In this document: piece by piece, positions 1-64,000 of the stretch
Numbering within the stretch: position 1 is the first letter of the stretch
Layout of the letters: each line of letters begins with the position of its first letter
NCBI RefSeq assembly: GCF_003003995.1
Contig: NZ_PVWF01000007.1
Span: 1 to 64,000 of the forward strand
From: Pleurocapsa sp. CCALA 161
Lineage (GTDB): Bacteria > Cyanobacteriota > Cyanobacteriia > Cyanobacteriales > Xenococcaceae
Length of the DNA stretch: 64,000 nucleotides
Direction of reading: 5' to 3'
Program-made: the position numbers and the translations under genes
The notes under the pieces: model-generated
What the model was told of the DNA's origin: nothing
What the model saw: the letters and a program-made list of their open reading frames with translations, nothing else
Databases searched by the model: none

Positions 1-149
1 TTAGAGCTATATTATTTGCTACTTGCGAACTATACCTTTGGTATTGATTTTTGAGCAAAATCTTCGAGTCACAATATTACTTATGACAGAAGTTGCTAGA
101 GTAAATTTCTCATAACATGTTTAATGTAATCATAAACTAAATATCTTAC

Positions 150-335
150 TGGATGGGGGTTGTACCGTTGTGACCCATTGCCGAAAACCGAAGGAGAGCG
201 AACTGGCAGGTTTTTAGACAGTTTAGACAGTTAAGTTGAGTTAGTTAGGTGTGGAGTTTTTATCGCTTCCTCCACTTAGTTACTACCGAGGGAAGGCGCA
301 ACCCTTCATCAAAACGGTCTTAGGTAGTAAACGTA
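150..335 (-). ncRNA. Unassigned structured element, possibly a solo IS200/IS605 right end (omegaRNA-like)
   Basis: This non-coding stretch downstream of kaiC holds a dense series of nested inverted repeats: ATGGG 153-157 with CCCAT 174-178, TGCC 179-182 with GGCA 205-208, GTGGAG 251-256 with CTCCAC 270-275, and TACTACC 281-287 closing on GGTAGTA 323-329 around an inner GAAGG/CCTTC stem (292-296 with 303-307). Read on the minus strand, the order of hairpins ending in a GGGT...ACCCCC motif near 155-178 reminds me of the scaffold RNA at the right end of TnpB-carrying IS200/IS605 elements. No tnpB coding remnant is visible beside it. The pairing is seen; the IS assignment is a guess from memory. 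It could equally be an unrelated small RNA. Confidence 0.3.
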
Positions 336-404
336 CTCTAACTCATATGATCTTACGATCAACAAATACAGATTACATCATGCTTATTCCCTTAGCCTAT
401 TCTT

Positions 405-437
405 GCAAGTAGCCCGAGGTTCTTTTGGGCTACTTGC
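405..437. terminator. Hairpin downstream of kaiC
   Basis: A perfect 11-bp stem, GCAAGTAGCCC (405-415) with GGGCTACTTGC (427-437), has an 11-nt loop and starts about 16 bp beyond the kaiC stop codon. It has no clear U tract on either strand, so it may be a processing or stability hairpin rather than a classic intrinsic terminator. It is well placed to end the kai transcript. Confidence 0.6.
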
Positions 438-452
438 GCTATTCATTGATTG

Positions 453-2042
453 TTATCTATCGTCTTTAGCACCATCTAAATTAATATCTTTAACATTCCT
501 GGCAATCCGAGAAAGTTCACTTTTCTCATTGATCGAAACACGAGATGGTGAACCACTAATAATTCCCTCATAATTACGAAAGGATTCTTTAATGTAAGGA
601 ATTTCTGGAGCATCAGAACTAATTACATATTCTCGAATTCCCTTGTCATGCCATGAACCACGCATTTTAAATACGTTCATTGCCCGTGACATTTCTCCGC
701 GAATTTCGACATACTGCAAGAGAATAATAGTGTCGGTAATGGTGGAAATATGAGATTCCGTAATGGAATTAGCTCCCAAAAATTGATCGGTAGTGTTGGT
801 GAAAAAGCCTGTAATTTCTTCCTGTTTGGCATAACCCGTAACTCCAATCACAAACTGACGAAAGGCATTATTGGTAACCCCTCTAGCCAAGGCAGAAAGA
901 GAATCGATCGCAATTCGTGAGGGTTTAAAATCCGTAATCTCTGACTTAATCATTTGCAGGTGATCTTCTAAACCTGCTGATTCTGGATAGCAGCAGAGCA
1001 ATTTTAATAGTCCTTTGCGCTCCATTTCCTCAAAATCTACGCCCCAGGAAGAAGCATTACGGGATAGCTGCGCTCTTGATTCTTCATAGGCAAATAATAC
1101 TGCTTTTTCTCCCTGACGACAGCCTTCTTCTAAAAATTTACTGACCAATAGAGTTTTGCCTGTTCCTGTTGCCCCTGTCGCCAAGATAATCGAATCTTTA
1201 AAGAAACCTCCTCCACATAGTTTATCCAGGGTTTTGACCCCAGAAGAACGACGCACGTTAGAAGAGCGCTGAGTAAGACGCATTGCCCCTAAGGGGAAAA
1301 TATTAATTCCATCATTAGTAATAGTAAAGGGATATTCTCCCTTCATGTGAGTTGTTCCTCGTAGCTTAAGAATCTCAATCGTACGACGGCGACGCTCCCC
1401 TTCTAAAACATTACGAATAATAATTACATTGTCGGAAACAAATTCTTCTACGCCAAAACGCGCGATCGCTCCATATTCTTCGACTCTTTCGGTGGTCAAA
1501 ATCGAGGTGACATCTAGCTGCTTGAGCCTTGCTACCAAACGAAATATTTCGCGTCTTACCACTGAAGCAGCATCGTACTGCTGGAATACTGCTGTGACTG
1601 AGTCGATAGAAACCAGCTTGGCTTTATATTTACGGATGGCATATTGAATACGTTCAATTAGCGCAGAAAGATCAAAATTACCAACCACTTCTTGTCCTTC
1701 AGGATCGGGAGAAGCATCAAGAATAAATAGCTTACCGCAATCAATTAAATTCTGTAAGTCCCAACCAAAACTAAAGGCGTTCTCAATGATGTCTTTCGGT
1801 GATTCTTCGAAGGTAACAAAAATTCCTGGACAATCAAAAAAATCAATGCCGAGATAGAGAAACTGCACCGCCAGCAAAGTTTTTCCTGTACCTGAAGTTC
1901 CACTGACCAAAGTAGTTCGCCCAATAGGCAAACCACCATGGGTAATTTCATCAAACCCTTCAATCATCGTACGGGTCTTGCGCACTCCTTGGAAAGCAAG
2001 TTCTTCTGGCTGAGGTTGATCGGTGGAATTTGGTGCGTTCAT
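453..2042 (-). CDS. kaiC: Circadian clock ATPase/autokinase KaiC
   Basis: KaiC is the core clock protein: a double-ring hexamer whose CI and CII domains hydrolyse ATP and whose CII domain autophosphorylates and dephosphorylates over about a day. At 529 residues the length is normal. The CI Walker A motif GTSGTGKT is at residues 48-55, catalytic glutamates lie in FVTFEESP near 79-80, and the CII Walker A GATGTGKT is near 290-297. The phosphorylation pair of S. elongatus (S431/T432) corresponds to the adjacent Ser-Thr in ESHISTITD, about residues 433-434. The C-terminal tail used by KaiA (SGSPSR...NEKSELSRI) is intact. Start is ATG at 2042. The gene is last in kaiA-kaiB-kaiC, 109 bp after kaiB, a gap that could hold a separate promoter or processing site. 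All functional residues I can check are present, so an active clock component is likely. Confidence 0.98.
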   Translation of the reverse strand: MNAPNSTDQPQPEELAFQGVRKTRTMIEGFDEITHGGLPIGRTTLVSGTSGTGKTLLAVQFLYLGIDFFDCPGIFVTFEESPKDIIENAFSFGWDLQNLIDCGKLFILDASPDPEGQEVVGNFDLSALIERIQYAIRKYKAKLVSIDSVTAVFQQYDAASVVRREIFRLVARLKQLDVTSILTTERVEEYGAIARFGVEEFVSDNVIIIRNVLEGERRRRTIEILKLRGTTHMKGEYPFTITNDGINIFPLGAMRLTQRSSNVRRSSGVKTLDKLCGGGFFKDSIILATGATGTGKTLLVSKFLEEGCRQGEKAVLFAYEESRAQLSRNASSWGVDFEEMERKGLLKLLCCYPESAGLEDHLQMIKSEITDFKPSRIAIDSLSALARGVTNNAFRQFVIGVTGYAKQEEITGFFTNTTDQFLGANSITESHISTITDTIILLQYVEIRGEMSRAMNVFKMRGSWHDKGIREYVISSDAPEIPYIKESFRNYEGIISGSPSRVSINEKSELSRIARNVKDINLDGAKDDR

Positions 2043-2151
2043 CTAAAACAGGACTAATGATGTTCCATGTTTAAAATTAATTAATAATAACTAATTTTAA
2101 ACAATATTTAATAATTAGTATAATATTTTACATGTAATCAACCATTTGATT

Positions 2152-2460
2152 TTACAATCTTTGTTCGCGGATTTCTTCGTAGAGTAAATCTAAACCAATT
2201 AGCACTTTTTCGCGATCGCTTAAGTCACCAATAATTTTCCGTACAGGAGGAGGCAAAACCTTTGATAAGGTGGGAGTGGCTAAAATCTTGTCTTCTTCGG
2301 CTAATTGAGGATTTTTTAACACATCAATCACTTTGAGAGCGTATACGCCCTGAAAATCTTTCTCTAAAATGTTTTTGAGCATTTTCAAAGCTTTGACTGA
2401 ATTCGGAGTGTTTCCTGCTACATAGAGCTTCAGTACGTAGGTTTTTCTAAATTGATCCAT
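2152..2460 (-). CDS. kaiB: Circadian clock protein KaiB
   Basis: KaiB is the fold-switching, thioredoxin-like clock protein that binds the KaiC CI ring during the night phase and sequesters KaiA. The product is about 102 residues from the ATG at 2460 and shows the family sequence throughout: [17 protein letters not shown] at the N-terminus, [20 protein letters not shown] in the middle and the ATPTL...[12 protein letters not shown] segment. A TTG four codons upstream is also in frame, but the ATG gives the usual KaiB start. The tail ends shortly after EEIREQRL and lacks the longer acidic end of the S. elongatus protein. It lies 94 bp after kaiA's stop and 109 bp before kaiC. Confidence 0.98.
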
Positions 2461-2566
2461 AATACCTAACAATTTATCAACTATTATCCTAGAGTGATAA
2501 ATTGAAAAATTTGCTTAAGAAACACTAAAATATTTTAAATAATTAATTTAGCTTAAAATTGAACAC

Positions 2567-3526
2567 TTATTCTACTGTAAATAGCAAATTCATTGAGGCA
2601 TCCGATTCAGGAATCGAGCGCCGATACATTTCGCATAGATGAGAGATGATATCAATTAAAGGTAAGCGATAGTCTAGCAGAATATCATCATTTCGCCCCT
2701 CTATTTTTAACTGGTGTGCAAAGTCATCCATCAAATCCATGTGTATTTCGAGAATTTGCGAAGTGGAAATGTCGGCAAAAAAAGCGCGATCGACAAACTC
2801 GTCGATTAATTTATTGATTTCTGTATCATGAGTAAAATAAATTAGTAATATGTGGCGATAGCTTTGACTGATTTTAGCTGCTAATTCTTTTTGCTCTAGT
2901 TTAGATAAATTAGGCCAAAATGAATCAGGATTGCGCTTGTAAAAGAAACCTAAATAACCCAGTCTTTCTTTCAACTTGTCCGTTAAACGTCGTTGCTGGG
3001 CAATTAAAGATCTTTGTACTTCTGCTTCTTGATGTGGTTTGCAAGCAGAAAGTATTTCAGTTTTACTACCAGGGGTAAGGCTAATAAATTTATTAATCGC
3101 CAGATTTATGTAAGAGTTTATTTCTTTAAGCTGTTTGGGATAAAGCTTAATCTCTGCTTGATGGTAAATGTTGCTAGTTTCTAAATCTATCATGCATGCA
3201 GCTAAATCATCAGCTTCGGTTTCCCAACTACCCGCTTCTGCTTCTATAACAATTGTCGGTAGCAAAATTTCTGCTTGCCAAAGCCGATTAATTACCAAAT
3301 CGAGATGCTCATTGAAACTCAACACAAGACAGTCAATCTGCTCGTTATGATCGATCACAAAGTCAGCCAAATCTTCCATCAGATCAATACACTTCAGCTC
3401 GTAGCGATCGCCATTCAACAATTTACTAACCCAATCCTGTAGTGGCTGCTGAGTCGCAAACAAGCAGACTTGTAACTTAGTTGGTGTAGTTTCGAGCGAA
3501 ACATAATTATCTTGATGGTCTAACAT
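2567..3526 (-). CDS. kaiA: Circadian clock protein KaiA, full-length
   Basis: KaiA stimulates KaiC autophosphorylation by binding the KaiC C-terminal tail. The protein is about 319 residues, so it has both parts: an N-terminal pseudo-receiver (roughly 1-165) and the C-terminal four-helix dimerisation and KaiC-binding domain. The C-terminal signature is strong: RLGYLGFFYKRNPD, VDRAFFADI, EIHMDLMDDFAHQLKIEGR, DDILLDYRLPLIDIISHLCEMYRRSIPE. Some cyanobacteria, for example in Nostocales, have short KaiA lacking the pseudo-receiver; this one does not. The start could be TTG at 3538 or ATG at 3526; I prefer the ATG. It is the first gene of the kai cluster and is divergent from a pseudo-receiver kinase gene across a 554-bp AT-rich gap that must hold both promoters. 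Confidence 0.97.
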   Translation of the reverse strand: MLDHQDNYVSLETTPTKLQVCLFATQQPLQDWVSKLLNGDRYELKCIDLMEDLADFVIDHNEQIDCLVLSFNEHLDLVINRLWQAEILLPTIVIEAEAGSWETEADDLAACMIDLETSNIYHQAEIKLYPKQLKEINSYINLAINKFISLTPGSKTEILSACKPHQEAEVQRSLIAQQRRLTDKLKERLGYLGFFYKRNPDSFWPNLSKLEQKELAAKISQSYRHILLIYFTHDTEINKLIDEFVDRAFFADISTSQILEIHMDLMDDFAHQLKIEGRNDDILLDYRLPLIDIISHLCEMYRRSIPESDASMNLLFTVE

Positions 3527-4080
3527 TGTAGAAGGCAAAGGTTAATACTTATAAACAAAAAAATTTAATTTGATGCTGAAGTCTAGCAGTAGTCATTGTA
3601 GGACAAGCGTTGCGTAAGATGCTTAGGCACGACGACGTAAAAATCAGAACGAAATAACTTTAAAATTTCATTCTTTAATAAAAATTTAACATTTAATGCT
3701 AATTTTTGCAGATTGTAATAAAACATTACCAAAGACGAATGCATTTTATTGACAAAAAACACTATTATGTTTCGTATCAACTCAATTTTTGATTAAAGCG
3801 AAGTTTAATTTTTAAGAAAATGTTGATTTAAATTAAACAGAATGCTAAATCAAGATGCCAGTTTTTTGTTACTTGAAGCTGTGACTTAAGTTTGAGAGAT
3901 AAGATAATAAGTGGGAAAAATATTGTCATAAAAGCTTATTAATCATTTCAAAGCTGGCTAAATATAGAATTTTTTTAAATTTGAGCGAATCAATTAAGTT
4001 TAAATTCAAGTGAATGCTTATTTAAAGAATTGAACTTGTATTCAAATAATATAAACAATATGTTTTAAGTTTAATTACTT
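3527..4080. other. AT-rich divergent promoter region between kaiA and the sensor-kinase-like gene
   Basis: This 554-bp gap separates kaiA (minus) from the kinase-like gene (plus). It is very AT-rich and lacks HIP1 sites. A short open frame of about 65 codons on the minus strand (3583-3780) has no recognisable family or ribosome site and is not called. The region should contain the kaiA promoter and the promoter of the divergent gene, but I cannot place either convincingly by eye. Confidence 0.5.
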
Positions 4081-6243
4081 ATGTCTAATCATTCTTGCTC
4101 TCTAAAAGAATTTATCGATCCGCTGCCGATTTGTCAACCAGATACAGATTTGGGCAATATATTGAGTATTTTTCAGCATTCAAATTGTAAAATGCTGGCA
4201 ATTTCTCAGGGTAAATTAGGTTGGGGGATAATTAACTCTGAGGATTTATTATCTTTAGTTGCTGAAGTTTGGCTAGGCGGTCGCTTGAGAGTAACTAGTC
4301 ATCCTCGAAATTATATGCATCAGCAAAACAAGAGCTATCGATTGATTCCAGAGGTAAAAACCTTGATCAAGCCAGCAATGGTATACCAAGCTGATACCAA
4401 ACTAAACGAGTTTCTGGGTTATTTAAAATACAGCTGTTTACTCACCCAAGAGCAAGTTTGTTTAATTGTTAATCAACAAGGAGAGTTACAGGGAAGACTC
4501 AACAAAGACAAAATTATTGAATACTTAGCATCGGCATCTTGGGCAGTGGAGGATAGACAATTATCTCCAAGTCTAGATTACCTAACTACTTTGCTGGAGG
4601 CGATCGCTCTACCCAGCAAGATCGAGACACCAGAAGGGCAAGTAATTTATACTAATCGACTTTGGCAACGGTTAATGATAGAGAATCAATCAGCATCCTC
4701 TGAAGTTGAGCTAAACGAGATGACACAATGGTTGATCGATAGACAAGAAGACTCCGTAGCAGCCGATCCACAAAATAGTCGATCTAGTTCGATTCGCTTA
4801 GATGTGAGTGAAGAATTAGAATCAGACCAAGATTCTTTGAATATTGAAATTACCCAGATATCAAGCTGGAATTACTTAAATATACCTTTGATTAGCGATC
4901 GCCCTAAACAACTCCTCAAGGAGAATACTGCTGCGCGAGGTGCAACTAGTCCTTTAGGGCAGATAACTTCGTTTCCTCAAGAATTAACTGGCGCGTCTGG
5001 CGAAACAGATCCGCAGGATAGTCACCAGCAGACAGCAACAGAAAAGTCACACAATTTAGTCTTAGCCACTCCTAAGATCAAGTTTGCCTCAACGGCTAAT
5101 GATTCCACATCTACTCCAGAAATATCTGTATATCAGCTTTTAGCTAACGTGAGTCATGAGCTTAAATCACCGTTAACGGGCATCATAGGTTTGATCGGCT
5201 TACTTCAAGGAGAAAAACTCGGCAATCTCAATCAGCGTCAGGCTCGCTATGCAGAATTAATTTACCGTAGTGGCAAAAAAATGATCGGGGTGGTTGATGA
5301 TCTATTGCAGTTAACCGCTTTAATTACTGATCAGCCAAGAGACTTAGAATTAATTGACTTAGAATCTCTCTGTCGCCAGCTTCACCAAGAAGTTTTAACC
5401 AAAGTTCACTCAATGCAGGCAAGATTGAACTCGGCAGTTGATCTTCCTCAACTCAAGTTGAGTATTGAGCTGGGTAGTGAAATAGCGATCCCGAAGGGTA
5501 CGCGGAGCGTAATCGCCAATAAATTGCTTTTATCCTCTGTACTGTCTCATTTGATGCTGGAAGCAGTGGATGGTAGCGCAACTATTAAGCCATTAAAGAT
5601 TCAGGTTAAAAGCTTATCCAAACTCACGGCAGTAATGATTACTGGGGAAGCAATTTCCACCACAGCAAACCCAGGTTTAAACTTGATGATTGCCAAATGC
5701 TTATCCAAACCACTGGAAGCGAAAGTGACTCATGCTTGCTCGACGACAAGTTGCCAATTTACCTTACTGTTGCCCAAAAAGAAAATTCAACTCTCAGACG
5801 AATCTGCTGCCAACAGCACAACAAATCTAACTATTCTCTGTCTTTATCCTGATTTAGAAGTTATCGATTCTCAAGCAAGCCAGAGCTGTAGCTCAAACTT
5901 CAATCTCAAGAGTTGGTCAGATAATTATGTAGAGCAAACTGGTTATCAACATCGCATTATTGAAGCCGATAGCTTAGAACAAGCTCATAATCTAGCTCGT
6001 ATTTGGCAACTTGACGCTATCATTTTAAATGGTTATCAGATTGCACAACCAAGTCTTTACTTGCGATCGCTCCAAAAATCTGAACACCTTGCTAATCTTC
6101 CTTTGATCACCCTGGATACGAAAACTACGGAAGCTGCCAACCAAATAAAAGGTCTAAATGTCTATCCTTGTTTAATTTCTGCTCAACAGTGTAATGTTGA
6201 CGACTTAATCCAGGTCATTCAGATTGCGAGCAAATCTAGATAA
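4081..6243 (+). CDS. Degenerate hybrid sensor-kinase-like protein with C-terminal pseudo-receiver
   Basis: This 720-residue protein is divergent from kaiA. Residues 1-150 resemble a pair of CBS-like modules. The H-box LLANVSHELKSPLTGIIGL gives a plausible phospho-acceptor His359 and dimerisation helices to about residue 420. The catalytic ATPase part (about 440-585) lacks a clear N-box and the DxGxG motif, so kinase activity is doubtful. The last 135 residues look like a receiver domain in which the phospho-acceptor Asp is Asn650 (DAIILNGY) and the switch Lys is missing, so it is a pseudo-receiver, as in KaiA and CikA. An in-frame palindromic repeat at 5485-5516 adds residues around AIPKGTRSVIA to the ATPase part. 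Start ATG at 4081. Functional assignment is inference. Confidence 0.7.
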   Translation: MSNHSCSLKEFIDPLPICQPDTDLGNILSIFQHSNCKMLAISQGKLGWGIINSEDLLSLVAEVWLGGRLRVTSHPRNYMHQQNKSYRLIPEVKTLIKPAMVYQADTKLNEFLGYLKYSCLLTQEQVCLIVNQQGELQGRLNKDKIIEYLASASWAVEDRQLSPSLDYLTTLLEAIALPSKIETPEGQVIYTNRLWQRLMIENQSASSEVELNEMTQWLIDRQEDSVAADPQNSRSSSIRLDVSEELESDQDSLNIEITQISSWNYLNIPLISDRPKQLLKENTAARGATSPLGQITSFPQELTGASGETDPQDSHQQTATEKSHNLVLATPKIKFASTANDSTSTPEISVYQLLANVSHELKSPLTGIIGLIGLLQGEKLGNLNQRQARYAELIYRSGKKMIGVVDDLLQLTALITDQPRDLELIDLESLCRQLHQEVLTKVHSMQARLNSAVDLPQLKLSIELGSEIAIPKGTRSVIANKLLLSSVLSHLMLEAVDGSATIKPLKIQVKSLSKLTAVMITGEAISTTANPGLNLMIAKCLSKPLEAKVTHACSTTSCQFTLLLPKKKIQLSDESAANSTTNLTILCLYPDLEVIDSQASQSCSSNFNLKSWSDNYVEQTGYQHRIIEADSLEQAHNLARIWQLDAIILNGYQIAQPSLYLRSLQKSEHLANLPLITLDTKTTEAANQIKGLNVYPCLISAQQCNVDDLIQVIQIASKSR
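5485..5516. repeat. Palindromic repeat inside the kai-linked kinase-like gene
   Basis: The 32-bp unit begins with GCGATC and ends with AATCGC around a GAAGGGTACGCGGAGCG core, a common cyanobacterial dispersed-repeat pattern. It is in frame and is translated as part of the degenerate ATPase domain. Confidence 0.6.
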
Positions 6244-6270
6244 TGAGAATGAGCAATCAGCAGGGATTAG

Positions 6271-7131
6271 TCAGCTATGGAGGGTAAAAACTGTAATTTC
6301 TGGGCGACTGCCAATTCGCATCGGTAAATTAGTCATACCCAAACCACGATTAGTATAGGTGATAGTATCTTCAACTTGATTTAATCCTACAAAGTATTTT
6401 CGACCGCCATAGGGTAATACTAAAGGAGCGAAAAAAGGAATTCTAATCTGTCCTCCATGAGAATGACCCGATAGTTGTAGAGCAAATTTATGAGTCTTGG
6501 CACTTGTTTCAATATAATCTGGTTCATGAACTAGAAAGATCGTAGGGACTTGCTCAGGTAGATGGTCGAGAATCTTGTTTAAATTTGGTTTACCCCAATA
6601 AGGATCGTCTATTCCTGCAAAAGCTAGTTTTTTTGACCCGCGCTCGACAATATAAACCTGATTATCTAAATTATCGATTTTACTTTGCACCAGAATTCGT
6701 TTGAGCAATTTTATTTTTTCAGAATGATCGTGATTTCCCAAAACCGCTACTATGACTGTTTTTGCTTGAAGCTGACTTAACTGCTGCTGTAGCTTCTCTG
6801 CCTGAAAACGGCTATGTTTGCTCACAATATCTCCCGTAATAGCGATCGCATCAGGCTGCTGCTGGTTAACTAACTGGATAATTCTGGCAAACCGAGATTC
6901 GGGCATATATCTACCACTGTGCAGATCGCTGATTTGAACTACTTTAAATTGGTCAAATGCTGGATCTAAATGAGGAATTGTTAGTTGAATTGGCACAACT
7001 TCGATCCAATTAGGCTCTATTTTTATGCCGTAAATGTAGCAGCAAAGAAATAAAATAACGGTTATTAATGCTGATTGTTTAAGCCATCTTTTAATTTTGC
7101 GTCGAAATTGAAGATGTTTCATATTCAGCAT
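6271..7131 (-). CDS. Membrane-anchored calcineurin-like metallophosphoesterase (YkuE type)
   Basis: This is a calcineurin-superfamily phosphoesterase with two-metal catalysis. Motifs occur in the expected order: QISDLHSGRY (D-x-H), AITGDIV (GD), LGNHDHSEK (GNHD), FLVHEPD and LSGHSHGGQI (GHSHGGQ). The N-terminus has a basic stretch and one hydrophobic segment (ALITVILFLCCYIYGI), so the catalytic domain is probably anchored outside the cytoplasmic membrane. Related YkuE/YaeI proteins act on UDP-diacylglucosamine or other lipid-linked phosphates, but the substrate here cannot be read from the sequence. I use the ATG at 7131; an in-frame TTG is at 7137. It converges on the kinase-like gene with 27 bp between stop codons. 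Confidence 0.85.
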   Translation of the reverse strand: MLNMKHLQFRRKIKRWLKQSALITVILFLCCYIYGIKIEPNWIEVVPIQLTIPHLDPAFDQFKVVQISDLHSGRYMPESRFARIIQLVNQQQPDAIAITGDIVSKHSRFQAEKLQQQLSQLQAKTVIVAVLGNHDHSEKIKLLKRILVQSKIDNLDNQVYIVERGSKKLAFAGIDDPYWGKPNLNKILDHLPEQVPTIFLVHEPDYIETSAKTHKFALQLSGHSHGGQIRIPFFAPLVLPYGGRKYFVGLNQVEDTITYTNRGLGMTNLPMRIGSRPEITVFTLHS

Positions 7132-7536
7132 AATCAAAATATTTAAATATTTTTGAATAAGAGAAAAAGCTCTTCTATAGTATTCTTTCTTTACAAGTTT
7201 TGAATTGTAGTAATATTACTGAGCAAACAATCATTGAGTAACTAAGCATAATTATTTGTATATTTTTTGAGAAACTTTATCGGGCGATCGCGAAAGTTCC
7301 AAATATAGCAAATACTAGAAAATGTTAGGATGTTTTGTTTAACTGATACCTACTACCTATTTGCGAAGCTTCTTGAAGCAGTCGCTATACTTGGGCAAAG
7401 CCCAAGACCGCGCGTGACCGAAGGGAATCCTTTAGGGCTTCGCTTATCCTTTAGGACTACCTTCGAGCGGCTCACCCTGATTATCTATCGCTAATTTTGT
7501 ACGGCTATAGAAGAATAAGCTTTTTATGATGCATCT
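7132..7536. repeat. Intergenic region with composite dispersed repeat
   Basis: The gap between the phosphoesterase and the sulfatase contains a repeat-rich patch at about 7347-7480. It starts with TACCTACTACCTATTTGCG and includes TATCCTTTAGGACTACC (7450-7466) plus palindromic parts around GGGCAAAGCCC and GAAGGGAATCCTTTAGGGC. The outer parts recur, with the middle deleted, between tgt and the PATAN gene near 54,555-54,598. No gene is seen. The 5' part (7140-7330) is AT-rich, with one HIP1-like site, and probably holds the phosphoesterase promoter. Confidence 0.65.
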
Positions 7537-9021
7537 CTACTGAGTAATACTACAGTCTGGCAGAGGTTTAAGATCCCTTTCTCGACAGGTTTTGCCGTGA
7601 CAACTACTTAAATTAATCATGCGTTTAGCATATTCTTTAATTACTTGAGGCTGAATTACATTAGCCAAGTTTTCTAGTTGATAAGGATCTTGTCTGAGGT
7701 TGTAGAGTTCTTGCTCACTAGTAGCATATTGAACATAGGTACAGTTTGAACTTCTCAGACCTTTATAGTCAGGGATTATAGGAATCGTTTGACGATTTAA
7801 TTTATGCTGTAGGAAAAAAACCTGTCGCCATTGAGCAGGTATCGGTATATGGCGGCGAAGCAAGGGAACAAGAGAGCGCCCATCAATAAAATTTGGGGTG
7901 TCTGCCCCTGCCAGTTCGGCAAAAGTAGGAGCTAAATCGAGATTTCCCACAATTTGATCTCTAGTTTCCCCCATAGGAACATCTGGCCCTGTGACATATA
8001 AAGGTAAATGAATATCCTCTTCATAAGCCGTTTCTTTGTTGGGAGGCAGTCGGTGTTGCCCCAGATGATACCCGTTATCTGAGGTAAAAATAATATAGGT
8101 ATTATCTAATTGACCGTTGGCTTTAAGCGTGTTTACTAGAGTCACTAATCCTTCATCTACCGCCTGTAGCGATCGCAATCTTTTTTGATAGAGTCGATCA
8201 ATCCGATTTTTTTGTGCCTGGCTTAATAAAGGAAGTTCGCGGATATATTTGGGCTTATCCTCAACGTCTGCTTCATTAAAGGAGGGCGTGCGCGGAGCAA
8301 AAACATCAGGAAATAGCTCACTGTGACGTGGTGCGGGAATTGCTGGTTGGTGAGGGGCGAAATAGGCAAGATAGAGAAAAAAGGGTTGCCGATCCTTGGC
8401 TGCTTGATTGATAAACTCTTGAGCTTTACTAGTATAAACATCAGCACTGTAGTCTTCAGGGCGATCGCCATATTCAACGAAAGAGCCATTTTCATTTAAA
8501 GTATATTTGTAGCCCATATAGCCACTATCATAAATGGGACTAGACCATTCATCCCAACCCGCAGGTACATAATTTTTCGGGGCTTGGCGAGGATAACCAT
8601 TAAAGTATTTGCCGATATAAGCATTACGATAGCCTTTTTGCTGTAGCCAAGTGGCTATTGTCGATTTTTCTAACCCATGGCGATAAAAATAGATAAAGCT
8701 GCCGTCGCTCTTTTTGTTGCTATAAACCCCTGTATTGTGGGCGTATTGACCACGCAGAATAGTTGCTCTAGAGGGACAGCAAAGGGAAACATTGACAAAA
8801 TAGTTGTTAAAGCTAACTCCTCCATCAACCATCAACGATTTTACCTGGGGCATATAGTCAACCTCAGCATTATCAAGATCGTCCGTTAGGATCAAGACAA
8901 TGTTAGGTGAATTGTTTGCCTTAGTAGCAGTTATGTCCCAAGGCATACTAGCAATGAAAATCACAATTATCAAACTGAGACTCAGACTAAGCGAATACTT
9001 AAACTTTAATAATTTGGTCAA
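7537..9021 (-). CDS. Secreted Cys-type sulfatase, N-acetylglucosamine-6-sulfatase-like
   Basis: This sulfatase is 494 residues long and has an N-terminal signal sequence (hydrophobic stretch about 10-27). Metal ligands are in LILTDDLDN (Asp47/Asp48). The formylglycine signature C-x-P-S-R is at Cys81 (SLCCPSRATILRGQYAHN), so it is a Cys-type enzyme needing FGE or an alternative maturase. IFTSDNGYHLGQHRLPPNKE carries the second metal site. Over its whole length, including the C-terminal SSCHGKTCR segment, it resembles animal glucosamine-6-sulfatase (GNS) as I remember it. The likely substrate is a sulfated polysaccharide or glycosaminoglycan-like polymer. The only in-frame start is TTG at 9021, with GGAG about 13 nt upstream; the next Met is after the signal. 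It is monocistronic. Confidence 0.85.
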   Translation of the reverse strand: MTKLLKFKYSLSLSLSLIIVIFIASMPWDITATKANNSPNIVLILTDDLDNAEVDYMPQVKSLMVDGGVSFNNYFVNVSLCCPSRATILRGQYAHNTGVYSNKKSDGSFIYFYRHGLEKSTIATWLQQKGYRNAYIGKYFNGYPRQAPKNYVPAGWDEWSSPIYDSGYMGYKYTLNENGSFVEYGDRPEDYSADVYTSKAQEFINQAAKDRQPFFLYLAYFAPHQPAIPAPRHSELFPDVFAPRTPSFNEADVEDKPKYIRELPLLSQAQKNRIDRLYQKRLRSLQAVDEGLVTLVNTLKANGQLDNTYIIFTSDNGYHLGQHRLPPNKETAYEEDIHLPLYVTGPDVPMGETRDQIVGNLDLAPTFAELAGADTPNFIDGRSLVPLLRRHIPIPAQWRQVFFLQHKLNRQTIPIIPDYKGLRSSNCTYVQYATSEQELYNLRQDPYQLENLANVIQPQVIKEYAKRMINLSSCHGKTCRERDLKPLPDCSITQ

Positions 9022-9205
9022 GATTTTCGTACATGCTCCTTATTCACAAGATGATGTTCAAATAACTGAAAAAATTGCTCATTAAGAAACAATCTTCAGA
9101 AATAACTAGTCGAGTAATCAATTTTGCCGAAACATTGTAAAGAACTGGAATTTATGGGGATTAATTTTTATCATTAAAATATTAATGTTCTTCCAAACTT
9201 TTAGG

Positions 9206-9631
9206 TTATCTCACCGCTCTGGCAACTAGAATTCCTATGTAGAGACAAAGAAAACCTAAAATGGCACTTCCTAACCAATAAGCAATTGCCTTTAGTACCC
9301 AAAATAGTTTCATTTGCGTTTGCCAGCTAGATCCTCGCAAAAGATTCATAGCATCGAGTTCGTAACTTGAAAAAGTAGTGTAAGAGCCTAAAAAACCAAC
9401 AGTAATTAATAAACCAATTTCGGGAGAAATCAACAGTGTTCTTTCTGAAATTAATGTTGTGATTAACCCCATCAAGAATGAGCCGGTTAAATTAACCAAC
9501 ATAGTAGCGTAGGGAAAAGCTGTACCCAGAGTTTTAGCTACCCAAATACTTAAATAGTAACGACTTAAAGCCCCTGCAATTGCCCCTAAACTAACGGCAA
9601 GTGAATTACGAATTGATGGTTTTTGAAACAC
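9206..9631 (-). CDS. crcB: Fluoride exporter channel CrcB/FluC
   Basis: A 141-residue, four-helix membrane protein of the Fluc family, which forms dual-topology dimers that let fluoride leave the cell. The diagnostic segment TVGFLGSYTTFSSYELD matches the family GxxGxxTTFSTF signature, and MLVNLTGSFLMGLI carries the conserved Asn/Gly region. Start is GTG at 9631 (MFQKPSIRNS), without a strong Shine-Dalgarno site. No fluoride riboswitch motif is evident upstream. It is a single-gene unit between the sulfatase and the DUF1361 protein. In many bacteria two crcB genes sit in tandem; here only one copy is seen. Confidence 0.92.
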   Translation of the reverse strand: MFQKPSIRNSLAVSLGAIAGALSRYYLSIWVAKTLGTAFPYATMLVNLTGSFLMGLITTLISERTLLISPEIGLLITVGFLGSYTTFSSYELDAMNLLRGSSWQTQMKLFWVLKAIAYWLGSAILGFLCLYIGILVARAVR

Positions 9632-9812
9632 TTTGAGAATTGGTATTAGCTACAATTATGAGAAAATTTATGGGCTTTAATAATTAAAATAAGCTTTAAT
9701 AAGTAGCTGGGGGGAATTAAATATAAAATAACGGATTCTTATTTTTCTCCCCTATCTCCACTACTCCACTACTCCACTACCTCACCTCAGTCTTTAAATT
9801 AATCATGCCTGA

Positions 9813-10457
9813 CTACTTATCTATTTTATAATTGTGTATTCGCCATAAAATACCCAAAGTAATTTGTTTGGTTAGCCAATAAAGTACAGTCAAAATAATA
9901 AAAGTAATAATTATTACCAGTAAAGGTTTTTTAGTAGTTAAATTGTCGATCGCCGAAACCAAGACAATATCAGGCTTAATCACAAAATCCCAACTATTGA
10001 AGCGGAGAAATCTACCTAGATAGATTCCTACAGCACACAGAGCATGAACTAGGATTTCGCTGGCTAAAACAAATTTTTTAGCACCTTGTTTTTCAAGATA
10101 ACGACTTTGATTGAGCAAAGAAATTACGTAAGCTTCCCAGCCGATAAATATGGCAAATAAATGTAAGGGAATAAAAATCAAAGTAGTGACCCAAATTGAG
10201 TAACCTGCGCGAATTGCCTCAATCAAATGTATGATATCAGTCAGCAAATAAGCAGCGTTAGGCAGAAAAGCAATAAAAATAATCAACCCCACCCACCAAA
10301 GAGGAGATCGCCGAGCTGTTCTCGCCCCACGTCTGGGAAATCTAGTAAATAACCACAAGCTAAGAGCTAGAGGAATAAAAGCTAAGAATAAGTTCCAAAC
10401 AATCCAGCCACTATGTTGATTAAATGCTTCAAAGGCATTGGCAAGTATGGATTTCAT
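9813..10457 (-). CDS. DUF1361 membrane protein
   Basis: A 214-residue polytopic membrane protein with about six hydrophobic segments. The family feature is the motif-rich middle, GLIIFIAFLPNAAYLLTDI followed by IHLIEAIRAGYSIW, then a C-terminal LGRFLRFNSWDFV stretch, which I recognise as the DUF1361 pattern. Its function is unknown. The gene starts with ATG at 10457 and is followed by a 180-bp gap with a short (CCACTACT)-type tandem repeat near 9760-9785. No partner gene is close enough to form an operon. Confidence 0.75.
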   Translation of the reverse strand: MKSILANAFEAFNQHSGWIVWNLFLAFIPLALSLWLFTRFPRRGARTARRSPLWWVGLIIFIAFLPNAAYLLTDIIHLIEAIRAGYSIWVTTLIFIPLHLFAIFIGWEAYVISLLNQSRYLEKQGAKKFVLASEILVHALCAVGIYLGRFLRFNSWDFVIKPDIVLVSAIDNLTTKKPLLVIIITFIILTVLYWLTKQITLGILWRIHNYKIDK

Positions 10458-10578
10458 TTTAATCTTGGGCGAAAAAATAAATTATTCTAGTGTAATACCT
10501 TATTTAATTTTAGTAATGTTAATAACTGGTTTTGGGGACGATCAACAATCAGGAATTTTTTTAACCGATCCAGCCTAA

Positions 10579-10725
10579 TAGATTAGGACTTACGCAGTGA
10601 AACGAAAAATCAAGTCTTGACAGGGGTAAAGGTTAAAGGACAAAGGGAAAAATAAATCCTTTAACCTTTACCCCTTAACCTTTTCCCAGTCTCAAACGAA
10701 AACTGGGTGCGTAAGTCCTATAGAT
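10579..10725. mobile_element. MITE with 13-bp terminal inverted repeats and 5-bp target duplication
   Basis: The element at 584-720 of this kilobase (10584-10720) begins TAGGACTTACGCA and ends with its exact inverse TGCGTAAGTCCTA. It is flanked by the direct repeat TAGAT (10579-10583 and 10721-10725), a 5-bp target-site duplication. Inside, an 18-bp inverted repeat (GGGGTAAAGGTTAAAGGA 10623-10640; inverse at 10657-10674) can form a long hairpin. The element is 137 bp and has no coding capacity. Its left/right end supplies the chrA stop codon. Confidence 0.85.
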
Positions 10726-11848
10726 GTAAAATAACCGCGATCGCTCCTCCAGCAATTACTAGCCAGACGGAGTTCATTTTAAAGCGAAATACGGCGATCG
10801 CACTGAAAATTGCCAACAATACAGTCAACCAGTCTATAAGTGCAGCGCGTCCTAAAATATAGGTAACTCCAACCATTAATCCCCAGGATGCAGCATTGAT
10901 ACCATCTAAAAATCCTCCAGTCCAAGGAGATTGACGTAATCGACTCACCCAAGGGTTGATTATGCCCACCAGCAAAAAAGCAGGTAAAAAAATTCCTACT
11001 GTTCCAGCGATCGCTCCTGCATTTCCTGCTAGTAAATAGCCGACAAAAGTTGCCGTAGTGAATACAGGCCCTGGTGTAATTTGTCCAATCGCCACGGCAT
11101 CCAAAAGCTGTTGAGATGTGAGCCAATGATTGCGTTCCACTAAATCTTGTTGCAAAAATGCCAGTAAAACATAGCCACTGCCGTAAAGAATACTGCCAAT
11201 TTTCAGAAAAAACCAAAAAACGCTGCCCCAGCCAATAATTGTCCCTTTTCCTGCTGCCAACATTCCTAAAGGAAGTAATAGTCCGTTGTTTGTCCCCCGA
11301 TCATAGCGCCAGTTCTTAATTAGCATCACGGCAATGGCGATCGAGAGCAAGCATAAAATTTCGTTAAATCCAGCAAAATAGCTAGCGATCGCGACAATTC
11401 CCGCAATTCTAGTGGGATTATCTTTGGCAGCTTTTTTACCCAGTTTCCATAATGCCTGAAGCACGATCGCAATAATTACTGGTTTAATTCCGTAAAGCAA
11501 CCATTCTACTTGAGGTACAGTTTGATAGCGAACATAAACTATTGCTAGTAACCAGACTAAAGCCGTTGCGGGGAGAATAAAGCAACTTCCTGCCACCAGC
11601 AAACCTGCCCAACCTGCGCGTTCGTAGCCAATATGAATTGCTAATTCTGTGGAGTTAGGGCCAGGAAGTAAGTTAGTTACCCCAATTAAATCTAGTAAAT
11701 TCTCTCGACTCATCCACTGTCGCCGTTTGACCACCTCATCATCCATCATAGCGATATGTGCAGCAGGGCCGCCAAAGGCGATCGCGCCTAGGCGAAGAAA
11801 CACCTGAGCGAGTTCTTTTAATCGTTGATTTTGTTGATGACGACTCAT
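10718..11848 (-). CDS. chrA: Chromate transporter ChrA (two-domain)
   Basis: A 376-residue transporter of the CHR family with two homologous halves, each carrying the chromate-transport signature: FLRLGAIAFGGPAAHIA plus LLPGPNSTELAIHIG in the N-half, and FLKIGSILYGSG plus AIGQITPGPVFTTATFVGY in the C-half. Family members export chromate, probably with proton exchange; without metal-resistance neighbours the physiological substrate here is uncertain. Start is ATG at 11848. The last codons read ...VILHL-stop, and the TAG stop lies in the terminal repeat of a MITE inserted at the gene's 3' end, so the original C-terminus has probably been replaced after the target duplication. Confidence 0.93.
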   Translation of the reverse strand: MSRHQQNQRLKELAQVFLRLGAIAFGGPAAHIAMMDDEVVKRRQWMSRENLLDLIGVTNLLPGPNSTELAIHIGYERAGWAGLLVAGSCFILPATALVWLLAIVYVRYQTVPQVEWLLYGIKPVIIAIVLQALWKLGKKAAKDNPTRIAGIVAIASYFAGFNEILCLLSIAIAVMLIKNWRYDRGTNNGLLLPLGMLAAGKGTIIGWGSVFWFFLKIGSILYGSGYVLLAFLQQDLVERNHWLTSQQLLDAVAIGQITPGPVFTTATFVGYLLAGNAGAIAGTVGIFLPAFLLVGIINPWVSRLRQSPWTGGFLDGINAASWGLMVGVTYILGRAALIDWLTVLLAIFSAIAVFRFKMNSVWLVIAGGAIAVILHL

Positions 11849-11895
11849 TATGGGTTACACAGAGAGTTAATTTTTTCCCATAAAATTACTCTATT

Positions 11896-12702
11896 TCAGC
11901 CATCATTTTTTTTCAAGACGATCATCGGATACTGAAAATACTGAACAAAGAAATTAGGAAACTTTTCCTCAAGATTGTATAAAAGAGTAAACATTTTTTC
12001 CCCCAGTTTATTATTGGGAATTAAAATTTTTTGGTGATGGGAGTAAAAAGAACGCCAGGGAAATATCTTAACTTCAGCTTCATCCTCAAAGCGATTCCAC
12101 CAGCTAATTGGATGAGTAAAGCCATATAGTTCTTCTTCTTTAATAGTGGTATTACTTAACTTTTTCCAGATTCGCTTCAGTTGACGCAAGGGGGACACAA
12201 AATACTCAATTAAAGTGTGGGGATTTCTATAGACAATAATTATTGGTTGACCTGGTTTGGTGACCGCAATTAGCTTTCTGACCGCTTCTTCTTGCTTTTG
12301 TTTGTCTATATGATAGATGGTGTGAAGACTAATAGCACAATCAAATAGGTTCTCTGCTAATTCAAGCTCAAAAAAGCTACCGTGTAAAAATACCCCGCGA
12401 TCGCCAATTTTTCGTTCTGCATCAGCTAAAGCTTGCGCTGATAAATCTACACAATATCTTTGCTGGAAATTTTGCGAATAATCTAAATATTCTTGATAGG
12501 GAATAGGTCCAGATGCCATATCCAGCATCTTATCTCCTTGAGGAGGAATGTGCCTTGCTACTCTTAGTCGGCATTTGTCGTTATATTCTTGAGCTAGTTC
12601 GCGCAGATCTTCATATCTTTTGGTGTCTTCGTATATATCTCCTTCTGATTGCCAACCAACCGTGTTGTAAAAATCAGATATGTTCTTTTCGGCACTATTC
12701 AT
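11896..12702 (-). CDS. Class I SAM-dependent methyltransferase
   Basis: A 269-residue methyltransferase-like protein. The SAM-binding loop appears as DKMLDMASGPIPYQEYL, followed by an acidic strand end (YCVDLSAQAL) and LFDCAISLHTIYHI, the usual motif IV region; PGQPIIIVYRNPH is the motif VI/VII area. The substrate is not apparent. The N-terminal MNSAEKNISDFYNTVGW suggests the small-molecule or lipid branch of the superfamily. I use ATG at 12702 rather than TTG at 12708. It lies 47 bp after chrA's start region on the same strand and may be transcribed upstream of it. Confidence 0.75.
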   Translation of the reverse strand: MNSAEKNISDFYNTVGWQSEGDIYEDTKRYEDLRELAQEYNDKCRLRVARHIPPQGDKMLDMASGPIPYQEYLDYSQNFQQRYCVDLSAQALADAERKIGDRGVFLHGSFFELELAENLFDCAISLHTIYHIDKQKQEEAVRKLIAVTKPGQPIIIVYRNPHTLIEYFVSPLRQLKRIWKKLSNTTIKEEELYGFTHPISWWNRFEDEAEVKIFPWRSFYSHHQKILIPNNKLGEKMFTLLYNLEEKFPNFFVQYFQYPMIVLKKNDG

Positions 12703-12753
12703 GACCAAACCTACACTTTTAACTGAGAAATTTAGTAATTTATTATAGGTTAT

Positions 12754-12788
12754 GTGTCAACCTTGAAGAGTCCTTGACACTCTTCAAG
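12754..12788. promoter_or_regulatory. Overlapping alternative hairpins
   Basis: CTTGAAGAGT (12762-12771) and ACTCTTCAAG (12779-12788) make a perfect 10-bp stem. GTGTCAA (12754-12760) and TTGACAC (12774-12780) make a second stem that overlaps the first, so the two are mutually exclusive. The site is about 50 bp upstream of the methyltransferase start and 140 bp upstream of the DGxRPI-repeat gene. It could be an operator, an attenuator or an unrelated repeat. Confidence 0.4.
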
Positions 12789-12928
12789 ACATAAACTGTA
12801 TTAAATTTGAAGTACAAAAAGGGTTTAGATGACGTTATTAGTACTTTAGTTAGATTCACTTGGCAGGGCTAACAGATATGTTGCTATAAACGTATAAACA
12901 AAGCAGCTTGAAATATTTACTGGTAATT

Positions 12929-13294
12929 ATGAGTGAACAACAAGATCATCAAACATTTGAAGAAGACGGTACTCGTCCAATTGCTAGTGGAGAGATTGAA
13001 ATAGCCGAGACGTTCGAAGAAGATGGAGTTCGTCCGATCGCCCAAAGCCCAGATTTCTTGCTCACCAACAGCCAAAATGAGGAAGCGCTTTCCACACCTA
13101 ATAGTAGTTTAGATGCAGATGGAGTAATTGAAGTAGATGGAAAACGCCCTGTTGATAATAGTGAGGTTAAGGTTGTCGATACTTTTGAAGCAGATGGCAC
13201 TCGTCCCATTATGGCTAATAAATATCAGATAGTTGATACTTTAGATATTGACGGAAATCGTCCTATCACCTCTGAATCAAATTTAAATACATAA
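12929..13294 (+). CDS. Short acidic protein with tandem DGxRPI repeats, unknown function
   Basis: The 121-residue product is built from imperfect repeats of about 20-30 residues, each ending in D-G-x-R-P-[IV]: FEEDGTRPIA, FEEDGVRPIA, IEVDGKRPVD, FEADGTRPIM and LDIDGNRPIT. The linkers are acidic and of low complexity, with a recurrent V-x-D-T-[FL] lead-in. It has no signal peptide, membrane segment or Cys. I use ATG at 12929 instead of TTG seven codons upstream, because the repeat pattern begins immediately after it. Neighbours give no functional clue. I do not recognise a characterised family; the spacing looks like a linear-motif scaffold or a docking protein, but that is speculation. Confidence 0.75.
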   Translation: MSEQQDHQTFEEDGTRPIASGEIEIAETFEEDGVRPIAQSPDFLLTNSQNEEALSTPNSSLDADGVIEVDGKRPVDNSEVKVVDTFEADGTRPIMANKYQIVDTLDIDGNRPITSESNLNT

Positions 13295-13439
13295 ACCCAA
13301 AGCGATCGCTTCTTAAAAAGGGCGATCGCATAAGTATACCAATTTCTCAAAGTAGCTGGAAAGATCAAAAATATTCTGAGAGCCAATGAACAGGCTTAAA
13401 TATCCATCTTCACCATTGAAATAGCAGCAGATAGTACTC

Positions 13440-13973
13440 ATGAGTTTATTATCTAACTTGAAGTTAATGAGTCAATACAATCAATGGATGAATCAGAAGA
13501 TCTATCAAGCTGCTCAACAATTGGGTGACAATAAAATTAAACAAGATCAAGGGACATTTTTTGGCTCGCTCTTTGGTACGCTCAATCATATTTATGTAGC
13601 GGATATTATTTGGTTAAGACGATTTGCACAACATCCCCAAAAGTATCCAAGTCTTAATCCATTACCAGAATTATCTAGCTATACAGCGCTAAACCAAACT
13701 GTAGCTAATAATCTAGAAACGCTAAATCAATTAAGACAAGAGTTAGACAATATTATTATTAATTGGTGTGAAGAAATAAATTCTCAAGATTTAGAAGATG
13801 ACCTTTCATACACCGATACTAAAGGTAATTCTTACCAAAAAAACTTTGGTCAATTAATACATCATTTTTTCAATCATCAAACCCACCATCGCGGACAAGC
13901 TTCTACATTAATTAGCCAGCAAGGATTAGATCTGGGCGTGACAGACTTATTGAAGATTATTCCTGAGCAATAA
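13440..13973 (+). CDS. DinB-like four-helix metal-dependent protein
   Basis: A 177-residue member of the DinB/YfiT superfamily of four-helix bundles that bind a divalent metal through three histidines. The candidate ligands are His50 in LNHIYVADIIW and the His pair region in LIHHFFNHQTHHRGQ. The N-terminal YNQWMNQKIYQAA and the HHRGQASTLI segment are typical. Functions in the family include thiol-dependent transferases; the thiol and substrate cannot be read here. It starts at ATG 13440 and stands alone, 145 bp after the repeat protein. Confidence 0.85.
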   Translation: MSLLSNLKLMSQYNQWMNQKIYQAAQQLGDNKIKQDQGTFFGSLFGTLNHIYVADIIWLRRFAQHPQKYPSLNPLPELSSYTALNQTVANNLETLNQLRQELDNIIINWCEEINSQDLEDDLSYTDTKGNSYQKNFGQLIHHFFNHQTHHRGQASTLISQQGLDLGVTDLLKIIPEQ

Positions 13974-14171
13974 GACTTTTAAGTAAGTGCAATCCTAACT
14001 TAGGAGATCAGCAAAAATACTTAGTCGCTTTTTTTTCCTCTTTTCTGCCCTCAAAAACTAATAGAAATCTTATTTAGCAGTAGGCTGAAACTTAATGATT
14101 TTGGTTAAAGTACTTTAATATATTTTAAAATAAAAAAAGTTATAGCTATTTATTAAACCTATATCTTGATA

Positions 14172-15668
14172 ATGTTTTATTTGAATAAAATAAACAAAAA
14201 GACGCTAATTGCTCTAATCACTGGATTTGCCATAGCTGTTAGTACAAATAACTTAGTTTATGCTCAAAGCCCAGGATTTAAAAATATCAGTAGTCAGGCA
14301 TTAGATAAGACTGCCCAATTCACCATTGCTCAGGTATATCAACAATTAAATTTTGATAACAACTACTATCAAAATTTATCTGAGGCAGATAACTTTTATC
14401 GCCAAGGCAATCTTAATCAAGCAAAAGAAATTCAACAGCGCGTCAAGCCTGCATTTAATTCAACAGAAACTTTTCCTTCTGCCTTTGATGACGCGGGCAA
14501 GCTAGATGCTAGAGGACAACAATCTTGGCAAAATATTAATACTGCTATAAAAAATGACCCAGAATTACCAGAGCAAGTGACAGCCCAAATTTTTGAGCCA
14601 TTACAAAGTTTGATTAAAGACAATCCTGGTTTTATTCCTGGTCATATCTTACTTGCAGATACTCACGATTTATATGGCGAAGAGGAACCCGCTTTAGAAG
14701 TAATTGAAAAAGCTTCAGAAATGTATCCTGCTAGAGAAGATGTTTTAGATACCAAGATTGATTTGTTATTACTTTATGATCAACCCTTAGAAGCTTCTAT
14801 TGCAGCGCGAGAATTTGCTTTTAATAATCCTAATCATCCCAACAGTAAAGCTTATCAAGAAGCAGCCAATCAGTATTTTGCTCAGTACAAAAAAAAGCTC
14901 AACAGTAAAGTTACTACTTCTGGGATTCTCGGTACTATTGGTCAGGTAGCTACAGGAAACGAATTTGGTGCGTTAGAAATTGGTCAGGTTTTATTGGCAG
15001 GAGAAAAAGCAGCAGGACAGTCTTTTGCTCAGAATATTAAGGCTCAATCCCAGATGGTCAATAATAACGAACAACTCAAATATATTAATGATGTTGGGCA
15101 AAAATTAGCCAAATTAATGGGTCGAGATGAATTTGATTATGAATTCAATATTATTGAAGACCCCACTCCTAACGCTTTTGCTCTGCCAGGAGGCAAGATA
15201 TTTTTTCATACAGGAATGCTAGAGTTAATGGATTCTGAGGCGGAATTAGCAGGGGTGTTAGCCCATGAAATAGCTCACTCTGTTTTGTCTCATAGCTATA
15301 AGCAGATTGGGGAGAGTGCTTTAACTGGTACAGCTGCTAATTTAATCTCCAGTGTGTTGGGCAACGAGGCAGGTGCAGTGTCTAATGTGGGAGGATTACT
15401 TTTAAGTCAGAAATTTAGTCGCGATAAAGAAAAACAGTCCGATATTTTGGGTTTGAGAGTATTAGACGCTGCGGGATATTCAGCCGATGGCTTATATAAC
15501 GTGATGGCAAAACTCAAGAAAGTATCTGGTGGTGGAGCAACTTTATTGTCCAGTCACCCTGCTTCAGAAGAAAGAATGCGTTATTTAGAAGAGTTGATTC
15601 AGACTAATGGTTATAACCGCTATGGTTATGAAGGTGTAGATGCTTATCGCCAGGTATTTCCTCGGTAG
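14172..15668 (+). CDS. Periplasmic M48-family zinc metalloprotease with TPR-like region (BepA/YfgC type)
   Basis: A 498-residue secreted protein. An N-terminal signal (LIALITGFAIAVSTNNLVYAQS) is followed by helical repeats (about 55-240) and the M48 catalytic domain. The zinc motif HEIAH is in VLAHEIAHSVLSHSY, the third ligand region is REKEKQSDILGL-like, and SHPASEERMRYL completes the family pattern. Related proteins (BepA/YfgC, LoiP) act in outer-membrane protein quality control, so a similar envelope role is likely. The start is ATG at 14172; TTG at 14166 is less likely. A hairpin at 15716-15741 lies between it and the convergent membrane-protein gene and can end both. Confidence 0.9.
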   Translation: MFYLNKINKKTLIALITGFAIAVSTNNLVYAQSPGFKNISSQALDKTAQFTIAQVYQQLNFDNNYYQNLSEADNFYRQGNLNQAKEIQQRVKPAFNSTETFPSAFDDAGKLDARGQQSWQNINTAIKNDPELPEQVTAQIFEPLQSLIKDNPGFIPGHILLADTHDLYGEEEPALEVIEKASEMYPAREDVLDTKIDLLLLYDQPLEASIAAREFAFNNPNHPNSKAYQEAANQYFAQYKKKLNSKVTTSGILGTIGQVATGNEFGALEIGQVLLAGEKAAGQSFAQNIKAQSQMVNNNEQLKYINDVGQKLAKLMGRDEFDYEFNIIEDPTPNAFALPGGKIFFHTGMLELMDSEAELAGVLAHEIAHSVLSHSYKQIGESALTGTAANLISSVLGNEAGAVSNVGGLLLSQKFSRDKEKQSDILGLRVLDAAGYSADGLYNVMAKLKKVSGGGATLLSSHPASEERMRYLEELIQTNGYNRYGYEGVDAYRQVFPR

Positions 15669-15713
15669 GATCTAGGATCTACTATCTAGTTAACCATAAC
15701 TCAGAGAAACTAA

Positions 15714-15741
15714 GAGAGGGCGAACAGCAGTTCGCCCCCTC
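15714..15741. terminator. Bidirectional hairpin of the GGGCGAAC repeat family
   Basis: GGGCGAAC (15718-15725), loop AGCA, then GTTCGCCC (15730-15737), extended by GAG/CTC-type flanks. It sits between convergent genes. Related palindromes occur at 44656-44673 and 62652-62679, so the terminator seems to derive from a dispersed repeat. Confidence 0.65.
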
Positions 15742-15749
15742 AGAAAATC

Positions 15750-16448
15750 CTATCCAGATTCAGCTTGACGAATTAAATATTGTTCTCGATTAAATTCTTT
15801 TTGTTCCTCAGTTAAGATGCTGTAATTATCAATTGGTGGACGCATATCCCATTGAGTCTCTGCAAACATCAATAAGTTGGCGCTCATTAATAAACCAGTG
15901 GCGAGAAATTGCCAGCCTAGACAAAAAGGTAAGATAGCTATTCCCAGAATATGAAATAATCCTGACACAATAAAGGCACGCGATCGCAATCCAATTCCTG
16001 TGCAAAAATAACCCATGGCGCTCAAACCTAGCCATAAATGACATAGGTGCATCAAAACTGTCCCAGAACCACAGTAAATGCCAAAATTGGTAATAGCTAC
16101 ACCACCAAGCATCAGGATTATCCAGGCGTATAGAACCCAGCGCAACCGTTCAACTTTGACCCAAAAATGGGTGAGCATAGTCATGCCTGCCGTACCAACT
16201 ACGGTTAATATAGACCAAAAAGTAGCTTGTGTTACCCAGTCAATCGGCGCAAACTGAGCTGTGAAAAAGATAACTGCGGTGATTAAGCCCCAAACCATAA
16301 AAACCTGGTCAATTCTCGTATAAATATTCTGAAATAAAGTCTTATTGCTAATCTGCAATCTTAGTTTTAGTAGTCCTTGACGATCCTGAAAATCTAATGC
16401 GTGCTGTTTACGACGGATAATTGGCTTGGCAGAGTTAAACAATGGCAT
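15750..16448 (-). CDS. Conserved multi-pass membrane protein, function unknown
   Basis: A 232-residue protein with a cytoplasmic, basic N-terminus (IIRRKQHALDFQDRQGLLKLR) followed by about six hydrophobic segments: FMVWGLITAVIFFTAQF, ATFWSILTVVGTAGMTML, WVLYAWIILMLGGVAIT, LCHLWLGLSAMGYF, AFIVSGLFHILGIA and FLATGLLMSANLLMF. It ends with an acidic tail (SILTEEQKEFNREQYLI). I do not recognise a named family. It starts at ATG 16448 and converges on the M48 protease gene, sharing the terminator hairpin. Confidence 0.75.
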   Translation of the reverse strand: MPLFNSAKPIIRRKQHALDFQDRQGLLKLRLQISNKTLFQNIYTRIDQVFMVWGLITAVIFFTAQFAPIDWVTQATFWSILTVVGTAGMTMLTHFWVKVERLRWVLYAWIILMLGGVAITNFGIYCGSGTVLMHLCHLWLGLSAMGYFCTGIGLRSRAFIVSGLFHILGIAILPFCLGWQFLATGLLMSANLLMFAETQWDMRPPIDNYSILTEEQKEFNREQYLIRQAESG

Positions 16449-16728
16449 CTAAATTGTAAATTTATGTGGAAGTGAATTGTCTGGCTTTAGTTTGATTCAC
16501 CTTATTTTCATAATTATATATATATCTAAGGATAGATAACTTATGGTAAATTCGATTGTATATACACAGAGCAAGCTAGGACTATCTTTCTTCAGAAGCG
16601 ATCGCTTTTTCGCTGGGGATCTTGATTGCTTTCATTGCTTTTGATAGAGGATTTAAGCGGTAAACAAAGAATAGATTGTAAACAATAATCATGTTTAACT
16701 TTCATTCGCAGTTTCAAAAGAAATCCCC

Positions 16729-17673
16729 ATGCAACTCAAACCAATTTCCCAACAAGTAGTCGCAATCATTGGAGCTTCTAGTGGTATTGGACGTGAAACA
16801 GCAATACAGTTTGCCAGTAAGGGAGCTAAGGTAGTCGTCTCCGCCCGAAATCAACTAGGATTAAATTCTTTAGTGACAGAAATACAGGCTTTTGGCGGCG
16901 AGGCTACAGCCATTACGGGTGATGTAGCAGACTTTGAACGAGTACAAGCGATCGCTGATTATACCGTCGAGCAGTATGGCAGGTTGGATACTTGGGTACA
17001 TTGCGCTGCTAGTGGAATTCTCGCTCCTTTTGCCGAAATTACTCCAGAAGAATTTAAGCGAGTTATTGATGTTACTTTAATGGGACAGGTGTATGGAGCA
17101 ATGGCAGCACTACCCTATCTCAAGCAATCAGGCAGAGGCGCCATGATTCATATTTCTTCAATGGAAGGGAGACGAGCCTTGCCCCTCCAAAGCCCCTACT
17201 CTACAGCCAAACATGGTTTAGAAGGCTTTCTAGAATCCTTGCGGGTAGAACTACAACACGATCAAATACCAATTAGCGTTACTAGTATTAAACCAGCAGT
17301 AATTAATACTCCTTTTTACAACCACGTACTAACTAAGTTGGGAGTAAAACCGACAGGATTACCTCCTTACTATTCGCCCAAGCTAGTAGCCCAAGCTATT
17401 CTGCACACAGCCGAACATCCTACCCGCGATTTTATCGTTGGTGATGTGGGCAGGATCTTAGATCTTTGCCAAAAGCTTTCACCAGAATTGATGGATGCTA
17501 TATTGGTTGCTATTGGCTTTTCGGGACAGCGTACCTCAGAACCCAAATCGGCTCATGGTCAAAATAATTTATATGAACCTATGGATGGTTATACTCAAGT
17601 TGAAGGAGATTTTCAGAATTTAACCATTCCCAGTCTTTCCGACTGGCTCGTTAAAAAACTCACTTTTAAGTAA
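16729..17673 (+). CDS. Short-chain dehydrogenase/reductase with C-terminal extension
   Basis: A 314-residue classical SDR. The nucleotide motif is VAIIGASSGIGRETA (residues about 11-25), followed by a D-VADFERV segment, the NNAG-equivalent CAASG, catalytic Ser in IHISSMEGRR and Y-x3-K in SPYSTAKHGLEG. SARNQ at the end of beta2 suggests NADP preference. About 60 residues beyond the SDR core (from FSGQRTSEPK) form an extra tail found in a cyanobacterial subgroup. The substrate is unknown. It starts at ATG 16729 and converges on the PhyH-type gene with only 4 bp between stop codons. Confidence 0.88.
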   Translation: MQLKPISQQVVAIIGASSGIGRETAIQFASKGAKVVVSARNQLGLNSLVTEIQAFGGEATAITGDVADFERVQAIADYTVEQYGRLDTWVHCAASGILAPFAEITPEEFKRVIDVTLMGQVYGAMAALPYLKQSGRGAMIHISSMEGRRALPLQSPYSTAKHGLEGFLESLRVELQHDQIPISVTSIKPAVINTPFYNHVLTKLGVKPTGLPPYYSPKLVAQAILHTAEHPTRDFIVGDVGRILDLCQKLSPELMDAILVAIGFSGQRTSEPKSAHGQNNLYEPMDGYTQVEGDFQNLTIPSLSDWLVKKLTFK

Positions 17674-17677
17674 GACT

Positions 17678-18535
17678 TTAATCAAATTGAGGATGATATA
17701 CTTCTCGAAAGAAGCGTTGATGTTTGGGTGCTAGCTGCTCAATAACTTCTGGTTTGAAGTCTGGCTTATGATGACGTACATTGATATGATTGTAGGCACA
17801 GAAAATTGCCACCCGAGGTGATTGAGAATTTTGCCAAAAATCGGCAGAATGGCGCACTGCTTCGGAAAAAATGATTAAAGACCCCGCAGGACAACCATAG
17901 CTCTCCCATAATCCTGAATTTCGGGCATCTATACTCTTAACAGGATTGGTGCGTATATTATAGTTGGCTTTATGGCTACCAGGAATAAAACAGGTGCCGC
18001 CTTTATTTTCTAAAACTTCATTCAATTCCCAAACCACTCGCACCATACCTGCATAAATCCGTCCATCATGGAAATTGTAGGCATAGTTAGGATTGGTAGT
18101 ACGTCCCCCCGCATGAGGTCGCCATTCCCCTTCCCCTTGCTGGCGATAGCTCAAAAAAACATTTTCTAAGCGAATTTTTTCGGGATCTGGGTCAATGACG
18201 TTTAGTAACACATTCATGACTTCCCGATGATCGATTAGTTGAGCAAAAGGCCCTCCTGGCAAATAACGCTCATGAGGAGATAGGGATTGAGGGTTATTTT
18301 TTTGGCGCAGTGTAAACTCTCTAATAACCTCTATTTCATTTTGACTAAGTACGGCGGGTTTAACCAGGTAACCCTTAAGATCGAAAACAACGCGGTCATG
18401 ATCAGACATATTTACTCTAGAAAAACCGAAACGATGAGAAATTAATTTTGTTGTTTTGAGAACAGCTTTTTTGGATTTAATTTTAAAGTCTTGAAGTTGC
18501 ATAAATGGCTTATGTTGCTGAACGGCATTATTCAA
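17678..18535 (-). CDS. PhyH-like non-haem iron oxygenase-fold protein with H-x-G in place of H-x-D
   Basis: A 285-residue protein of the phytanoyl-CoA dioxygenase superfamily, normally Fe(II)/2-oxoglutarate enzymes. The distal region is typical: GGTCFIPGSHKANY, GSLIIFSEAVRHSADFW (His229 as distal Fe ligand) and SPRVAI (2-oxoglutarate Arg, about 241). The proximal motif reads RPHAGGR: His141 is followed by Gly143 where the family has Asp. Loss of the acid ligand is known in halogenases such as SyrB2 (Ala) and WelO5 (Gly), though a HGG subgroup of uncharacterised PhyH proteins also exists. The start is TTG at 18535, preceded by AAAGG; ATG at 18502 lacks a ribosome site. Upstream on the same strand is the O-antigen ligase gene, 40 bp away. 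Confidence 0.75.
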   Translation of the reverse strand: MNNAVQQHKPFMQLQDFKIKSKKAVLKTTKLISHRFGFSRVNMSDHDRVVFDLKGYLVKPAVLSQNEIEVIREFTLRQKNNPQSLSPHERYLPGGPFAQLIDHREVMNVLLNVIDPDPEKIRLENVFLSYRQQGEGEWRPHAGGRTTNPNYAYNFHDGRIYAGMVRVVWELNEVLENKGGTCFIPGSHKANYNIRTNPVKSIDARNSGLWESYGCPAGSLIIFSEAVRHSADFWQNSQSPRVAIFCAYNHINVRHHKPDFKPEVIEQLAPKHQRFFREVYHPQFD

Positions 18536-18575
18536 TGCCTTTTCACTCTAGATTCAAAAGTTGGAAAATTTAGCA

Positions 18576-19865
18576 TTACTTTTCTATGACATAGTAATTT
18601 TTCTTGGCAATGACTAAGGAGTAAGATACGGCTACATAGATTGCCCAAAAAGAACTATTCATCGTGGTTATAGTACCCTCGGTCAAATTAGAAAGCAAAA
18701 TATAAGTCAAAAGTAACAAAGGCCAAAACCCTTCTGGAGTATTACTTTTTCTCAGTAATGCTAAAGACTGTCTGCTAGTGATTAAAAAACCTGCCAGGAA
18801 AACACTTAAACCAATCAAGCCGATGGAAAGCCAAATGTCTAGAAATCCGTTGTGAGCATAAATTACAGCTATTCTCATTGCCAACTGCACGTAGCCTGAA
18901 GGTCCTTCATAACCATTCCAAAAAGCAGCTAGTCCATAACCTAACCAAGGTCGCAATTGAATCTGATCCCAAACATATCCCCAAATATCTGTTCTGCCTG
19001 ATAAAGTTGAGTCTTTGCCGAGTGAACTAAAGAAAGAATCGGCACCAATATATCCAGCAACCCAAATAAGGGCAATAATACCTATGATAGTGACGGCTAA
19101 TATTGCTGAAAGCATAACTTCGTATCGCCATCTAAAAATACGATAGATGATGCATAACATTAGCATTACTAAAAAAGTAGCCAAGGCAGTTGTCGATTGA
19201 GACATCACCATAGATCCACAGCCAAGAGCCAATAATCCCCAATAAATCCAACTGAGCTTTTCCCCTCGAATCGCATTTAAGAAAAAAACCACACTGCCAA
19301 GAGCCATAAAAGCTCCAAATTGATTTTTGTGAGTAAATACACCTCTTAAAGCACCTTCATGAACTCCAGCCATCAATCCATATTGAGGTATAGCAACTAC
19401 CAGCAAAAGACTGAGAATTAATAATAATCCATAAGTCCAGCCCAGCAAACTTAGTTGTTGGCGGAGAGTATAGCGAATTGCCAAATATAGTCCAAAACTA
19501 GTAGTTCCCAGGGCATAAAGAGCAAATCTTAAGGTTTGATCTGGATTTACCGACCAAAAATAAGAAAAACAAATAACTCCCATCAGAATCCAAATCAATT
19601 TGTTCCGCGAAAGCACTGACAAAGTCCTTTTCCATCTAACTGTGAGCAACAACCAAGTTGTCAGATAAATTAAAATTGAGATTTTGGCATTAATGGATAA
19701 ATCGAAGGTACTAATATCCACACCGTCTCCCTCATTGACTCCTTTGGTTAGAATCAAGGGCGTGATAGCATTTGAAATATGAATTAAAGAAAATATTGAA
19801 AAAAGTGCTTCAAAGATTCTGAGGGCGTTGCTTTGGCTTTTTGCTGGTAGATATACACTACTCAT
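18576..19865 (-). CDS. O-antigen ligase/polymerase family (Wzy_C) membrane protein
   Basis: A 429-residue polytopic membrane protein with about 11-12 hydrophobic segments. It carries the Wzy_C/WaaL pattern: GVFTHKNQFGAFMAL in the middle, a large external loop with SGRTDIWGYVWDQIQLRPWLGYG, and YAHNGFLDIWLSIGLIGL with the His-Asn pair. Such enzymes polymerise or ligate lipid-linked glycans at the outer face of the inner membrane. I use ATG at 19865 (SSVYLPAKSQ) rather than TTG at 19880. It is the first intact gene of the polysaccharide region and lies upstream of the PhyH-type gene on the same strand, so the pair may be co-transcribed. Confidence 0.88.
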   Translation of the reverse strand: MSSVYLPAKSQSNALRIFEALFSIFSLIHISNAITPLILTKGVNEGDGVDISTFDLSINAKISILIYLTTWLLLTVRWKRTLSVLSRNKLIWILMGVICFSYFWSVNPDQTLRFALYALGTTSFGLYLAIRYTLRQQLSLLGWTYGLLLILSLLLVVAIPQYGLMAGVHEGALRGVFTHKNQFGAFMALGSVVFFLNAIRGEKLSWIYWGLLALGCGSMVMSQSTTALATFLVMLMLCIIYRIFRWRYEVMLSAILAVTIIGIIALIWVAGYIGADSFFSSLGKDSTLSGRTDIWGYVWDQIQLRPWLGYGLAAFWNGYEGPSGYVQLAMRIAVIYAHNGFLDIWLSIGLIGLSVFLAGFLITSRQSLALLRKSNTPEGFWPLLLLTYILLSNLTEGTITTMNSSFWAIYVAVSYSLVIAKKNYYVIEK

Positions 19866-20024
19866 AAAAATCAAGATCAAATAAATTTAATTGCTGTTGA
19901 AGATAAATAATTAAGCTCAAAAAATCTACCTAAGTTTTTTTACTATTTTACTAAAGGTACAATAAGTTCTGGCTATTTTATACCTTCAACAGTAATTTTT
20001 AAATAATCAAGACCAACAATAATT

Positions 20025-20442
20025 TTACTCAGAGAGCGGAGTAGCGATCGCATGACCGACACACCAGTCAATTGTATCGTAAGAGTTTTCTATTTGAGTA
20101 ACTCGATAGTTTAACTGCTCGAAAAAATTGGCTAATTCTTGATACTTGCGTTCGTAAGCAATGCGATCGCCATCATCGATTTCATAAATCACCGTTTTTG
20201 AGATATTGCGTAAATATCTTTTGAATCGGAACTTCGTAAGTACCCAACGCTAATTCAGGACAAGATTCCCCTGTGTTAAACTTTAACCCTTGAGCTATGC
20301 CATTTCTCACCGCTACATCTCGCTGTCGTAAACCTGCACTAGCCAGGCGATATTTTAAAGAACTGGGGTTGGAACTAGCTAAACTTTCCAAAACGTTGAC
20401 GGGGAAAAGGGTTAAAAGACGAAATACTGCTTGTTTAATCAT
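20025..20442 (-). pseudogene. FkbM-family methyltransferase with internal deletion and frameshift
   Basis: The 5' part from ATG 20442 encodes a normal FkbM N-terminus ending ...LGTYEVPIQKIFTQYLKNGD, the point just before the SAM-binding strand (usually VFYDIGANVG). Here the sequence instead continues, in another frame, with the FkbM C-terminus: VIYEIDDGDRIAYERKYQ ... WCVGHAIATPLSE, ending at 20025. The whole Rossmann core is missing, so no methyltransferase can be made. The start overlaps the PIG-L stop codon (ATGA), with GGAGC upstream, so it was translationally coupled. Evidence for the family is from memory of homologues; the frame break is read directly. Confidence 0.8.
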
Positions 20443-21257
20443 AATTTTGCTCCTGTATTGAGCGTACGACGGAAGATTTCTTGACTTTGAAAGAAACAAT
20501 TAAGCCACTCTCCATTAGAGACATCTTGAAGTAGCCCCCAACTTGGATCGTCAATTAAACGTTTCATTTGAGTTTGATGTTGAGCCAAAGCAAGCTGTTT
20601 TTGTGACTTAATTGACTCAATCCCAACACGGTAATTAAATTCCTGAATTAATTGCCACCCTAGTTTTGCCTTGATACTAGATTTAAGATAGTTAAGATGT
20701 GAGTGGCGATCGCTTCGCGTCCAGGGAAAATGATGCCAATACCATACGGGATATTCATAAATGGTAACTTCTGAGTGATAGTTGGTTAATGCAGCCAAGA
20801 CAATCTGACTAGTGGCTAAATGGTCAGGATGAGTTTCGCGCAGATAGGGAATAAACACCTGCTGAGGCTGGTTTTGAATTAATAATTCCTGAACTTGAGC
20901 GATCGCCATCTTTAATGACTGCTGTAATTCCCCATCACGAAAACCCAAAAACACCACATTTTCTGCCTCAACGTTCAGGGTTTGAGCCGCTTGAACTGCC
21001 TCTTGCTGGCGCAGCACAATTAATTCGGCTGGGGGAATAAAGCGATCGTGAGAACGACTGCCATCGGTCATAAAGACAATCTTGACTTCAGCCTCCGCTT
21101 CCCGTTTACGAATAATCGTTCCCCCACAGCCTAAAGTTTCATCATCCTGGTGAGGTGAAAAGACAATAGCTGAAGCTGCTAAATCTTCTGCTGATAGAGG
21201 TTTAAGCTGATTGATTTGCCTAAGATAGCGATCGCGCAACTGCTTTTTGAGTATCAT
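20439..21257 (-). CDS. PIG-L family (LmbE-like) N-acetyl-sugar deacetylase
   Basis: A 272-residue zinc deacetylase of the PIG-L/LmbE family. Zinc motif AIVFSPHQDDETLGCGGTI (P-H-x-D-D-E) is at about residues 32-46 and the distal zinc His is in LRETHPDHLATSQIV. Family members deacetylate GlcNAc linked to inositol, lipids or natural products. It overlaps the preceding glycosyltransferase by 38 bp and the following FkbM pseudogene by 4 bp, so the three were a translationally coupled glycan-modification operon. ATG at 21257. The protein itself appears intact. Confidence 0.88.
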   Translation of the reverse strand: MILKKQLRDRYLRQINQLKPLSAEDLAASAIVFSPHQDDETLGCGGTIIRKREAEAEVKIVFMTDGSRSHDRFIPPAELIVLRQQEAVQAAQTLNVEAENVVFLGFRDGELQQSLKMAIAQVQELLIQNQPQQVFIPYLRETHPDHLATSQIVLAALTNYHSEVTIYEYPVWYWHHFPWTRSDRHSHLNYLKSSIKAKLGWQLIQEFNYRVGIESIKSQKQLALAQHQTQMKRLIDDPSWGLLQDVSNGEWLNCFFQSQEIFRRTLNTGAKL

Positions 21258-22308
21258 TAGATTCTAGCTCTACGCCAATGGCTGCATAAGTGTCAATTAA
21301 ATTTTCGGCAATCTTTGACCAAGAATAACGTTGCCAAACTTTTCTTCTACCCGCTGTTCCCATTTCTCTTGCTCGATCGGGATGGGAAATTAATTTCATA
21401 GCTGCATCCGCCAAGGCTTGTGGGTTTCCAGGCTCTACCAATAAACCAGTAACACGATTATCCACAATTTCGGGCATTCCGCCTATTTTGGTTGCAACCA
21501 CGGGAGTCGCCGTAGCCATTGCCTCCACCAAACTCATGCCAAAGGCTTCACTCAAGGAAGGATTAACCACAACATCCGCTTGCTGATAGTAGGGTAATAG
21601 CTCTTGTTGATGGAGTGAACCAGTAAAAATCACCTGGGAACTTAAATGAGCGGGAATTTTGCTTTTAAGATGCTCCAGATAATCAATGCTATAAAAGTAT
21701 TTAAGAGCCTGCACTTCAGGTTCGGGTTGCAAGTCGCACAGCAATGCTTTGGCGACTATCAGATGTGGTCCTGCAATGGTCAAAACAGCCTGGGGGTATT
21801 GCTCGGTTATCTTAATAAAAGCATCAATTAAATCATGAACACCTTTTTCTGGAGAAATACGACCAACAAAGAGTAGTTGTGGTGCATTTGTGTCATGCTG
21901 GGGGCGATCCTGCGGATTAGGAACAAAATAATTGATATTGACACCATTATTAATGGTCTTACAAATTCCCGCATATTCAGGAAAACGAGTTTTGATTTTA
22001 TTAGTAATATAGTCGCTACAGCTAATCACTAAATCTGCATGAGCTAAACGAGCAGCGATCGCTTCTCGATCAAGTCGGTTAACCCATTCACAATGAAGGT
22101 GCAAAATTATTTTTGCTTCTGGGTTGCGATCGCGAATTGTCGGCACAAACTGGGAAAAGTTGTGAATATGAATAATGTCACATTGACGACGCGCAGTATC
22201 TTTAGCAATTTGCCAACCATACCCAAAATTAAACCAAGCAGAACCAAAGTATGGCAGCCTACTCTTAAAATTTATGATACTAACGATTTTTCGGGGAATT
22301 TTTAACAA
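21220..22308 (-). CDS. GT4-family glycosyltransferase, probably N-terminally truncated
   Basis: A 362-residue GT-B glycosyltransferase. The C-terminal nucleotide-sugar domain is complete: LLFVGRISPEKGVHDLIDAF, the E-x7-E region SLSEAFGMSLVEAMATATPVV and GGMPEIVDNRVTGLLVEPG. The N-terminal domain, however, starts at LKIPRKIVSIINFKSRLPYFG and lacks the first beta-strand and glycine loop of GT4 enzymes (roughly 60-80 residues). The only start is TTG at 22308, with a stop codon just upstream. The lost 5' end coincides with the point where a truncated flippase gene begins on the other strand. It may be inactive; an alternative is that it is an unusual short form. Confidence 0.7.
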   Translation of the reverse strand: MLKIPRKIVSIINFKSRLPYFGSAWFNFGYGWQIAKDTARRQCDIIHIHNFSQFVPTIRDRNPEAKIILHLHCEWVNRLDREAIAARLAHADLVISCSDYITNKIKTRFPEYAGICKTINNGVNINYFVPNPQDRPQHDTNAPQLLFVGRISPEKGVHDLIDAFIKITEQYPQAVLTIAGPHLIVAKALLCDLQPEPEVQALKYFYSIDYLEHLKSKIPAHLSSQVIFTGSLHQQELLPYYQQADVVVNPSLSEAFGMSLVEAMATATPVVATKIGGMPEIVDNRVTGLLVEPGNPQALADAAMKLISHPDRAREMGTAGRRKVWQRYSWSKIAENLIDTYAAIGVELESNDTQKAVARSLS

Positions 22309-23295
22309 TTAGTCACTAGTTTATTATTAACTTTAATTACTTATTTATTCTCGCCTTTAATATTTAGAAATATTACAAATCTTCCTGCTATCTTAAGCAT
22401 TTTATTAGCAAATTTAACTGGTTTAGCTATGTTTATAGTTAGTGCTAAGGCGTTCATGTCTCAGAACTTGCTCAAGAATTCTTCTTTACTCCAAATTATT
22501 AGTACAGTCACAAAATTATTTGCAGCTATATTATTAACAACTTTTGAACAGCCCTCTTTATTAAAGTGGTCTTACTTGTATTTATTGAGTGCGCTAATTA
22601 CAGCAGTAGTAGGGTTTATTTGGGTAAGTAAAACTTTAGGTTCACCTAAAGCAGCACCAAAAGCCATTCCCACCATGGTTAATGAAGGAGTTTACTTTGC
22701 TATCGGCGAATCTGCCTACAACATCAATTCTGATATCGATAAAACCATGCTGGCAAGCATGGCTACTTTAGAAGCAACAGGTATTTATGGCGCAGCCTAC
22801 CGTTTAATCCAGGTGAGCAGTATTCCTGTTTATGCCGTGTTATCCGCCTCTTATTTGAAATTTTTTCAAGAGGGAGCAAAAGGTATTCAAGGTTGTTTAA
22901 ATTTAACCAAACGTTTACTACCTTTTATCGCCATTTACGGTGTTTGCTCTTTGGTAGGATTTATATTCTTCGCCCCTTGGATAACTTATATTTTAGGGGA
23001 TGAATATTACAATGCGATCGCCACAGTACGTTGGTTAGCACCGATGCCGATTATTGGCTCAATCCAGTTGCTGTTAGCAGATACCCTCACAGGGGCTGGT
23101 TTTCAGAAAACTCGTAGCGCGATTCAAGTAGCCACTGCTTTAGGAAATGTGGGCTTAAATTTCTGGTTAATTCCTTTATATTCTTGGAAAGGTGCAGTTT
23201 GGGCAACATTAAGTTCTGAAAGCTTCCGTGTGATCTGTTTGGCGATCGCTGTCGGCTGGTTTTATAGACAACAAAAGAATAGCGAGAAAAATTAA
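22306..23295 (+). pseudogene. Oligosaccharide flippase (Wzx/MATE-like), 5'-truncated
   Basis: From 22306 an uninterrupted frame encodes the middle and C-terminal parts of a polysaccharide flippase: LVTSLLLTLITYLFSPLIFR, then ATG 22429 (FIVSAKAFMSQNLLKNSSL), the helix-rich body including SDIDKTMLASMATLEATGIYG and a C-terminal end AICVRQQ-like tail. The first approximately 100 residues (start codon and first two or three helices) are missing; a stop codon lies directly upstream. Translation from 22429 could give 288 residues, but this would lack the N-terminal helices that line the substrate path. The 5' end abuts the truncated glycosyltransferase on the opposite strand. Confidence 0.75.
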
Positions 23296-23324
23296 TACCA
23301 ATTCTCAAAAGTAACTGATGCTAA

Positions 23325-23561
23325 TTTAAAGAGTATTCTTTTGAACGATGTTTGGATGAAGACATAGAGAATGTTATCGCGGTAAACCTTTTAGCACCGA
23401 TTCGACTGGTTAAATCGTTGTTACCCGTCCTACGTCAAGGAACAAATCCAAAAGTAATTTTTATGGGAGCATTATCGGGTTTAGATAATTTTCCTGCTCA
23501 AACTTATGGAAAAATTGCAGAATCTTGCAGGATACAATCACATGGGAAAGCCAAATGCTAG
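23325..23561 (+). pseudogene. Short-chain dehydrogenase fragment
   Basis: The frame between stop codons at 23322 and 23559 encodes an SDR core piece: DEDIENVIAVNLLAPIRLVK, SLLPVLRQGTNPKVIFMGAL and SGLDNFPAQTYGK, equivalent to alpha-E/beta-5 around the catalytic Ser. No nucleotide-binding motif precedes it and no YxxxK active site follows; the end drifts into unrelated sequence. It is a decayed remnant in a region already rich in broken genes. Confidence 0.7.
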
Positions 23562-23592
23562 GATCGTCAAATAAATTGCAGGAAGTATAGAA

Positions 23593-24162
23593 ATGACCAT
23601 TACTACTCAGAAAATGACTCTAGAAGAGTTCCTTGCTTATGATGATGGCACAGATAATTTATATGAACTAGAAAATGGAGAACTAATCTGGATGCCTTCT
23701 GAGAGCGAAATCAATCGTCGAATTGCCATGTTTTTGTTAGCATATTTGCTTCAACAAGGTATTCCCTCCTATCGATTGACCATGAAGACAGAGGTAGCAG
23801 TTAGTGGGGCAAGAGTATCTGTGCGTTTACCAGATTTACTTGTATTATCCGAGGAATTAGCAACAGTTCTTGAAGGCGCGAGTAGATCGATCGTGTTAAT
23901 GGATATGCCACCGCCTCTACTTGCTGTAGAAGTTGTCAGTCCTAATCAAGAAAAACGAGACTATCGTTACAAACGCAGTGAATATGCAGCCAGAGGAATT
24001 ACTGAATATTGGATCGTCGATCCGATTCAACAACAGGTAACGATTTTGGAATTGATCGAAGGTTTTTATGAGGAAAAAGTTTACCGAGGCAGCGATCGCA
24101 TTTACTCACCCTTATTAACCAAAAATGATTTAACAGCCGAGGAAGTACTACAAAGAAGCTAA
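23593..24162 (+). CDS. Uma2 family (DUF820) putative restriction-like nuclease
   Basis: A 189-residue Uma2-family protein, a group greatly expanded in cyanobacteria and built on a PD-(D/E)xK nuclease fold. It shows MTLEEFLAYDDG, YELENGELI, the catalytic-type VRLPDLLVLSEE (Asp) and LLAVEVVSPNQEKRDYRYK (Glu...Lys), then GITEYWIVDPIQQQVTILE. These proteins often occur near mobile DNA; their biological role is unresolved. ATG at 23593 follows GGAAG. It is intact and lies just after the SDR fragment. Confidence 0.9.
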   Translation: MTITTQKMTLEEFLAYDDGTDNLYELENGELIWMPSESEINRRIAMFLLAYLLQQGIPSYRLTMKTEVAVSGARVSVRLPDLLVLSEELATVLEGASRSIVLMDMPPPLLAVEVVSPNQEKRDYRYKRSEYAARGITEYWIVDPIQQQVTILELIEGFYEEKVYRGSDRIYSPLLTKNDLTAEEVLQRS

Positions 24163-24336
24163 GAGATTGATTCTCTATGTAGTAGGACTTATAATCGCTT
24201 ACTATGATTGAGAAATGAAATGATGTTTATAGAGACAAAAATATTACAATCAGATTGTGTTTGTTTACTTAAGGTTAAGTTTCGTGTATGAATCCAACCT
24301 ACATTAAATAAAAAACTCATTTGCTAACAATCTAGC

Positions 24337-26430
24337 TTATTTACTGACCATAAAATCACTAAAGCCGCTACCCGTATCATCGCCCCATTCCCAATTAGCG
24401 ACAATGCCCAGACGATTAATCTTTAAGGGACTAGCCCAAGGGTAGACATCAGTAAGGGCGCGATACAAAACAGTTTGATGGTTAACCTGTACTGTGTAAT
24501 TATTACCATCAAAAACAACTCTGAGGGTGTAAGGCTTTCCAAAAGCGATCGCCTGACCAATATTTGACCATACCGCGTCATAGATTTCTTCAAAACCATC
24601 AAGACGGAAAAAACAGGAAATAGACTCTCCTGCATAAAAATCATCCAGCCAAGTATTAATAATGATGTAGTTATTTCGATCCTGCATAAAAATCAAACCA
24701 GCTCGACCTTTTTCTCCCTGTCCCCGTTCTTTTCCTGGAGGCAAAATGGTTACTGATACATCGGCAATAGGATTGTCCCAAGCTACAGTATAAGCGGTGC
24801 GCCCTGGGTTGGGATGCTCAACGCTAGCGTTTACTTGAGCAATGCCAGACTGAATTTTAAACACACCTTTACCGATAGTTTTTTGCCAGAGGCGATCGCC
24901 TAATTGGGTAGTTTTACCAGCTAAATCTCCCTGCCCAACTTGAAAGTCATCTTGAATAATTAGCTTTGTTCCTTCATGCCACCAAGGTAATCCTAAATCG
25001 AGAGTAGGCAGAGAAACGGTACGAGGATGAGCTTCAAAATTTTGTAGACACAAAGCTGAATTTGCTTCAAATATAGCAATACCAACTCCTGTGGCAGTTG
25101 CCAAGCGTTCATCTGTAAAAATGCAATTAGTCTCTGGCTGCACTGTGCGATCGCCAACTAGTTTACCATTAAGATAAATTCTTAACTCTTGTCCGTCATC
25201 TAAAATTTGCAGGTATGTAATGCTATTTGAACCAATAAAATCATCCTTACTGACAAATATTTCTTTAGTTTGACCAGCTTCCATTAATTGAAGACAAACT
25301 TGTTGGTGATTGAGACGACAACACCAATAATTATCCCGATCTTGAAATCTCCAAATTACGCCTAAATTTGCTGGTTGATCTCCCGCCAAAATTTTGAGAT
25401 GTAATAGCCCAGAGGTTGTTTGAGGAGCAAGAATAGCTAAACTATGGTTTTCTGTCGCCACCAAACCTTCTTGAGTACGCTCTAGACTACCAGATAAGAC
25501 TTGCCAGCTTCCGCCTACTTCAGCACTCGTAGTTGTTATATTTTCCAGCCCTAAAAGAGCATCGGCTGCATGAGCGGTTCCATACCAGGAAGCTAAACCT
25601 GTAACCGTTTCAGTTTTGACTCCATAAACTCTAGTATCAGCCCGAAAGCCAACTTGACCGAGAACACTTTGATGGATACCTGCATAGACAAATGCTTCAG
25701 CATTAACAGCATCGATGGCTACTGGACGTAACTGAGGATAAGCTGGTAAACCACGCACCTGTGGTAAAGAAGCGGCGTAGTAAGCTGCACCCTGTTCCCT
25801 TAAAATAACCACATAATATACAGGAACGTTTTGCAGTCCACGAAACACAGATAATAGATTAGTTCCTATATTTCCCACTGAAGCTAACAACTCGCCGTTT
25901 TCTGCCCCCGTAGCGCGCACCACGAAACTATTACCTTGAGTCGGGTTGTCAGGAACTACATCGGCAAACCAACCAACTGCTAGATTATCGTCAATTTTCG
26001 CTAAAGGAAAAAATTTAGTTACTTCTGCGCAAATCCGCACCCAACCCAATAAACGTCTTACTGTTCCCTGCTTTTGTCTACTATTTAACCAAGCTAAAAC
26101 TCGTTTGCTCACTGATTCAGTTTCACTGCCCTTTAACCAACGGGGAATTCTTTTATAGAGCCATTCCATAGTTTCGGCTTGAGAAGTATTGTGACCGTTA
26201 AGCAAAAGTACCGCTACAGCCAAGCCATTTTGGCGTTGATATGGCCCGTAGGCAATACCCTGTCTTCCCCAGCCTGGCTGAATTAAAGGTTTAAAACGCA
26301 AAGCATGATTATCAATGGCGATCGCTTTTTCGCGATCTATTCCTGCTCTTAGAACATTGCTAGTTGTATTAGTTCCAATAGTTTTACCGCTAGAGCAATC
26401 GTCTGGAAAAAGATCGGTAAATTGGTTCAT
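24337..26430 (-). CDS. Large protein with two ConA-like beta-sandwich domains, conserved in cyanobacteria, function unknown
   Basis: A 697-residue protein without signal peptide or membrane segment. Residues 1-290 form an N-terminal domain with ALRFKPLIQPGWGRQGIAYG and PVYYVVILREQGAAYYAASL. Two LamG/ConA-like beta-sandwich domains follow: about 310-480 (GVIWRFQDRDNYWCCRLN; LQILDDGQELRIYLNGKLVG) and about 500-697 (AGLIFMQDRNNYIIINTWL; YTLRVVFDGNNYTVQVNHQ). The paired RDNYW/RNNYI and ELRIYLNG/NYTVQVNH segments show the domains are homologous, as in glycan-binding or glucanase-like modules. It borders polysaccharide genes, which fits a glycan-related role, but no catalytic residues stand out. 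ATG at 26430; the divergent TPR fragment starts 13 bp away. Confidence 0.7.
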   Translation of the reverse strand: MNQFTDLFPDDCSSGKTIGTNTTSNVLRAGIDREKAIAIDNHALRFKPLIQPGWGRQGIAYGPYQRQNGLAVAVLLLNGHNTSQAETMEWLYKRIPRWLKGSETESVSKRVLAWLNSRQKQGTVRRLLGWVRICAEVTKFFPLAKIDDNLAVGWFADVVPDNPTQGNSFVVRATGAENGELLASVGNIGTNLLSVFRGLQNVPVYYVVILREQGAAYYAASLPQVRGLPAYPQLRPVAIDAVNAEAFVYAGIHQSVLGQVGFRADTRVYGVKTETVTGLASWYGTAHAADALLGLENITTTSAEVGGSWQVLSGSLERTQEGLVATENHSLAILAPQTTSGLLHLKILAGDQPANLGVIWRFQDRDNYWCCRLNHQQVCLQLMEAGQTKEIFVSKDDFIGSNSITYLQILDDGQELRIYLNGKLVGDRTVQPETNCIFTDERLATATGVGIAIFEANSALCLQNFEAHPRTVSLPTLDLGLPWWHEGTKLIIQDDFQVGQGDLAGKTTQLGDRLWQKTIGKGVFKIQSGIAQVNASVEHPNPGRTAYTVAWDNPIADVSVTILPPGKERGQGEKGRAGLIFMQDRNNYIIINTWLDDFYAGESISCFFRLDGFEEIYDAVWSNIGQAIAFGKPYTLRVVFDGNNYTVQVNHQTVLYRALTDVYPWASPLKINRLGIVANWEWGDDTGSGFSDFMVSK

Positions 26431-26443
26431 TTAAAGATTTAAG

Positions 26444-26809
26444 ATGATATTTGTTATAAAAAAAGCGAGCGCTGACTTTAACCGAGCAATTGAAATCGAA
26501 CCTAATAATGTCGATGTTTGCAGAATCCGCGGAAGGTCTTACGATCAGCAAGGAAAATCTGAATTAGCGATCGCCAGCTACATTCAAGCAATTGAAATCG
26601 ACCCTAATTATGCCAAGGCTTACAAAAGTTGTGGGGTTTCTTACGATAAGCTAGACAAAGATGAATTAGCCAGAACTAATTTAGAAAAAGCTAGACAGCT
26701 ATATCTAGCTCAAGGTAATGCGGGTAGAGCCTTGGCAGCAGAGGTTGATCTCATGTTAAAAAAGCTTCTTGAGAATTTCATTGACTTCAAAGAATTTCCT
26801 TTTAAATAA
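26444..26809 (+). CDS. Short TPR protein, probably a fragment
   Basis: A 121-residue frame containing about two tetratricopeptide repeats: SADFNRAIEIEPNNVDVCRI, then SELAIASYIQAIEIDPNYAKAY and a helical tail (ARTNLEKARQLYLAQGNAGR). It begins in the middle of a TPR motif right after ATG 26444, with no signal or capping helix, and that ATG is only 13 bp from the start of the divergent gene, leaving no room for a normal promoter. I read it as the 3' remnant of a longer TPR gene, but it could still be expressed. Confidence 0.5.
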   Translation: MIFVIKKASADFNRAIEIEPNNVDVCRIRGRSYDQQGKSELAIASYIQAIEIDPNYAKAYKSCGVSYDKLDKDELARTNLEKARQLYLAQGNAGRALAAEVDLMLKKLLENFIDFKEFPFK

Positions 26810-26952
26810 ATCAAGTGAGCTAAGTTGTCCTAGCCAAAATTACATTGAAAGCGAGCGTTTATCCTTTAGGGCTTTTTTCTAACCTATCAGACGAAAGGCG
26901 ATCGCTCTATCCACAAAAATAAAATTAGCAATATTAATAATTATCAATTAAT

Positions 26953-27483
26953 CTAAAAATCACTTTTCTCGATATGACTCCGTACATCATTAAGATCTAT
27001 ATAACGATCTGTAGCGTTACGTAATTCTCTGGCAATCATACCTTCAGTAGAGACTACGGTAATGTGAGTATTTTTAGATCGCAATAGTTCGATCGCCCGT
27101 TCAAAATCCCCATCCCCACTAAACAGGATCACGCGGTCATACTGTTCGACAGTGTTAAACATATCTACTACAATTTCTATATCTAAATTAGCTTTCTGAG
27201 AATAGCGACCAGAAGCATCATCATAATATTCTTTGAGAATTTTGGTTCTGACGGTATAGCCCAAGCTAATTAGAGCATCTCGAAAACCTCTTTGATCTTG
27301 AGCATCTTTTAGTCCTGTATACCAAAAGGCATTGATCATTACCACAGTGGGATCTTTAGTAAAATATTCTAATACTCTTCTGGGATCAAAAAACCAACCA
27401 TTTTTTTGTTGAGCATAGAACATATTATTGCCGTCTACAAATATCGACAGACGATCTCTTACGAAATTACTATGAGACTCCAT
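26953..27483 (-). CDS. NYN-domain protein of the LabA/DUF88 family
   Basis: A 176-residue NYN (PIN-like) domain protein. Metal-binding acidic residues are seen in IFVDGNNMFYAQ, KANLDIEIVVDMF and ILFSGDGDFERAI, the typical Asp cluster of the LabA/DUF88 family; NATDRYIDLNDVR ends the domain. In Synechococcus elongatus, LabA is needed for negative feedback by KaiC on circadian gene expression, so a homologue 23 kb from kaiABC is notable, though several LabA-like paralogues exist per genome and I cannot say which one this is. The nuclease or RNA-binding role is known only for other NYN proteins. ATG at 27483. Confidence 0.85.
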   Translation of the reverse strand: MESHSNFVRDRLSIFVDGNNMFYAQQKNGWFFDPRRVLEYFTKDPTVVMINAFWYTGLKDAQDQRGFRDALISLGYTVRTKILKEYYDDASGRYSQKANLDIEIVVDMFNTVEQYDRVILFSGDGDFERAIELLRSKNTHITVVSTEGMIARELRNATDRYIDLNDVRSHIEKSDF

Positions 27484-28099
27484 ATAATTTTTCCTATAAA
27501 GACTTAAATATATTTAATTGCTAAAGTTGACAGCGCGATCTACTGCAATAACAGGGATTACGCCATAACAAATTAATGAATAAACCCGCAGTTACGGCTA
27601 CGACCAAATATTATTTAATAGAGTTCGGACGATAAACAACAATTTATAGAGGGGGTCAGCCCAAATAAAATTTAGTTTAGGTATATTTCACATCTATTCC
27701 AGTTTAGGACAAAAAAAACCTCAATAACAATTTAATTTGCTCCATTAAGATTTTTTTACAAATTCTACTGACTTTCAAATAAATAAAAAGTTAATTTGTG
27801 GTTAATTAATCGAGCTATATTGATCAGATCGGATTTAAAATAGGAGTTTGACCTTGTGCTAAAGAGCGATCGCTCTTTTTTTTAGCAATTAGAGAAATAT
27901 AGTTTTTTGATTATGTTAATGATAGTTATTTTCCCCCAAAAGATTACCTTTTTTATTGATGGTAGGTTTTACTGCCTAAATCGAGCTTGAGTCTGACTAA
28001 AACAACAAGGACAGTTTTTAGCCAAACTAGAGTTTAGAGTCAAGACCATTACTTCAGCTAAACATTAATTTAATCAAGAAAATAAATCAAAGCTAACGT
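27484..28099. other. 616-bp intergenic region with an orphan strong hairpin
   Basis: The gap between the invertase stop and the LabA-like start is AT-rich and has no credible coding frame. It includes the LabA-like promoter side and, at 27857-27887, a hairpin with a T-run on the plus strand although no plus-strand gene precedes it. A small RNA ending at that hairpin is possible. Confidence 0.4.
27857..27887 (+). terminator. Intrinsic-terminator-like HIP1 hairpin with T8 tract
   Basis: AAAGAGCG ATCGCTCTTT forms a perfect palindrome centred on a HIP1 core, extended by TGCT/AGCA, and is followed within the right arm by eight T residues on the plus strand. It has the form of an intrinsic terminator for plus-strand transcription. 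Confidence 0.6.
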
Positions 28100-29497
28100 T
28101 TAAATATTACAGGCGATCGCTTCAGTATCTGCTTCAAAACAAACCCAGTCGAGACAGTGAGGATTTTCGCGCAGCAACTTGGCGAGTAACCAACCAGCAA
28201 CTGTCCAAGTTTGAAACTTACGTGACGATTTACCGATCAAACGACCGTTTTTTCCATCATAATATTCAGCCCAGTCATCCTGAGCTAGTCGTAATTCGGC
28301 GATCGCCATTGCCCGATCCCCTAGGTCTTCTCTGCCCATTTTTTGGCAGGCTGCCATCATCGTCCACAGCAATACGGGCCAGCTACCGCCATTATGATAA
28401 GACCAAGGAGTATTTTTAGGATCGCAACCTGTCACAATTCTCCATTCCAGCCCAGAGATGGCAGGGTAACAGAGCTTCATTGGCATCTGACCAATCAAAT
28501 CAGACCAGCGCTGTTCAATGAGCTTGAGAATATCTAAAGATTGTTCTTCGGTAGTTAACGAACCCATAATTGAGACTAAATTACCCAAGGAAAAAAACCG
28601 AAAGTCCATTTTTCCAGGACCTAAATTACCTGCTAGATAACCTCCTCGATCGGGCATCCATTCGGTTAACCAATAGGGGATCGATTCAGGATAAATATTA
28701 AACTTGTTGACTACTGATTCACCGAACTGTTCAGACTGATAGCGATGAATCTGATTCAGCTTTTTTAAATCTAACCAATAATAGTCTCGTAGGTGGTATA
28801 CCAAGCTTCCTAAGCGGTTATTAATCTTATCAATTAACACTTCTCCCTCAGTGTTTCTCACCAGCATTTCGCGAGCAGCCCGCAGCGCAATGTAAAATAG
28901 TGACTGAATTTCTAGAGGGTGTCCGCTTAATCCCATCGGGCGGTCAATCATGCAAGCACCATCGGGTACAAGTAGGGTTGGTGTCATCTCAAACTGTGGG
29001 CCAAGACAGATTTCTAAAATAAACGCTAAAGCCTCCTGAAAATTGTCGCTATGAGCTAGCTCCCGATCCCCTGTTGCCTTAGTATAGACACGGAGCAAAA
29101 TAATCCACCATAAACAAGAATCAATGGGAGTAACGCGACCGATCGCTTTATCTCCAAAATCTGCATGAAGATATTGTCCATTTTCAGAAGACTCTACTTT
29201 AAAACTAGCGGGCATTAAACCTGTAGGTGGCTCATAACAATCAACTCGTCTTTTTTTCTTCTGCAACCCGACGGTTTCGAGGAGAAAGTTATCAACAATA
29301 TCTGTTTTGCCCTGAATGAGAAATACCAAAGCAGCAGGAATAAAATCACGAATAAAGCACTGATCGTAATTTAAGGCTTCTCTTTCTGAATCTGCTGCTG
29401 CTACTGTTCCTACAGGCTTTTGCTGATAGTAAATGATTGATTTTTCTAAAAGTCGATTTGCTTGTTGTTCAATGGTTTCACTGGCGATCGCTATCAT
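28100..29497 (-). CDS. Neutral/alkaline invertase (GH100)
   Basis: A 465-residue cytosolic enzyme of GH100, which hydrolyses sucrose to glucose and fructose and is shared by cyanobacteria and plants. The (alpha/alpha)6-barrel motifs are visible: AADSEREALNYDQCFIRDFI (catalytic Asp region), VTPIDSCLWWIILLR, GRTMIDRPMGLSGHPLEIQ-type segment read as DGACMIDRPMGLSGHPLEIQ, and PKNTPWSYHNGGSWPVLLW (second acidic site region). Length is normal. ATG at 29497. It is monocistronic and divergent from putA across a 165-bp gap. It probably serves osmolyte turnover when cells leave salt or drought stress. Confidence 0.93.
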   Translation of the reverse strand: MIAIASETIEQQANRLLEKSIIYYQQKPVGTVAAADSEREALNYDQCFIRDFIPAALVFLIQGKTDIVDNFLLETVGLQKKKRRVDCYEPPTGLMPASFKVESSENGQYLHADFGDKAIGRVTPIDSCLWWIILLRVYTKATGDRELAHSDNFQEALAFILEICLGPQFEMTPTLLVPDGACMIDRPMGLSGHPLEIQSLFYIALRAAREMLVRNTEGEVLIDKINNRLGSLVYHLRDYYWLDLKKLNQIHRYQSEQFGESVVNKFNIYPESIPYWLTEWMPDRGGYLAGNLGPGKMDFRFFSLGNLVSIMGSLTTEEQSLDILKLIEQRWSDLIGQMPMKLCYPAISGLEWRIVTGCDPKNTPWSYHNGGSWPVLLWTMMAACQKMGREDLGDRAMAIAELRLAQDDWAEYYDGKNGRLIGKSSRKFQTWTVAGWLLAKLLRENPHCLDWVCFEADTEAIACNI

Positions 29498-29662
29498 AAA
29501 AAAATATTGATAATTTATATTGATATATTGGCTAAGTTAGGACAAAAGTATTTAAGACTATACATGTTTATGTTTTATGTGAGCCTTGTTTTTCTTGAAC
29601 AGCAAGTCATAAAATATAACCATCTTACTGCTAAATCTTAATTCTAGGAGCTTGTCGATACT

Positions 29663-32600
29663 GTGGTTGTTCAAGGGAAAATAAATTTAAGTGCCGATCG
29701 TCGCTATGAATCTCAAACTCAAGTAATTGCTCAAGAATTAATCAAAAGCACCAGAGCCAAGAATAATATCTTTAATCGCGTGCGGGATCAAATGCGCTGG
29801 GACGATAAAGTTCTGGAGTGGACAATGGCAAACCCTGGTTTAAGGGTGCAGATGTTTCGCTTTATTGATGCTATTCCCTCCCTTCAGAGTAAGGCTGAGA
29901 TTGCCAATCATTTTCAGCAATATATGAGCGCGGAGGAGGTAGAGTTACCAGGTGCTTTAAAAGGTATGATTAACTTTAGCGATCCTAATTCTTTTCCCGC
30001 CCAAACCGCAGCAGCAACGATCACTAAGGCAGTAGAGACTCTAGCCTATAAATATATTGCGGGAGAAAATATTACCGAGGTGATTAAGACTATAGATCGC
30101 CTGCGTAAATCGGGTATGACTTACACGATTGACCTGTTAGGGGAAGCGGTAATTACCGAAGCGGAAGCGACAGACTATCTTCAGCGTTATTTAGATTTAA
30201 TTGAGCAGCTAACTCAGAAAGCACAAAGTTGGCGACGGCAAGAAGGGATCGATCTGGCAGATGGCGAAGAGATTTCTCAGGTACAGGTATCGGTTAAGCT
30301 GACGGCTTTTTATTCTCAATTTGACCCGCTTAATCCTATCGGCAGTAAAACAAAGGTCTGCGATCGCCTGAGAATTTTGTTACGCAAAGCAGCGGAACTT
30401 GGCGCAGCAATTCATTTTGACATGGAGCAGTATCGTTACAAAGATCTTACTCTCCAGATTCTCAAAGAGCTATTGATGGAAGATGAATTCCGCACTCGTA
30501 CTGATTTGGGGATCACTCTTCAGGCTTATTTGCGAGATTCTTACGCAGATTTAGAGGGCATTATTCAATGGGCAAAAGAACGTGGTCATCCTCTGACGGT
30601 GAGATTGGTAAAAGGAGCATACTGGGATCAAGAAACCATCAAATCTCTGCAAAATCATTGGGAGCAGCCTGTATATAACCAAAAAGAGGCAACAGACCTC
30701 AATTATGAACGTATGACCCAACTGCTATTGGAGAATCACGAATATCTTTATGCAGCTATTGGTAGCCATAACGTGCGCTCTCAGGCTTTGGCTTGTGCGA
30801 TCGCCGAAACTCTCAAAATTCCTCCTCGTCGCTTTGAAATGCAGGTGCTTTACGGGATGGGAGATAAACTGGCTCAGGCATTAGTGAAACGGGGTCATCG
30901 GGTGCGAGTCTATTCTCCCTATGGTAATTTATTGCCAGGGATGGCTTACTTAATCCGTCGCTTACTAGAAAATACGGCAAATAGCTCCTTTATTCGGCAA
31001 AATGACGAGGAAAAACCCATCGAAGAACTAATTGCACCTCCTGTTGTTGATGAAAGTAGGGGCGTTTCCCTAAAGGACTCGCTTCGCATCGAGCGAAATG
31101 CCCCTACGGAGAATACCCAATTTATTTATGCCCCTGATACCGATTACGCTGATACGAACCTAAGACTTAAGGCAGAACAGGCATTAGCCCAGGTTAAACA
31201 AGAATTAGGCAAAACCTACCAGCCTTTAATAAATGGTGAATATATTGAAGCAGATAATTATCTCGACTCCGTGAATCCTTGCAGAGCGAGTGAGTTGGTG
31301 GGTAAAGTGGGGCAAATCTCGGTAGAACAAGCTCAACAGGCAATGGAGGCAGCCAAAGCAGCATTTAAGTCTTGGAAAAATACTCCTGCTAGCGTAAGGG
31401 CTAATATCCTGCGTAAAGCTGCCGATCTAATGGAGCAGCGCCGACACGAATTAAATGCCTGGATCTGTTTAGAAGTAGGTAAAATTATTCCTCAGGCTGA
31501 CGGTGAGGTGTCAGAAGCAATTGATTTTTGTCGCTATTACGCAGCGGAAATGGAAAGACTGGATGCGGGCAAAAACTATGACATTGCAGGGGAAAACAAC
31601 CGCTACTTCTATCAGCCTAAAGGTATTGCTGTGGTCATTTCTCCCTGGAACTTTCCGTTTGCGATCGCCACTGGAATGACTGTTGCTGCATTAGTTACAG
31701 GTAACTGCACTCTGTTAAAACCTGCTGCCACTTCGGCGATCATTGCTGCCAAACTCACAGAAATTTTAGTTGAGGCGGGCATTCCTGCGGGGGTATTCCA
31801 ATATGTTCCAGGCAAAGGTTCGCAAGTTGGTACATATTTAGTACAACATAAAGACACCCACGTCATTGCTTTTACAGGTTCGAGGGAAGTTGGCTGTCAA
31901 ATATATGCAGAAGCTGCCAAACGAGCGCCAGGACAAAAGCACCTCAAACGCGTCATTGCCGAAATGGGCGGTAAAAATGCCATTATCGTCGATGAAAGTG
32001 CAGATCTTGACCAAGCTGTTGCTGGAGTGGTACAGTCCGCCTTTGGCTACAGTGGTCAAAAATGTTCTGCCTGTTCGCGGGTGATTGTAGCAGCATCTGT
32101 CCATGATGCCTTCTTGGCTAGATTAGTTGAAGCAACTAAATCTTTAAACGTTGGTGCAGCCGACGATCCCAATGTTCAAGTCGGTTCTGTAATTGATGCA
32201 ACCGCACGGGATCGCATTCTAGAATACATTGCTCAAGGGAAACAGCAAAGCGAACTAACTTTAACTATGGCTACTCCTGACGGTGGGTATTATATTTCCC
32301 CCACTATCTTTAGTGGAGTCGATCCAGATCATACTATTGCCCAAGAGGAAATTTTTGGTCCAGTTTTGGCAGTTATGAAGGCAGACAACTTTAACCACGC
32401 TTTAGAAATGGCAAACGGTACAGACTATGCCCTGACTGGCGGTTTATATTCCCGTACACCTGGTCACATTGAACAGGCATCTCGCGAATTTGAAGTTGGT
32501 AATCTTTATATCAACCGTAACATTACAGGAGCGATCGTTGCTCGGCAGCCGTTTGGGGGGTTTAAGCTTTCAGGGGTTGGTTCAAAAGCAGGAGGGCCCG

Positions 32601-32686
32601 ATTATCTCTTGCAGTTCCTAGATCCCCGTGTCGTCACGGAAAATATTCAGCGTCAAGGCTTTGCGCCAATTGAAGGAATGGAGTAA
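29663..32686 (+). CDS. putA: Bifunctional proline dehydrogenase / 1-pyrroline-5-carboxylate dehydrogenase
   Basis: A 1007-residue PutA that oxidises proline to glutamate with FAD then NAD. The PRODH barrel is at about 80-450 (VSVKLTAFYSQFDP; LVKGAYWDQE; YSPYGNLLPGMAYLIRRL) and the aldehyde dehydrogenase domain at about 530-995, with PWNFPFAIATGM, AEMGGKNAIIV (Glu) and GQKCSACSRVIV (catalytic Cys). There is no ribbon-helix-helix DNA-binding domain, so it is a non-regulatory PutA. GTG at 29663 follows AGGAG. A 52-bp palindromic repeat lies in frame at 31056-31107 in the interdomain linker and adds about 17 residues (GVSLKDSLRIERNAP). Confidence 0.96.
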   Translation: MVVQGKINLSADRRYESQTQVIAQELIKSTRAKNNIFNRVRDQMRWDDKVLEWTMANPGLRVQMFRFIDAIPSLQSKAEIANHFQQYMSAEEVELPGALKGMINFSDPNSFPAQTAAATITKAVETLAYKYIAGENITEVIKTIDRLRKSGMTYTIDLLGEAVITEAEATDYLQRYLDLIEQLTQKAQSWRRQEGIDLADGEEISQVQVSVKLTAFYSQFDPLNPIGSKTKVCDRLRILLRKAAELGAAIHFDMEQYRYKDLTLQILKELLMEDEFRTRTDLGITLQAYLRDSYADLEGIIQWAKERGHPLTVRLVKGAYWDQETIKSLQNHWEQPVYNQKEATDLNYERMTQLLLENHEYLYAAIGSHNVRSQALACAIAETLKIPPRRFEMQVLYGMGDKLAQALVKRGHRVRVYSPYGNLLPGMAYLIRRLLENTANSSFIRQNDEEKPIEELIAPPVVDESRGVSLKDSLRIERNAPTENTQFIYAPDTDYADTNLRLKAEQALAQVKQELGKTYQPLINGEYIEADNYLDSVNPCRASELVGKVGQISVEQAQQAMEAAKAAFKSWKNTPASVRANILRKAADLMEQRRHELNAWICLEVGKIIPQADGEVSEAIDFCRYYAAEMERLDAGKNYDIAGENNRYFYQPKGIAVVISPWNFPFAIATGMTVAALVTGNCTLLKPAATSAIIAAKLTEILVEAGIPAGVFQYVPGKGSQVGTYLVQHKDTHVIAFTGSREVGCQIYAEAAKRAPGQKHLKRVIAEMGGKNAIIVDESADLDQAVAGVVQSAFGYSGQKCSACSRVIVAASVHDAFLARLVEATKSLNVGAADDPNVQVGSVIDATARDRILEYIAQGKQQSELTLTMATPDGGYYISPTIFSGVDPDHTIAQEEIFGPVLAVMKADNFNHALEMANGTDYALTGGLYSRTPGHIEQASREFEVGNLYINRNITGAIVARQPFGGFKLSGVGSKAGGPDYLLQFLDPRVVTENIQRQGFAPIEGME
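31056..31107 (+). repeat. 52-bp palindromic element, in-frame in putA
   Basis: Terminal arms GTAGGGGC and GCCCCTAC enclose a core containing GTTTCCCTAAAGGACTCGCT. It is 47/52 identical, in the same frame and orientation, to an element in recJ (49904-49955). It encodes GVSLKDSLRIERNAP in the linker between the two PutA domains. Confidence 0.85.
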
Positions 32687-32801
32687 CCCAGGGGTAAATG
32701 GGGCGTATTGATTAATCTTGAAGAAATTATGCAAAAATTAAGCAGTATGGGGTATATCTATGTAATGTAGTTAATCCAACCAATGCTCTATAAAAACGGC
32801 T

Positions 32802-33605
32802 GTGAAGTTAAAACTAATTATCTCTAACCTCTGGTGTTTCGCAGTCGTAATTTCTTTGCTATGGCTAACAGGATGTTCCACTACCGTTACGCAAAATGTT
32901 CATCTTAAATATGGTAATCCTAGTAATGCTAACGCTAGCGAAAATAATTATTTAATCGTTAAGCCTGAATATGCTTTGTCATATAACTGTGAGACAGGAA
33001 TTGCTAATTGGGTCAGTTGGCAGCTCGATCGCACTTGGCTTGGCAGTACCGAACGTTCCGATTATTTTGTGCCTAATGTTGAGCTACCAGCAGATTGTTA
33101 TGTCGTTAGACCTAGCGACTATATTGGCACTGGTTACGATCGCGGTCATCTTGTTCCTAGTGGCGATCGCACCCATAGCAGGCTAGAAAACGAAAGTACC
33201 TTTATTATGACTAATATAATTCCCCAGTCTCCCAGCAACAATCGGGAAGTTTGGCGTGAATTAGAGGAATATAGTCGAGAATTGGCTTTGCAAGGCAAAG
33301 AACTCTACTTAGTGGCAGGAGGAGAAGGCATTGCCAAGAAAATTGCTAATAGCCAGGTTGTTGTTCCTGAATATATCTGGAAAGTTATTTTAGTTTTAGA
33401 TGACCCAACTAGTGAGATCACCGCCGAGAATGCCAAAACTATAGCGGTTTGGATGCCTAATTCAGAAGAGGTTATTGATACAGATTGGCAAGACTATATT
33501 GTGTCTGTAGATCAAGTTGAAAAGAATACAGGATACGATTTTTTTGCAGCTTTGCCCAAAAGAGTAGAGCGTAAGATTGAAAAAAATATTGGTGTTGGTG
33601 GTTAA
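32802..33605 (+). CDS. Lipoprotein DNA/RNA non-specific endonuclease (NucA type)
   Basis: A 267-residue beta-beta-alpha-metal nuclease. The catalytic motif DRGHLVPSGDRT has the general-base His, and TNIIPQSPSNNREVW supplies the metal-binding Asn. A lipoprotein signal ends with LLWLTGC (Cys25), so the mature nuclease should be tethered in the envelope. This matches the NucA family known in Anabaena. GTG at 32802 is the start. It converges on the spkG-like kinase gene, with a 4-bp overlap of coding ends. A nutritional or defensive role against extracellular DNA is usual for the family. Confidence 0.92.
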   Translation: MKLKLIISNLWCFAVVISLLWLTGCSTTVTQNVHLKYGNPSNANASENNYLIVKPEYALSYNCETGIANWVSWQLDRTWLGSTERSDYFVPNVELPADCYVVRPSDYIGTGYDRGHLVPSGDRTHSRLENESTFIMTNIIPQSPSNNREVWRELEEYSRELALQGKELYLVAGGEGIAKKIANSQVVVPEYIWKVILVLDDPTSEITAENAKTIAVWMPNSEEVIDTDWQDYIVSVDQVEKNTGYDFFAALPKRVERKIEKNIGVGG

Positions 33606-35386
33606 ATGTAGCTATCAGCTATCAATAAATGTTTCGCCGAAAATCTTTGTAGCTGCGATCGCGATAAACTAGCTGAAGCCACTAATAACTCTGAGGTCGA
33701 AGCTGCGATCGCTGTAACTTCAAACTCGCTGGACAATGGTATTTTAAATCTGCCGATACATTCTCCATATTCGTCAAGTATAATCATTTTGCCTTGGCGA
33801 TCGCTGATTAGATATCCTTGAGGACAAGGTTGCATTACCATTGGCGCGATCTCCAGCGAGATTCGTTTAAGGTGAAATTTTTTTAAGGTAATCAAGATCA
33901 CCATATTAGGATTATCTACTTCAGTTGCCAATAAGCGATAGGGAAATAGCGGATGATAAATTATGGAGTCGAGTCGAATTTGAACATTAAAATTAGCAAG
34001 CAAGTTGCCACGACGATTAAAAAGCTGAAATGTGGTGTTTTGTGGCTGAGTTTGGTGTATGCCCAAACCATATCTAGAATCTAAAGCGATCGCACTTTGG
34101 CAAACTCGATCCCTTATCAGCGATCGCTGTAGCTGGCAATCAGGTAATTTGTAAATTTCTACCCGAAACTTGCCAGAATTTTCGCTATTATGAGCAACAC
34201 CCAGCCAAAATCCTTGAGGGTCGATAGTGGCAATTAACTGGTTACTTTCAGTGGGAAAGGGGTGTAAATTATTATCCTGGGATAAATAATAGAGCGAAGA
34301 TACAGTTGTAATCAGGCAGCCTGTAGAACTAAACTGTAAGCTTTGAATTGACTGATTTAAAGTTATTTCTCGATCTGCTACAATTTCCCTCGACAAATTA
34401 GGGTTTTGATGGCGCTGAATTACCAAGCGATCGCCACTGACTAAATAAACTTGCTCGGTCGCGCTTAGGCTTTGTCTACGCGAGGGTATCGCCAAATGAG
34501 AAATTGGAGCGTCTAGAATAGATTGATCAGCAGGAACTAAATCGGCAAAGTTAGATTTAACCCTAATAGGAGTTTGAGGATTGGGATCTACTTCTAAAAT
34601 TGCCTGCACTAACTCAAGGGATTCCAGCATTTCCGCAGCAGTTTGATAGCGACGGCTAGGCAGTTTTTCCAATGATTTAGAGATCGCCAAGCGCAACAGC
34701 AGAGGTATATCAGAGGAGATTTTCACTGCTTGACTTAGATGCGCTGCCAACAGTTCTTTGGGCATTCCCGAAAACGGACGATTCCCTGTTACCAGTTCAT
34801 ATAAAATTATTCCCACTCCATAAAGATCACAATTATAGGAATACTCTCCATAAAATTGTTCGGGAGCCATATAGGCAGGCGAGCCTGTATTACCTAAGAT
34901 ATTTTGTGAATCAACTTCTTGTTTGAGTTTAGCAATGCCAAAATCAGCAATGTGAGCCGTGTAAGAGCGATCGCTGGTTTTTAGCAAAATGTTTTCAGGC
35001 TTAAGATCGCGGTGAATAATGCCTTGTTCGTGAGCAAACTTCAAACCAGAGAGAATATCAATCACTAACTTCAAGCTTTGATTTAAAGTTAGGGGGATAG
35101 AATTATTTAAAAGAGTGCGTAAAGTTCCTCCTTCACAATAATCCATGACAATATAGCGTTGATTCTGTCCGTGTTCTAACGCTTTACAGGTAACCAGATT
35201 AAAATGGTCAAGAGTAACTAAAAAAGTTAATTCTCGTAAAAAACTGCTGGTAGATAACTGCTTAGTTTTTAACTCTTTTAAGGCGACCAAAGCACCACTA
35301 TTTAGTTCAACAGCAGCAAATACTTTCCCAAACTGTCCTTGACCAATTAAATCTAAAATTTTGTAGTTCGATTGATGTCTCAGCAA
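33602..35386 (-). CDS. spkG: Serine/threonine protein kinase with C-terminal beta-propeller-like region (SpkG-like)
   Basis: A 594-residue Hanks-type kinase. The kinase domain (about 9-265) has GQGQFGKVFAAVE, catalytic Lys in VALKELK, IIHRDLKPENILL, IADFGIAKL and GSPAYMAPEQF. Residues 300-594 have repeated beta-strand patterns like a WD/propeller domain. No transmembrane helix is seen. By order it corresponds to slr0152 (spkG) at the end of the Synechocystis slr0144-slr0152 operon. A palindromic repeat at 34457-34492 is in frame (AIPSRRQSLSA). TTG at 35386 is the only start before an upstream stop. A strong hairpin (35512-35539) separates it from the TPR gene and may lower read-through. Confidence 0.88.
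   Translation of the reverse strand: MLRHQSNYKILDLIGQGQFGKVFAAVELNSGALVALKELKTKQLSTSSFLRELTFLVTLDHFNLVTCKALEHGQNQRYIVMDYCEGGTLRTLLNNSIPLTLNQSLKLVIDILSGLKFAHEQGIIHRDLKPENILLKTSDRSYTAHIADFGIAKLKQEVDSQNILGNTGSPAYMAPEQFYGEYSYNCDLYGVGIILYELVTGNRPFSGMPKELLAAHLSQAVKISSDIPLLLRLAISKSLEKLPSRRYQTAAEMLESLELVQAILEVDPNPQTPIRVKSNFADLVPADQSILDAPISHLAIPSRRQSLSATEQVYLVSGDRLVIQRHQNPNLSREIVADREITLNQSIQSLQFSSTGCLITTVSSLYYLSQDNNLHPFPTESNQLIATIDPQGFWLGVAHNSENSGKFRVEIYKLPDCQLQRSLIRDRVCQSAIALDSRYGLGIHQTQPQNTTFQLFNRRGNLLANFNVQIRLDSIIYHPLFPYRLLATEVDNPNMVILITLKKFHLKRISLEIAPMVMQPCPQGYLISDRQGKMIILDEYGECIGRFKIPLSSEFEVTAIAASTSELLVASASLSRSQLQRFSAKHLLIADSYI
34457..34492. repeat. Palindromic repeat inside the spkG-like gene
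   Basis: The unit GGTCGCGCTTAGGCTTTG followed by CTACGCGAGGGTATCGCC is a familiar cyanobacterial dispersed repeat with GCGAT-type ends. It is translated in frame as AIPSRRQSLSATE, between the kinase and the propeller region. Confidence 0.55.
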
Positions 35387-35511
35387 ATTTATCTTGGGCT
35401 AATTTTCTTCAGTCATATCTCAGGCTAACTAACTAAAGTGATAAATCAATTGAAAGTTTTTGCTGAGTACCAAGCCTAACCTTAACTAAGTTTAATTACA
35501 GCCGTTTTCAG

Positions 35512-35539
35512 TTGAATAGACTCCATATAGTCTATTCAA
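35512..35539. terminator. Hairpin between the TPR gene and the spkG-like gene
   Basis: TTGAATAGACT (35512-35522), loop CCATAT, then AGTCTATTCAA (35529-35539) is a perfect 11-bp stem; the flanks extend the symmetry to CAGC/GCTG. In the minus-strand direction it follows the TPR stop codon and could act as an attenuator before spkG. Confidence 0.6.
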
Positions 35540-35557
35540 TTAAAAACTGCTGTGAAT

Positions 35558-36448
35558 CTAACCAAAAAGATTGCTGACCGCCACTGACTCAAATTGTTCT
35601 TTTTTCGTAGTAGCTTCACTAGTTTTACTAGTTTCACTGATACTAGCATCGGCAGACTGATTAAAGTGAATTTCCAGGCTAAGATCTCTGGTTTTACGGT
35701 ATTGTTCTAGGTCGCCTTTCCCAATATAGTATTGTGATGCTCGACGCAAATCAATAATTGCCTTTTGAGGATCGGTAATTTCCAAATAGAGTAAACCGCG
35801 TTGATGATAAGCATCTGCATGATCGTTACGTAATTCGATCGCTTTAGTAAAGTCTTCGATCGCTAGTTCGATACTGCCAGTAAGCTGATAGGAACAACCT
35901 CTTTGATAGTAGGCTTCAACTGCATTAGAGTCATTGTTGATAATTTGGGTAAATTTTTCAATCGCTTTTAGCTGTATAGCCAATTTACGGGTTTCAGTTT
36001 GTTCTTGCTCTAGCTGTTGAGTGAGCTGATCTAGTTTGGTCAGAGAAGTTTGTAGAGTCTGTAACTCTTGAGTTGTCATCTCTAAGTTGGTCTTTTGTTG
36101 TTGGTCTAATCGCGTTAGTCCTGTGGAGGCTGTATCACTAGCTTTTTTTAATTCAGTCAATTCAACGTCGTGATCCCAATGCTGTTTTTCTGATTGCTGT
36201 TTAAGCTGGCTAACTTTGGCTTGATTGTCTTGAATTAACAAAGTCATTGCTTCTCGCTCAGCAGCAATCATTCGCTTAAGTCGTTGATGGTTAACCACCG
36301 CCAGTCCAGCAGTTACAGAAAGAGGAATTGTTACCCACAGAAATTGCTTGAAGACAACACTAGTTATCGACCCGCCGATAGAACCAACAACAGCAGATGT
36401 TTCGGCAATATCTAACCAATGATTTTTATTAGGAGTAGATGATTTCAT
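35558..36448 (-). CDS. Membrane-anchored TPR protein, Slr0151-like
   Basis: A 296-residue protein with an N-terminal hydrophobic segment (about 18-50, SVVFKQFLWVTIPLSVTAGL), a long coiled coil (about 60-170, rich in Gln/Leu/Glu) and TPR repeats at about 175-245 (AVEAYYQRGCSYQLTGSIE, then ADAYHQRGLLYLEITDPQKA). In Synechocystis the gene at this place, slr0151, encodes a TPR protein reported to take part in photosystem II repair and thylakoid organisation. ATG at 36448. It is in the PAP-like operon, 53 bp after the phycobilisome-like gene. Confidence 0.82.
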   Translation of the reverse strand: MKSSTPNKNHWLDIAETSAVVGSIGGSITSVVFKQFLWVTIPLSVTAGLAVVNHQRLKRMIAAEREAMTLLIQDNQAKVSQLKQQSEKQHWDHDVELTELKKASDTASTGLTRLDQQQKTNLEMTTQELQTLQTSLTKLDQLTQQLEQEQTETRKLAIQLKAIEKFTQIINNDSNAVEAYYQRGCSYQLTGSIELAIEDFTKAIELRNDHADAYHQRGLLYLEITDPQKAIIDLRRASQYYIGKGDLEQYRKTRDLSLEIHFNQSADASISETSKTSEATTKKEQFESVAVSNLFG

Positions 36449-36500
36449 GTTGATTTAAATAAATAATGAGCTTGACGTTTAAAAATATAATTAAGACTAG

Positions 36501-36971
36501 TTAATTAGCTAATACTGTTTGATTTAAGATCAAAATCGGCTTAACGAAAGCATATTCTTCAGGGGTGAGGAACTGCTCCACAATTTCTGGCATGGTGGCA
36601 TGAGCCAAAGCTGCAATGTGTTTAACCTGAAAAGCCTTGACAATAGTTCGCTGCCATAGCAAGATATTTTCGCGCAAACGGTCTAAATCCTCAATCAGCA
36701 TTGCCGCCATAGCAATTCGCAAGACTATTTTGGTATCTCTTTGATACATAGCCGTAACGTCTTTGTCACCCATTTGAAAAATATTGGGCTGTTTTTCCCG
36801 CATCCTAGCTTCTACTTTCTCAATCATCTCTGCTTCGCGATCCCGCAGTTTTTGATAGACGCTCAGGCGTACATTGACAGTGGGAAAATAATCTTTGAGC
36901 AACTGTAGTTCTTGTTCTGTTGCGTAACGACCTTCTGCTGCCAAGCTTAATTGGTTTAATTGATTTAACAT
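36501..36971 (-). CDS. Phycobilisome-like (globin-fold) protein without bilin cysteine, Slr0149-like
   Basis: A 156-residue, all-helical protein that resembles phycobiliprotein subunits (LSVYQKLRDREAEMIEKVEA; IVLRIAMAAMLIEDLDRL; TPEEYAFVKPILIL). It contains no cysteine at all, so it cannot covalently bind a bilin. Position in the operon corresponds to Synechocystis slr0149. The family is linked to photosystem II assembly, perhaps as a non-chromophorylated scaffold. ATG at 36971, 13 bp after the ferredoxin gene's stop. Confidence 0.78.
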   Translation of the reverse strand: MLNQLNQLSLAAEGRYATEQELQLLKDYFPTVNVRLSVYQKLRDREAEMIEKVEARMREKQPNIFQMGDKDVTAMYQRDTKIVLRIAMAAMLIEDLDRLRENILLWQRTIVKAFQVKHIAALAHATMPEIVEQFLTPEEYAFVKPILILNQTVLAN

Positions 36972-36984
36972 AATATTTTGAGGT

Positions 36985-37467
36985 TTATATAGACTCGCTT
37001 TTACTTAAAAAATCTTTAACCTGACTCTGGGTTGTTTGAAGTTGAGCAATCACAGAACGGGTAATGAGCTTGCCCTCTTCCACCAGCACTTGACCAGACA
37101 GAGGATGGAGTAGATTAGACTGCGCTCGGCGACCAATTAAATCTTCAATATCATCATCTTGACTGATATACATCCCCGCAGGTAGCTCAACGATCACTCC
37201 CTCCCCGATGACTCTTGCCTGACAAGCCAAACGCGAGTTGACATTACAGCTAGTGATTGAACCTAAGGTACGTTGTTCCCGTTTGGTTAGAGGAGAAAGA
37301 CTATCTTCCCCTTGCCTGATATAGACATGACAAGTAGCACAGATTCCTCTCCCACCGCATTCTTGGGTGACTTCAACATCATTTTTCATTAACACCGACA
37401 ACAAGTTAGTGTTAGTGGCGATCGCCGTATTCGTTCCAAATGGATCTAGTCGAACAGTTTTAACCAT
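36985..37467 (-). CDS. 2Fe-2S ferredoxin, Slr0148-like
   Basis: A 160-residue protein whose N-terminal 90 residues form a plant-type/adrenodoxin-like [2Fe-2S] domain. The ligands are the cysteines in TQECGGRGICATCHVYI (C-x5-C-x2-C) and a fourth Cys in RLACQARV. A C-terminal extension of about 60 residues (DIEDLIGRRAQSNLLHPLSG) is unlike photosynthetic PetF. It matches the slr0148 position. In Synechocystis a second, PetF-like ferredoxin (slr0150) also belongs to the operon; no equivalent is found here between the slr0149-like and slr0151-like genes. ATG at 37467. Confidence 0.88.
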   Translation of the reverse strand: MVKTVRLDPFGTNTAIATNTNLLSVLMKNDVEVTQECGGRGICATCHVYIRQGEDSLSPLTKREQRTLGSITSCNVNSRLACQARVIGEGVIVELPAGMYISQDDDIEDLIGRRAQSNLLHPLSGQVLVEEGKLITRSVIAQLQTTQSQVKDFLSKSESI

Positions 37468-37504
37468 GATCTCCTGTTGTTAAATAATCTTCAAATTATC
37501 TTTA

Positions 37505-38164
37505 CTAATTAGCTGTCAGACTTTGCAGAATGGCAGTGTGAGTCTGTCCCTTCTCTACCATCACTGATACTGATTCCAGTCTTTTCTTTAAACCTAAAAT
37601 AAACAAGTTAGAACTTGCTCCCAAAGACTCGCAGGTTGTTTGTACGCAGTGCAGGTCGGTTTCCGCTAATTCTGAAAAGAAAGCACTCAATAAACCAGCC
37701 TCAATAAAACAGCTTGGTTGCTCAGCAGCGGTGATTTCATTGACAAAGCCAGAATTGGTGATCTCGACGACTAAAAACCCCTGTTGATAGTGGTCAAAGT
37801 TTGGCTCAATTATGCCCCAGCCATGGGCTTTCCAGCATTGCTTTAAACATTGGACAAGTTCGATCATTTCCATGGTTGCAACAGGCTGCCGATAATAGCT
37901 GCCAACTTCTTCGCTAAAGCGACGAAAAAAGTTTTTCCCCCATTTACGACCACAATTATAAAGAACCAGACCAGTGGCAGAGCCAAGTTCAGCGAATAGA
38001 CCGCTATAAAGACCCCTAATTAAAGTTTCGGGTAAGGCTAGCAAACGTCCACCTTGACGATTTTCAATTAAACCAGATTCAAAATCTCCCTGTAGATAGG
38101 TATTAGGAGCAAAATAGTTACCTGGTATATTGGACTCGGAAATTAAATCAGCAACGTTGATCAT
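37505..38164 (-). CDS. V4R domain protein, Slr0147-like
   Basis: A 219-residue protein with a V4R (4-vinyl-reductase) domain, a small-molecule-binding fold also found in BchJ. Signature segments are LVLYNCGRKWGKNFFRRFSE and the C-terminal CVQTTCESLGASSNLFILGL with a Cys-Gly/Ala cluster. The V4R domain in cyanobacteria has been suggested to sense tetrapyrrole or lipid ligands; enzyme activity is not shown. It is the second V4R gene of the operon (the first is at 39118-39840). ATG at 38164. Confidence 0.85.
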   Translation of the reverse strand: MINVADLISESNIPGNYFAPNTYLQGDFESGLIENRQGGRLLALPETLIRGLYSGLFAELGSATGLVLYNCGRKWGKNFFRRFSEEVGSYYRQPVATMEMIELVQCLKQCWKAHGWGIIEPNFDHYQQGFLVVEITNSGFVNEITAAEQPSCFIEAGLLSAFFSELAETDLHCVQTTCESLGASSNLFILGLKKRLESVSVMVEKGQTHTAILQSLTAN

Positions 38165-38205
38165 GATTTGATATAAAATTCTCTAGAGGGTTAATTAATA
38201 AGTGT

Positions 38206-38688
38206 CTATGCTGGTTTTAATGCTGCTTTTGGATTCAACAAAACATTTTTAGACTGCTCTAAATATGGCTGCAAGACCGAAAATTGCTCATTTTCTAAAC
38301 TTTTTTTGAGGCGCTTGTATAAATAGCCATACAGGTTTTGCTCTAGATCTTGCATGTGCTGGGCTGCAATCTGTTCTGGCAACCATTCTAAAATTCGCTG
38401 CTCAAGATATTGTGAATCATTAGCTAACATTGCCATGCTGCAATAGCGCAAAATCATCATCCAACGTTTGACGGCTCGCTTGACTTTAGACTCAGGCTCA
38501 TCAGGAAAGTTATTGACTATCTGATTAATCACATGCTGAAAAATTTCTGTTTCTTGATCGCGAATCTGTTCATATATTTTCAATCGTTCTGACAAGTATA
38601 AAATTTGACTTTTAAAAATTCCTAAATCCTTTTGTGCTAAATACTCAGCTTCTGCTTGATAGATCAAAGAGTCAATTTCAGTAATCAT
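38206..38688 (-). CDS. Phycobilisome-like (globin-fold) protein, Slr0146-like
   Basis: A 160-residue all-helical protein related to the one at 36501-36971: YLSERLKIYEQIRDQETEIF aligns with its SVYQKLRDREAEMIEKV. A single Cys is in MILRYCSMAMLAND, close to but not in the usual bilin context, so chromophore binding is doubtful. It corresponds to slr0146 by position. The pair of globin-like proteins in one operon suggests a heteromeric partner. ATG at 38688; 28 bp after the WQC-repeat gene's stop. Confidence 0.78.
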   Translation of the reverse strand: MITEIDSLIYQAEAEYLAQKDLGIFKSQILYLSERLKIYEQIRDQETEIFQHVINQIVNNFPDEPESKVKRAVKRWMMILRYCSMAMLANDSQYLEQRILEWLPEQIAAQHMQDLEQNLYGYLYKRLKKSLENEQFSVLQPYLEQSKNVLLNPKAALKPA

Positions 38689-38716
38689 GGGAATAATTTA
38701 GATCTATTTAGAATAG

Positions 38717-39121
38717 TTAAAATAGTTGAGATAAATCGTTGAGGGTAAATTCTTCAACTTCGGCGATCGCTTCTTTGGTTTGTTCGAGTATTTGCTCAAT
38801 CTTTTGTGGTGCGGGAGTTTCTTTTACTCCTGACCAATTAAAGCACTGCCAAAACTGACCCGATGGCAAAGTTATGTCAAAAACAACTTTTCTGCTTAAG
38901 TGATCTAAGTCATCAACAGGATCGAGGGAAATTCTTGTTCCTGACCAATTACTCAAAGCAAAAAAATCTTGAGTTGTTAGACACTGCCAAGATGCCAAGG
39001 ATTTTCTACTTTGACTTATAGATACAGATGTAGCTGATGCTGGCAGCGCAGTATTTTCCCAGTTGCATTGGCTGATGAATTCTTGAACATATAGACATTG
39101 CCAAGCAGCAATAGTACTCAC
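38717..39121 (-). CDS. Three-repeat WQC protein, Slr0145-like
   Basis: A 134-residue protein made of three imperfect repeats around W-Q-C-L/F...N-W: AWQCLYVQEFISQCNW, SWQCLTTQDFFALSNWSG and FWQCFNWSGVKETPAP (about residues 7, 43 and 90). It ends with an acidic helix. I know no function. It starts with GTG at 39121 and overlaps the stop codon of the first V4R gene by 4 bp, so it is translationally coupled. Place and size match slr0145. Confidence 0.75.
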   Translation of the reverse strand: MSTIAAWQCLYVQEFISQCNWENTALPASATSVSISQSRKSLASWQCLTTQDFFALSNWSGTRISLDPVDDLDHLSRKVVFDITLPSGQFWQCFNWSGVKETPAPQKIEQILEQTKEAIAEVEEFTLNDLSQLF

Positions 39122-39840
39122 TTGAGATACTCCCCGTTATGCAGTTTTTTCTGAATATCGCGCGCGGTTGCGCCTTCGTTATGCCAAAAAGATGCTGCAT
39201 CAATGCGATCTTTTTTCCCAAGTAAAAACTTACAGTAAGTTTCTCCCATCGCATAACACTGAATTTCAATACAGCCGAGATCTTTATTGATCAAATCACT
39301 AAAGAAACCTGCAAACAAACCTGCATAAATATGACAGACGGGTTTACCTACATCACCTAAAGTTCTGGCTACGGCGGAGTCAAAAATATTGATAAACATA
39401 AAGCCATTTTTTTGATCGCTCATGTCTACTTCCCAGTTACCCCAACCCTGAGCAATAAATGGCCACCACCAAGCTTCGAGAACGTACATTAAATTAAGCT
39501 GGCTAAAGTCTTCATAGCCATATTCTTGCAAAAACCAATTACGGAAAAATTTGGCATCTTCTTGACCCCATTGTTGACCAATGTTGTACATTAAAACCCC
39601 AGAAGCATCGCCAACCTCTTCTTCCAAACCAGCAATCAAACCGACAATAAAATTTTCGCTGACCAAGAGATTACGGCATTCATTCCAATCGTCAATCGTG
39701 CCAGTATTGGTTTGGAACGAAAAAAAATCTTTGAGACTATAGTGAAAGTGTCTTTGAGGATATTTTTGTTTAAGCAGATGATTAGCTGGTAACCTCAGAT
39801 CTGTTGACGTACCTATCGTGTTAACTTGAGCTAAAGACAT
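39118..39840 (-). CDS. V4R domain protein, Slr0144-like, first gene of PAP-like operon
   Basis: A 240-residue V4R-domain protein: GLEEEVGDASGVLMYNIGQQWG and the C-terminal GCIEIQCYAMGETYCKFLLG, where the two Cys of IQC/TYC form the usual V4R end. It shares the overall layout with the second V4R protein (37505-38164) but is longer. The operon order V4R, WQC-repeat, globin-like, V4R, 2Fe-2S, globin-like, TPR, kinase matches slr0144-slr0149 plus slr0151-slr0152. ATG at 39840. The promoter must be in the 269-bp gap divergent from the sensor kinase at 40110. Confidence 0.85.
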   Translation of the reverse strand: MSLAQVNTIGTSTDLRLPANHLLKQKYPQRHFHYSLKDFFSFQTNTGTIDDWNECRNLLVSENFIVGLIAGLEEEVGDASGVLMYNIGQQWGQEDAKFFRNWFLQEYGYEDFSQLNLMYVLEAWWWPFIAQGWGNWEVDMSDQKNGFMFINIFDSAVARTLGDVGKPVCHIYAGLFAGFFSDLINKDLGCIEIQCYAMGETYCKFLLGKKDRIDAASFWHNEGATARDIQKKLHNGEYLK

Positions 39841-40109
39841 TTATTTTGTTTTATTTGGAGAAATTTTCACTAAACTTGTGCTTAGATTCTATTGCCCTAG
39901 CTACAAAAAAAGTTCCGTAATTATCTCTATCTTCTAGATAAGTTATGTTAAGTAATCTCAGTGAAATTGCTATTTGTATTTCTTGAAGAATTATTAGCAA
40001 AAGCTTGTGAGTTTATTTAGATTAAATAACTTAAATTAACTACAGAAAAAAGTTAAGATTGGCTATGTCTAATTGTTAGGCGATCGCCATTGAAATTATT
40101 AGTTACATA

Positions 40110-41204
40110 ATGCCTAAGCTAAGTCTAGGGGCGCGTTTATTTATCTCACACTTATTAGTCATGATGGTGGGATTAGGCAGTTTTGTCATCATTGCTAAAG
40201 TATCGTCCCCCAGGATGTTTGTCTTCCGTCTAGAACAGTTAGAAAAGCGCGGTCTTTTTACTGTCCGCTCGGCTCGAACCTATTTGGTTGATGGATTCCA
40301 AAATGCCTGGAATCGGAGTGCAATCTTGTCGGTAATTGTTGGTTCAGGTGCAGCAGGTGCAGTCAGCTATGTCTCTTCTAAACGCATTACCCAGCCTGTA
40401 ACGCAAATGAGGCGTATTACCCAAAAATTTGCCGCAGGAGACTTAGAAGAAAGAGTTCCTGGTAGCGATATTTCTGAACTTAATCAACTGAGCGTTAGTT
40501 TTAACTCCATGGCTAGCAGCATTGGTAATGTGGAGCAAAGACGAAGAGAGTTGATTAGCGATCTCACCCATGAACTGCGCACTCCTTTAACTGTGATGCG
40601 GGGATATCTAGAAGAACTGGCTGAGGGCAGAATTGAAGGCAGTCCTCAACTTTACCTTCGTTTAATTAAAGAAACTAGACGTTTAGAGCGTCTCATTCAC
40701 GATCTACAGGAGCTTTCTAAAGCAGAAGCAGGATACTTATCAATTGACTCTAAACCATTAAATTTATATCCTTTACTAACTTCCCTCGTAGAACGATTTG
40801 CCGATCAGCTATTAGAAGATGGTCCAAGTTTAGAACTAAAATGCCCTAAAGATCTTCCTGCTGTCTTGGCCGATCGCGATCGCACTGAACAAATTCTGGT
40901 CAATTTACTTGGTAATGCGATCCGCTACACCGAAACAGGCTCAATCACCGTTGAAGCTAAAAAAATCAATCGTCAGATTTGGATCTCCGTTACTGACACA
41001 GGAATTGGCATCGCCGAAGAGGATTTACCCTTTCTCTTTGAGCGTTTTTGGCGAGCCGATCCCTCTCGTTCTAGTCATTCGGGGGGAACGGGAATTGGTC
41101 TGGCGATCGCTCTTAGGCTGGTGGAATTACAAGGTGGTCGAATTGAAGTGGAAAGTGAATTAGGTACAGGCAGTACTTTCCGTTTTTGTCTGCCACTTGC
41201 CTAG
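40110..41204 (+). CDS. HAMP-domain sensor histidine kinase (BaeS-like)
   Basis: A 364-residue inner-membrane kinase. Two membrane helices (about 9-28 and 71-92) enclose a very short external loop (about 45 residues), followed by HAMP (SSKRITQPVTQM...), HisKA with H-box ISDLTHELRTPLTV and HATPase_c with NLLGNAIRYTE (N-box), TDTGIGIAEEDL (G1), FERFW (F-box) and GGTGIGLAI (G2). All catalytic motifs are intact. No response regulator gene is next to it, so its partner is elsewhere. It is divergent from the PAP-like operon. ATG at 40110. Confidence 0.92.
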   Translation: MPKLSLGARLFISHLLVMMVGLGSFVIIAKVSSPRMFVFRLEQLEKRGLFTVRSARTYLVDGFQNAWNRSAILSVIVGSGAAGAVSYVSSKRITQPVTQMRRITQKFAAGDLEERVPGSDISELNQLSVSFNSMASSIGNVEQRRRELISDLTHELRTPLTVMRGYLEELAEGRIEGSPQLYLRLIKETRRLERLIHDLQELSKAEAGYLSIDSKPLNLYPLLTSLVERFADQLLEDGPSLELKCPKDLPAVLADRDRTEQILVNLLGNAIRYTETGSITVEAKKINRQIWISVTDTGIGIAEEDLPFLFERFWRADPSRSSHSGGTGIGLAIALRLVELQGGRIEVESELGTGSTFRFCLPLA

Positions 41205-41275
41205 TAATCAGTTAGAGGCGATTCGCGTCATAATAGTAATATTTGCAATTCTTCACAATTATCAATTTACTAATT

Positions 41276-41686
41276 ATGACAACCTCCAAAAATCAATACG
41301 AAATTCAAAAAACCGAACAGGAGTGGAAAGAAAGCCTGACTCCAGAAGAGTTTAAAGTGCTACGTAAACACGGTACAGAGCGAGCAGGGACAAGTCCTTT
41401 GGATAAAGTTTATGACGAGGGTACTTATGTTTGTAAAGGCTGTGGTCAACCGCTATTTACTTCCGACACCAAATTCAATAGTGGGACAGGATGGCCTAGT
41501 TTTTATCAGCCTTTAGAGGGTGCGATCGCGACTACAGTTGATCGCACCTTATTTATGACCAGAACAGAAGTACATTGTAGTCGCTGTGGTGGTCATTTAG
41601 GTCATGTCTTTAATGATGGACCTAAACCCACGGGACAACGTTACTGTATGAATGGTGTATCCCTCAAGTTTGTTCCTGAAAACTAG
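41276..41686 (+). CDS. msrB: Peptide-methionine (R)-S-oxide reductase MsrB
   Basis: A 136-residue MsrB that reduces methionine-R-sulfoxide in proteins. Two zinc-binding CxxC pairs are present ([10 protein letters not shown] and [13 protein letters not shown]) and the catalytic Cys is in [20 protein letters not shown] is the substrate-side motif. I use ATG at 41276; an in-frame start at 41243 would add 11 hydrophobic residues with no signal-peptide form. It lies 71 bp after the sensor kinase on the same strand. Confidence 0.96.
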
Positions 41687-41757
41687 AAATTGCCAACTAT
41701 CATTTCATCATTTAGTGATTTAAACTAGATTGGCTAAGGAAAATTCAGGGTATATTT

Positions 41758-42504
41758 TTGAACGCCATTAATCTTAATCTCTTAAAGCTATTAGGGATCA
41801 TGCTGAGTTGGCAAATTGTCTTACTTAGCGTTGCCAACTTAGTCAATGCTCAAGCCACAAATTCAACTAGATCAACCGATGATATAAGAGACAGACACAA
41901 CAGACAAAACACGCCAAACATCCCAGATCGCGTACTTGAAGAAAGCCCTACTTTACAACGTTGGCTGAAGGAAGCACCCGACTTATTGGAAGATATTCGC
42001 TATGATCCTAGTTTTCGTACTCGCTTACGCTTAGGTTTCACGACTTTTCCGAGTACGGATAATACAGGAGGAATCAATGTTGGCATTGAAGATATATTTA
42101 TTGAACGAACTGGTTTAACCATTAGTGCCGATTACCAGTCTGCTTTTAATGGCGATCGCAATGCCTACGGTGCAGACTTGCATTATTTTGTCTTGCCTTT
42201 GGGCAACTATTTTAATCTCGCTCCTTTAATTGGTTATCGTTATGTTCAAAGCAATGACTTTAATACCGATGGATTGCACCTAGGTTTAAGACTCATGCTG
42301 GCTTTTTCCCGCACTGGTGGGGGAGATATCTCTCTATCTCAAAGCTACATTTCTCCAGGAGGTAGTGAGGAAGTGGGCATAACTTCCCTCTCGGTTGGCT
42401 ATGCTGTTACTTCTAAGTTGCGCCTGTCTACGGATTTAGAATGGCAAAATTCTCTTGAGGATCATGATAGTCGTGCGGGAATTAATTTAGAGTTTTTATT
42501 TTAG
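41758..42504 (+). CDS. Secreted outer-membrane beta-barrel-like protein
   Basis: A 248-residue exported protein. The N-terminus is a signal peptide (LLGIMLSWQIVLLSVANL, cut near NAQA) followed by a charged linker and, from about residue 85, alternating beta-strand patterns (LTISADYQSAF; NLAPLIGYRYVQSND; LHLGLRLMLAFSRTG; ISLSQSYISPG; LRLSTDLEWQNS). The last residue is Phe (NLEFLF), the usual C-terminal signal of outer-membrane barrels. Eight or so strands fit the length. The TTG at 41758 is used; a later ATG (before LSWQ) is also possible. Function unknown. Confidence 0.65.
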   Translation: MNAINLNLLKLLGIMLSWQIVLLSVANLVNAQATNSTRSTDDIRDRHNRQNTPNIPDRVLEESPTLQRWLKEAPDLLEDIRYDPSFRTRLRLGFTTFPSTDNTGGINVGIEDIFIERTGLTISADYQSAFNGDRNAYGADLHYFVLPLGNYFNLAPLIGYRYVQSNDFNTDGLHLGLRLMLAFSRTGGGDISLSQSYISPGGSEEVGITSLSVGYAVTSKLRLSTDLEWQNSLEDHDSRAGINLEFLF

Positions 42505-42670
42505 GTTACAGCAGTTCAACAATGAACAGTGAACAATGAGCAATTACTTCTCCTTCTCTTAATGCTTTATTTTTAGTTCCTAGCTTACTAAAAAGTAGCT
42601 ACTTTACTTTGGTAACTAAAAGAATTTAAGGTCTAGCTAAGTTTAATTGAAATTCTGGGAGTAGGTGAAT

Positions 42671-43084
42671 ATGAGAAATCAAGTTTGGTATGTGGCATTA
42701 TTGATCGGCTTAATGTGTCTGATTCGCTTTGGTTTGAGTATCTTTGGGTACGCAGCACCTCATATGTTCATGGCAGAAACAGGAATATCTTTAGCTTCTA
42801 ATCCTCAAATGCCTTATGCTATTCGCGCCTGGGCAATTAGAGATATGGCGATCGCGGTATTAATTGCCATAGCAGATAAAACCCAAGTCAAAATGCTCTT
42901 GATTGGTTGCGTTGTTATCGATTTGACCGACATCATTTCTGCTTATTTAAGTGTCAAAGACGGATTATTTAATACCGCAGATGTGGGATTAATCCAGCTT
43001 AGCTCAACGGCGATCGCTGCATTGATTTTAGAATTAGTCGCGATCGCCATACTTAGCAGCAAAACATTAGAAAATACTGATTAA
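42671..43084 (+). CDS. Small four-helix membrane protein, unknown
   Basis: A 137-residue membrane protein with about four hydrophobic helices (VWYVALLIGLMCLIRFGL; MAIAVLIAIAD; MLLIGCVVIDLTDIISAYL; STAIAALILELVAIAIL). A conserved-looking RAWAIRDMA lies between helices 1 and 2. I do not recognise the family with certainty. ATG at 42671 has GGAG ten bases upstream, better than the in-frame GTG at 42665. Monocistronic. Confidence 0.65.
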   Translation: MRNQVWYVALLIGLMCLIRFGLSIFGYAAPHMFMAETGISLASNPQMPYAIRAWAIRDMAIAVLIAIADKTQVKMLLIGCVVIDLTDIISAYLSVKDGLFNTADVGLIQLSSTAIAALILELVAIAILSSKTLENTD

Positions 43085-43266
43085 TTTGCTTTGAGCCAGT
43101 ACAACATTACAATATCTAGATTTTTTCCCTTATCTTTTGATTCTCAATTGGCGATACGCTTGCATAGGCGGATAAGCTAGTACTTTAGTGAATACTTTAG
43201 GGAAGCCTAATCGCCTGATTTCGTGTAAAAGATCTATTCTTAACCCGAACTAAAGTTAGTTGATTA

Positions 43267-44091
43267 CTACTGCCATTCTTTTAAAGCAGGAGTTTCTCCA
43301 AGTGCTTTACTCAATTCGCCATGAATCAAGCCATTAGTTGCCAAGATCCGACCAGAAGCAATGTCTAGAGGACTACCATCATATGCAGTTACTTTACCTC
43401 CTGCTTCCCGTAAAATGACGATTCCTGCTGCCATATCCCAGGGTTGAATTCCTCGTTCCCAATAGCCGTCTAGTCTACCGCAGGCTACTCCTGCCAAATC
43501 CATCGAAGCGCATCCCAAGCGACGCACTCCTTGAGTTAAATGAGTGAGATGACAAAACTCTGCATAATTATTGTCTTTGGTTTCCCGTCGATCATAGGCA
43601 AATCCAGTAATCAAAAGGCTTTTACTTAATGCTTGAGTTGCCGAAACTTTAATCGGACGACGATTACAGGTTGCACCTAAGCCTGTTGCTGCTTGAAATA
43701 GCTCATCGCTAAAAGGATTATATACTGCACCCACTGCGGGGACTCCATTAATCATTAAGCCAACAGAGGTTGCTGCTAAAGGTAAGCCATGGGCGTAGTT
43801 TGTAGTACCGTCCAAAGGATCGATCGCCCAGAGATATTCACTATCAGTATTACCCAATGCTCCCGATTCTTCTGCCAAAATTTGATGTTCAGGAAGATGG
43901 CGTTTCAAGACTTTAAGAACTTCTGCCTCTGCTAGCTTGTCCGCCTCGGTGACCAAATCGCCAGGACGACCCTTTTCTTGAATATTATTGAATTTACCCC
44001 AGCGTTCTTTCAAGACTGCTCCGGCGGCCATAACTGATGCGGTAGCGACATCGAGAAAAATCTGTAGTTGTTCGGTGGCAGGTTGAGTCAT
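43267..44091 (-). CDS. Inositol monophosphatase family protein
   Basis: A 274-residue Mg-dependent, lithium-sensitive-type phosphatase. Metal motifs are LAEESGALG (Glu), WAIDPLDGTTNYAHG (D-P-x-D-G-T) and QPWDMAAGIVILREAGG (W-D-x-A-A-G). Members hydrolyse inositol-1-phosphate, fructose-1,6-bisphosphate, histidinol phosphate or PAP; the cyanobacterial IMPase-like group is close to SuhB, but I cannot fix the substrate. It is the last gene of the nadE operon, with ATG 44091 overlapping the thermonuclease stop (ATGA). Confidence 0.9.
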   Translation of the reverse strand: MTQPATEQLQIFLDVATASVMAAGAVLKERWGKFNNIQEKGRPGDLVTEADKLAEAEVLKVLKRHLPEHQILAEESGALGNTDSEYLWAIDPLDGTTNYAHGLPLAATSVGLMINGVPAVGAVYNPFSDELFQAATGLGATCNRRPIKVSATQALSKSLLITGFAYDRRETKDNNYAEFCHLTHLTQGVRRLGCASMDLAGVACGRLDGYWERGIQPWDMAAGIVILREAGGKVTAYDGSPLDIASGRILATNGLIHGELSKALGETPALKEWQ

Positions 44092-44642
44092 GGTTTATTC
44101 ATTGAACGAAATTGACTAGGAGTGTAGCGCATTGCCTGCTGTGGATTCCAAATTCCGTAACCCAGTAAGCGTGCATATTCTTGAGACTCCATAAGCAGCT
44201 TACTATAGGAATGGGGATATCTATCGTTTACCAGCACACATCCTGATTTAATTAATTCTTGACTGACTAAAGTTTGTTCCTGCCAGAGATGTCCTTGAAT
44301 TCGATTATAGCGATCGCGGAGCATACCTGGAGAGCTTGCACTCGAATGGTTGTAATCGCGTACCAGATTTTCTGCCTCAATTTTGATTGGTTTTCCCAGA
44401 ACTAATTCTGTCAGCTTTTGCTTGGCTGTTTCTCCCCAAGGAGACTGTCGCCAGTCGGGAGCATCAATACCTTCAATCCTCAGCTTGACCACCTCAGACG
44501 TACCTGTCAAGATAACTTCTACTGCTTGACCACTAACTACCCGCGTAACTTCTGCTGAAAACAAGTTTTTCTTTTCAGGGGTAGCATTACAGCCAAATAA
44601 CAATATTAAACAGCAGCATACAATCACAGCGTTAATCTTCAT
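44088..44642 (-). CDS. Thermonuclease (SNase-like) lipoprotein
   Basis: A 184-residue SNase-family nuclease with an N-terminal lipoprotein signal (CCCLILLFGCNA, lipobox LFGC). The OB-fold motifs are VVSGQAVEVILTG, the catalytic-type LRIEGIDAPDW (R and D), WGETAKQKLTEL and LVNDRYPHSYSKLL-ESQEYARLLGYGIW. The second Arg (R87 equivalent) is represented by VRDYNHS/ MLRDRYNR. It should act on nucleic acid outside the cytoplasmic membrane. It lies between the permease and the phosphatase, with ATG at 44642. Confidence 0.85.
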   Translation of the reverse strand: MKINAVIVCCCLILLFGCNATPEKKNLFSAEVTRVVSGQAVEVILTGTSEVVKLRIEGIDAPDWRQSPWGETAKQKLTELVLGKPIKIEAENLVRDYNHSSASSPGMLRDRYNRIQGHLWQEQTLVSQELIKSGCVLVNDRYPHSYSKLLMESQEYARLLGYGIWNPQQAMRYTPSQFRSMNKP

Positions 44643-44655
44643 GACCCTTTTGTAT

Positions 44656-44676
44656 GGGAGAACGGCCGTTCCCTCC
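44656..44676. repeat. Small palindrome in the permease-thermonuclease gap
   Basis: GGGAGAACGG (44656-44665) and CCGTTCCCTCC (44666-44676) form an imperfect hairpin of the same GAAC/GTTC palindrome type seen at 15716 and 62652. It occupies the only gap in the otherwise overlapping operon. Confidence 0.5.
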
Positions 44677-44684
44677 TATCTTGA

Positions 44685-45551
44685 TTACTGATTATTCTCG
44701 GCGGTCAACTTCAAATTGATGATCGAAAGTCCTAAAATACCTAAAAACAGAACTAAACCAATGGTGCAGGCATAGCTAATATCTAAATCTTGAAATGCTC
44801 GTTCATAAAGATAGTAAACTACGGTTTTAGAGCTATTGCCAGGGCCTCCTTGAGTCATAATAAATATTTCTTCAAAGACTTTAGTTGCCGAAATTGCCGA
44901 GATTACGCCGACTAAAAATAGATAAGGACGCATCAGAGGAAGAGTAATATCTAGATGCTTTTGCCAGCTATCTGAGCCATCAATCGCCGCAGCTTCATAA
45001 AGTTCAGGAGAGATTGACTGTAAGCCAGCTAAATAAATCACCATATAGTAGCCTAAGCCTTTCCAGATCGTCACTAGCATTACACTCCAAAGAGCTAGTT
45101 GAGGATCGGTTAACCAGGGTATACCTTCGGTAAATCCTAGCTGCTTGAGAAATTGATTTAATAAGCCATTTTGAGTATAGAGAGCCTTCCAGGTAATGCC
45201 TGCCACCACTATGGAAATTACTACAGGAGTATAAAAGGCAGTCCGAAACCAGTTAATTCCCCGTAGTTTTTGATTGACAATGATGGCTAAACCTAAAGGT
45301 GCAATGACTAAAATTGGCACTACGCCAATTAAATATAGCAAGGTATTTTTAATAGTTTGCCAAAACACCTCATCTTGCCAAAGCCTGTTAAAATTTTCCA
45401 GCCCAATCCACTCTGGAGGCTGGGTAATATCGTATTCATAGCGAGTAAAACTGAGGGCAAATGCTTGGAACGCTGGGAAGAATACGGTTAATCCTAATAA
45501 AGCGATCGCTGGCAATAAAAATAAATAAGGAGTTAGCTTTTGCTGATTCAT
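44685..45551 (-). CDS. Sugar-type ABC transporter permease (MalF/UgpA-like), orphan
   Basis: A 288-residue MalF/UgpA-type permease with six membrane helices. The cytoplasmic EAA loop is clear: ELYEAAAIDGSDSWQKHLDI followed by TLPLMRPYL. The start of the protein (LTPYLFLLPAIALLGLTVFF) is typical of carbohydrate uptake permeases. No second permease, ATPase or binding protein is nearby, so it must pair with subunits encoded elsewhere. Its ATG at 45551 overlaps the nadE stop codon (ATGA), so it is translationally coupled to NAD synthetase. Confidence 0.92.
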   Translation of the reverse strand: MNQQKLTPYLFLLPAIALLGLTVFFPAFQAFALSFTRYEYDITQPPEWIGLENFNRLWQDEVFWQTIKNTLLYLIGVVPILVIAPLGLAIIVNQKLRGINWFRTAFYTPVVISIVVAGITWKALYTQNGLLNQFLKQLGFTEGIPWLTDPQLALWSVMLVTIWKGLGYYMVIYLAGLQSISPELYEAAAIDGSDSWQKHLDITLPLMRPYLFLVGVISAISATKVFEEIFIMTQGGPGNSSKTVVYYLYERAFQDLDISYACTIGLVLFLGILGLSIINLKLTAENNQ

Positions 45552-47251
45552 ATGGTAGGTAATCTCTTGGCGATCGGCATCCGCCAGCCAGTACCAAAGG
45601 CGCGATCGGTGATCTTAATCCCTGGAGGTGCTTGACGGCGTTTAAATTCTGCACGAGTAACTAACGCCCTTACTTTACTCACTATGGAGCGATCGTGTCC
45701 ACTGGCGACTATTTCTGCTGAGGATTGATGCTGACAAATTAGGCGATCGAGTATGTCGTCTAAGATTTCATAAGGCGGTAATGAATCAGAGTCTTTTTGC
45801 TCTGGTTTCAACTCGGCACTAGGAGGTTTGGTAATAATATTGGCAGGGATGACTTCTTGGTGACGATTCAACCAGCGACACAATTCAAATACCCTGGTTT
45901 TTGGCACATCAGCAATTACCGCTAACCCGCCGTTCATATCACCATACAGAGTACAGTAACCTACCGCCATCTCTGATTTGTTTCCTGTAGAGAGTAGCAA
46001 ATAGTTAAACTTATTGGCGATCGCCATTAATAAATTACCCCGTATCCGCGATTGAATATTCTCCTCGGCAATTCCCAACTCTGTCCCTGCAAACATCGGC
46101 TGGAGTAGGCGATCATATACCTCCATTGCTGCTTTGATTTCCAGCTTCTGGCTTTTGATCCCCAAGCTATTTACTAAATCCATCGCATCACTGACAGAAT
46201 GCGCTGAACTATAGGGAGATGGCATCAGCACCCCCAGAACATTCTCTGCACCCAATGCTGCTGAAGCGATCGCTGCTACTAAAGCAGAATCAATCCCCCC
46301 ACTTAAGCCTAAGATCGCCTGGCTAAAACCACACTTCCTGGCGTAGTCTTTCACTCCCAAGATTAAGGCACTGTATACTTCTTGATTAGCTTCCTCAATT
46401 CCCTCCTGATTAAGGGGATTCTCCAACTTGAAGCGATCGCCGTGGGTTAGGGGAGATTTAGAGTTAGCAAACAACTCAGCCGATTCCACTATGACCACAT
46501 CCGTATCAAAACCTTGAGCGCGATCGACTATTTCCCCCGCACCATTAAATGCCAGACTGTTACCATCAAATACCAGATCATCATTTCCTCCCACTTGATT
46601 GACATATAAAATTGGCTTTTGATAAACAGTCGCTGCGTGGTGCAGCATCGCCTCTCTTAATTGCTGTTTGCCTACCGTATAGGGAGAAGCCGACAGATTA
46701 ACAATCACATCTACACCTAATTGTGCCAATTCTTCTATCGGGTTGACTTCATAGCTACGTTTACCCCAAAACTGTTCATCATTCCATAAATCTTCGCAGA
46801 TACTTACCCCAAACTTGATCCCATCGACGGTAAGACAATTAGCCTCATATCCAGGTTCAAAATAACGATCCTCATCAAATACGTCATAAGTAGGCAATAA
46901 GCGCTTATGAAAGACTTGTTTAACTTCTCCCCCATCTAATAGCGCCATACTGTTATACAGTGATTTTTGTCCTTTGGAAGCTGCGTGGGGATTAGTTTCT
47001 ACTGTGCCGATCAACACTGCTACATTTTTCGGTAGCTGAGATGCGATCGCCTGTAATTCTTGATTCATGGACTCGACAAAGCCTGGATCGAGCAGTAAAT
47101 CTCTAGGAGGATAGCCACAAAGAGATAATTCAGGGGTTAGTAATAAACGAACATTTTCTTGGGCTACATTTCTAGCAGCAGTAAGTATCTGCTGGGCATT
47201 ATTGGTAATGTCGCCGATAGTTGGGTTTAGTTGGGCGATCGCTATTTTCAT
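45548..47251 (-). CDS. nadE: Glutamine-dependent NAD+ synthetase
   Basis: A 567-residue NadE that converts nicotinate adenine dinucleotide to NAD with ATP and glutamine. The N-terminal nitrilase-type glutaminase (about 1-265) has the Glu (LLTPELSLCGYPPRD), Lys (FHKRLLPTYDVFDEDRYF) and Cys (FGVSICEDLW). The C-terminal synthetase has the P-loop GLSGGIDSALVAAIA and STGNKSEMAVGYCTLYGDM. It is the first gene of a four-gene minus-strand operon. An NrtR-like regulator gene lies 700 bp upstream on the same strand. ATG at 47251. Confidence 0.96.
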   Translation of the reverse strand: MKIAIAQLNPTIGDITNNAQQILTAARNVAQENVRLLLTPELSLCGYPPRDLLLDPGFVESMNQELQAIASQLPKNVAVLIGTVETNPHAASKGQKSLYNSMALLDGGEVKQVFHKRLLPTYDVFDEDRYFEPGYEANCLTVDGIKFGVSICEDLWNDEQFWGKRSYEVNPIEELAQLGVDVIVNLSASPYTVGKQQLREAMLHHAATVYQKPILYVNQVGGNDDLVFDGNSLAFNGAGEIVDRAQGFDTDVVIVESAELFANSKSPLTHGDRFKLENPLNQEGIEEANQEVYSALILGVKDYARKCGFSQAILGLSGGIDSALVAAIASAALGAENVLGVLMPSPYSSAHSVSDAMDLVNSLGIKSQKLEIKAAMEVYDRLLQPMFAGTELGIAEENIQSRIRGNLLMAIANKFNYLLLSTGNKSEMAVGYCTLYGDMNGGLAVIADVPKTRVFELCRWLNRHQEVIPANIITKPPSAELKPEQKDSDSLPPYEILDDILDRLICQHQSSAEIVASGHDRSIVSKVRALVTRAEFKRRQAPPGIKITDRAFGTGWRMPIAKRLPTI

Positions 47252-47367
47252 GGTGAATAATTTTTGGAATAAAACAATTGTATTAATGATGAATTATTGA
47301 TTATATGTATAACTAAAAAAATTTAAGGAAGTCAAAATTATATTAATATTTTAGTGATTTATTTAGA

Positions 47368-47877
47368 ATGAAGAAAAATAGTTTTTTATACTATGTGTTG
47401 GTTGCATTGTTTTTATCGCCAGCTATATGTTTATTTGGCGTTATTTTTTTCGTTATTTTTAGCGTTATATTCCCCTCAAGTCCTAATAAGAATGAAGCAA
47501 TAGAATTAACTGCTATTATATCTCATGATTATTTACCAGAATCATTTGAATTAGTTTATTCCAAACAGTATATGGAAGTATTATCAAGCAATATGTGTTT
47601 TGTCTTTCATTATCCAGATGGATATTATCCTGCATCTAAGAGTAAATTTAATTACTTAAATCAAAACCCAAATCTAGATAACGAAGATTTTTTATTCGAT
47701 TTTCGACGGGAGGTAGAGTCAAAAGAAGGATGTGCTAAATTTATTTCCAAGCTTAATAATGAAGATGCAAAGTTATTTACGGATCACGGTTTTCATCATG
47801 AGTATGGAAGAGGTTCAAAAATTTTCATTAATGATCAAGATAACTTGATTATGTTTGAGGGTTATATATATGATTGA
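47368..47877 (+). CDS. Hypothetical protein with N-terminal membrane anchor
   Basis: A 169-residue protein with one strong N-terminal hydrophobic segment (about 6-36, YVLVALFLSPAICLFGVIFF) and an acidic, Tyr/Phe-rich soluble part (YSKQYMEVLSSNMCFVFHYP; RGSKIFINDQDNLIMFEGYIY). I recognise no family. Composition is very AT-rich and contains no HIP1 sites, unlike its neighbours, which suggests recent gain. It is divergent from nadE (116 bp) and convergent with the NrtR-like gene. ATG at 47368. Confidence 0.6.
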   Translation: MKKNSFLYYVLVALFLSPAICLFGVIFFVIFSVIFPSSPNKNEAIELTAIISHDYLPESFELVYSKQYMEVLSSNMCFVFHYPDGYYPASKSKFNYLNQNPNLDNEDFLFDFRREVESKEGCAKFISKLNNEDAKLFTDHGFHHEYGRGSKIFINDQDNLIMFEGYIYD

Positions 47878-47944
47878 TCAATTTCAAGTTTTACGATGCT
47901 TCATTGGAAAAATATTTTCATCTTTATTTTATTATTAATTAATT

Positions 47945-48691
47945 TTAAATAAATAACAAAGGTTTATCTTTTAAGGGTGCAAAAGCTTCTGAATCAAACT
48001 TGTATAAACTAGCTGGACGACCAGCGCCACGGCATACTTTTTTTCCTGTATCTGACAAAAACCCTAATTTTAATAAGCGAGAACGAAAATTGGAATAATC
48101 AGAAAAATGTTCGCCTAAAATTGTGCAGTAGAGTTGGTAAACTTCGTTTAAAGTAAACTCTGGTGGTAAGACATCAAAAGCAATAGGACTATATTGCAGC
48201 TTATTTTTTAGTCGATTCCAGCCATAATTAAGAATCTCATCATGATCAAAAGCTAGGGGGGGAATTTCAGTTACTTTATACCAAGAAATATCATAATTTT
48301 TTTTATTGATGATTTTGGCTGCTTGATATCTTACTAAAGCAAAGTAACTAACAGATAGATATCTGACTCCGAAACTACTAGGATTTTCTCTGGGATCTCT
48401 GCCAGGATCGCCAAAAGAATATAGCTGTTCTAAATATAGATTATCTACTTGAATTTTCTCAGCTAAGGTACGATAGGCAGCATCTGTCAATGATTCTCCT
48501 TGACGGACTAAAGTTCCTGGCAAACTCCAATAATGGTTAAAAGGATCTTCATTTCTTTTTCTTAAGAGAACTAGTACGCGGTTATAAGCCGTATCTACTG
48601 AAAAGATTACATTATCAACACCAACTTTAAAATCAGCTAGCTTTTTTAATTGACTATTATTTTTAGCTATGGTCTGAGAATTAATTTTCAT
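47945..48691 (-). CDS. NrtR-like Nudix-domain transcription regulator of NAD metabolism
   Basis: A 248-residue protein: Nudix domain (about 20-160) plus a C-terminal winged helix-turn-helix (YQLYCTILGEHFSDYSNFRSR, then GAGRPASLYKFD). The Nudix box reads GTLVRQGESLTDAAYRTL followed by AEKI: the catalytic REUxEE is degraded to RTLAEK, as in NrtR regulators, which bind ADP-ribose rather than hydrolyse it. NrtR proteins repress NAD biosynthesis genes, and nadE is the next gene on this strand, with one hypothetical gene on the other strand between them. ATG at 48691. Confidence 0.85.
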   Translation of the reverse strand: MKINSQTIAKNNSQLKKLADFKVGVDNVIFSVDTAYNRVLVLLRKRNEDPFNHYWSLPGTLVRQGESLTDAAYRTLAEKIQVDNLYLEQLYSFGDPGRDPRENPSSFGVRYLSVSYFALVRYQAAKIINKKNYDISWYKVTEIPPLAFDHDEILNYGWNRLKNKLQYSPIAFDVLPPEFTLNEVYQLYCTILGEHFSDYSNFRSRLLKLGFLSDTGKKVCRGAGRPASLYKFDSEAFAPLKDKPLLFI

Positions 48692-48783
48692 ATAAATTTT
48701 AAAATAAATATTTCACAAGGAAAAAAGAATAATATCTTAGTTTAAAAGCGATCGCTTTAGTTGAAGAAGATTAATAGCATCTT

Positions 48784-51135
48784 TTAATTATTGACCAGTA
48801 ATTGTTGATTGATAGTAGACAAGGGTACTTGATAAAAATATTGCTGTTGAAAATTTTCTTCTTGGATTATTGATAAAAAAGAATCAAGACTATTATTTGA
48901 ATTTATATCAATGTTGTTAGTAATTAAATCAAAGTAATATTGATTTCCTTGTAATTTAGCTGTTAATCCTACATCAGATAATGCTTTTAACCCTAAATCA
49001 AAAGCGCGATCGCTTAAGTTTAATTTTGCCTGTATTTGTGATTTGGTTACTGATTTCTGGGTGCGACTAAGATATTTGGCAATACCCACTAGCTGCTGCC
49101 AAATAGCCATAGCATCTATTGAAGCTGCTTCATAAGCCAAAACCAAAGAGCGATCGCCTTTTAAAGCCTGTTGATACTCTCGGCAAATCTTGCCCCAGTT
49201 ATCAGGACACTGTTGTAAAAAGCTAGCTTGTTCTGGGGGAACTTCTAAATTGTCTAATACTTGAGGAGTCGAACGGCGATCGATTAACTGATGTGTCTGA
49301 TTTAATGCTGAATTCCTGCTAGAATCATTCGCTGCTAAACCGAGAGTAACTAAGCGGATTTCATAGCGTTTACTAAAGGTATTAAAGTCTAATTCGGCGA
49401 TCGCATCCCACTTTCCTGTTACAGGAATTTCATCTTTATAATGTCCCCACCATAGTCCAGGAAATCCTTGATTACTGGAGTCATCCCCAATCTGAAACGT
49501 GGTTTTGATATATTCAATTTTTTGACCGCGATTATCTTGAATATTTTTATTCCAAGGGTTTTTAAACCAGCAGTCTTTAATTAGCAGTTTAGGGACAGGA
49601 TTACCCATGCCATAGGGTTCAAGCTGTCTTAACTCCTTGAATAAATCTTCCCCCAGATCTGCCACAGTAACCACTAGATCAATATCTATCTGGGGCATCA
49701 TCTCAGCTATATTAGTCTGTTGTCGTAGTTGTTGATTTATTCCCTCTCTAAATAAATCTAGATTTGCCAAAGGTAAACTTAACCCCGCAGCAAAGGGATG
49801 TCCTCCAAAACGATGCAGTAAATTGGATTGGGATTTAACTAGTTGATAGAGATCGATGCCGTTAACGGATCTTGCAGATCCCCGTGCCATGATTTCATGA
49901 GGAGTAGGGGCGTTTCGCGCGATGCCAAGCGAGTCTTTTAGGGAAACGTCCCTACTCAACAACACCGTTGGGCGACCATATTCTTGGGCAATTTGTCCCG
50001 CAGCCAAACCCAATACCCCACCCTGCCATTGAGGATCTTCGAGGACAATGACCGAGGTAGTCGATAAATCTAGCTGTTCTAACTTTTTCGTGACTTGCTT
50101 AATAGTGTCTTTCTGTAATGATTTACGACGAGCATTAGCCAATTCTGCTTCTTCGGCTAGATAATTACAGCGCTGCTCATCCTTACTAGTAAGTAACTCT
50201 ACACAAAAACTAGCATCACCGTGAATCCGACTGACAGCATTAATTCTTGGCCCTAAACCAAAAGAAATATCCGTCGGGCGATCGCCATTGCGTTTACATA
50301 AATCTAATAACTTAGCTACTCCAGGGCGAGTCATCGTCGCAGGATTCACCTGTTTTCTAAGCTGCTGAATTCCTACCTGTGCCAGATAACGACAGTCTCC
50401 TTTTAACTCCACCAGATCGGCAATCAAACCAATCGCCACTAAATCTAATAAATTCTCAATCGGCTGAAGAGGCAGATCGGGCAATGCCTCATACAGCGCC
50501 TCAACTAACTTGTAGGCGACTGCTACCCCAGAAAGATTATACAGAGGATGAGATTGCTCAAAATAACGAGGATTAATAATTGCCGTAACTTCAGGACGAG
50601 TATCAGGCAGAGTATGATGATCGGTGATAATAATCTCAATACCTAATGACCTAGCGTAGGCAATCTCTTCTAAATTGGTGCTACCCGTATCGCAAGTAAC
50701 AATTAACTTGGTTTCCGCCGAACCTAATCTAGCTATTCCTGGACAATTCAAGCCATGGGATTCCGTCATTCGATTGGGAATATAGTAGTCAAGCTGCAAA
50801 TGCTGAGGGAAAAACTGTCCTAAACCATCCCATAAAACACTAGTAGAAGTAATCCCATCCGCATCAAAATCTCCCCAAATCGTGACTTTCTCAGCGCGAT
50901 CTCGTGCCTGTTTTAATCGAGCGATCGCCCATTCCATCTCCATCCCAAACGCAGAAGCATTAGTAGGTTGATATAAAGCCGCATCTAAAAACCCTGGCAA
51001 CTGATCTAAATCTCTAATTCCTCTTTGCCATAGCAGTTGGGCGCAATATTTACTATCTCTGCCTGTAATTTGCTGCACTCCTTGAACAAACTCCCAAGGC
51101 GCTATTGATGTCGGTAAATGCCACTTCTCTTTCAT
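48784..51135 (-). CDS. recJ: Single-strand-specific exonuclease RecJ
   Basis: A 783-residue RecJ, larger than the E. coli enzyme (577). The DHH domain has WGDFDADGITST, IITDHHTLPDT and the DHHA1 domain ends in HRFGGHPFAAGLSLP. The OB part and a long C-terminal region follow, typical of cyanobacterial RecJ. It degrades single-stranded DNA 5'-3' in recombination and mismatch repair. A 52-bp palindromic element at 49904-49955 is inserted in frame between TVLLS and ARGSARSVNG, adding about 17 residues (DVSLKDSLGIARNAP) near the DHHA1 substrate region. ATG at 51135. Confidence 0.95.
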   Translation of the reverse strand: MKEKWHLPTSIAPWEFVQGVQQITGRDSKYCAQLLWQRGIRDLDQLPGFLDAALYQPTNASAFGMEMEWAIARLKQARDRAEKVTIWGDFDADGITSTSVLWDGLGQFFPQHLQLDYYIPNRMTESHGLNCPGIARLGSAETKLIVTCDTGSTNLEEIAYARSLGIEIIITDHHTLPDTRPEVTAIINPRYFEQSHPLYNLSGVAVAYKLVEALYEALPDLPLQPIENLLDLVAIGLIADLVELKGDCRYLAQVGIQQLRKQVNPATMTRPGVAKLLDLCKRNGDRPTDISFGLGPRINAVSRIHGDASFCVELLTSKDEQRCNYLAEEAELANARRKSLQKDTIKQVTKKLEQLDLSTTSVIVLEDPQWQGGVLGLAAGQIAQEYGRPTVLLSRDVSLKDSLGIARNAPTPHEIMARGSARSVNGIDLYQLVKSQSNLLHRFGGHPFAAGLSLPLANLDLFREGINQQLRQQTNIAEMMPQIDIDLVVTVADLGEDLFKELRQLEPYGMGNPVPKLLIKDCWFKNPWNKNIQDNRGQKIEYIKTTFQIGDDSSNQGFPGLWWGHYKDEIPVTGKWDAIAELDFNTFSKRYEIRLVTLGLAANDSSRNSALNQTHQLIDRRSTPQVLDNLEVPPEQASFLQQCPDNWGKICREYQQALKGDRSLVLAYEAASIDAMAIWQQLVGIAKYLSRTQKSVTKSQIQAKLNLSDRAFDLGLKALSDVGLTAKLQGNQYYFDLITNNIDINSNNSLDSFLSIIQEENFQQQYFYQVPLSTINQQLLVNN
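49904..49955 (-). repeat. 52-bp palindromic element, in-frame in recJ
   Basis: Read on the coding strand it begins GTAGGGACGTTTCCC and ends GAAACGCCCCTAC. It differs at only five of 52 positions from the element in putA (31056-31107) and is translated in the same frame. Confidence 0.85.
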
Positions 51136-51363
51136 TAGTTACTAATTATCAAGTTATTCACCAGCGATCGCTAAACCTAGAATGTTGATCTTAACGGCTG
51201 TATATATCAAATTACCCTAGATATATAGAAATTAATCATTTAAAACCGCTTCGCGGTTAGCTCTAAGCCGTAAGCTGTCAGCTAACATAGTAGGGGATTT
51301 AACCTCCACTATGTCTTATTCCACTTAAATTTGTGGAGAAATTAAACTAGGCTTATAGCTTTG

Positions 51364-51775
51364 TTAAACCTCGATCAATTGAGCGATTTGATGGCGAGCG
51401 TTGGCGATCGACTCTGCTAGTTTTTTCCCACCAAACTCATCATTCTCAACATTAACGAAGGTGATGTCAGTAATGCCAATAAATCCGAAGATCGTTCTTA
51501 AATAAGGATTTTGATATATTCATTTCCTCGTTGCGCTCACCAGGTTCAAATCCAGCATCACCTCGCGCTGTGATAATATACATTTTCTTCCCCAATACTA
51601 GCGGTTTATGAGGATTTGCAGAATCCTCTGGTTCAAACGCAAAGGTTCGCCCTACTCTCACTAGTTGGTCGATGTAAGCCTTAAACGTACTGGGAACGCT
51701 GAAATTGTCCATAGGAACACCAATGACGTAGATGTCGGCAGCTAAAAATTCATCGACCAAGCGATCGCTTGGCAA
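51364..51775 (-). pseudogene. azoR: FMN-dependent NADH-azoreductase, 5'-truncated and frameshifted
   Basis: The first part (from about 51775) encodes SDRLVDEFLAADIYVIGVPM and FSVPSTFKAYIDQLVRVGRTF, the flavodoxin-like core of AzoR, but the N-terminal 60 or so residues are missing. Near 51510-51520 the frame is lost; the family C-terminus continues one frame over (NPYLRTIFGFIGITD, FVNVENDEFGGKKLAESIAN) to a stop at 51364. Both defects make an active enzyme unlikely. The lost 5' end coincides with the start of an AraC fragment on the opposite strand. Confidence 0.85.
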
Positions 51776-51956
51776 GCCTCCATATCAATACTTACTCCAA
51801 CAACGCATCGAACGAGCAAAGCAGTTGTTAAAGCAAACAGACAAATCAATTGTAAATATTGCCTTTACCTGTGGTTTTAGCAGTCACAGCCATCTAAGCA
51901 AACAATTTCGTCAACTTACAGGCATGACACCCAAAGCCTTCAGAACAACCTACTAA
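51774..51956 (+). pseudogene. AraC-family regulator, C-terminal HTH fragment
   Basis: Only the second AraC DNA-binding half is present: KPPYQYLLQQRIERAKQLLK, then SIVNIAFTCGFSSHSHLSKQ and the diagnostic FRQLTGMTPKAFRTTY. The upstream frame reads through antisense azoR sequence from ATG 51732, so any product would be a short chimeric peptide. The effector domain is missing. The breakpoint with azoR is at about 51769-51774. Its stop codon nearly touches that of the convergent cobS gene. Confidence 0.8.
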
Positions 51957-52738
51957 AACGCCGTCAGCAAGCATAAAATCAAAACCTCGCTCCATTCAAC
52001 TACTGCGCCATAAGTATCCCCTGTATGCCCTCCTAGCTGCCTGTAAAACCAATAGCCTGTTAACAGGGCGATCGCGATATTCCCCCCAACAATCAAACCT
52101 ATTTGCCACCAGGATAAGTAATCTACCGTCAGCCACAAGCCACTAAAACAAAGTAAAACCACCAAGCCTAATAAAATATCTTGGGGTAAGCGCAAATTCT
52201 CTTGATGAAATGAACCCTTGCCTGTAGCTCTAAGGTAAGGATAAAAAGCGATCGCGCAAACTTGTCCCCATCTCGCCCAACCTGTCGCCGAAAGTAATAC
52301 CAACCACAAAGGCAAAGACATCTCACTCAGAGTTACGGTTTTAAGCAAGAGAATAATTATGGCGGCGATCGCCCCGAAAGCTCCTGTAGCACTATCCTTC
52401 ATCACCTCCAAACGACGTTCAGGACTAGTTACCGACAAACCATCTGCGGTATCCATCGCCCCATCAAGATGTAGCCCGCCTGTAACCCAAACCCAAACCG
52501 CTACAGTTAAGGCATTACAAGTTAAATCAGGTATCCTCATTTTGATTGTGCTGACAAAAAGAAACAGGATTAAGCCAATCACCAATCCCACCAGCGGACA
52601 CCAACGAGCAATCCTAGACCAGTTATTCGTCCATTTAGCTGGCAATGGTATAACTGTATAAAATATTACTCCACTGGCAAATGACGTGATTACGTCTGTA
52701 AGATACGACCAAATGTTATTAATAGGTATTTTGAACAA
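51953..52738 (-). CDS. cobS: Adenosylcobinamide-GDP ribazoletransferase CobS
   Basis: A 261-residue membrane enzyme that joins adenosylcobinamide-GDP with alpha-ribazole at the last step of the (pseudo)cobalamin nucleotide-loop assembly. The family signature GGLHLDGAMDTADGLSV is clear, followed by RRLEVMKDSATGAFGAIAAI, and about six hydrophobic helices. The start is TTG at 52738 (FKIPINNIW). No other cob gene is adjacent. It overlaps the AraC fragment's end by 4 bp. Confidence 0.93.
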   Translation of the reverse strand: MFKIPINNIWSYLTDVITSFASGVIFYTVIPLPAKWTNNWSRIARWCPLVGLVIGLILFLFVSTIKMRIPDLTCNALTVAVWVWVTGGLHLDGAMDTADGLSVTSPERRLEVMKDSATGAFGAIAAIIILLLKTVTLSEMSLPLWLVLLSATGWARWGQVCAIAFYPYLRATGKGSFHQENLRLPQDILLGLVVLLCFSGLWLTVDYLSWWQIGLIVGGNIAIALLTGYWFYRQLGGHTGDTYGAVVEWSEVLILCLLTAF

Positions 52739-52879
52739 GAAAAAATATTTGCTTAAAATTTGATTAAATATGTGGGGAATGTTGGGCTAATATTGTTTCA
52801 TAAGCTACTTTATTTTTACGGCATATTTCTTACAACAAAATATTTAGCTAGGTAATTTGACACTTCAAATATACTTCTT

Positions 52880-53326
52880 ATGAGCAAACATCAAGCCATG
52901 GAATCGCTACCCGCTCCCTGTATTGTAGATGAAGGCATTGTCATCAACCAAGATGATATGAAACGCTTATTGACTGATTTATGTCATGTTCAATATATCC
53001 ATAAAATTAGTGGTCAAAAAACTAGTCAAGGCAAAGGATATATTCAAGAAATATTTAGCGACTACAATCAGTCTACATTGATTGCTAATCAAAAAATCTA
53101 TATCAATATTCAGAGTTTTGATTATCTTCATCTCAGTAAATCTACTGATGGCGAAGCTTGTTTTAATTTAGTCCAAGACAATCGCCAACTTAGTCTAATT
53201 CCCATTTGCCGTAACACTCAACCTCAAGCGATCGCCAAAAATATTGATGCCGATACCATAGAGGCGATGGTAACGGACGTTTTAACTGCTCGTTTAGATG
53301 TTCAGCTTGATGATGATGACTTTTAG
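52880..53326 (+). CDS. Conserved cyanobacterial hypothetical protein upstream of tgt
   Basis: A 148-residue soluble protein, moderately acidic with a DDDDF end. Patterns include DMKRLLTDLCHVQYIHKISG, GKGYIQEIFSDYNQSTLIAN and NIQSFDYLHLSKSTDGEACF. It has no signal or membrane segment. I recognise it only as a conserved cyanobacterial type without known function. ATG at 52880. tgt follows in the same direction after 52 bp that contain a small tandem repeat (AAGCTATAGGCT-like), so the two could share a transcript. Confidence 0.7.
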   Translation: MSKHQAMESLPAPCIVDEGIVINQDDMKRLLTDLCHVQYIHKISGQKTSQGKGYIQEIFSDYNQSTLIANQKIYINIQSFDYLHLSKSTDGEACFNLVQDNRQLSLIPICRNTQPQAIAKNIDADTIEAMVTDVLTARLDVQLDDDDF

Positions 53327-53378
53327 GGTGGCTATAAGCTGTAAGCTATAGGCTATAAGCTAAGAAAAAAGGTTAATC

Positions 53379-54494
53379 GTGGGATTTTCATTTGCATGTC
53401 AGGCTAACTGTAGCCATACTCAAGCGCGGGCGGGAGTATTTCATACTCCTCATGGGATTGTTGAGACACCAAGATTTATGCCTGTTGGCACTTTAGCTAC
53501 GGTTAAGGGCGTAATCCCGCAACAGCTTGAGGCTGCTAATTCGCAAATGATTTTGGCTAATACCTACCATCTTCATCTTCAGCCAGGGGAAGATATAGTC
53601 AGAGAAGCGGGAGGGTTACATCGTTTTATGGCGTGGAATAAACCTATTCTCACCGATTCAGGAGGGTTTCAGGTTTTTAGCTTGAGCGAAATGCGTAAAG
53701 TAAGCGAAGAAGGAGTTATTTTTAAGTCTCCTCGTGACGGTAGCACGATCAACATTACCCCAGAGCGTTCAATTCAGATTCAGAATGCTTTGGGGGCAGA
53801 CGTGATTATGGCGTTTGATGAATGTCCCCCAGCGGATGCGACTAAAGAACAGGTTCAGGCTGCAACAGATCGTAGTTATCGGTGGTTAAAAAGATGTGTT
53901 GCCCAACATCAAAATACGGCTCGCCAAGCTTTATTTGGCATTGTTCAGGGAGGAATACATTTAGATCTTCGGCAAAAAGCCGTCGAACAGCTAGCTGAAT
54001 TGGATCTACCTGGTTATGCTATTGGTGGGGTGAGCGTCGGCGAAGATCCGCAATTGATCAACGCCACGGTGCGCCATACTGCTCCTTTATTACCTGCCAA
54101 TAAACCCCGCTATCTAATGGGGGTGGGAACCTATCGAGAAATGGCTCAGGCGATCGCCTCAGGGATAGATTTATTTGACTGTGTGATTCCTACTCGTTTA
54201 GGTCGTCATGGTGCTGCTTTAATTCGCGGTAAACGGACTAATATCAAAAATGCCACCTATAAGCGAGACTATCGACCCCTGGATGAAACCTGCTCTTGTT
54301 ATGCCTGTCAGAATTTTAGCCGTGCTTATCTTAACCATATGCTGCGATCGCAAGAAATGGTAGGCTACATTATGCTCTCTCTCCACAACATTACGGAATT
54401 AATTCGTTTTACCCAAGAAATTCGCGAGGCTATTTTCAAGGGAACTTTTGCCACCGATTTTGCTCATTGGCTTAATGATGAAGCTGATAACTAA
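53379..54494 (+). CDS. tgt: tRNA-guanine transglycosylase (queuosine)
   Basis: A 371-residue Tgt that exchanges G34 for preQ1 in tRNAs with GUN anticodons. Catalytic and substrate motifs: [12 protein letters not shown] (Asp nucleophile region), [33 protein letters not shown], and the zinc site [19 protein letters not shown] at 53379 follows AAAGG. It is followed by a tandem-repeat patch that separates it from the convergent PATAN regulator gene. Confidence 0.97.
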
Positions 54495-54533
54495 TCTCGG
54501 TATGAAGCGCGAAAAAGCACGAAACTTGGCGCT

Positions 54534-54612
54534 ACTACCTACTACCTACTACCTACTACCTACTACCTATTTGCGAAGCTTATCCTTTAGGACTACCTAC
54601 TACCTACTACCT
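54534..54612. repeat. ACTACCT heptamer tandem repeats around a dispersed-repeat spacer
   Basis: Five perfect ACTACCT copies (54534-54568) are followed by a 23-bp spacer with TTTGCGAAGCTTATCC and TTTAGG, then three further copies (54592-54612). The last copy contains the stop codon of the PATAN gene. The spacer and its edges match parts of the composite repeat at 7347-7466. Confidence 0.85.
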
Positions 54613-55785
54613 ATTTCCCAAATGCTCAACAATCTTTTGCACTAGTTCATCAGCATCAACGGTTTTACGTAAAAAGTCGGATGAGCCGGCCATTCTTGCT
54701 CTGAAGCGATCGATTAGTCCTGAATTGCTAGTTAGAAAAATAATTGGTGTTTGGGCAAATTCTGGATATTGTCGCAGTTTGGCGCATAAATCATATCCGC
54801 TAATTGTAGGCATAACAATATCTAAAAAAATCAGATCTGGTTGACTACTGATTAAAACCCTAGCTGCATCACGAGGATCGTTAACTGCCAAAAAGCGATA
54901 GCCAGCCATACCAATAATTTGCTCCATCAAATGAGAAACCATCGGACTATCATCAACACAAGCAATTAAAGGACGATCTTGATGCTCATAATTCTCTTGG
55001 TGAGGACTGATTATTTCTAGCAAGTCGGGAATATCAACTAAACCGAAAATACCTGACTGAATATACGGCAAGAGAGAGCAGATTACTTGTAAGGGGGAAG
55101 TTCTTAACTGAACAGATAAATCTCTTAGAGTCCTATTACCATTGAGTAGTTTACACAGACTTTGATAAGCAGAAATCGAAGTTTTTTCTTGAAGCTGTTT
55201 GGGTTGAAGGATTACAGGAGCCATGTTGGGCAGACGATCTGTCACTTGAGCCTCTTGCCAGCACGACCAAACTTGCTCTAGTTGAGTGATTACACTCTGG
55301 GGTTGAATTAATTCTAAAGTTGGTACTAAAACATTGTCTTGGTTAAGACGACAAATAACTTGTTTTGCTTGGGTTAGATCAAAAATAATCTCACTAACGA
55401 CAAAAGCGATCGCATTTTTAGCCTGCTGAGGGGTAATCGTTTGCCGATCAACCCAGTCGGCTAGTTGCTCATATTCCCAAATATTATCACTTAAGTCTGC
55501 TCTGCGCTGCGTAAGTTCTGCTTGTAGATTTGAAAGCTGAAAAGGAACTTGCGGCAAGTTTAAAATTAGATTCCGTTGCCACCGTCGAATTGGATGGACA
55601 CCTCCTGTGGCGTAGACAATATCTCCTAAATAAAGATAAACGTGCCATTCCTGTTCTTTGAGAGGATCGCTAAAGGTTAACTTTCCACTCAGATGTGCCT
55701 CTTGCAGGGAAATAAACAGTTTGATCTGCTTGGCAACAGTAAATTCACGAATGATTAAATTGTTAGAAGTATTTTTGGGACTCAT
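54607..55785 (-). CDS. PATAN-type response regulator (PatA/PixG-like)
   Basis: A 392-residue regulator with an N-terminal PATAN/DUF4388-like region (about 1-250: KLFISLQEAHLSGKLTFSD; YLYLGDIVYATGGVHPIRRW) and a C-terminal receiver domain (RPLIACVDDSPMVSHLMEQI; DLIFLDIVMPTISGYDL with phospho-Asp; IIFLTSNSGLIDRFR). This layout is that of PatA of heterocyst patterning and of PixG/TaxP1-type phototaxis regulators; the role here is open. ATG at 55785 overlaps the mutT stop (ATGA). A longer reading from 55890 would overlap mutT and is rejected. The end runs into an ACTACCT repeat. Confidence 0.9.
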   Translation of the reverse strand: MSPKNTSNNLIIREFTVAKQIKLFISLQEAHLSGKLTFSDPLKEQEWHVYLYLGDIVYATGGVHPIRRWQRNLILNLPQVPFQLSNLQAELTQRRADLSDNIWEYEQLADWVDRQTITPQQAKNAIAFVVSEIIFDLTQAKQVICRLNQDNVLVPTLELIQPQSVITQLEQVWSCWQEAQVTDRLPNMAPVILQPKQLQEKTSISAYQSLCKLLNGNRTLRDLSVQLRTSPLQVICSLLPYIQSGIFGLVDIPDLLEIISPHQENYEHQDRPLIACVDDSPMVSHLMEQIIGMAGYRFLAVNDPRDAARVLISSQPDLIFLDIVMPTISGYDLCAKLRQYPEFAQTPIIFLTSNSGLIDRFRARMAGSSDFLRKTVDADELVQKIVEHLGNR

Positions 55786-56204
55786 TTGCTTATGCCCCTT
55801 TGCTGAAGAAGATTGATTATTTGGATATTGGCTGAAGGAAATTGGTATTGATTCATTTGGGCAGGTTTTACCCATTGAATCTCTTCGCACTCCAGAGTTT
55901 TTGCTTGACCGCTTAAATATTGGCAGTCATGAACATATAAGGTCACATTAAAAGTTTTATAGGTATGAGTAATTGTTGTCAAGCGATCGCCTACTGCAAT
56001 CTCAATATCTAATTCTTCTTTAACTTCACGCTGAATACATTCTTCAACGGTTTCTCCTAGCTCAATTTTGCCCCCAGGAAACTCCCATAATCCACCCATT
56101 TCTCCTGATTGTTTTCGCCGATCTATCAGAATTTTTCCCTGCTGATTCTTGATTACAGCTACTCCAATCTGTTTGTTTGTCAGAGGAAGTGAGGTTAATG
56201 GCAT
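55782..56204 (-). CDS. mutT: 8-oxo-dGTP diphosphatase MutT-like Nudix hydrolase
   Basis: A 140-residue Nudix hydrolase with a perfect box: GGKIELGETVEECIQREV then KEELDIEI (G-x5-E-x7-R-E-V-K-E-E). GEMGGLWEFPGG is the MutT-type lead. It probably sanitises oxidised nucleotides. ATG at 56204. It is translationally coupled to the PATAN regulator by a 4-bp overlap, an unusual pairing. Upstream lies a 12-bp stem hairpin (56282-56308). Confidence 0.93.
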   Translation of the reverse strand: MPLTSLPLTNKQIGVAVIKNQQGKILIDRRKQSGEMGGLWEFPGGKIELGETVEECIQREVKEELDIEIAVGDRLTTITHTYKTFNVTLYVHDCQYLSGQAKTLECEEIQWVKPAQMNQYQFPSANIQIINLLQQRGISK

Positions 56205-56281
56205 ACAACGCTTGCTATTTTTGCTATTTTTTGTCGGAATTATAAGTTAATTTAAAAATGTCAAAATTGTAAATAGTGCAA

Positions 56282-56308
56282 AGCAACCTTAACTTAGTTA
56301 AGGTTGCT
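56282..56308 (-). terminator. Hairpin between DUF760 gene and mutT
   Basis: AGCAACCTTAAC (56282-56293), loop TTA, and GTTAAGGTTGCT (56297-56308) form a perfect 12-bp stem downstream of the DUF760 gene. It can terminate that transcript before mutT. Confidence 0.65.
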
Positions 56309-56360
56309 AATTATTACATATATATCCACATATATTAGTTTAAATTGATGTTGGCAGGTC

Positions 56361-56687
56361 TTAATTATCGATCCCAGTTCCCATCAAGGATTGCTCAAAG
56401 CCCATCCTCTGTTCAGCATTGCGTAAGAAATAACCACTAATCATGGCAGATGCCAATAATCGCCCTAAACTCTGGCGATTGGTATTAATTTGCATCTGAA
56501 ATTCTTCCTGGGGCATACTGCCTAACAAGCCAGTAATATTTTGTTCGATGATTTCAAACACCTCTGGCGATTCAGGCTGGGAGAGATGAGTGATGGTTTC
56601 AGGACTCAAAGATTGAACATAATGCCATAGTGAGTTTTCATTTTCGCTACGCTTGAAAGTACTCTGAGAAATATCTTTATTGCTCAC
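56361..56687 (-). CDS. DUF760 protein
   Basis: A 108-residue soluble helical protein of DUF760, a family found in cyanobacteria and chloroplasts. Characteristic parts are SLWHYVQSLSPETITHLSQP, EVFEIIEQNITGLLGSMP and RQSLGRLLASAMISGYFLRN. Function is not established. GTG at 56687 is preceded by an excellent AGGAGG. It lies downstream of the sigma factor gene on the same strand, about 250 bp away, with a cruciform hairpin between. Confidence 0.85.
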   Translation of the reverse strand: MSNKDISQSTFKRSENENSLWHYVQSLSPETITHLSQPESPEVFEIIEQNITGLLGSMPQEEFQMQINTNRQSLGRLLASAMISGYFLRNAEQRMGFEQSLMGTGIDN

Positions 56688-56861
56688 TTTTAGCCTCCTG
56701 ACTAGGATTAATAGAACTACGACTGATACTAAATCCGCTCAAGCCTTCGTCCTTTAGGACTCATTACTCAATTTTTTAAATAACCTATATCCTATATATA
56801 TATGCAAGGGATTTAGTATGATGTACCAATCTAGTTGTCTGCCATTTTATTAAAACACCCT

Positions 56862-56921
56862 GCTATTGATCTTAGGTTACGTAGAACCGAACTCTCGACA
56901 GAGAGTTTTCCGATCAATAGC
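56862..56921. terminator. Two-tier hairpin after the sigma factor gene
   Basis: An outer inverted repeat GCTATTGATC (56862-56871) / GATCAATAGC (56912-56921) encloses an inner hairpin AACTCTC (890-896) GACA GAGAGTT (901-907 of this kilobase block). It starts 15 bp after the sigma gene's stop codon on the minus strand, in the place of a terminator. Confidence 0.6.
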
Positions 56922-56935
56922 AAAATATTCGACTC

Positions 56936-57892
56936 TTAGCTAGCAAGATACTCTCTAATTGCCATTTTACGCTTACGGAGCTTAGATAAAGCTTCTCGCT
57001 CGATTTGGCGCACCCTTTCTCGGCTAATACTGAGGCACTCACCAATCTTGGCTAATGTCATCGGTTTACCATCGGCCAAACCAAATCGCAAACTAATTAC
57101 TTCTTTTTGCTGGGGGGTTAAATCTCCCATTAGTTTGTCCAAGTCTCTTTTTAAGGAAGAAGAGGTGGCGAAGTCTTCAGGGGATTGTCCTGAATCTTCC
57201 AGCATATCGCCAAGTTCAGTATCGTTGTTATCTCCAACTCTTACGTCGAGGGAAATTGGCTGGCGAGACTTTTCTAGATAATCACGTACCTGTTTGGGAG
57301 TAAGCTCTAGCTCTTGAGCCAGTTCGGCAATAGTCGCCGTTCTTCCTTTTTGCTGGGCTAACTGTCTTTGAGCTTTCTTAATCTTGTTGAGCTTTTCGGT
57401 AATATGAATTGGTAGCCGAATGGTACGACCTTTTTCAGCGATCGCTCTAGTGATTGCCTGGCGAATCCACCAGTAGGCATAGGTACTAAAACGATATCCT
57501 TTGGTGGGGTCGAATTTTTCTACTCCTCGCTGCATCCCAATTGTTCCCTCCTGAATCAAATCCAAGAGATCCAAATTACGCTTTAAATACTTTTTTGCTA
57601 CAGAAACTACTAGTCGCAGGTTTGCTTCCACCATTTTTCTTTTAGCAGACTCCCCTGACTCGATCGCTGTCAGTAACTCGCTAGGAGTTGTTCCGGCTGC
57701 TTTTGCCCATTCTTCTGTGGTAGGCTCTATGTCAAGTTCTTCAATTAAAGACTCTTTGACTCTAGTTAAAGCGATCGCTTTTTGGACTCTTTTGGAATAG
57801 AGAATTTCTTCCTCATGAGTTAGCAGAGGAACACGACCTATTTCTTTGAGATAGCTTCTAACCAAGTCGTTAGATTTCTGTGCTGTTTTCAT
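56936..57892 (-). CDS. Group 2 RNA polymerase sigma-70 factor (SigB/SigD-like)
   Basis: A 318-residue primary-like but shortened sigma factor. Region 1.2 begins [20 protein letters not shown]; region 2 has [41 protein letters not shown]; region 3 [20 protein letters not shown]; region 4 has [20 protein letters not shown]. The acidic region 1.1 of SigA is absent, so it is group 2 (SigB-SigE type), most like the short SigD/SigB forms. These factors mediate light, redox and stress responses. ATG at 57892. A 616-bp gap lies upstream. Confidence 0.92.
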
Positions 57893-58508
57893 TACGCGAT
57901 ATGCTTGTTGATTTTGGTGGTGTAAGAAAAAGTTTCTAAGCTGCCATACTCATAGCCAGTATTTATGAGAATACGCATTTACTTTTGTAACAAAAACGCT
58001 GCCTGTCATGGTCAATAAATTTTGAATAGCTGACTCCTGTAGCTTTATCTTAGCTATAACAGCTTTTTTTCGGTCTATCTATAGCATGTTTTTGAAAAAA
58101 TAGTATTTGTGTTCTTACTCTCACTAAATTCTAAGATACACGATTTTAGTTAACTTATGTAAAGTTTATTTAAAATACTTGTTAGTGAATGAGAATTGAT
58201 AATTATTTAGTGCCACTTATTAAAAAATCATATCGATAAAACAAAGGCAAAAATGCAACACTGGCAACAAATTGGTCTAATTACCTGTTTAATCTGAGAC
58301 ATATCAACAGTTTAACTAACAATTATTCGGCTAAAGCTTTCAATTCCCATAAGAGCCAGCTAAAATGCCCCAATGTTGAGCGACAGTTTGATTTCACTAT
58401 TTTGTCAAGTTGCTTTACATAAAATACTACTATGGGAACTGTGATCGGAAAACTGTAAAAATAATTAAGCGTCAGACACAGGAATTTTCCTACAATAAAT
58501 TAGAATCT
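57893..58508. other. Divergent intergenic region between sigma factor and S9 peptidase
   Basis: This 616-bp AT-rich gap holds the promoters of both divergent genes. An in-frame extension of the peptidase back to 58410 is open but lacks a ribosome site and homology. A weak hairpin with a T7 run lies near 58035-58070. Nothing else is recognised. Confidence 0.45.
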
Positions 58509-60434
58509 ATGAATACTCCTCAAGTGGCTGCTTGTGGTTCTTGGCAATCGCCCATAACCTCAAATTTAATCGTTTCTCAGACTGTCGGCATTAGCAGTTT
58601 GGCTGTCAACCAAGGAAACATTTATTGGGTAGAAAAAAGACCCCAAGAACAAGGAAGAAATTTGCTGATCGGCTACGGCAATCAGACAGAGGTGAAAAAT
58701 TTTACCCCCGCACCCTTAAGCGTGCGTAGTAAAATTCACGAATATGGAGGTGGTGCATTCGTAGTTGAAGAAAATACAATTTATTTTTCTAACTATCAAG
58801 ATGGCAGAATTTATCAACAGGTAATTGGCACGCAACCCTATCCTTTGACAGATAAATTGGAGCGACGCTATGGGGATCTAATCGTTGATCGAGACAGAAA
58901 TCGTCTGATTTGTGTCTGTGAAGATCATTCTTTAGCTGGCGAAGCCAAAAATAGTATCGTTACCATTAATCTCAATACAGGGAGAATGCAAGATTTAGTT
59001 GCGGGTAGCGATTTTTATTCTTCTCCCCGTTTGAGTCCTGATGGGGAGTATCTAGCCTGGTTGAGTTGGAATCATCCTAATATGCCCTGGGATAGTACTC
59101 ATCTCTGGCTGGCGCAGCTTGACGCGGAGGGGATGGTTTTAGAGCCTAAATTAATTGCAGGAGGAACAGCCGAATCGATCTGTGAACCCAAGTGGGGTGA
59201 TGATGGGACTCTTTACTTCTCAAGCGATCGCACTAACTGGTGGAATTTATATCGGCGAAAACCAGATGGTCAGGTAGAGATTCTCCAGCAAAAATCTGCT
59301 GAGTTTGCCTATCCTCATTGGATATTTGGCTTATCTACTTATGCTGTGGTGGGAGAGTCTATCATCTGTGCTTATTCAGCCGATGGCTGCTGGCATTTAG
59401 GCAAAATTGACTTAAAAACCAAACAGTTTAGCGAAATTAAAACTAGATATACTAATATTTCCGATCTTCAAGGCAGCGATGATTTTGTCATTTTTATAGG
59501 TGGTTCTCCCACAGAAACAACGGCGGTAATTAAGCTGGATTTAAATACCTTGAGAGAACAAATACTACGGCGTACAGGAGAGGTTCAGATTGACCCTGGC
59601 TATTTATCGCTACCAGAGGCGATCGCTTTTCCCAGTAGCGAAGGTTTAACTGCTCATGCTTGGTATTATGCTCCAGAAAATAAAGATTACCTAGCTATGT
59701 CAGGAGAACTGCCTCCTTTAATAGTCAATAGTCATGGAGGGCCCACAGCCGCTGCTGCGGTGGAATTGAACCTGCGAATTCAGTACTGGACTAGTCGTGG
59801 TTTTGGCTATTTAGATGTGAATTATGGTGGCAGCATTGGTTATGGTCGTCAGTATCGTCAGCGACTAGACGGCAAGTGGGGAATTGTTGACGTAGATGAT
59901 TGTATTAACGCTGCTAAGTATTTGGTTGAGCGCAAAAGCGTAGATGGCGATCGCCTAGTGATTACAGGCAGCAGTGCAGGAGGCTATACTACTCTAGCTG
60001 CCTTAACCTTTCGCGATACTTTTAAAGCAGGGGCAAGTTACTATGGCGTGAGCGATCTAGAGATCTTAGCCAAAGATACTCATAAGTTTGAATCTCGCTA
60101 TTTAGATCGTTTAGTGGGCAAGTATCCTGAAGATCGAGCTATTTATCAAGAGCGATCGCCGATTTACTTTATCGAACAGTTAGACTGTCCTGTGATCTTC
60201 TTTCAGGGATTAAAAGACCAGGTAGTACCCCCAAATCAGGCGGAAATGATGTTTGAGGCGATCAAAAAAAAGGGTTTACCCGTGGCTTATATTGCTTTTG
60301 AACAGGAGGCTCATGGTTTTCGGATTGCTGAAAATATTCAAAAAGCTTTGGATAGCGAATTTTACTTTTATTCCCGTATCTTTGGTTTTGAACCAGCAGA
60401 TCGGCTCGAACAGATCGAAATAATTAATTTATAG
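58509..60434 (+). CDS. S9 family serine peptidase (acylaminoacyl-peptidase/DPP-like)
   Basis: A 641-residue prolyl-oligopeptidase-family enzyme. The N-terminal part (about 30-380) is a beta-propeller with repeated SPRLSPDGEYLAWLSW and PKWGDDGTLYFSSDRT blades; the C-terminal alpha/beta-hydrolase has the nucleophile elbow GSSAGGYTTL, acid LKDQVVPPNQAE and His EQEAHGFR. It likely trims short peptides in the cytosol; no signal is seen. ATG at 58509 (NTPQVAACGSW) fits the family start; the upstream frame from 58410 is discarded. The two eukaryote-type genes follow in the same direction. Confidence 0.92.
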   Translation: MNTPQVAACGSWQSPITSNLIVSQTVGISSLAVNQGNIYWVEKRPQEQGRNLLIGYGNQTEVKNFTPAPLSVRSKIHEYGGGAFVVEENTIYFSNYQDGRIYQQVIGTQPYPLTDKLERRYGDLIVDRDRNRLICVCEDHSLAGEAKNSIVTINLNTGRMQDLVAGSDFYSSPRLSPDGEYLAWLSWNHPNMPWDSTHLWLAQLDAEGMVLEPKLIAGGTAESICEPKWGDDGTLYFSSDRTNWWNLYRRKPDGQVEILQQKSAEFAYPHWIFGLSTYAVVGESIICAYSADGCWHLGKIDLKTKQFSEIKTRYTNISDLQGSDDFVIFIGGSPTETTAVIKLDLNTLREQILRRTGEVQIDPGYLSLPEAIAFPSSEGLTAHAWYYAPENKDYLAMSGELPPLIVNSHGGPTAAAAVELNLRIQYWTSRGFGYLDVNYGGSIGYGRQYRQRLDGKWGIVDVDDCINAAKYLVERKSVDGDRLVITGSSAGGYTTLAALTFRDTFKAGASYYGVSDLEILAKDTHKFESRYLDRLVGKYPEDRAIYQERSPIYFIEQLDCPVIFFQGLKDQVVPPNQAEMMFEAIKKKGLPVAYIAFEQEAHGFRIAENIQKALDSEFYFYSRIFGFEPADRLEQIEIINL

Positions 60435-60524
60435 GTAAAAACTAGGAACTAAAAACTAAAAACTAAAAATATTACTAATGAAAAAATATCTAAATAATTT
60501 TGTTTACCTACTTAATTCACAGCA

Positions 60525-61193
60525 ATGGCGATTAACCAAGTATTCTTTTATATCCCCAATCTAATTGGCTATGTCAGATTTATTTTTTATCTAGCCAGCT
60601 TTATTAGTCATAGTTTAGGTTACTGGCAACTGTGTATTGGACTATATGCGATCGCCTTTATTTTAGATGAATTTGATGGCCGAGCTGCTCGTGCCTATAA
60701 TCAAAGTAGTAATTTTGGTGCTGCCTTAGATATGGTGGCGGATCGTTCGGCAACAGCGGGTTTATGTCTGATTTTGGCACAGCTATATCCTCATTATTTA
60801 TTAGCATTTATTGGCGCGATCGCCCTTGATATTAGCAGTCATTATTATTTAATTTACGCTACAGGAATGCGGGGATCAGCCAGTCATAAAGATTCGGCTC
60901 AATGGTCGAATAATGCATTACTGAAGCTTTATTATGGCAAAAAACCTTTTATGGATTTGCTGATTCTGGGTAATGAACTATTTTATCTCCTACTATATCT
61001 TGATTTTTATCTAGTAGGAATAAGTATAAATTTAGCTGGCTGGCAGACAAATATTTGGCAATTATTGCTAATAGTTTTCTTGCCAATTTATTTATTGAAA
61101 CAGGCGACTAATATTCTTCAGCTACAGGCAGCAGGACAAGAAATAGCCAAACTAGATTTAATTAGTCGTGAAGCTAAATCGGCAACTGAATAA
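60525..61193 (+). CDS. CDP-alcohol phosphatidyltransferase resembling eukaryotic phosphatidylinositol synthase
   Basis: A 222-residue membrane enzyme. The catalytic motif D-x2-D-G-x2-A-R-x8-G-x3-D-x3-D is exact: Asp48, Asp51, Gly52, Ala55-Arg56, Gly65, Asp69, Asp73. Beyond this generic motif the sequence follows animal/plant phosphatidylinositol synthase as I recall it: FYIPNLIGYVRFIFYLASF at the start, GRAARAYNQSSNFGAALDM, GMRGSASHKD and LLILGNELFYLLLYLDFY near the end, and the size is the same (human CDIPT 213). Bacterial PG and PS synthases do not have these segments. The likely reaction is CDP-diacylglycerol plus myo-inositol to phosphatidylinositol; an inositol-like alternative head group is possible. 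HIP1 sites (two in the gene) show long residence in this genome. ATG at 60525; 90 bp after the peptidase. Confidence 0.88.
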   Translation: MAINQVFFYIPNLIGYVRFIFYLASFISHSLGYWQLCIGLYAIAFILDEFDGRAARAYNQSSNFGAALDMVADRSATAGLCLILAQLYPHYLLAFIGAIALDISSHYYLIYATGMRGSASHKDSAQWSNNALLKLYYGKKPFMDLLILGNELFYLLLYLDFYLVGISINLAGWQTNIWQLLLIVFLPIYLLKQATNILQLQAAGQEIAKLDLISREAKSATE

Positions 61194-61221
61194 TCATATT
61201 GTTCTATACTAATTAAGCCAA

Positions 61222-61260
61222 TATCCAGCCTCAATCATTTAAATCATTTAAATCATTTAG
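61222..61260. repeat. Short AAATCATTT tandem repeat before the glutathione synthetase gene
   Basis: About three tandem copies of AATCATTTA-type units lie just upstream of ATG 61276, inside the 82-bp gap after the phosphatidylinositol-synthase-like gene. The effect on expression is unknown. Confidence 0.6.
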
Positions 61261-61275
61261 TCATCTAGATCGCTG

Positions 61276-62631
61276 ATGAAACAGTACCCTGAAGCAGACA
61301 TTTCCAGCGCAGTGGATCTTGCCCTGGCTTGTGCCTTACTACAACGCACTCAGACGGGAGACTTAACCCATTGTCCCTTAATGCTTTCACCAGCTATTAT
61401 CACCAACCTGTTGATTACCCAACTAGAGTCTTTAGCTCAACCTTTAGCTCTTTTAATTCATCGAGTAGCCAACGATTTAGATTTTCTGGTAGAACAGCTT
61501 CAATTTACTGCTGCTAGTGACGAGTATACGGGCTTTTTGTTATCTCTAGCTCAAGAACAACGTCGTCAAGATAGTTTGCGGTTTTCTCTTACCCGCAGTG
61601 ATTACTTCATGACGCAAACAGACGGCTTACGCCAAGTAGAATTTAATACTATTGCCGCCAGCTATATCGGTTTATCGGAAAAAATCACCGAATTCCATAA
61701 AATATGGGGTAATCTTCAGAAAGAAACCTGGGACTTGTTACCTAATCAGCCAATCGCTGCCGTTGCTGATGCCTTTGTGACGGTGATGAAGGAGTATAAT
61801 GTTTTAAATGCTTGTGTGCTGTTTGTGGTTCAAGCTAACGAGCGTAATGTTTTCGATCAGCGTCTTTTAGAAATCGCCCTGATTGAACGGGGTATCAAAG
61901 TTGTACGCGCTAGCCTCGAAGCAATTGGCGAACAGGGAGAAGTACGTCAGGGTCATCTCTTACTTAACGGTGAAATTGCTGCTATTACTTATTTTCGAGC
62001 GGGTTACCGTCCTGATGAACTCGAAAGCAAAATAGCTCGTCAAGGTCGTCAGTTAATTGCTCGTTCAACGACAGTTTCTGTGCCAGATTTACCAACTCAT
62101 TTAGCAGGAACTAAGAAAATTCAGCAAGTATTAACGAATCCTCAACTGTTAAAGCTCTTTCTTGACGAAGAGGATATTGCTATAGTTAGAACTGCCTTTG
62201 CCCAGATTTATACTCTTGATGTGCAGATTAAATTTGAAGGCAAAATGATGCTAGCCAAAGAAGCAGCTATTTTACAACCAGAGCAATTTGTGCTTAAACC
62301 CCAGCGGGAGGGTGGCGGTTTTAATCTATATGGTGAAGATTTGCGTCAATGTCTACAAAATCTACCAGCAGAAGCAGGTAACGCATACATTTTAATGGAA
62401 CGACTATATCCACCTGTGTCTCCTGGCTGGGGTCTAAGGGATGGAAAACTCTGGCAAGGACAGGTAGTACACGAAATTGGTCAATATGGTATCTTAATTG
62501 CTCATGGCGATCGCATTTTAACCAATCAAGCAGCAGGTTATCTCGTGCGTACTAAGCTTGGCGAGATGAACGAGGGGGGTATATCGGCGGGATATGGACA
62601 TCTCAACAGTTTGGTTAAAAGTAATACCTAG
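61276..62631 (+). CDS. gshB: Eukaryotic-type glutathione synthetase
   Basis: A 451-residue ATP-grasp ligase that joins gamma-glutamylcysteine and glycine. It follows the eukaryotic GSS family, not the ~320-residue bacterial GshB: TRSDYFMTQTDGLRQVEFNT with IAASYIGLS, ANERNVFDQRLLE, AAITYFRAGYRPDE, HLAGTKKIQQVLTNPQLL, FVLKPQREGGGFNLYGEDL (ATP/Mg loop), AYILMERLYPP and the end VRTKLGEMNEGGISAGYGHL. Human GSS (474 residues) has matching text at each of these places as I remember it; one Gly-loop Asn is Phe here. I use gshB only as a functional label; the protein belongs to the GSS lineage. ATG at 61276, in line with the PI-synthase-like gene. Confidence 0.92.
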   Translation: MKQYPEADISSAVDLALACALLQRTQTGDLTHCPLMLSPAIITNLLITQLESLAQPLALLIHRVANDLDFLVEQLQFTAASDEYTGFLLSLAQEQRRQDSLRFSLTRSDYFMTQTDGLRQVEFNTIAASYIGLSEKITEFHKIWGNLQKETWDLLPNQPIAAVADAFVTVMKEYNVLNACVLFVVQANERNVFDQRLLEIALIERGIKVVRASLEAIGEQGEVRQGHLLLNGEIAAITYFRAGYRPDELESKIARQGRQLIARSTTVSVPDLPTHLAGTKKIQQVLTNPQLLKLFLDEEDIAIVRTAFAQIYTLDVQIKFEGKMMLAKEAAILQPEQFVLKPQREGGGFNLYGEDLRQCLQNLPAEAGNAYILMERLYPPVSPGWGLRDGKLWQGQVVHEIGQYGILIAHGDRILTNQAAGYLVRTKLGEMNEGGISAGYGHLNSLVKSNT

Positions 62632-62651
62632 TCCTTTTATCCGAATCGAAA

Positions 62652-62679
62652 GTAGAGGCGAACGGTTGTTCGTCCCTAC
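62652..62679. terminator. Palindromic bidirectional terminator between gshB and argS
   Basis: GTAGAGGCGAACG and its near-inverse GTTCGTCCCTAC form an imperfect palindrome between the convergent genes. It belongs to the same repeat family as 15716-15741 and its ends match the GTAGGGGC/GCCCCTAC arms of the putA/recJ elements. Confidence 0.55.
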
Positions 62680-62698
62680 AAAAATCAATAGTTGGGCA

Positions 62699-64000
62699 TT
62701 ACATTCTTTCTAAAACATTAATCCCTAATAAAGATAAACCTAACTTAATTGTACGTGCGGTTAGATCGGCCAAAATTAAGCGTGAAGTTTTTTGAGGTTC
62801 AGCCGCGTTTAAGATCTCACACTGTTCATAAAATTGATTGAACTTTTGGCTCAATTCAAACAGATATAAACAAATACGATTAGGTAATAAACTAGATTCA
62901 ACTTCTTTCACCACTTCTTCAAACTGCAAGATGTATTTTGCCAAAACTAATTCTGCATCTTCCTTTAAGACAATTTCCGTATTATTATCCAACGCAGAAA
63001 AATCAATATTTCCCTTACGACTAATACCTTGAGTACGGACATAGGCATATAACAAATAGGGTGCAGTATTGCCTTTTAGATCGAGCATTTTATCGAAATC
63101 AAACTTATAGTCTGAGGTGCGATTTTGACTCAAGTCTGCATATTTTACAGCGCTTAAACCAGTTGTTTGAGCTACATAATTGATGAATTCGGGAGTTTCT
63201 TTTCTTCCTTCTGCTGTTAGTCTAGTTTCTAATTCTGTACGAGCATAATCTACTGCTTCATCTAATAAGTTTTTGAGCTTAACTGTCTCACCAGAACGAG
63301 TTTTAATTCTCTTACCATCTTTGCCCAAAACTAACCCGAAGGGTACATGAACAACTTGCACTTCATCGGGTAAAATTCCCGCCTTTCTAGCTACTTGAAA
63401 TACTGCTGCAAAATGATTACCCTGTCCAGCGTCAGTAACATAAATAATTTTATTAGCGCCGTCTTCTTTGACTCGATATTTAATTGCTGCTAGGTCGGTT
63501 GTGGCATAGTTAAAACCACCATCAGTTTTCTGGACAATTAACGGCAAAGGATCGCCATCTTTATTAGTAAAACCATCAAGAAAAACACACATTGCCCCTT
63601 CACTTTCTTCTAGTAAGCCTGTTTGCTTTAATTCACTAACAGTGTCTTCTAGAAAAGGATTATAAAAAGACTCGCCTCTTTCTTCTAGCTTGATATCGAG
63701 TAAATCATAAATTACTTGAAACTCTTGGCGAGATTGATTGCACAATAACTGCCAAGCATGAAGGCTATCTTCAGCACCCGCCTGCAACCTGACTACTTCC
63801 TGTCTGGCGGTTTGCTTAAACTCTTCATCTTCGTCAAAACGAACCTTGGCTTGTTTATAGAGAGATACCAAATCACCAATATCTAAGGCATTAGCGGTGG
63901 TTAAAGCTTGTGGATAAGCTTCTCTAAGGTAAGCAATCAACATACCAAACTGAGTCCCCCAATCGCCTACATGATTAAGACGCAGGACATCATAACCCCG
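62699..64000 (-). CDS. argS: Arginyl-tRNA synthetase, partial (5' end beyond the window)
   Basis: The frame runs to the end of the window without a stop, giving the C-terminal 433 residues of a class I ArgS (about 585 expected). The window edge begins within [20 protein letters not shown], the segment just after the HIGH motif. Further motifs are [57 protein letters not shown] (KMSKS-like lysine loop) and the C-terminal anticodon-binding DALR domain ending [10 protein letters not shown]. It is the convergent neighbour of the glutathione synthetase gene. Confidence 0.97.

Follow-up and report, generated by a model that had tools for sequence, protein, structure and literature searches.

Phosphatidylinositol (PI) is a hallmark lipid of eukaryotes, in which PI synthase (PIS) works in one step with myo-inositol as the acceptor. 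The bacteria known as PI producers use a different enzyme, PIPS, and proceed via PIP. The textbook membrane lipids of cyanobacteria are MGDG, DGDG, SQDG and PG. For the CDP-alcohol phosphotransferase family it is established that the binding sites for CDP-diacylglycerol and acceptor lie at the cytosolic face of a bundle of six helices; aspartates hold the metal, and attack on the beta-phosphate comes from the acceptor hydroxyl (PMC4634129). PIPS takes inositol phosphate as its acceptor, and the two arginines that serve its phosphate are reported not to be conserved in eukaryotic PI synthases (PMC4634129). The inositol lipid cluster of Bacteroides (BT_1522-1526) combines a bacterial MIPS with an inositol-lipid synthase, and its route goes via PIP-DAG and a PIP phosphatase (PMC9246714).

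We analyzed the first 64,000 nucleotides of a contig from Pleurocapsa sp. CCALA 161, referred to here as the window. An ORF of 222 codons in this window had been predicted to encode a PIS of the eukaryotic type. The features discussed below are as follows.

43303..44058, minus strand: inositol monophosphatase family gene (PF00459, 259.6 bits)
58410..60434, plus strand: S9 prolyl-oligopeptidase-family gene, directly upstream of the PIS gene, a neighbor kept in about half of the genus and with no evident role in lipid metabolism
60525..61193, plus strand: eukaryote-type phosphatidylinositol synthase (PIS), ATG start, 222 aa, predicted integral membrane CDP-alcohol phosphatidyltransferase
60666..60743, plus strand: CDP-alcohol phosphotransferase active-site motif D48-x2-D51-G52-x2-A55-R56-x8-G65-x3-D69-x3-D73, invariant in 31 of 31 alignment rows
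60825..60890, plus strand: PIS-only signature L101-D102-x2-S105-H106 ... S120-H121-K122, without variation across the PIS rows (14 cyanobacterial, 3 eukaryotic)
61276..62631, plus strand: eukaryotic-type glutathione synthetase (TIGR01986, 351 bits, above the cut-off), outside the PI pathway

Relation to eukaryotic PI synthases

The ORF matches PF01066 (CDP-OH_P_transf) with 58.5 bits against a Pfam cut-off of 22, and its catalytic motif DxxDGxxARx8GxxxDxxxD is complete (D48, D51, G52, A55, R56, G65, D69 and D73). The domain and the DxxDGxxAR motif are common to all relatives and would equally suit an ordinary PgsA/PssA-type phospholipid synthase that resembles PIS only at that motif. We consider such an enzyme extremely improbable, because the similarity to PIS covers the full length of the ORF, the genome has its own PgsA (contig C89, 135.9 bits to PF01066, separate from the PIS gene), and a union with PgsA-like enzymes fails the approximately unbiased (AU) test described below and is largely rejected by the tree. 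That PgsA aligns with the ORF over 97 residues only. The NCBIfam equivalogs PgsA, PssA, PIPS, AIPS and ClsA all score at most 33 bits against the ORF, each far under its cut-off; TIGR00560 (PgsA) reaches 30.2 of 109.1 bits, and PssA entered the comparison through its profile score only. The PIPS/AIPS equivalogs NF045883 and NF040950 reach 23.6 of 170 and 32.8 of 180 bits respectively, with the qualification that clear cyanobacterial PIPS-like proteins also score under these cut-offs (119-156 bits). No eukaryotic PIS model was found among the NCBIfam matches of the ORF. Besides PgsA and the PIS ORF, the genome has one further PF01066 gene (three in all), a CDP-alcohol phosphatidyltransferase of unassigned specificity on contig C2 (G000:C2:18639-19058, minus strand, 37.7 bits; locus L003).

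Aligned end to end with reference sequences written out without a database record, the ORF is 39% identical to human, 39% to yeast and 36% to Arabidopsis PIS. In a joint alignment with the same references, it shares 35-38% identity with the eukaryotic enzymes over 211-213 columns, and the three eukaryotes share 32-39% among themselves; identity to PgsA, PIPS and other CDP-alcohol enzymes is 18-24%. All peptides quoted in the original prediction (IPNLIGYVRFIFY, GRAARAYNQ, RGSASHK and GNELFYLLLYL) are found in the ORF, and its claim of a match reaching over the whole length, beyond the catalytic motif, is borne out by the full-length identity. The 31-row alignment (A3), which takes in other CDP-alcohol families besides PIS, adds residue-level evidence. 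D102, H106, H121 and K122 of the PIS-only signature are missing at the matching columns in all 11 PgsA, PIPS and other rows. Y136, E151 and K192 are likewise invariant in the 14 cyanobacterial and 3 eukaryotic PIS sequences, and most of the invariant PIS residues (D102, H106, S120-H121-K122, Y136, E151 and K192) are lacking in the columns of other families.

The tree unites cyanobacterial and eukaryotic PIS with support of 99/97 and places PIPS in a separate clade (100/99). A position inside the bacterial PG/PS synthases, named beforehand as a result that would count against a PIS, was not obtained. Constraining the 13 sequences of the window family to group with PIPS was rejected by the AU test (p 0.003), as was constraining them with PgsA-like enzymes (p 0.011). 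The case for a eukaryote-type PIS is stronger than first claimed, and the ORF resembles the eukaryotic enzyme (CDIPT / PIS1, EC 2.7.8.11) in full-length homology, a size of about 220 aa, the PIS-only residues and its clade in the tree. Its setting differs from that of the eukaryotic enzyme, with a bacterial host, a bacterial INO1 as partner and a genome without a PF00454 match.

Confidence in the AlphaFold models of the protein was low to moderate (pLDDT 60 for the first and 75 for the second), and the acceptor pocket is not resolvable in them. Foldseek returned no match at E <0.001 for these models, and no eukaryotic PIS was found among solved structures. Several CDP-alcohol phosphotransferases stood near the top in VIA-align, with a maximum Z of 10.5 across the N-terminal half, a value under the level meaningful for helical bundles and accordingly given little weight.

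The gene is under purifying selection, with dN/dS of 0.09-0.17 in 11 pairs with relatives and a saturated twelfth pair. Two HIP1 octamers (GCGATCGC) do lie within it, at 60648 and 60816, and had been taken as a sign of age. With 94 copies in the window (1.47 per kb), two in a 0.67 kb gene is about the local background, so that they tell little about age.

Inositol supply and the predicted pathway

The strongest evidence, and one absent from the original prediction, is co-occurrence with inositol-3-phosphate synthase (INO1). The window genome encodes an INO1 that was detected by PF01658 and missed by a PF07994 search. Its nearest solved structure is M. tuberculosis Ino1 (1GR0, 403 bits), and it scores 460 bits against the mycothiol_INO1 model (cut-off 638). 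Within the family, PF01658 is present in exactly the 13 of 27 genomes that have PIS and is missing from the other 14 (Fisher 5e-8, a value that, like the hypergeometric ones, treats related genomes as independent and is hence inflated). Two separate adjacencies weigh more than these statistics: in G388, a family member of another genus, INO1 immediately precedes PIS in the same orientation (head-to-tail), and in G473, from a different family, the two genes are tail-to-tail. In the window genome they are unlinked. In the INO1 tree, the PIS-bearing family members and G388 form one clade within cyanobacterial INO1. A side observation is that INO1 and a fatty acyl-AMP ligase gene are divergent neighbors both in the window genome (L055 10400-13362) and in G388 (L060 4806-8264), possibly a link to lipid modification.

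Across the order, INO1 was found in 44 of 391 genomes (43 above the cut-off), including 14 of 14 with PIS and 18 of 18 with a bacterial-type PIPS (PIPS >119 bits). No genome of the order was found to have both PIS and PIPS, in a PIPS sample of 371 genomes that possibly does not include G473, and no PIPS match occurred in window-family members among the genomes listed. From these gene contents, it seems that one inositol supply serves either PIS or PIPS. The PIPS genes of bacterial type near INO1 in other cyanobacterial families (L116 and L117; the same 18 genomes) would constitute a second inositol-lipid route in the order.

The ORF is thus most likely a working PI synthase of the eukaryotic family, in a hybrid pathway with bacterial INO1 and an inositol monophosphatase. 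In the first step, the M. tuberculosis-type INO1 encoded elsewhere in the genome would convert glucose 6-phosphate to inositol 3-phosphate. In the second, one of four inositol monophosphatase-family enzymes (PF00459) would release myo-inositol; the gene at 43303..44058, the best match of the four, is a candidate for this step. In the third, membrane-bound PIS would transfer phosphatidate, with CDP-diacylglycerol and free myo-inositol giving phosphatidylinositol and CMP, presumably at the metal-dependent active site typical of CDP-alcohol phosphotransferases. In type, the INO1 partner matches the mycobacterial enzyme, and it would here feed a eukaryote-type PIS, not PIPS. The combination of a bacterial inositol phosphate synthase with an inositol-lipid synthase is shared with the Bacteroides cluster, which differs in its PIP-DAG intermediate. 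We infer the substrate (inositol, not inositol phosphate), the product, expression and the cellular role of PI. The earlier suggestion of possible PI production in this organism gains support from an INO1 gene that co-occurs with PIS and in some genomes adjoins it. No PI3/PI4-kinase domain (PF00454) was found in the window genome, so eukaryote-like phosphoinositide signaling is not indicated.

A PIS-fold enzyme could instead take inositol 3-phosphate directly, acting as a PIP synthase with a phosphatase following. The characterized bacterial CDP-DAG routes to PI do use inositol phosphate (PMC4634129, PMC9246714), INO1 co-occurs with the ORF, and PIPS adjoins INO1 in other cyanobacteria. The PIPS enzymes themselves (PgsA1 of Mycobacterium; RsPIPS) share with the ORF the CDP-alcohol phosphotransferase fold and motif and the pairing with INO1, but are only about 18-20% identical and form their own clade. 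R195 of the Mtb PIPS, a proposed ligand of the acceptor's phosphate group (PMC4634129), aligns with Gln193 of the ORF; around Mtb R155 the alignment is unreliable. The glutamine, together with the contrast between the families, would favor direct use of myo-inositol. Given also that the ORF falls with the eukaryotic PIS enzymes, whose acceptor is free inositol, that union with PIPS is rejected, and that inositol monophosphatase genes are on hand, we regard the use of inositol 3-phosphate as unlikely. Recruitment to another polyol or sugar alcohol, yielding a different phospholipid, is conceivable insofar as the acceptor pocket is beyond the reach of the models and the residues determining acceptor choice are only partly known. 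This is very unlikely in view of the strict co-occurrence and adjacency with INO1, which point to inositol, and of the retention in the ORF of residues invariant among eukaryotic PIS.

Distribution and origin

In a phylum-wide sample of 386 genomes, a full-length match to PIS was found only in the window genome and one congener. Within the family, PIS is present in 12 of 13 genomes of the window genus and in G388. Close relatives by name, from a single-sequence query that reaches close relatives only, are all Pleurocapsales: Waterburya agarophytonicola KI4, Pleurocapsa and Myxosarcina MAGs, and LEGE 10410. Among the 391 genomes of the order, one PIS was found beyond the family, in G473 (98 bits, adjoining INO1). 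This copy (L110 9461-10100, minus strand) has a frame shift inside a poly-T run, which points to an error in the assembly or to a gene that is damaged. In addition to its intact gene, a truncated second copy of PIS, about 85 aa long, in G408 (C1:5226018-5226269; L059) is 69% identical, contains a stop and is a decaying duplicate.

Contamination as the source of PIS was ruled out by its location on contigs of 4.5, 5.4 and 6.4 Mb in three genomes. Plasmid, phage and viral-contig collections held no close relative, so carriage on mobile elements is unsupported; a giant-virus source likewise had no support, though it was weakly tested. Joint transfer with the neighboring glutathione synthetase was also ruled out: the two genes are adjacent in one subclade only, by recent rearrangement, and elsewhere the synthetase occurs without PIS beside it. 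The TIGR01986 synthetase itself was found in only 6 of 391 order genomes, is 70-78% identical to those distant-genome copies with which it was compared, and seems to have been passed between cyanobacteria.

Transfer of PIS from a eukaryote is the default reading, and the G473 gene may represent a second transfer. The direction from eukaryote to cyanobacterium is not supported in the way it had been argued, since the tree does not fix the direction. It contains long branches, and the branching order within its eukaryotic and cyanobacterial PIS part is not fixed either. A eukaryotic PIS clade with no cyanobacterial copy inside it was not rejected (AU p 0.25), and cyanobacterial PIS is as distant from each eukaryote as the eukaryotes are from one another. 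These two results leave standing a second reading, quite unlikely in our assessment, in which the family predates eukaryotes or originated outside them and the cyanobacterial lineage descends from the bacterial PIS that gave eukaryotes theirs. It would take in both the Pleurocapsales and the separate G473 branch, each linked to INO1.

Implications for cyanobacterial membranes

We found no description of a PIS enzyme in cyanobacteria in the open-access literature, no PI measurement for any PIS-bearing strain, and no mention of inositol or lipids in the accessible part of the Waterburya genome paper. Prokaryotic PIS is not entirely without precedent, as a 2015 PIS phylogeny included exactly two prokaryotic sequences (PMC4424895). 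Cyanobacterial PI is not unheard of either, as lipidomics in 2025 reported it in Laspinema LEGE 06078 (9 species) and Sphaerospermopsis (1) (PMC12196109). The bacterial-type PIPS route in the order may explain the PI in Laspinema.

Judged from their genomes, PIS-bearing cyanobacteria very probably combine bacterial and eukaryote-type enzymes in a hybrid route to an inositol lipid. In these free-living, seaweed- and rock-dwelling organisms, a eukaryotic enzyme would be coupled to a bacterial inositol synthase. The coupling of the same inositol synthase to PIS or to PIPS within one order offers a natural comparison of the two routes, and the cyanobacterial sequences are new material for the question of how eukaryotic PI synthesis arose. 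The membranes of Pleurocapsales are predicted to contain PI, contrary to the list of MGDG, DGDG, SQDG and PG.

Follow-up and report, generated by a model that had tools for sequence, protein, structure and literature searches.

A eukaryotic-type glutathione synthetase in place of GshB in a few cyanobacteria, probably of bacterial origin

Cyanobacteria use gshA and gshB to synthesize glutathione (GSH), and glutathione synthesis is thought to have begun in this group, with GshA probably arising there (2023 review, PMC10295655). Both genes appear to be essential in Synechocystis (PMC10295655). The window analyzed here, the whole 64,000-nucleotide stretch of DNA from Pleurocapsa sp. CCALA 161, encodes a glutathione synthetase (GSS) of the type known from eukaryotes. 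This locus raises the question of whether GSS has taken over the second step of glutathione synthesis from GshB and, if so, where the gene came from and what became of gshB. The gene and its two neighbors are:

60525..61193, + strand: CDP-alcohol phosphatidyltransferase (PI-synthase-like; PF01066), upstream neighbor
61276..62631, + strand: GSS, eukaryotic-type glutathione synthetase, complete, ATG start, 451 aa
62699..64000, - strand: argS (PF00750, PF05746), partial in the window, convergent neighbor bounding the GSS site

Identity and predicted activity of the synthetase

The protein was originally predicted to belong to the eukaryotic GSS lineage, and profile searches bear this out. The window GSS matches TIGR01986 (NCBIfam glut_syn_euk) with 351 bits, above the cut-off of 329.8, and it contains both Pfam domains of the family, PF03917 nearly in full (E 3.8e-81, positions 27–361 of 363) and PF03199 (E 5.8e-23, positions 1–107 of 107). 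All of the motifs on which the prediction was based (LAGTKKIQQ, FVLKPQREGGG, AYILMER and GGISAG) are present in the translation, and no significant match of the protein to TIGR01380, the canonical GshB family, was found. The closest solved structures are those of potato GSS (5oes) and human GSS (2hgs), and the soybean and yeast enzymes were also recovered. An AlphaFold model generated from 35 bacterial sequences has a mean pLDDT of 92 and superposes on human 2hgs with a TM score of 0.92.

Three sites were located in the gene by homology and conservation:

61594..61647, + strand: RSD...E-x-N substrate/Mg site (R107, D109, E122, N124), roles by homology to human R125, E144 and N146
62287..62322, + strand: ATP-grasp glycine-rich loop FVLKPQREGGGF (K341, E345), by conservation
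62548..62595, + strand: C-terminal lid RTKLGEMNEGGISAGY, with S437 at the position of human A462

The catalytic and ligand-binding residues of human GSS, which we take to be R125, E144, N146, R267, Y270, K305, K364, E368, N373, R450 and K452, align with conserved counterparts in the window protein (R107, E122, N124, R241, Y244, K280, K341, E345, N350, R425 and K427). The R107, D109, E122 and N124 site shows no variation across 35 bacterial GSS or in the plant and yeast enzymes, and K341, E345, the GGG and N350 are invariant among the bacterial and eukaryotic GSS compared. Human N372, also in the loop, is replaced by F in five of six cyanobacterial GSS and by S in that of Trichodesmium. Taken from the sequence and the modeled fold, the window GSS is predicted to be a working glutathione synthetase that would join gamma-glutamylcysteine and glycine at the expense of ATP.

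In fission yeast, changes at the glycine site and neighboring positions moved specificity to beta-Ala or Ser, and the homoglutathione synthetase of soybean carries Leu-Pro (PMC3473041) in place of the Ala-Ala pair of the EGGVxxG motif. The window protein reads EGGISAG at this motif, with a small Ser-Ala pair, and an assignment as homoglutathione synthetase was rejected. Because the glycine-site residues stay small and the Leu-Pro pair is absent, glycine is the likely substrate. The serine at the human A462 position does fall within the glycine site, in the region that altered specificity when changed in fission yeast, and would suit an enzyme that makes another gamma-glutamylcysteinyl tripeptide (with serine or beta-alanine, for example) rather than GSH. 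However, the retention of small residues speaks against such a product, as does the millimolar GSH content of cyanobacteria (PMC10295655), and we consider it very unlikely.

Distribution relative to GshB and loss of gshB from its old locus

The gene was also proposed to stand in place of the usual GshB, and a genome-wide check for gshB and gshA agrees with this. In the window genome, nothing exceeds the TIGR01380 cut-off for canonical GshB, while gshA_cyano is present (691 bits). The top GshB match, at 60 bits, is a RimK-type ligase and not a hidden second GshB; a further match of 23 bits lies within an 886-aa frame that is probably cyanophycin synthetase. Since gshB is missing and gshA is kept, GSS would be the sole recognized second-step enzyme for glutathione synthesis in this genome.

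GSS is rare among cyanobacteria. In a sample of 292 genomes of the phylum, the window genome is the single carrier, and within the order only 6 of 388 genomes from three genera carry the gene (four in the window's genus, plus G427 and G557, apparently a Symploca and a Trichodesmium), so that, as had been supposed, the enzyme is not standard in this clade. GshB above the cut-off is found in none of these six carriers but in 358 of the 382 other genomes (Fisher p 1.3e-7 across the 388 genomes, a value that ignores kinship), and no genome with both enzymes was seen among the 388. The 30 genomes without GshB over the cut-off are the six carriers and 24 others, many of which are incomplete assemblies. 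The 13 genomes of the window's genus divide without exception: four have GSS and no GshB, and nine have GshB and no GSS. Symploca, Trichodesmium and G313, a carrier of the window's genus, are metagenome-assembled genomes with completeness of 81–95% (G313 81%, Trichodesmium 85%), for which absence of gshB carries less weight unless the old locus was read. The pattern is wider: of 14 GSS carriers inspected for it, SAR324 and gammaproteobacteria among them, none has GshB over the cut-off, a negative that weighs less for the SAR324 records, which come with no stated completeness.

Two genomes are worth recording separately. G051 (single contig, 99% complete, same order) has no GshB match and is not among the GSS carriers. 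One GSS-carrying gammaproteobacterium (L173 1369–1755, - strand) has a short gshB ORF from which the middle, the ATP-grasp core, is missing in frame; this is possibly a decaying relic of displacement, or else an assembly fault.

The fate of gshB can be read at its old locus. Relatives have the ancestral arrangement grxC-gshB-DUF2499-DUF3593-prfB (we assigned the DUF and prfB names from the ORFs). In the four GSS genomes of the genus gshB is absent, and the gap from grxC to DUF2499 is 53–251 bp, too short to accommodate it. In Symploca G427, grxC directly adjoins a Gfo/Idh oxidoreductase gene, beside which its genus-mate G477 has gshB. This adds Symploca as a second lineage in which gshB was cleanly lost. 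gshB has been displaced by GSS: it is absent from its old locus wherever that locus was read, namely in the four genomes of the genus and in Symploca.

Neighboring genes, origin and spread

The original prediction paired GSS with the PI-synthase-like gene as the product of one transfer event or as a small co-inherited module. The two genes are separated by 82 bp in the window and form a same-strand pair in G000, G305 and G308, as expected if a single transfer had carried both. However, adjacency is confined to these three genomes. The PI-synthase-like gene is present in 12 of the 13 genomes of the genus (at least 75% identity), nine of them without GSS, and the one genome that lacks it is G313, which is 81% complete. 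G311 and G070, without GSS, retain the same S9-peptidase gene next to it. GSS in turn occurs apart from it, adjoining phosphoglycerate-mutase-like and wzc-like genes in G313 (names from our reading of the ORFs) and lying beside other genes in Symploca and Trichodesmium. A joint transfer is therefore highly improbable, and the module reading does not survive this comparison. Judging from its distribution, the PI-synthase-like gene is an older resident of the genus and its adjacency to GSS is incidental. A clean empty GSS insertion site was not found, as G311 and G070 carry other genes after the PI-synthase-like gene. Contamination was ruled out by the gene order around GSS, argS included, which is the same in two separately assembled genus-mates (G305 and G308).

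Several further features of this region were noted. The PI-synthase-like protein carries LDEFDGRAARAYNQSSNFGAALDMVADR as a motif and scores well below every NCBIfam cut-off; outside the genus, clear identity to it is seen in just one other genome of the family. A short tandem repeat (ATCATTTAA units) occupies positions 61234–61260, in the spacer that precedes the start codon of GSS. No Rfam elements were found, and promoter and terminator scans returned no more than chance. The argS of G305 is 92% identical to that of the window, but the argS of G308 (L121 1608–3364), next to GSS, is only 67% identical, which suggests that G308 has undergone a replacement of this gene.

A eukaryotic origin, suggested by the type of enzyme, is not upheld by the GSS phylogeny. 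A scan of genome contigs yielded 40 GSS loci, of which 4 are cyanobacterial, 4 are gammaproteobacterial and 32 come from SAR324, from Lambdaproteobacteria or 'Deltaproteobacteria', or from unnamed proteobacteria. In the tree, the cyanobacterial sequences are monophyletic (support 100/100) and sit beside a SAR324 subgroup (93/79); cyanobacteria and SAR324 form a clade (99/99) that excludes plant, animal and yeast GSS. A long stem, of 0.9 changes per site, leads to the cyanobacterial sequences. Direct transfer from a eukaryote such as an alga, with the SAR324 genes acquired separately, would fit a family that is named for eukaryotes and whose solved structures, as recovered from the PDB, all come from eukaryotes. 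Yet a forced clade of cyanobacteria and eukaryotes is rejected by the AU test (p 0.0011 with four eukaryotes sampled; p 4e-6 with three eukaryotes, after removal of several long or distant rows), and identity is 38–45% to the nearest SAR324 group against 35–39% to plants and yeast. A eukaryotic donor is thus unlikely, and the source of the cyanobacterial gene was most likely bacterial, either SAR324-like or another unsampled bacterium. An enterobacterial plasmid was ruled out as the source, given 29% identity and a far branch, and no match to GSS was found among phage records or viral contigs.

Vertical descent within cyanobacteria is expected to leave similar patterns of divergence in GSS and gshB. 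Instead, the window GSS is 78% identical to that of Symploca and 77% identical to that of its own genus-mate G313, whereas gshB identity is 84–92% within the genus and 67–70% to Symploca. Because the GSS pattern, unlike that of gshB, does not follow plain descent, it points to horizontal transfer of GSS between cyanobacteria. The genus may have gained GSS either once or twice: a small species tree unites its four carriers, with weak support (45/87), but the G313 gene lies at a different genomic place. An alternative is that GSS is an ancient cyanobacterial gene that most lineages have lost and a few have kept by vertical inheritance, with reciprocal loss of gshB. This is consistent with the monophyly of the cyanobacterial sequences and with a branching order that does not contradict the taxonomic groups. 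Such a history would require the two genes to have coexisted for a long time and to have been lost very often, although none of the 388 genomes has both, and it does not account for divergence within the genus that equals divergence between genera; we regard it as quite improbable.

Displacement of GshB and comparison with known enzymes

Our preferred explanation, to which we assign a probability of roughly 0.85, is that GSS was horizontally gained, probably from a SAR324-like or other bacterial source, and displaced GshB, with gshB cleanly lost and gshA kept. A small number of cyanobacterial lineages would first have acquired a GSS-type gene from a SAR324-like donor or some other unsampled bacterium, and the gene would later have passed between cyanobacteria. 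After its arrival, gshB would have dropped cleanly out of the grxC-gshB locus while gshA stayed, leaving a pathway of GshA followed by GSS. We infer both the donor, from the sequence comparisons, and the order of events, in which GSS gain preceded gshB loss. A stronger form of this proposal, that gshB was replaced several times independently (in the window clade, G313, Symploca and Trichodesmium) by a mobile GSS that moves among bacteria and excludes gshB wherever it lands, is tentative and falls somewhat short of even odds.

These observations describe a real and well-bounded case of enzyme displacement, in which a family already known turns up where it was not expected and has taken over from a core gene more than once. 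Among the open papers searched, we found no report of this displacement of a glutathione synthetase gene, nor any paper on SAR324 GSS as a gshB replacement. A clean swap to a different enzyme family in more than one lineage shows that this core step is replaceable, and it offers a natural test of whether the GshB and GSS families are interchangeable. It also shows that the 'eukaryotic' GSS family has a bacterial reservoir, which matters for how the eukaryotic enzyme arose, and a mobile bacterial GSS, if real, may be relevant to the same question.

The window GSS can be compared with four known systems. With the eukaryotic GSS/GSH2 enzymes (TIGR01986; human 2hgs, potato 5oes, yeast 1m0t) it shares a whole-length family match, the catalytic residues and a predicted fold like that of the potato and human enzymes (TM 0.87–0.92), but it is only about 32–39% identical to them, has a cyanobacterial host, groups with bacterial sequences in the tree, and has GGGFN in the loop where they have GGGNN. 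Cyanobacterial GshB (TIGR01380, grxC-gshB locus) is expected to catalyze the same step, from gamma-Glu-Cys, Gly and ATP, but belongs to a different ATP-grasp family, and its gene is the one that was lost. The GSS-like protein of enterobacterial plasmids is a distant relative on a long separate branch, with KNQGEGGG in the loop in place of KPQREGGG; such remote proteins (29% identity) occur in 351 plasmid records, mostly from E. coli and Salmonella, and in one annotated record the gene (L095 5965–7401) has arsC and a helix-turn-helix gene as neighbors. Nearest in the tree outside cyanobacteria are the GSS-type genes of SAR324 and Lambdaproteobacteria, which belong to another phylum and are 35–45% identical, and the genomes of this group that were checked lack GshB over the cut-off, as the cyanobacterial carriers do.
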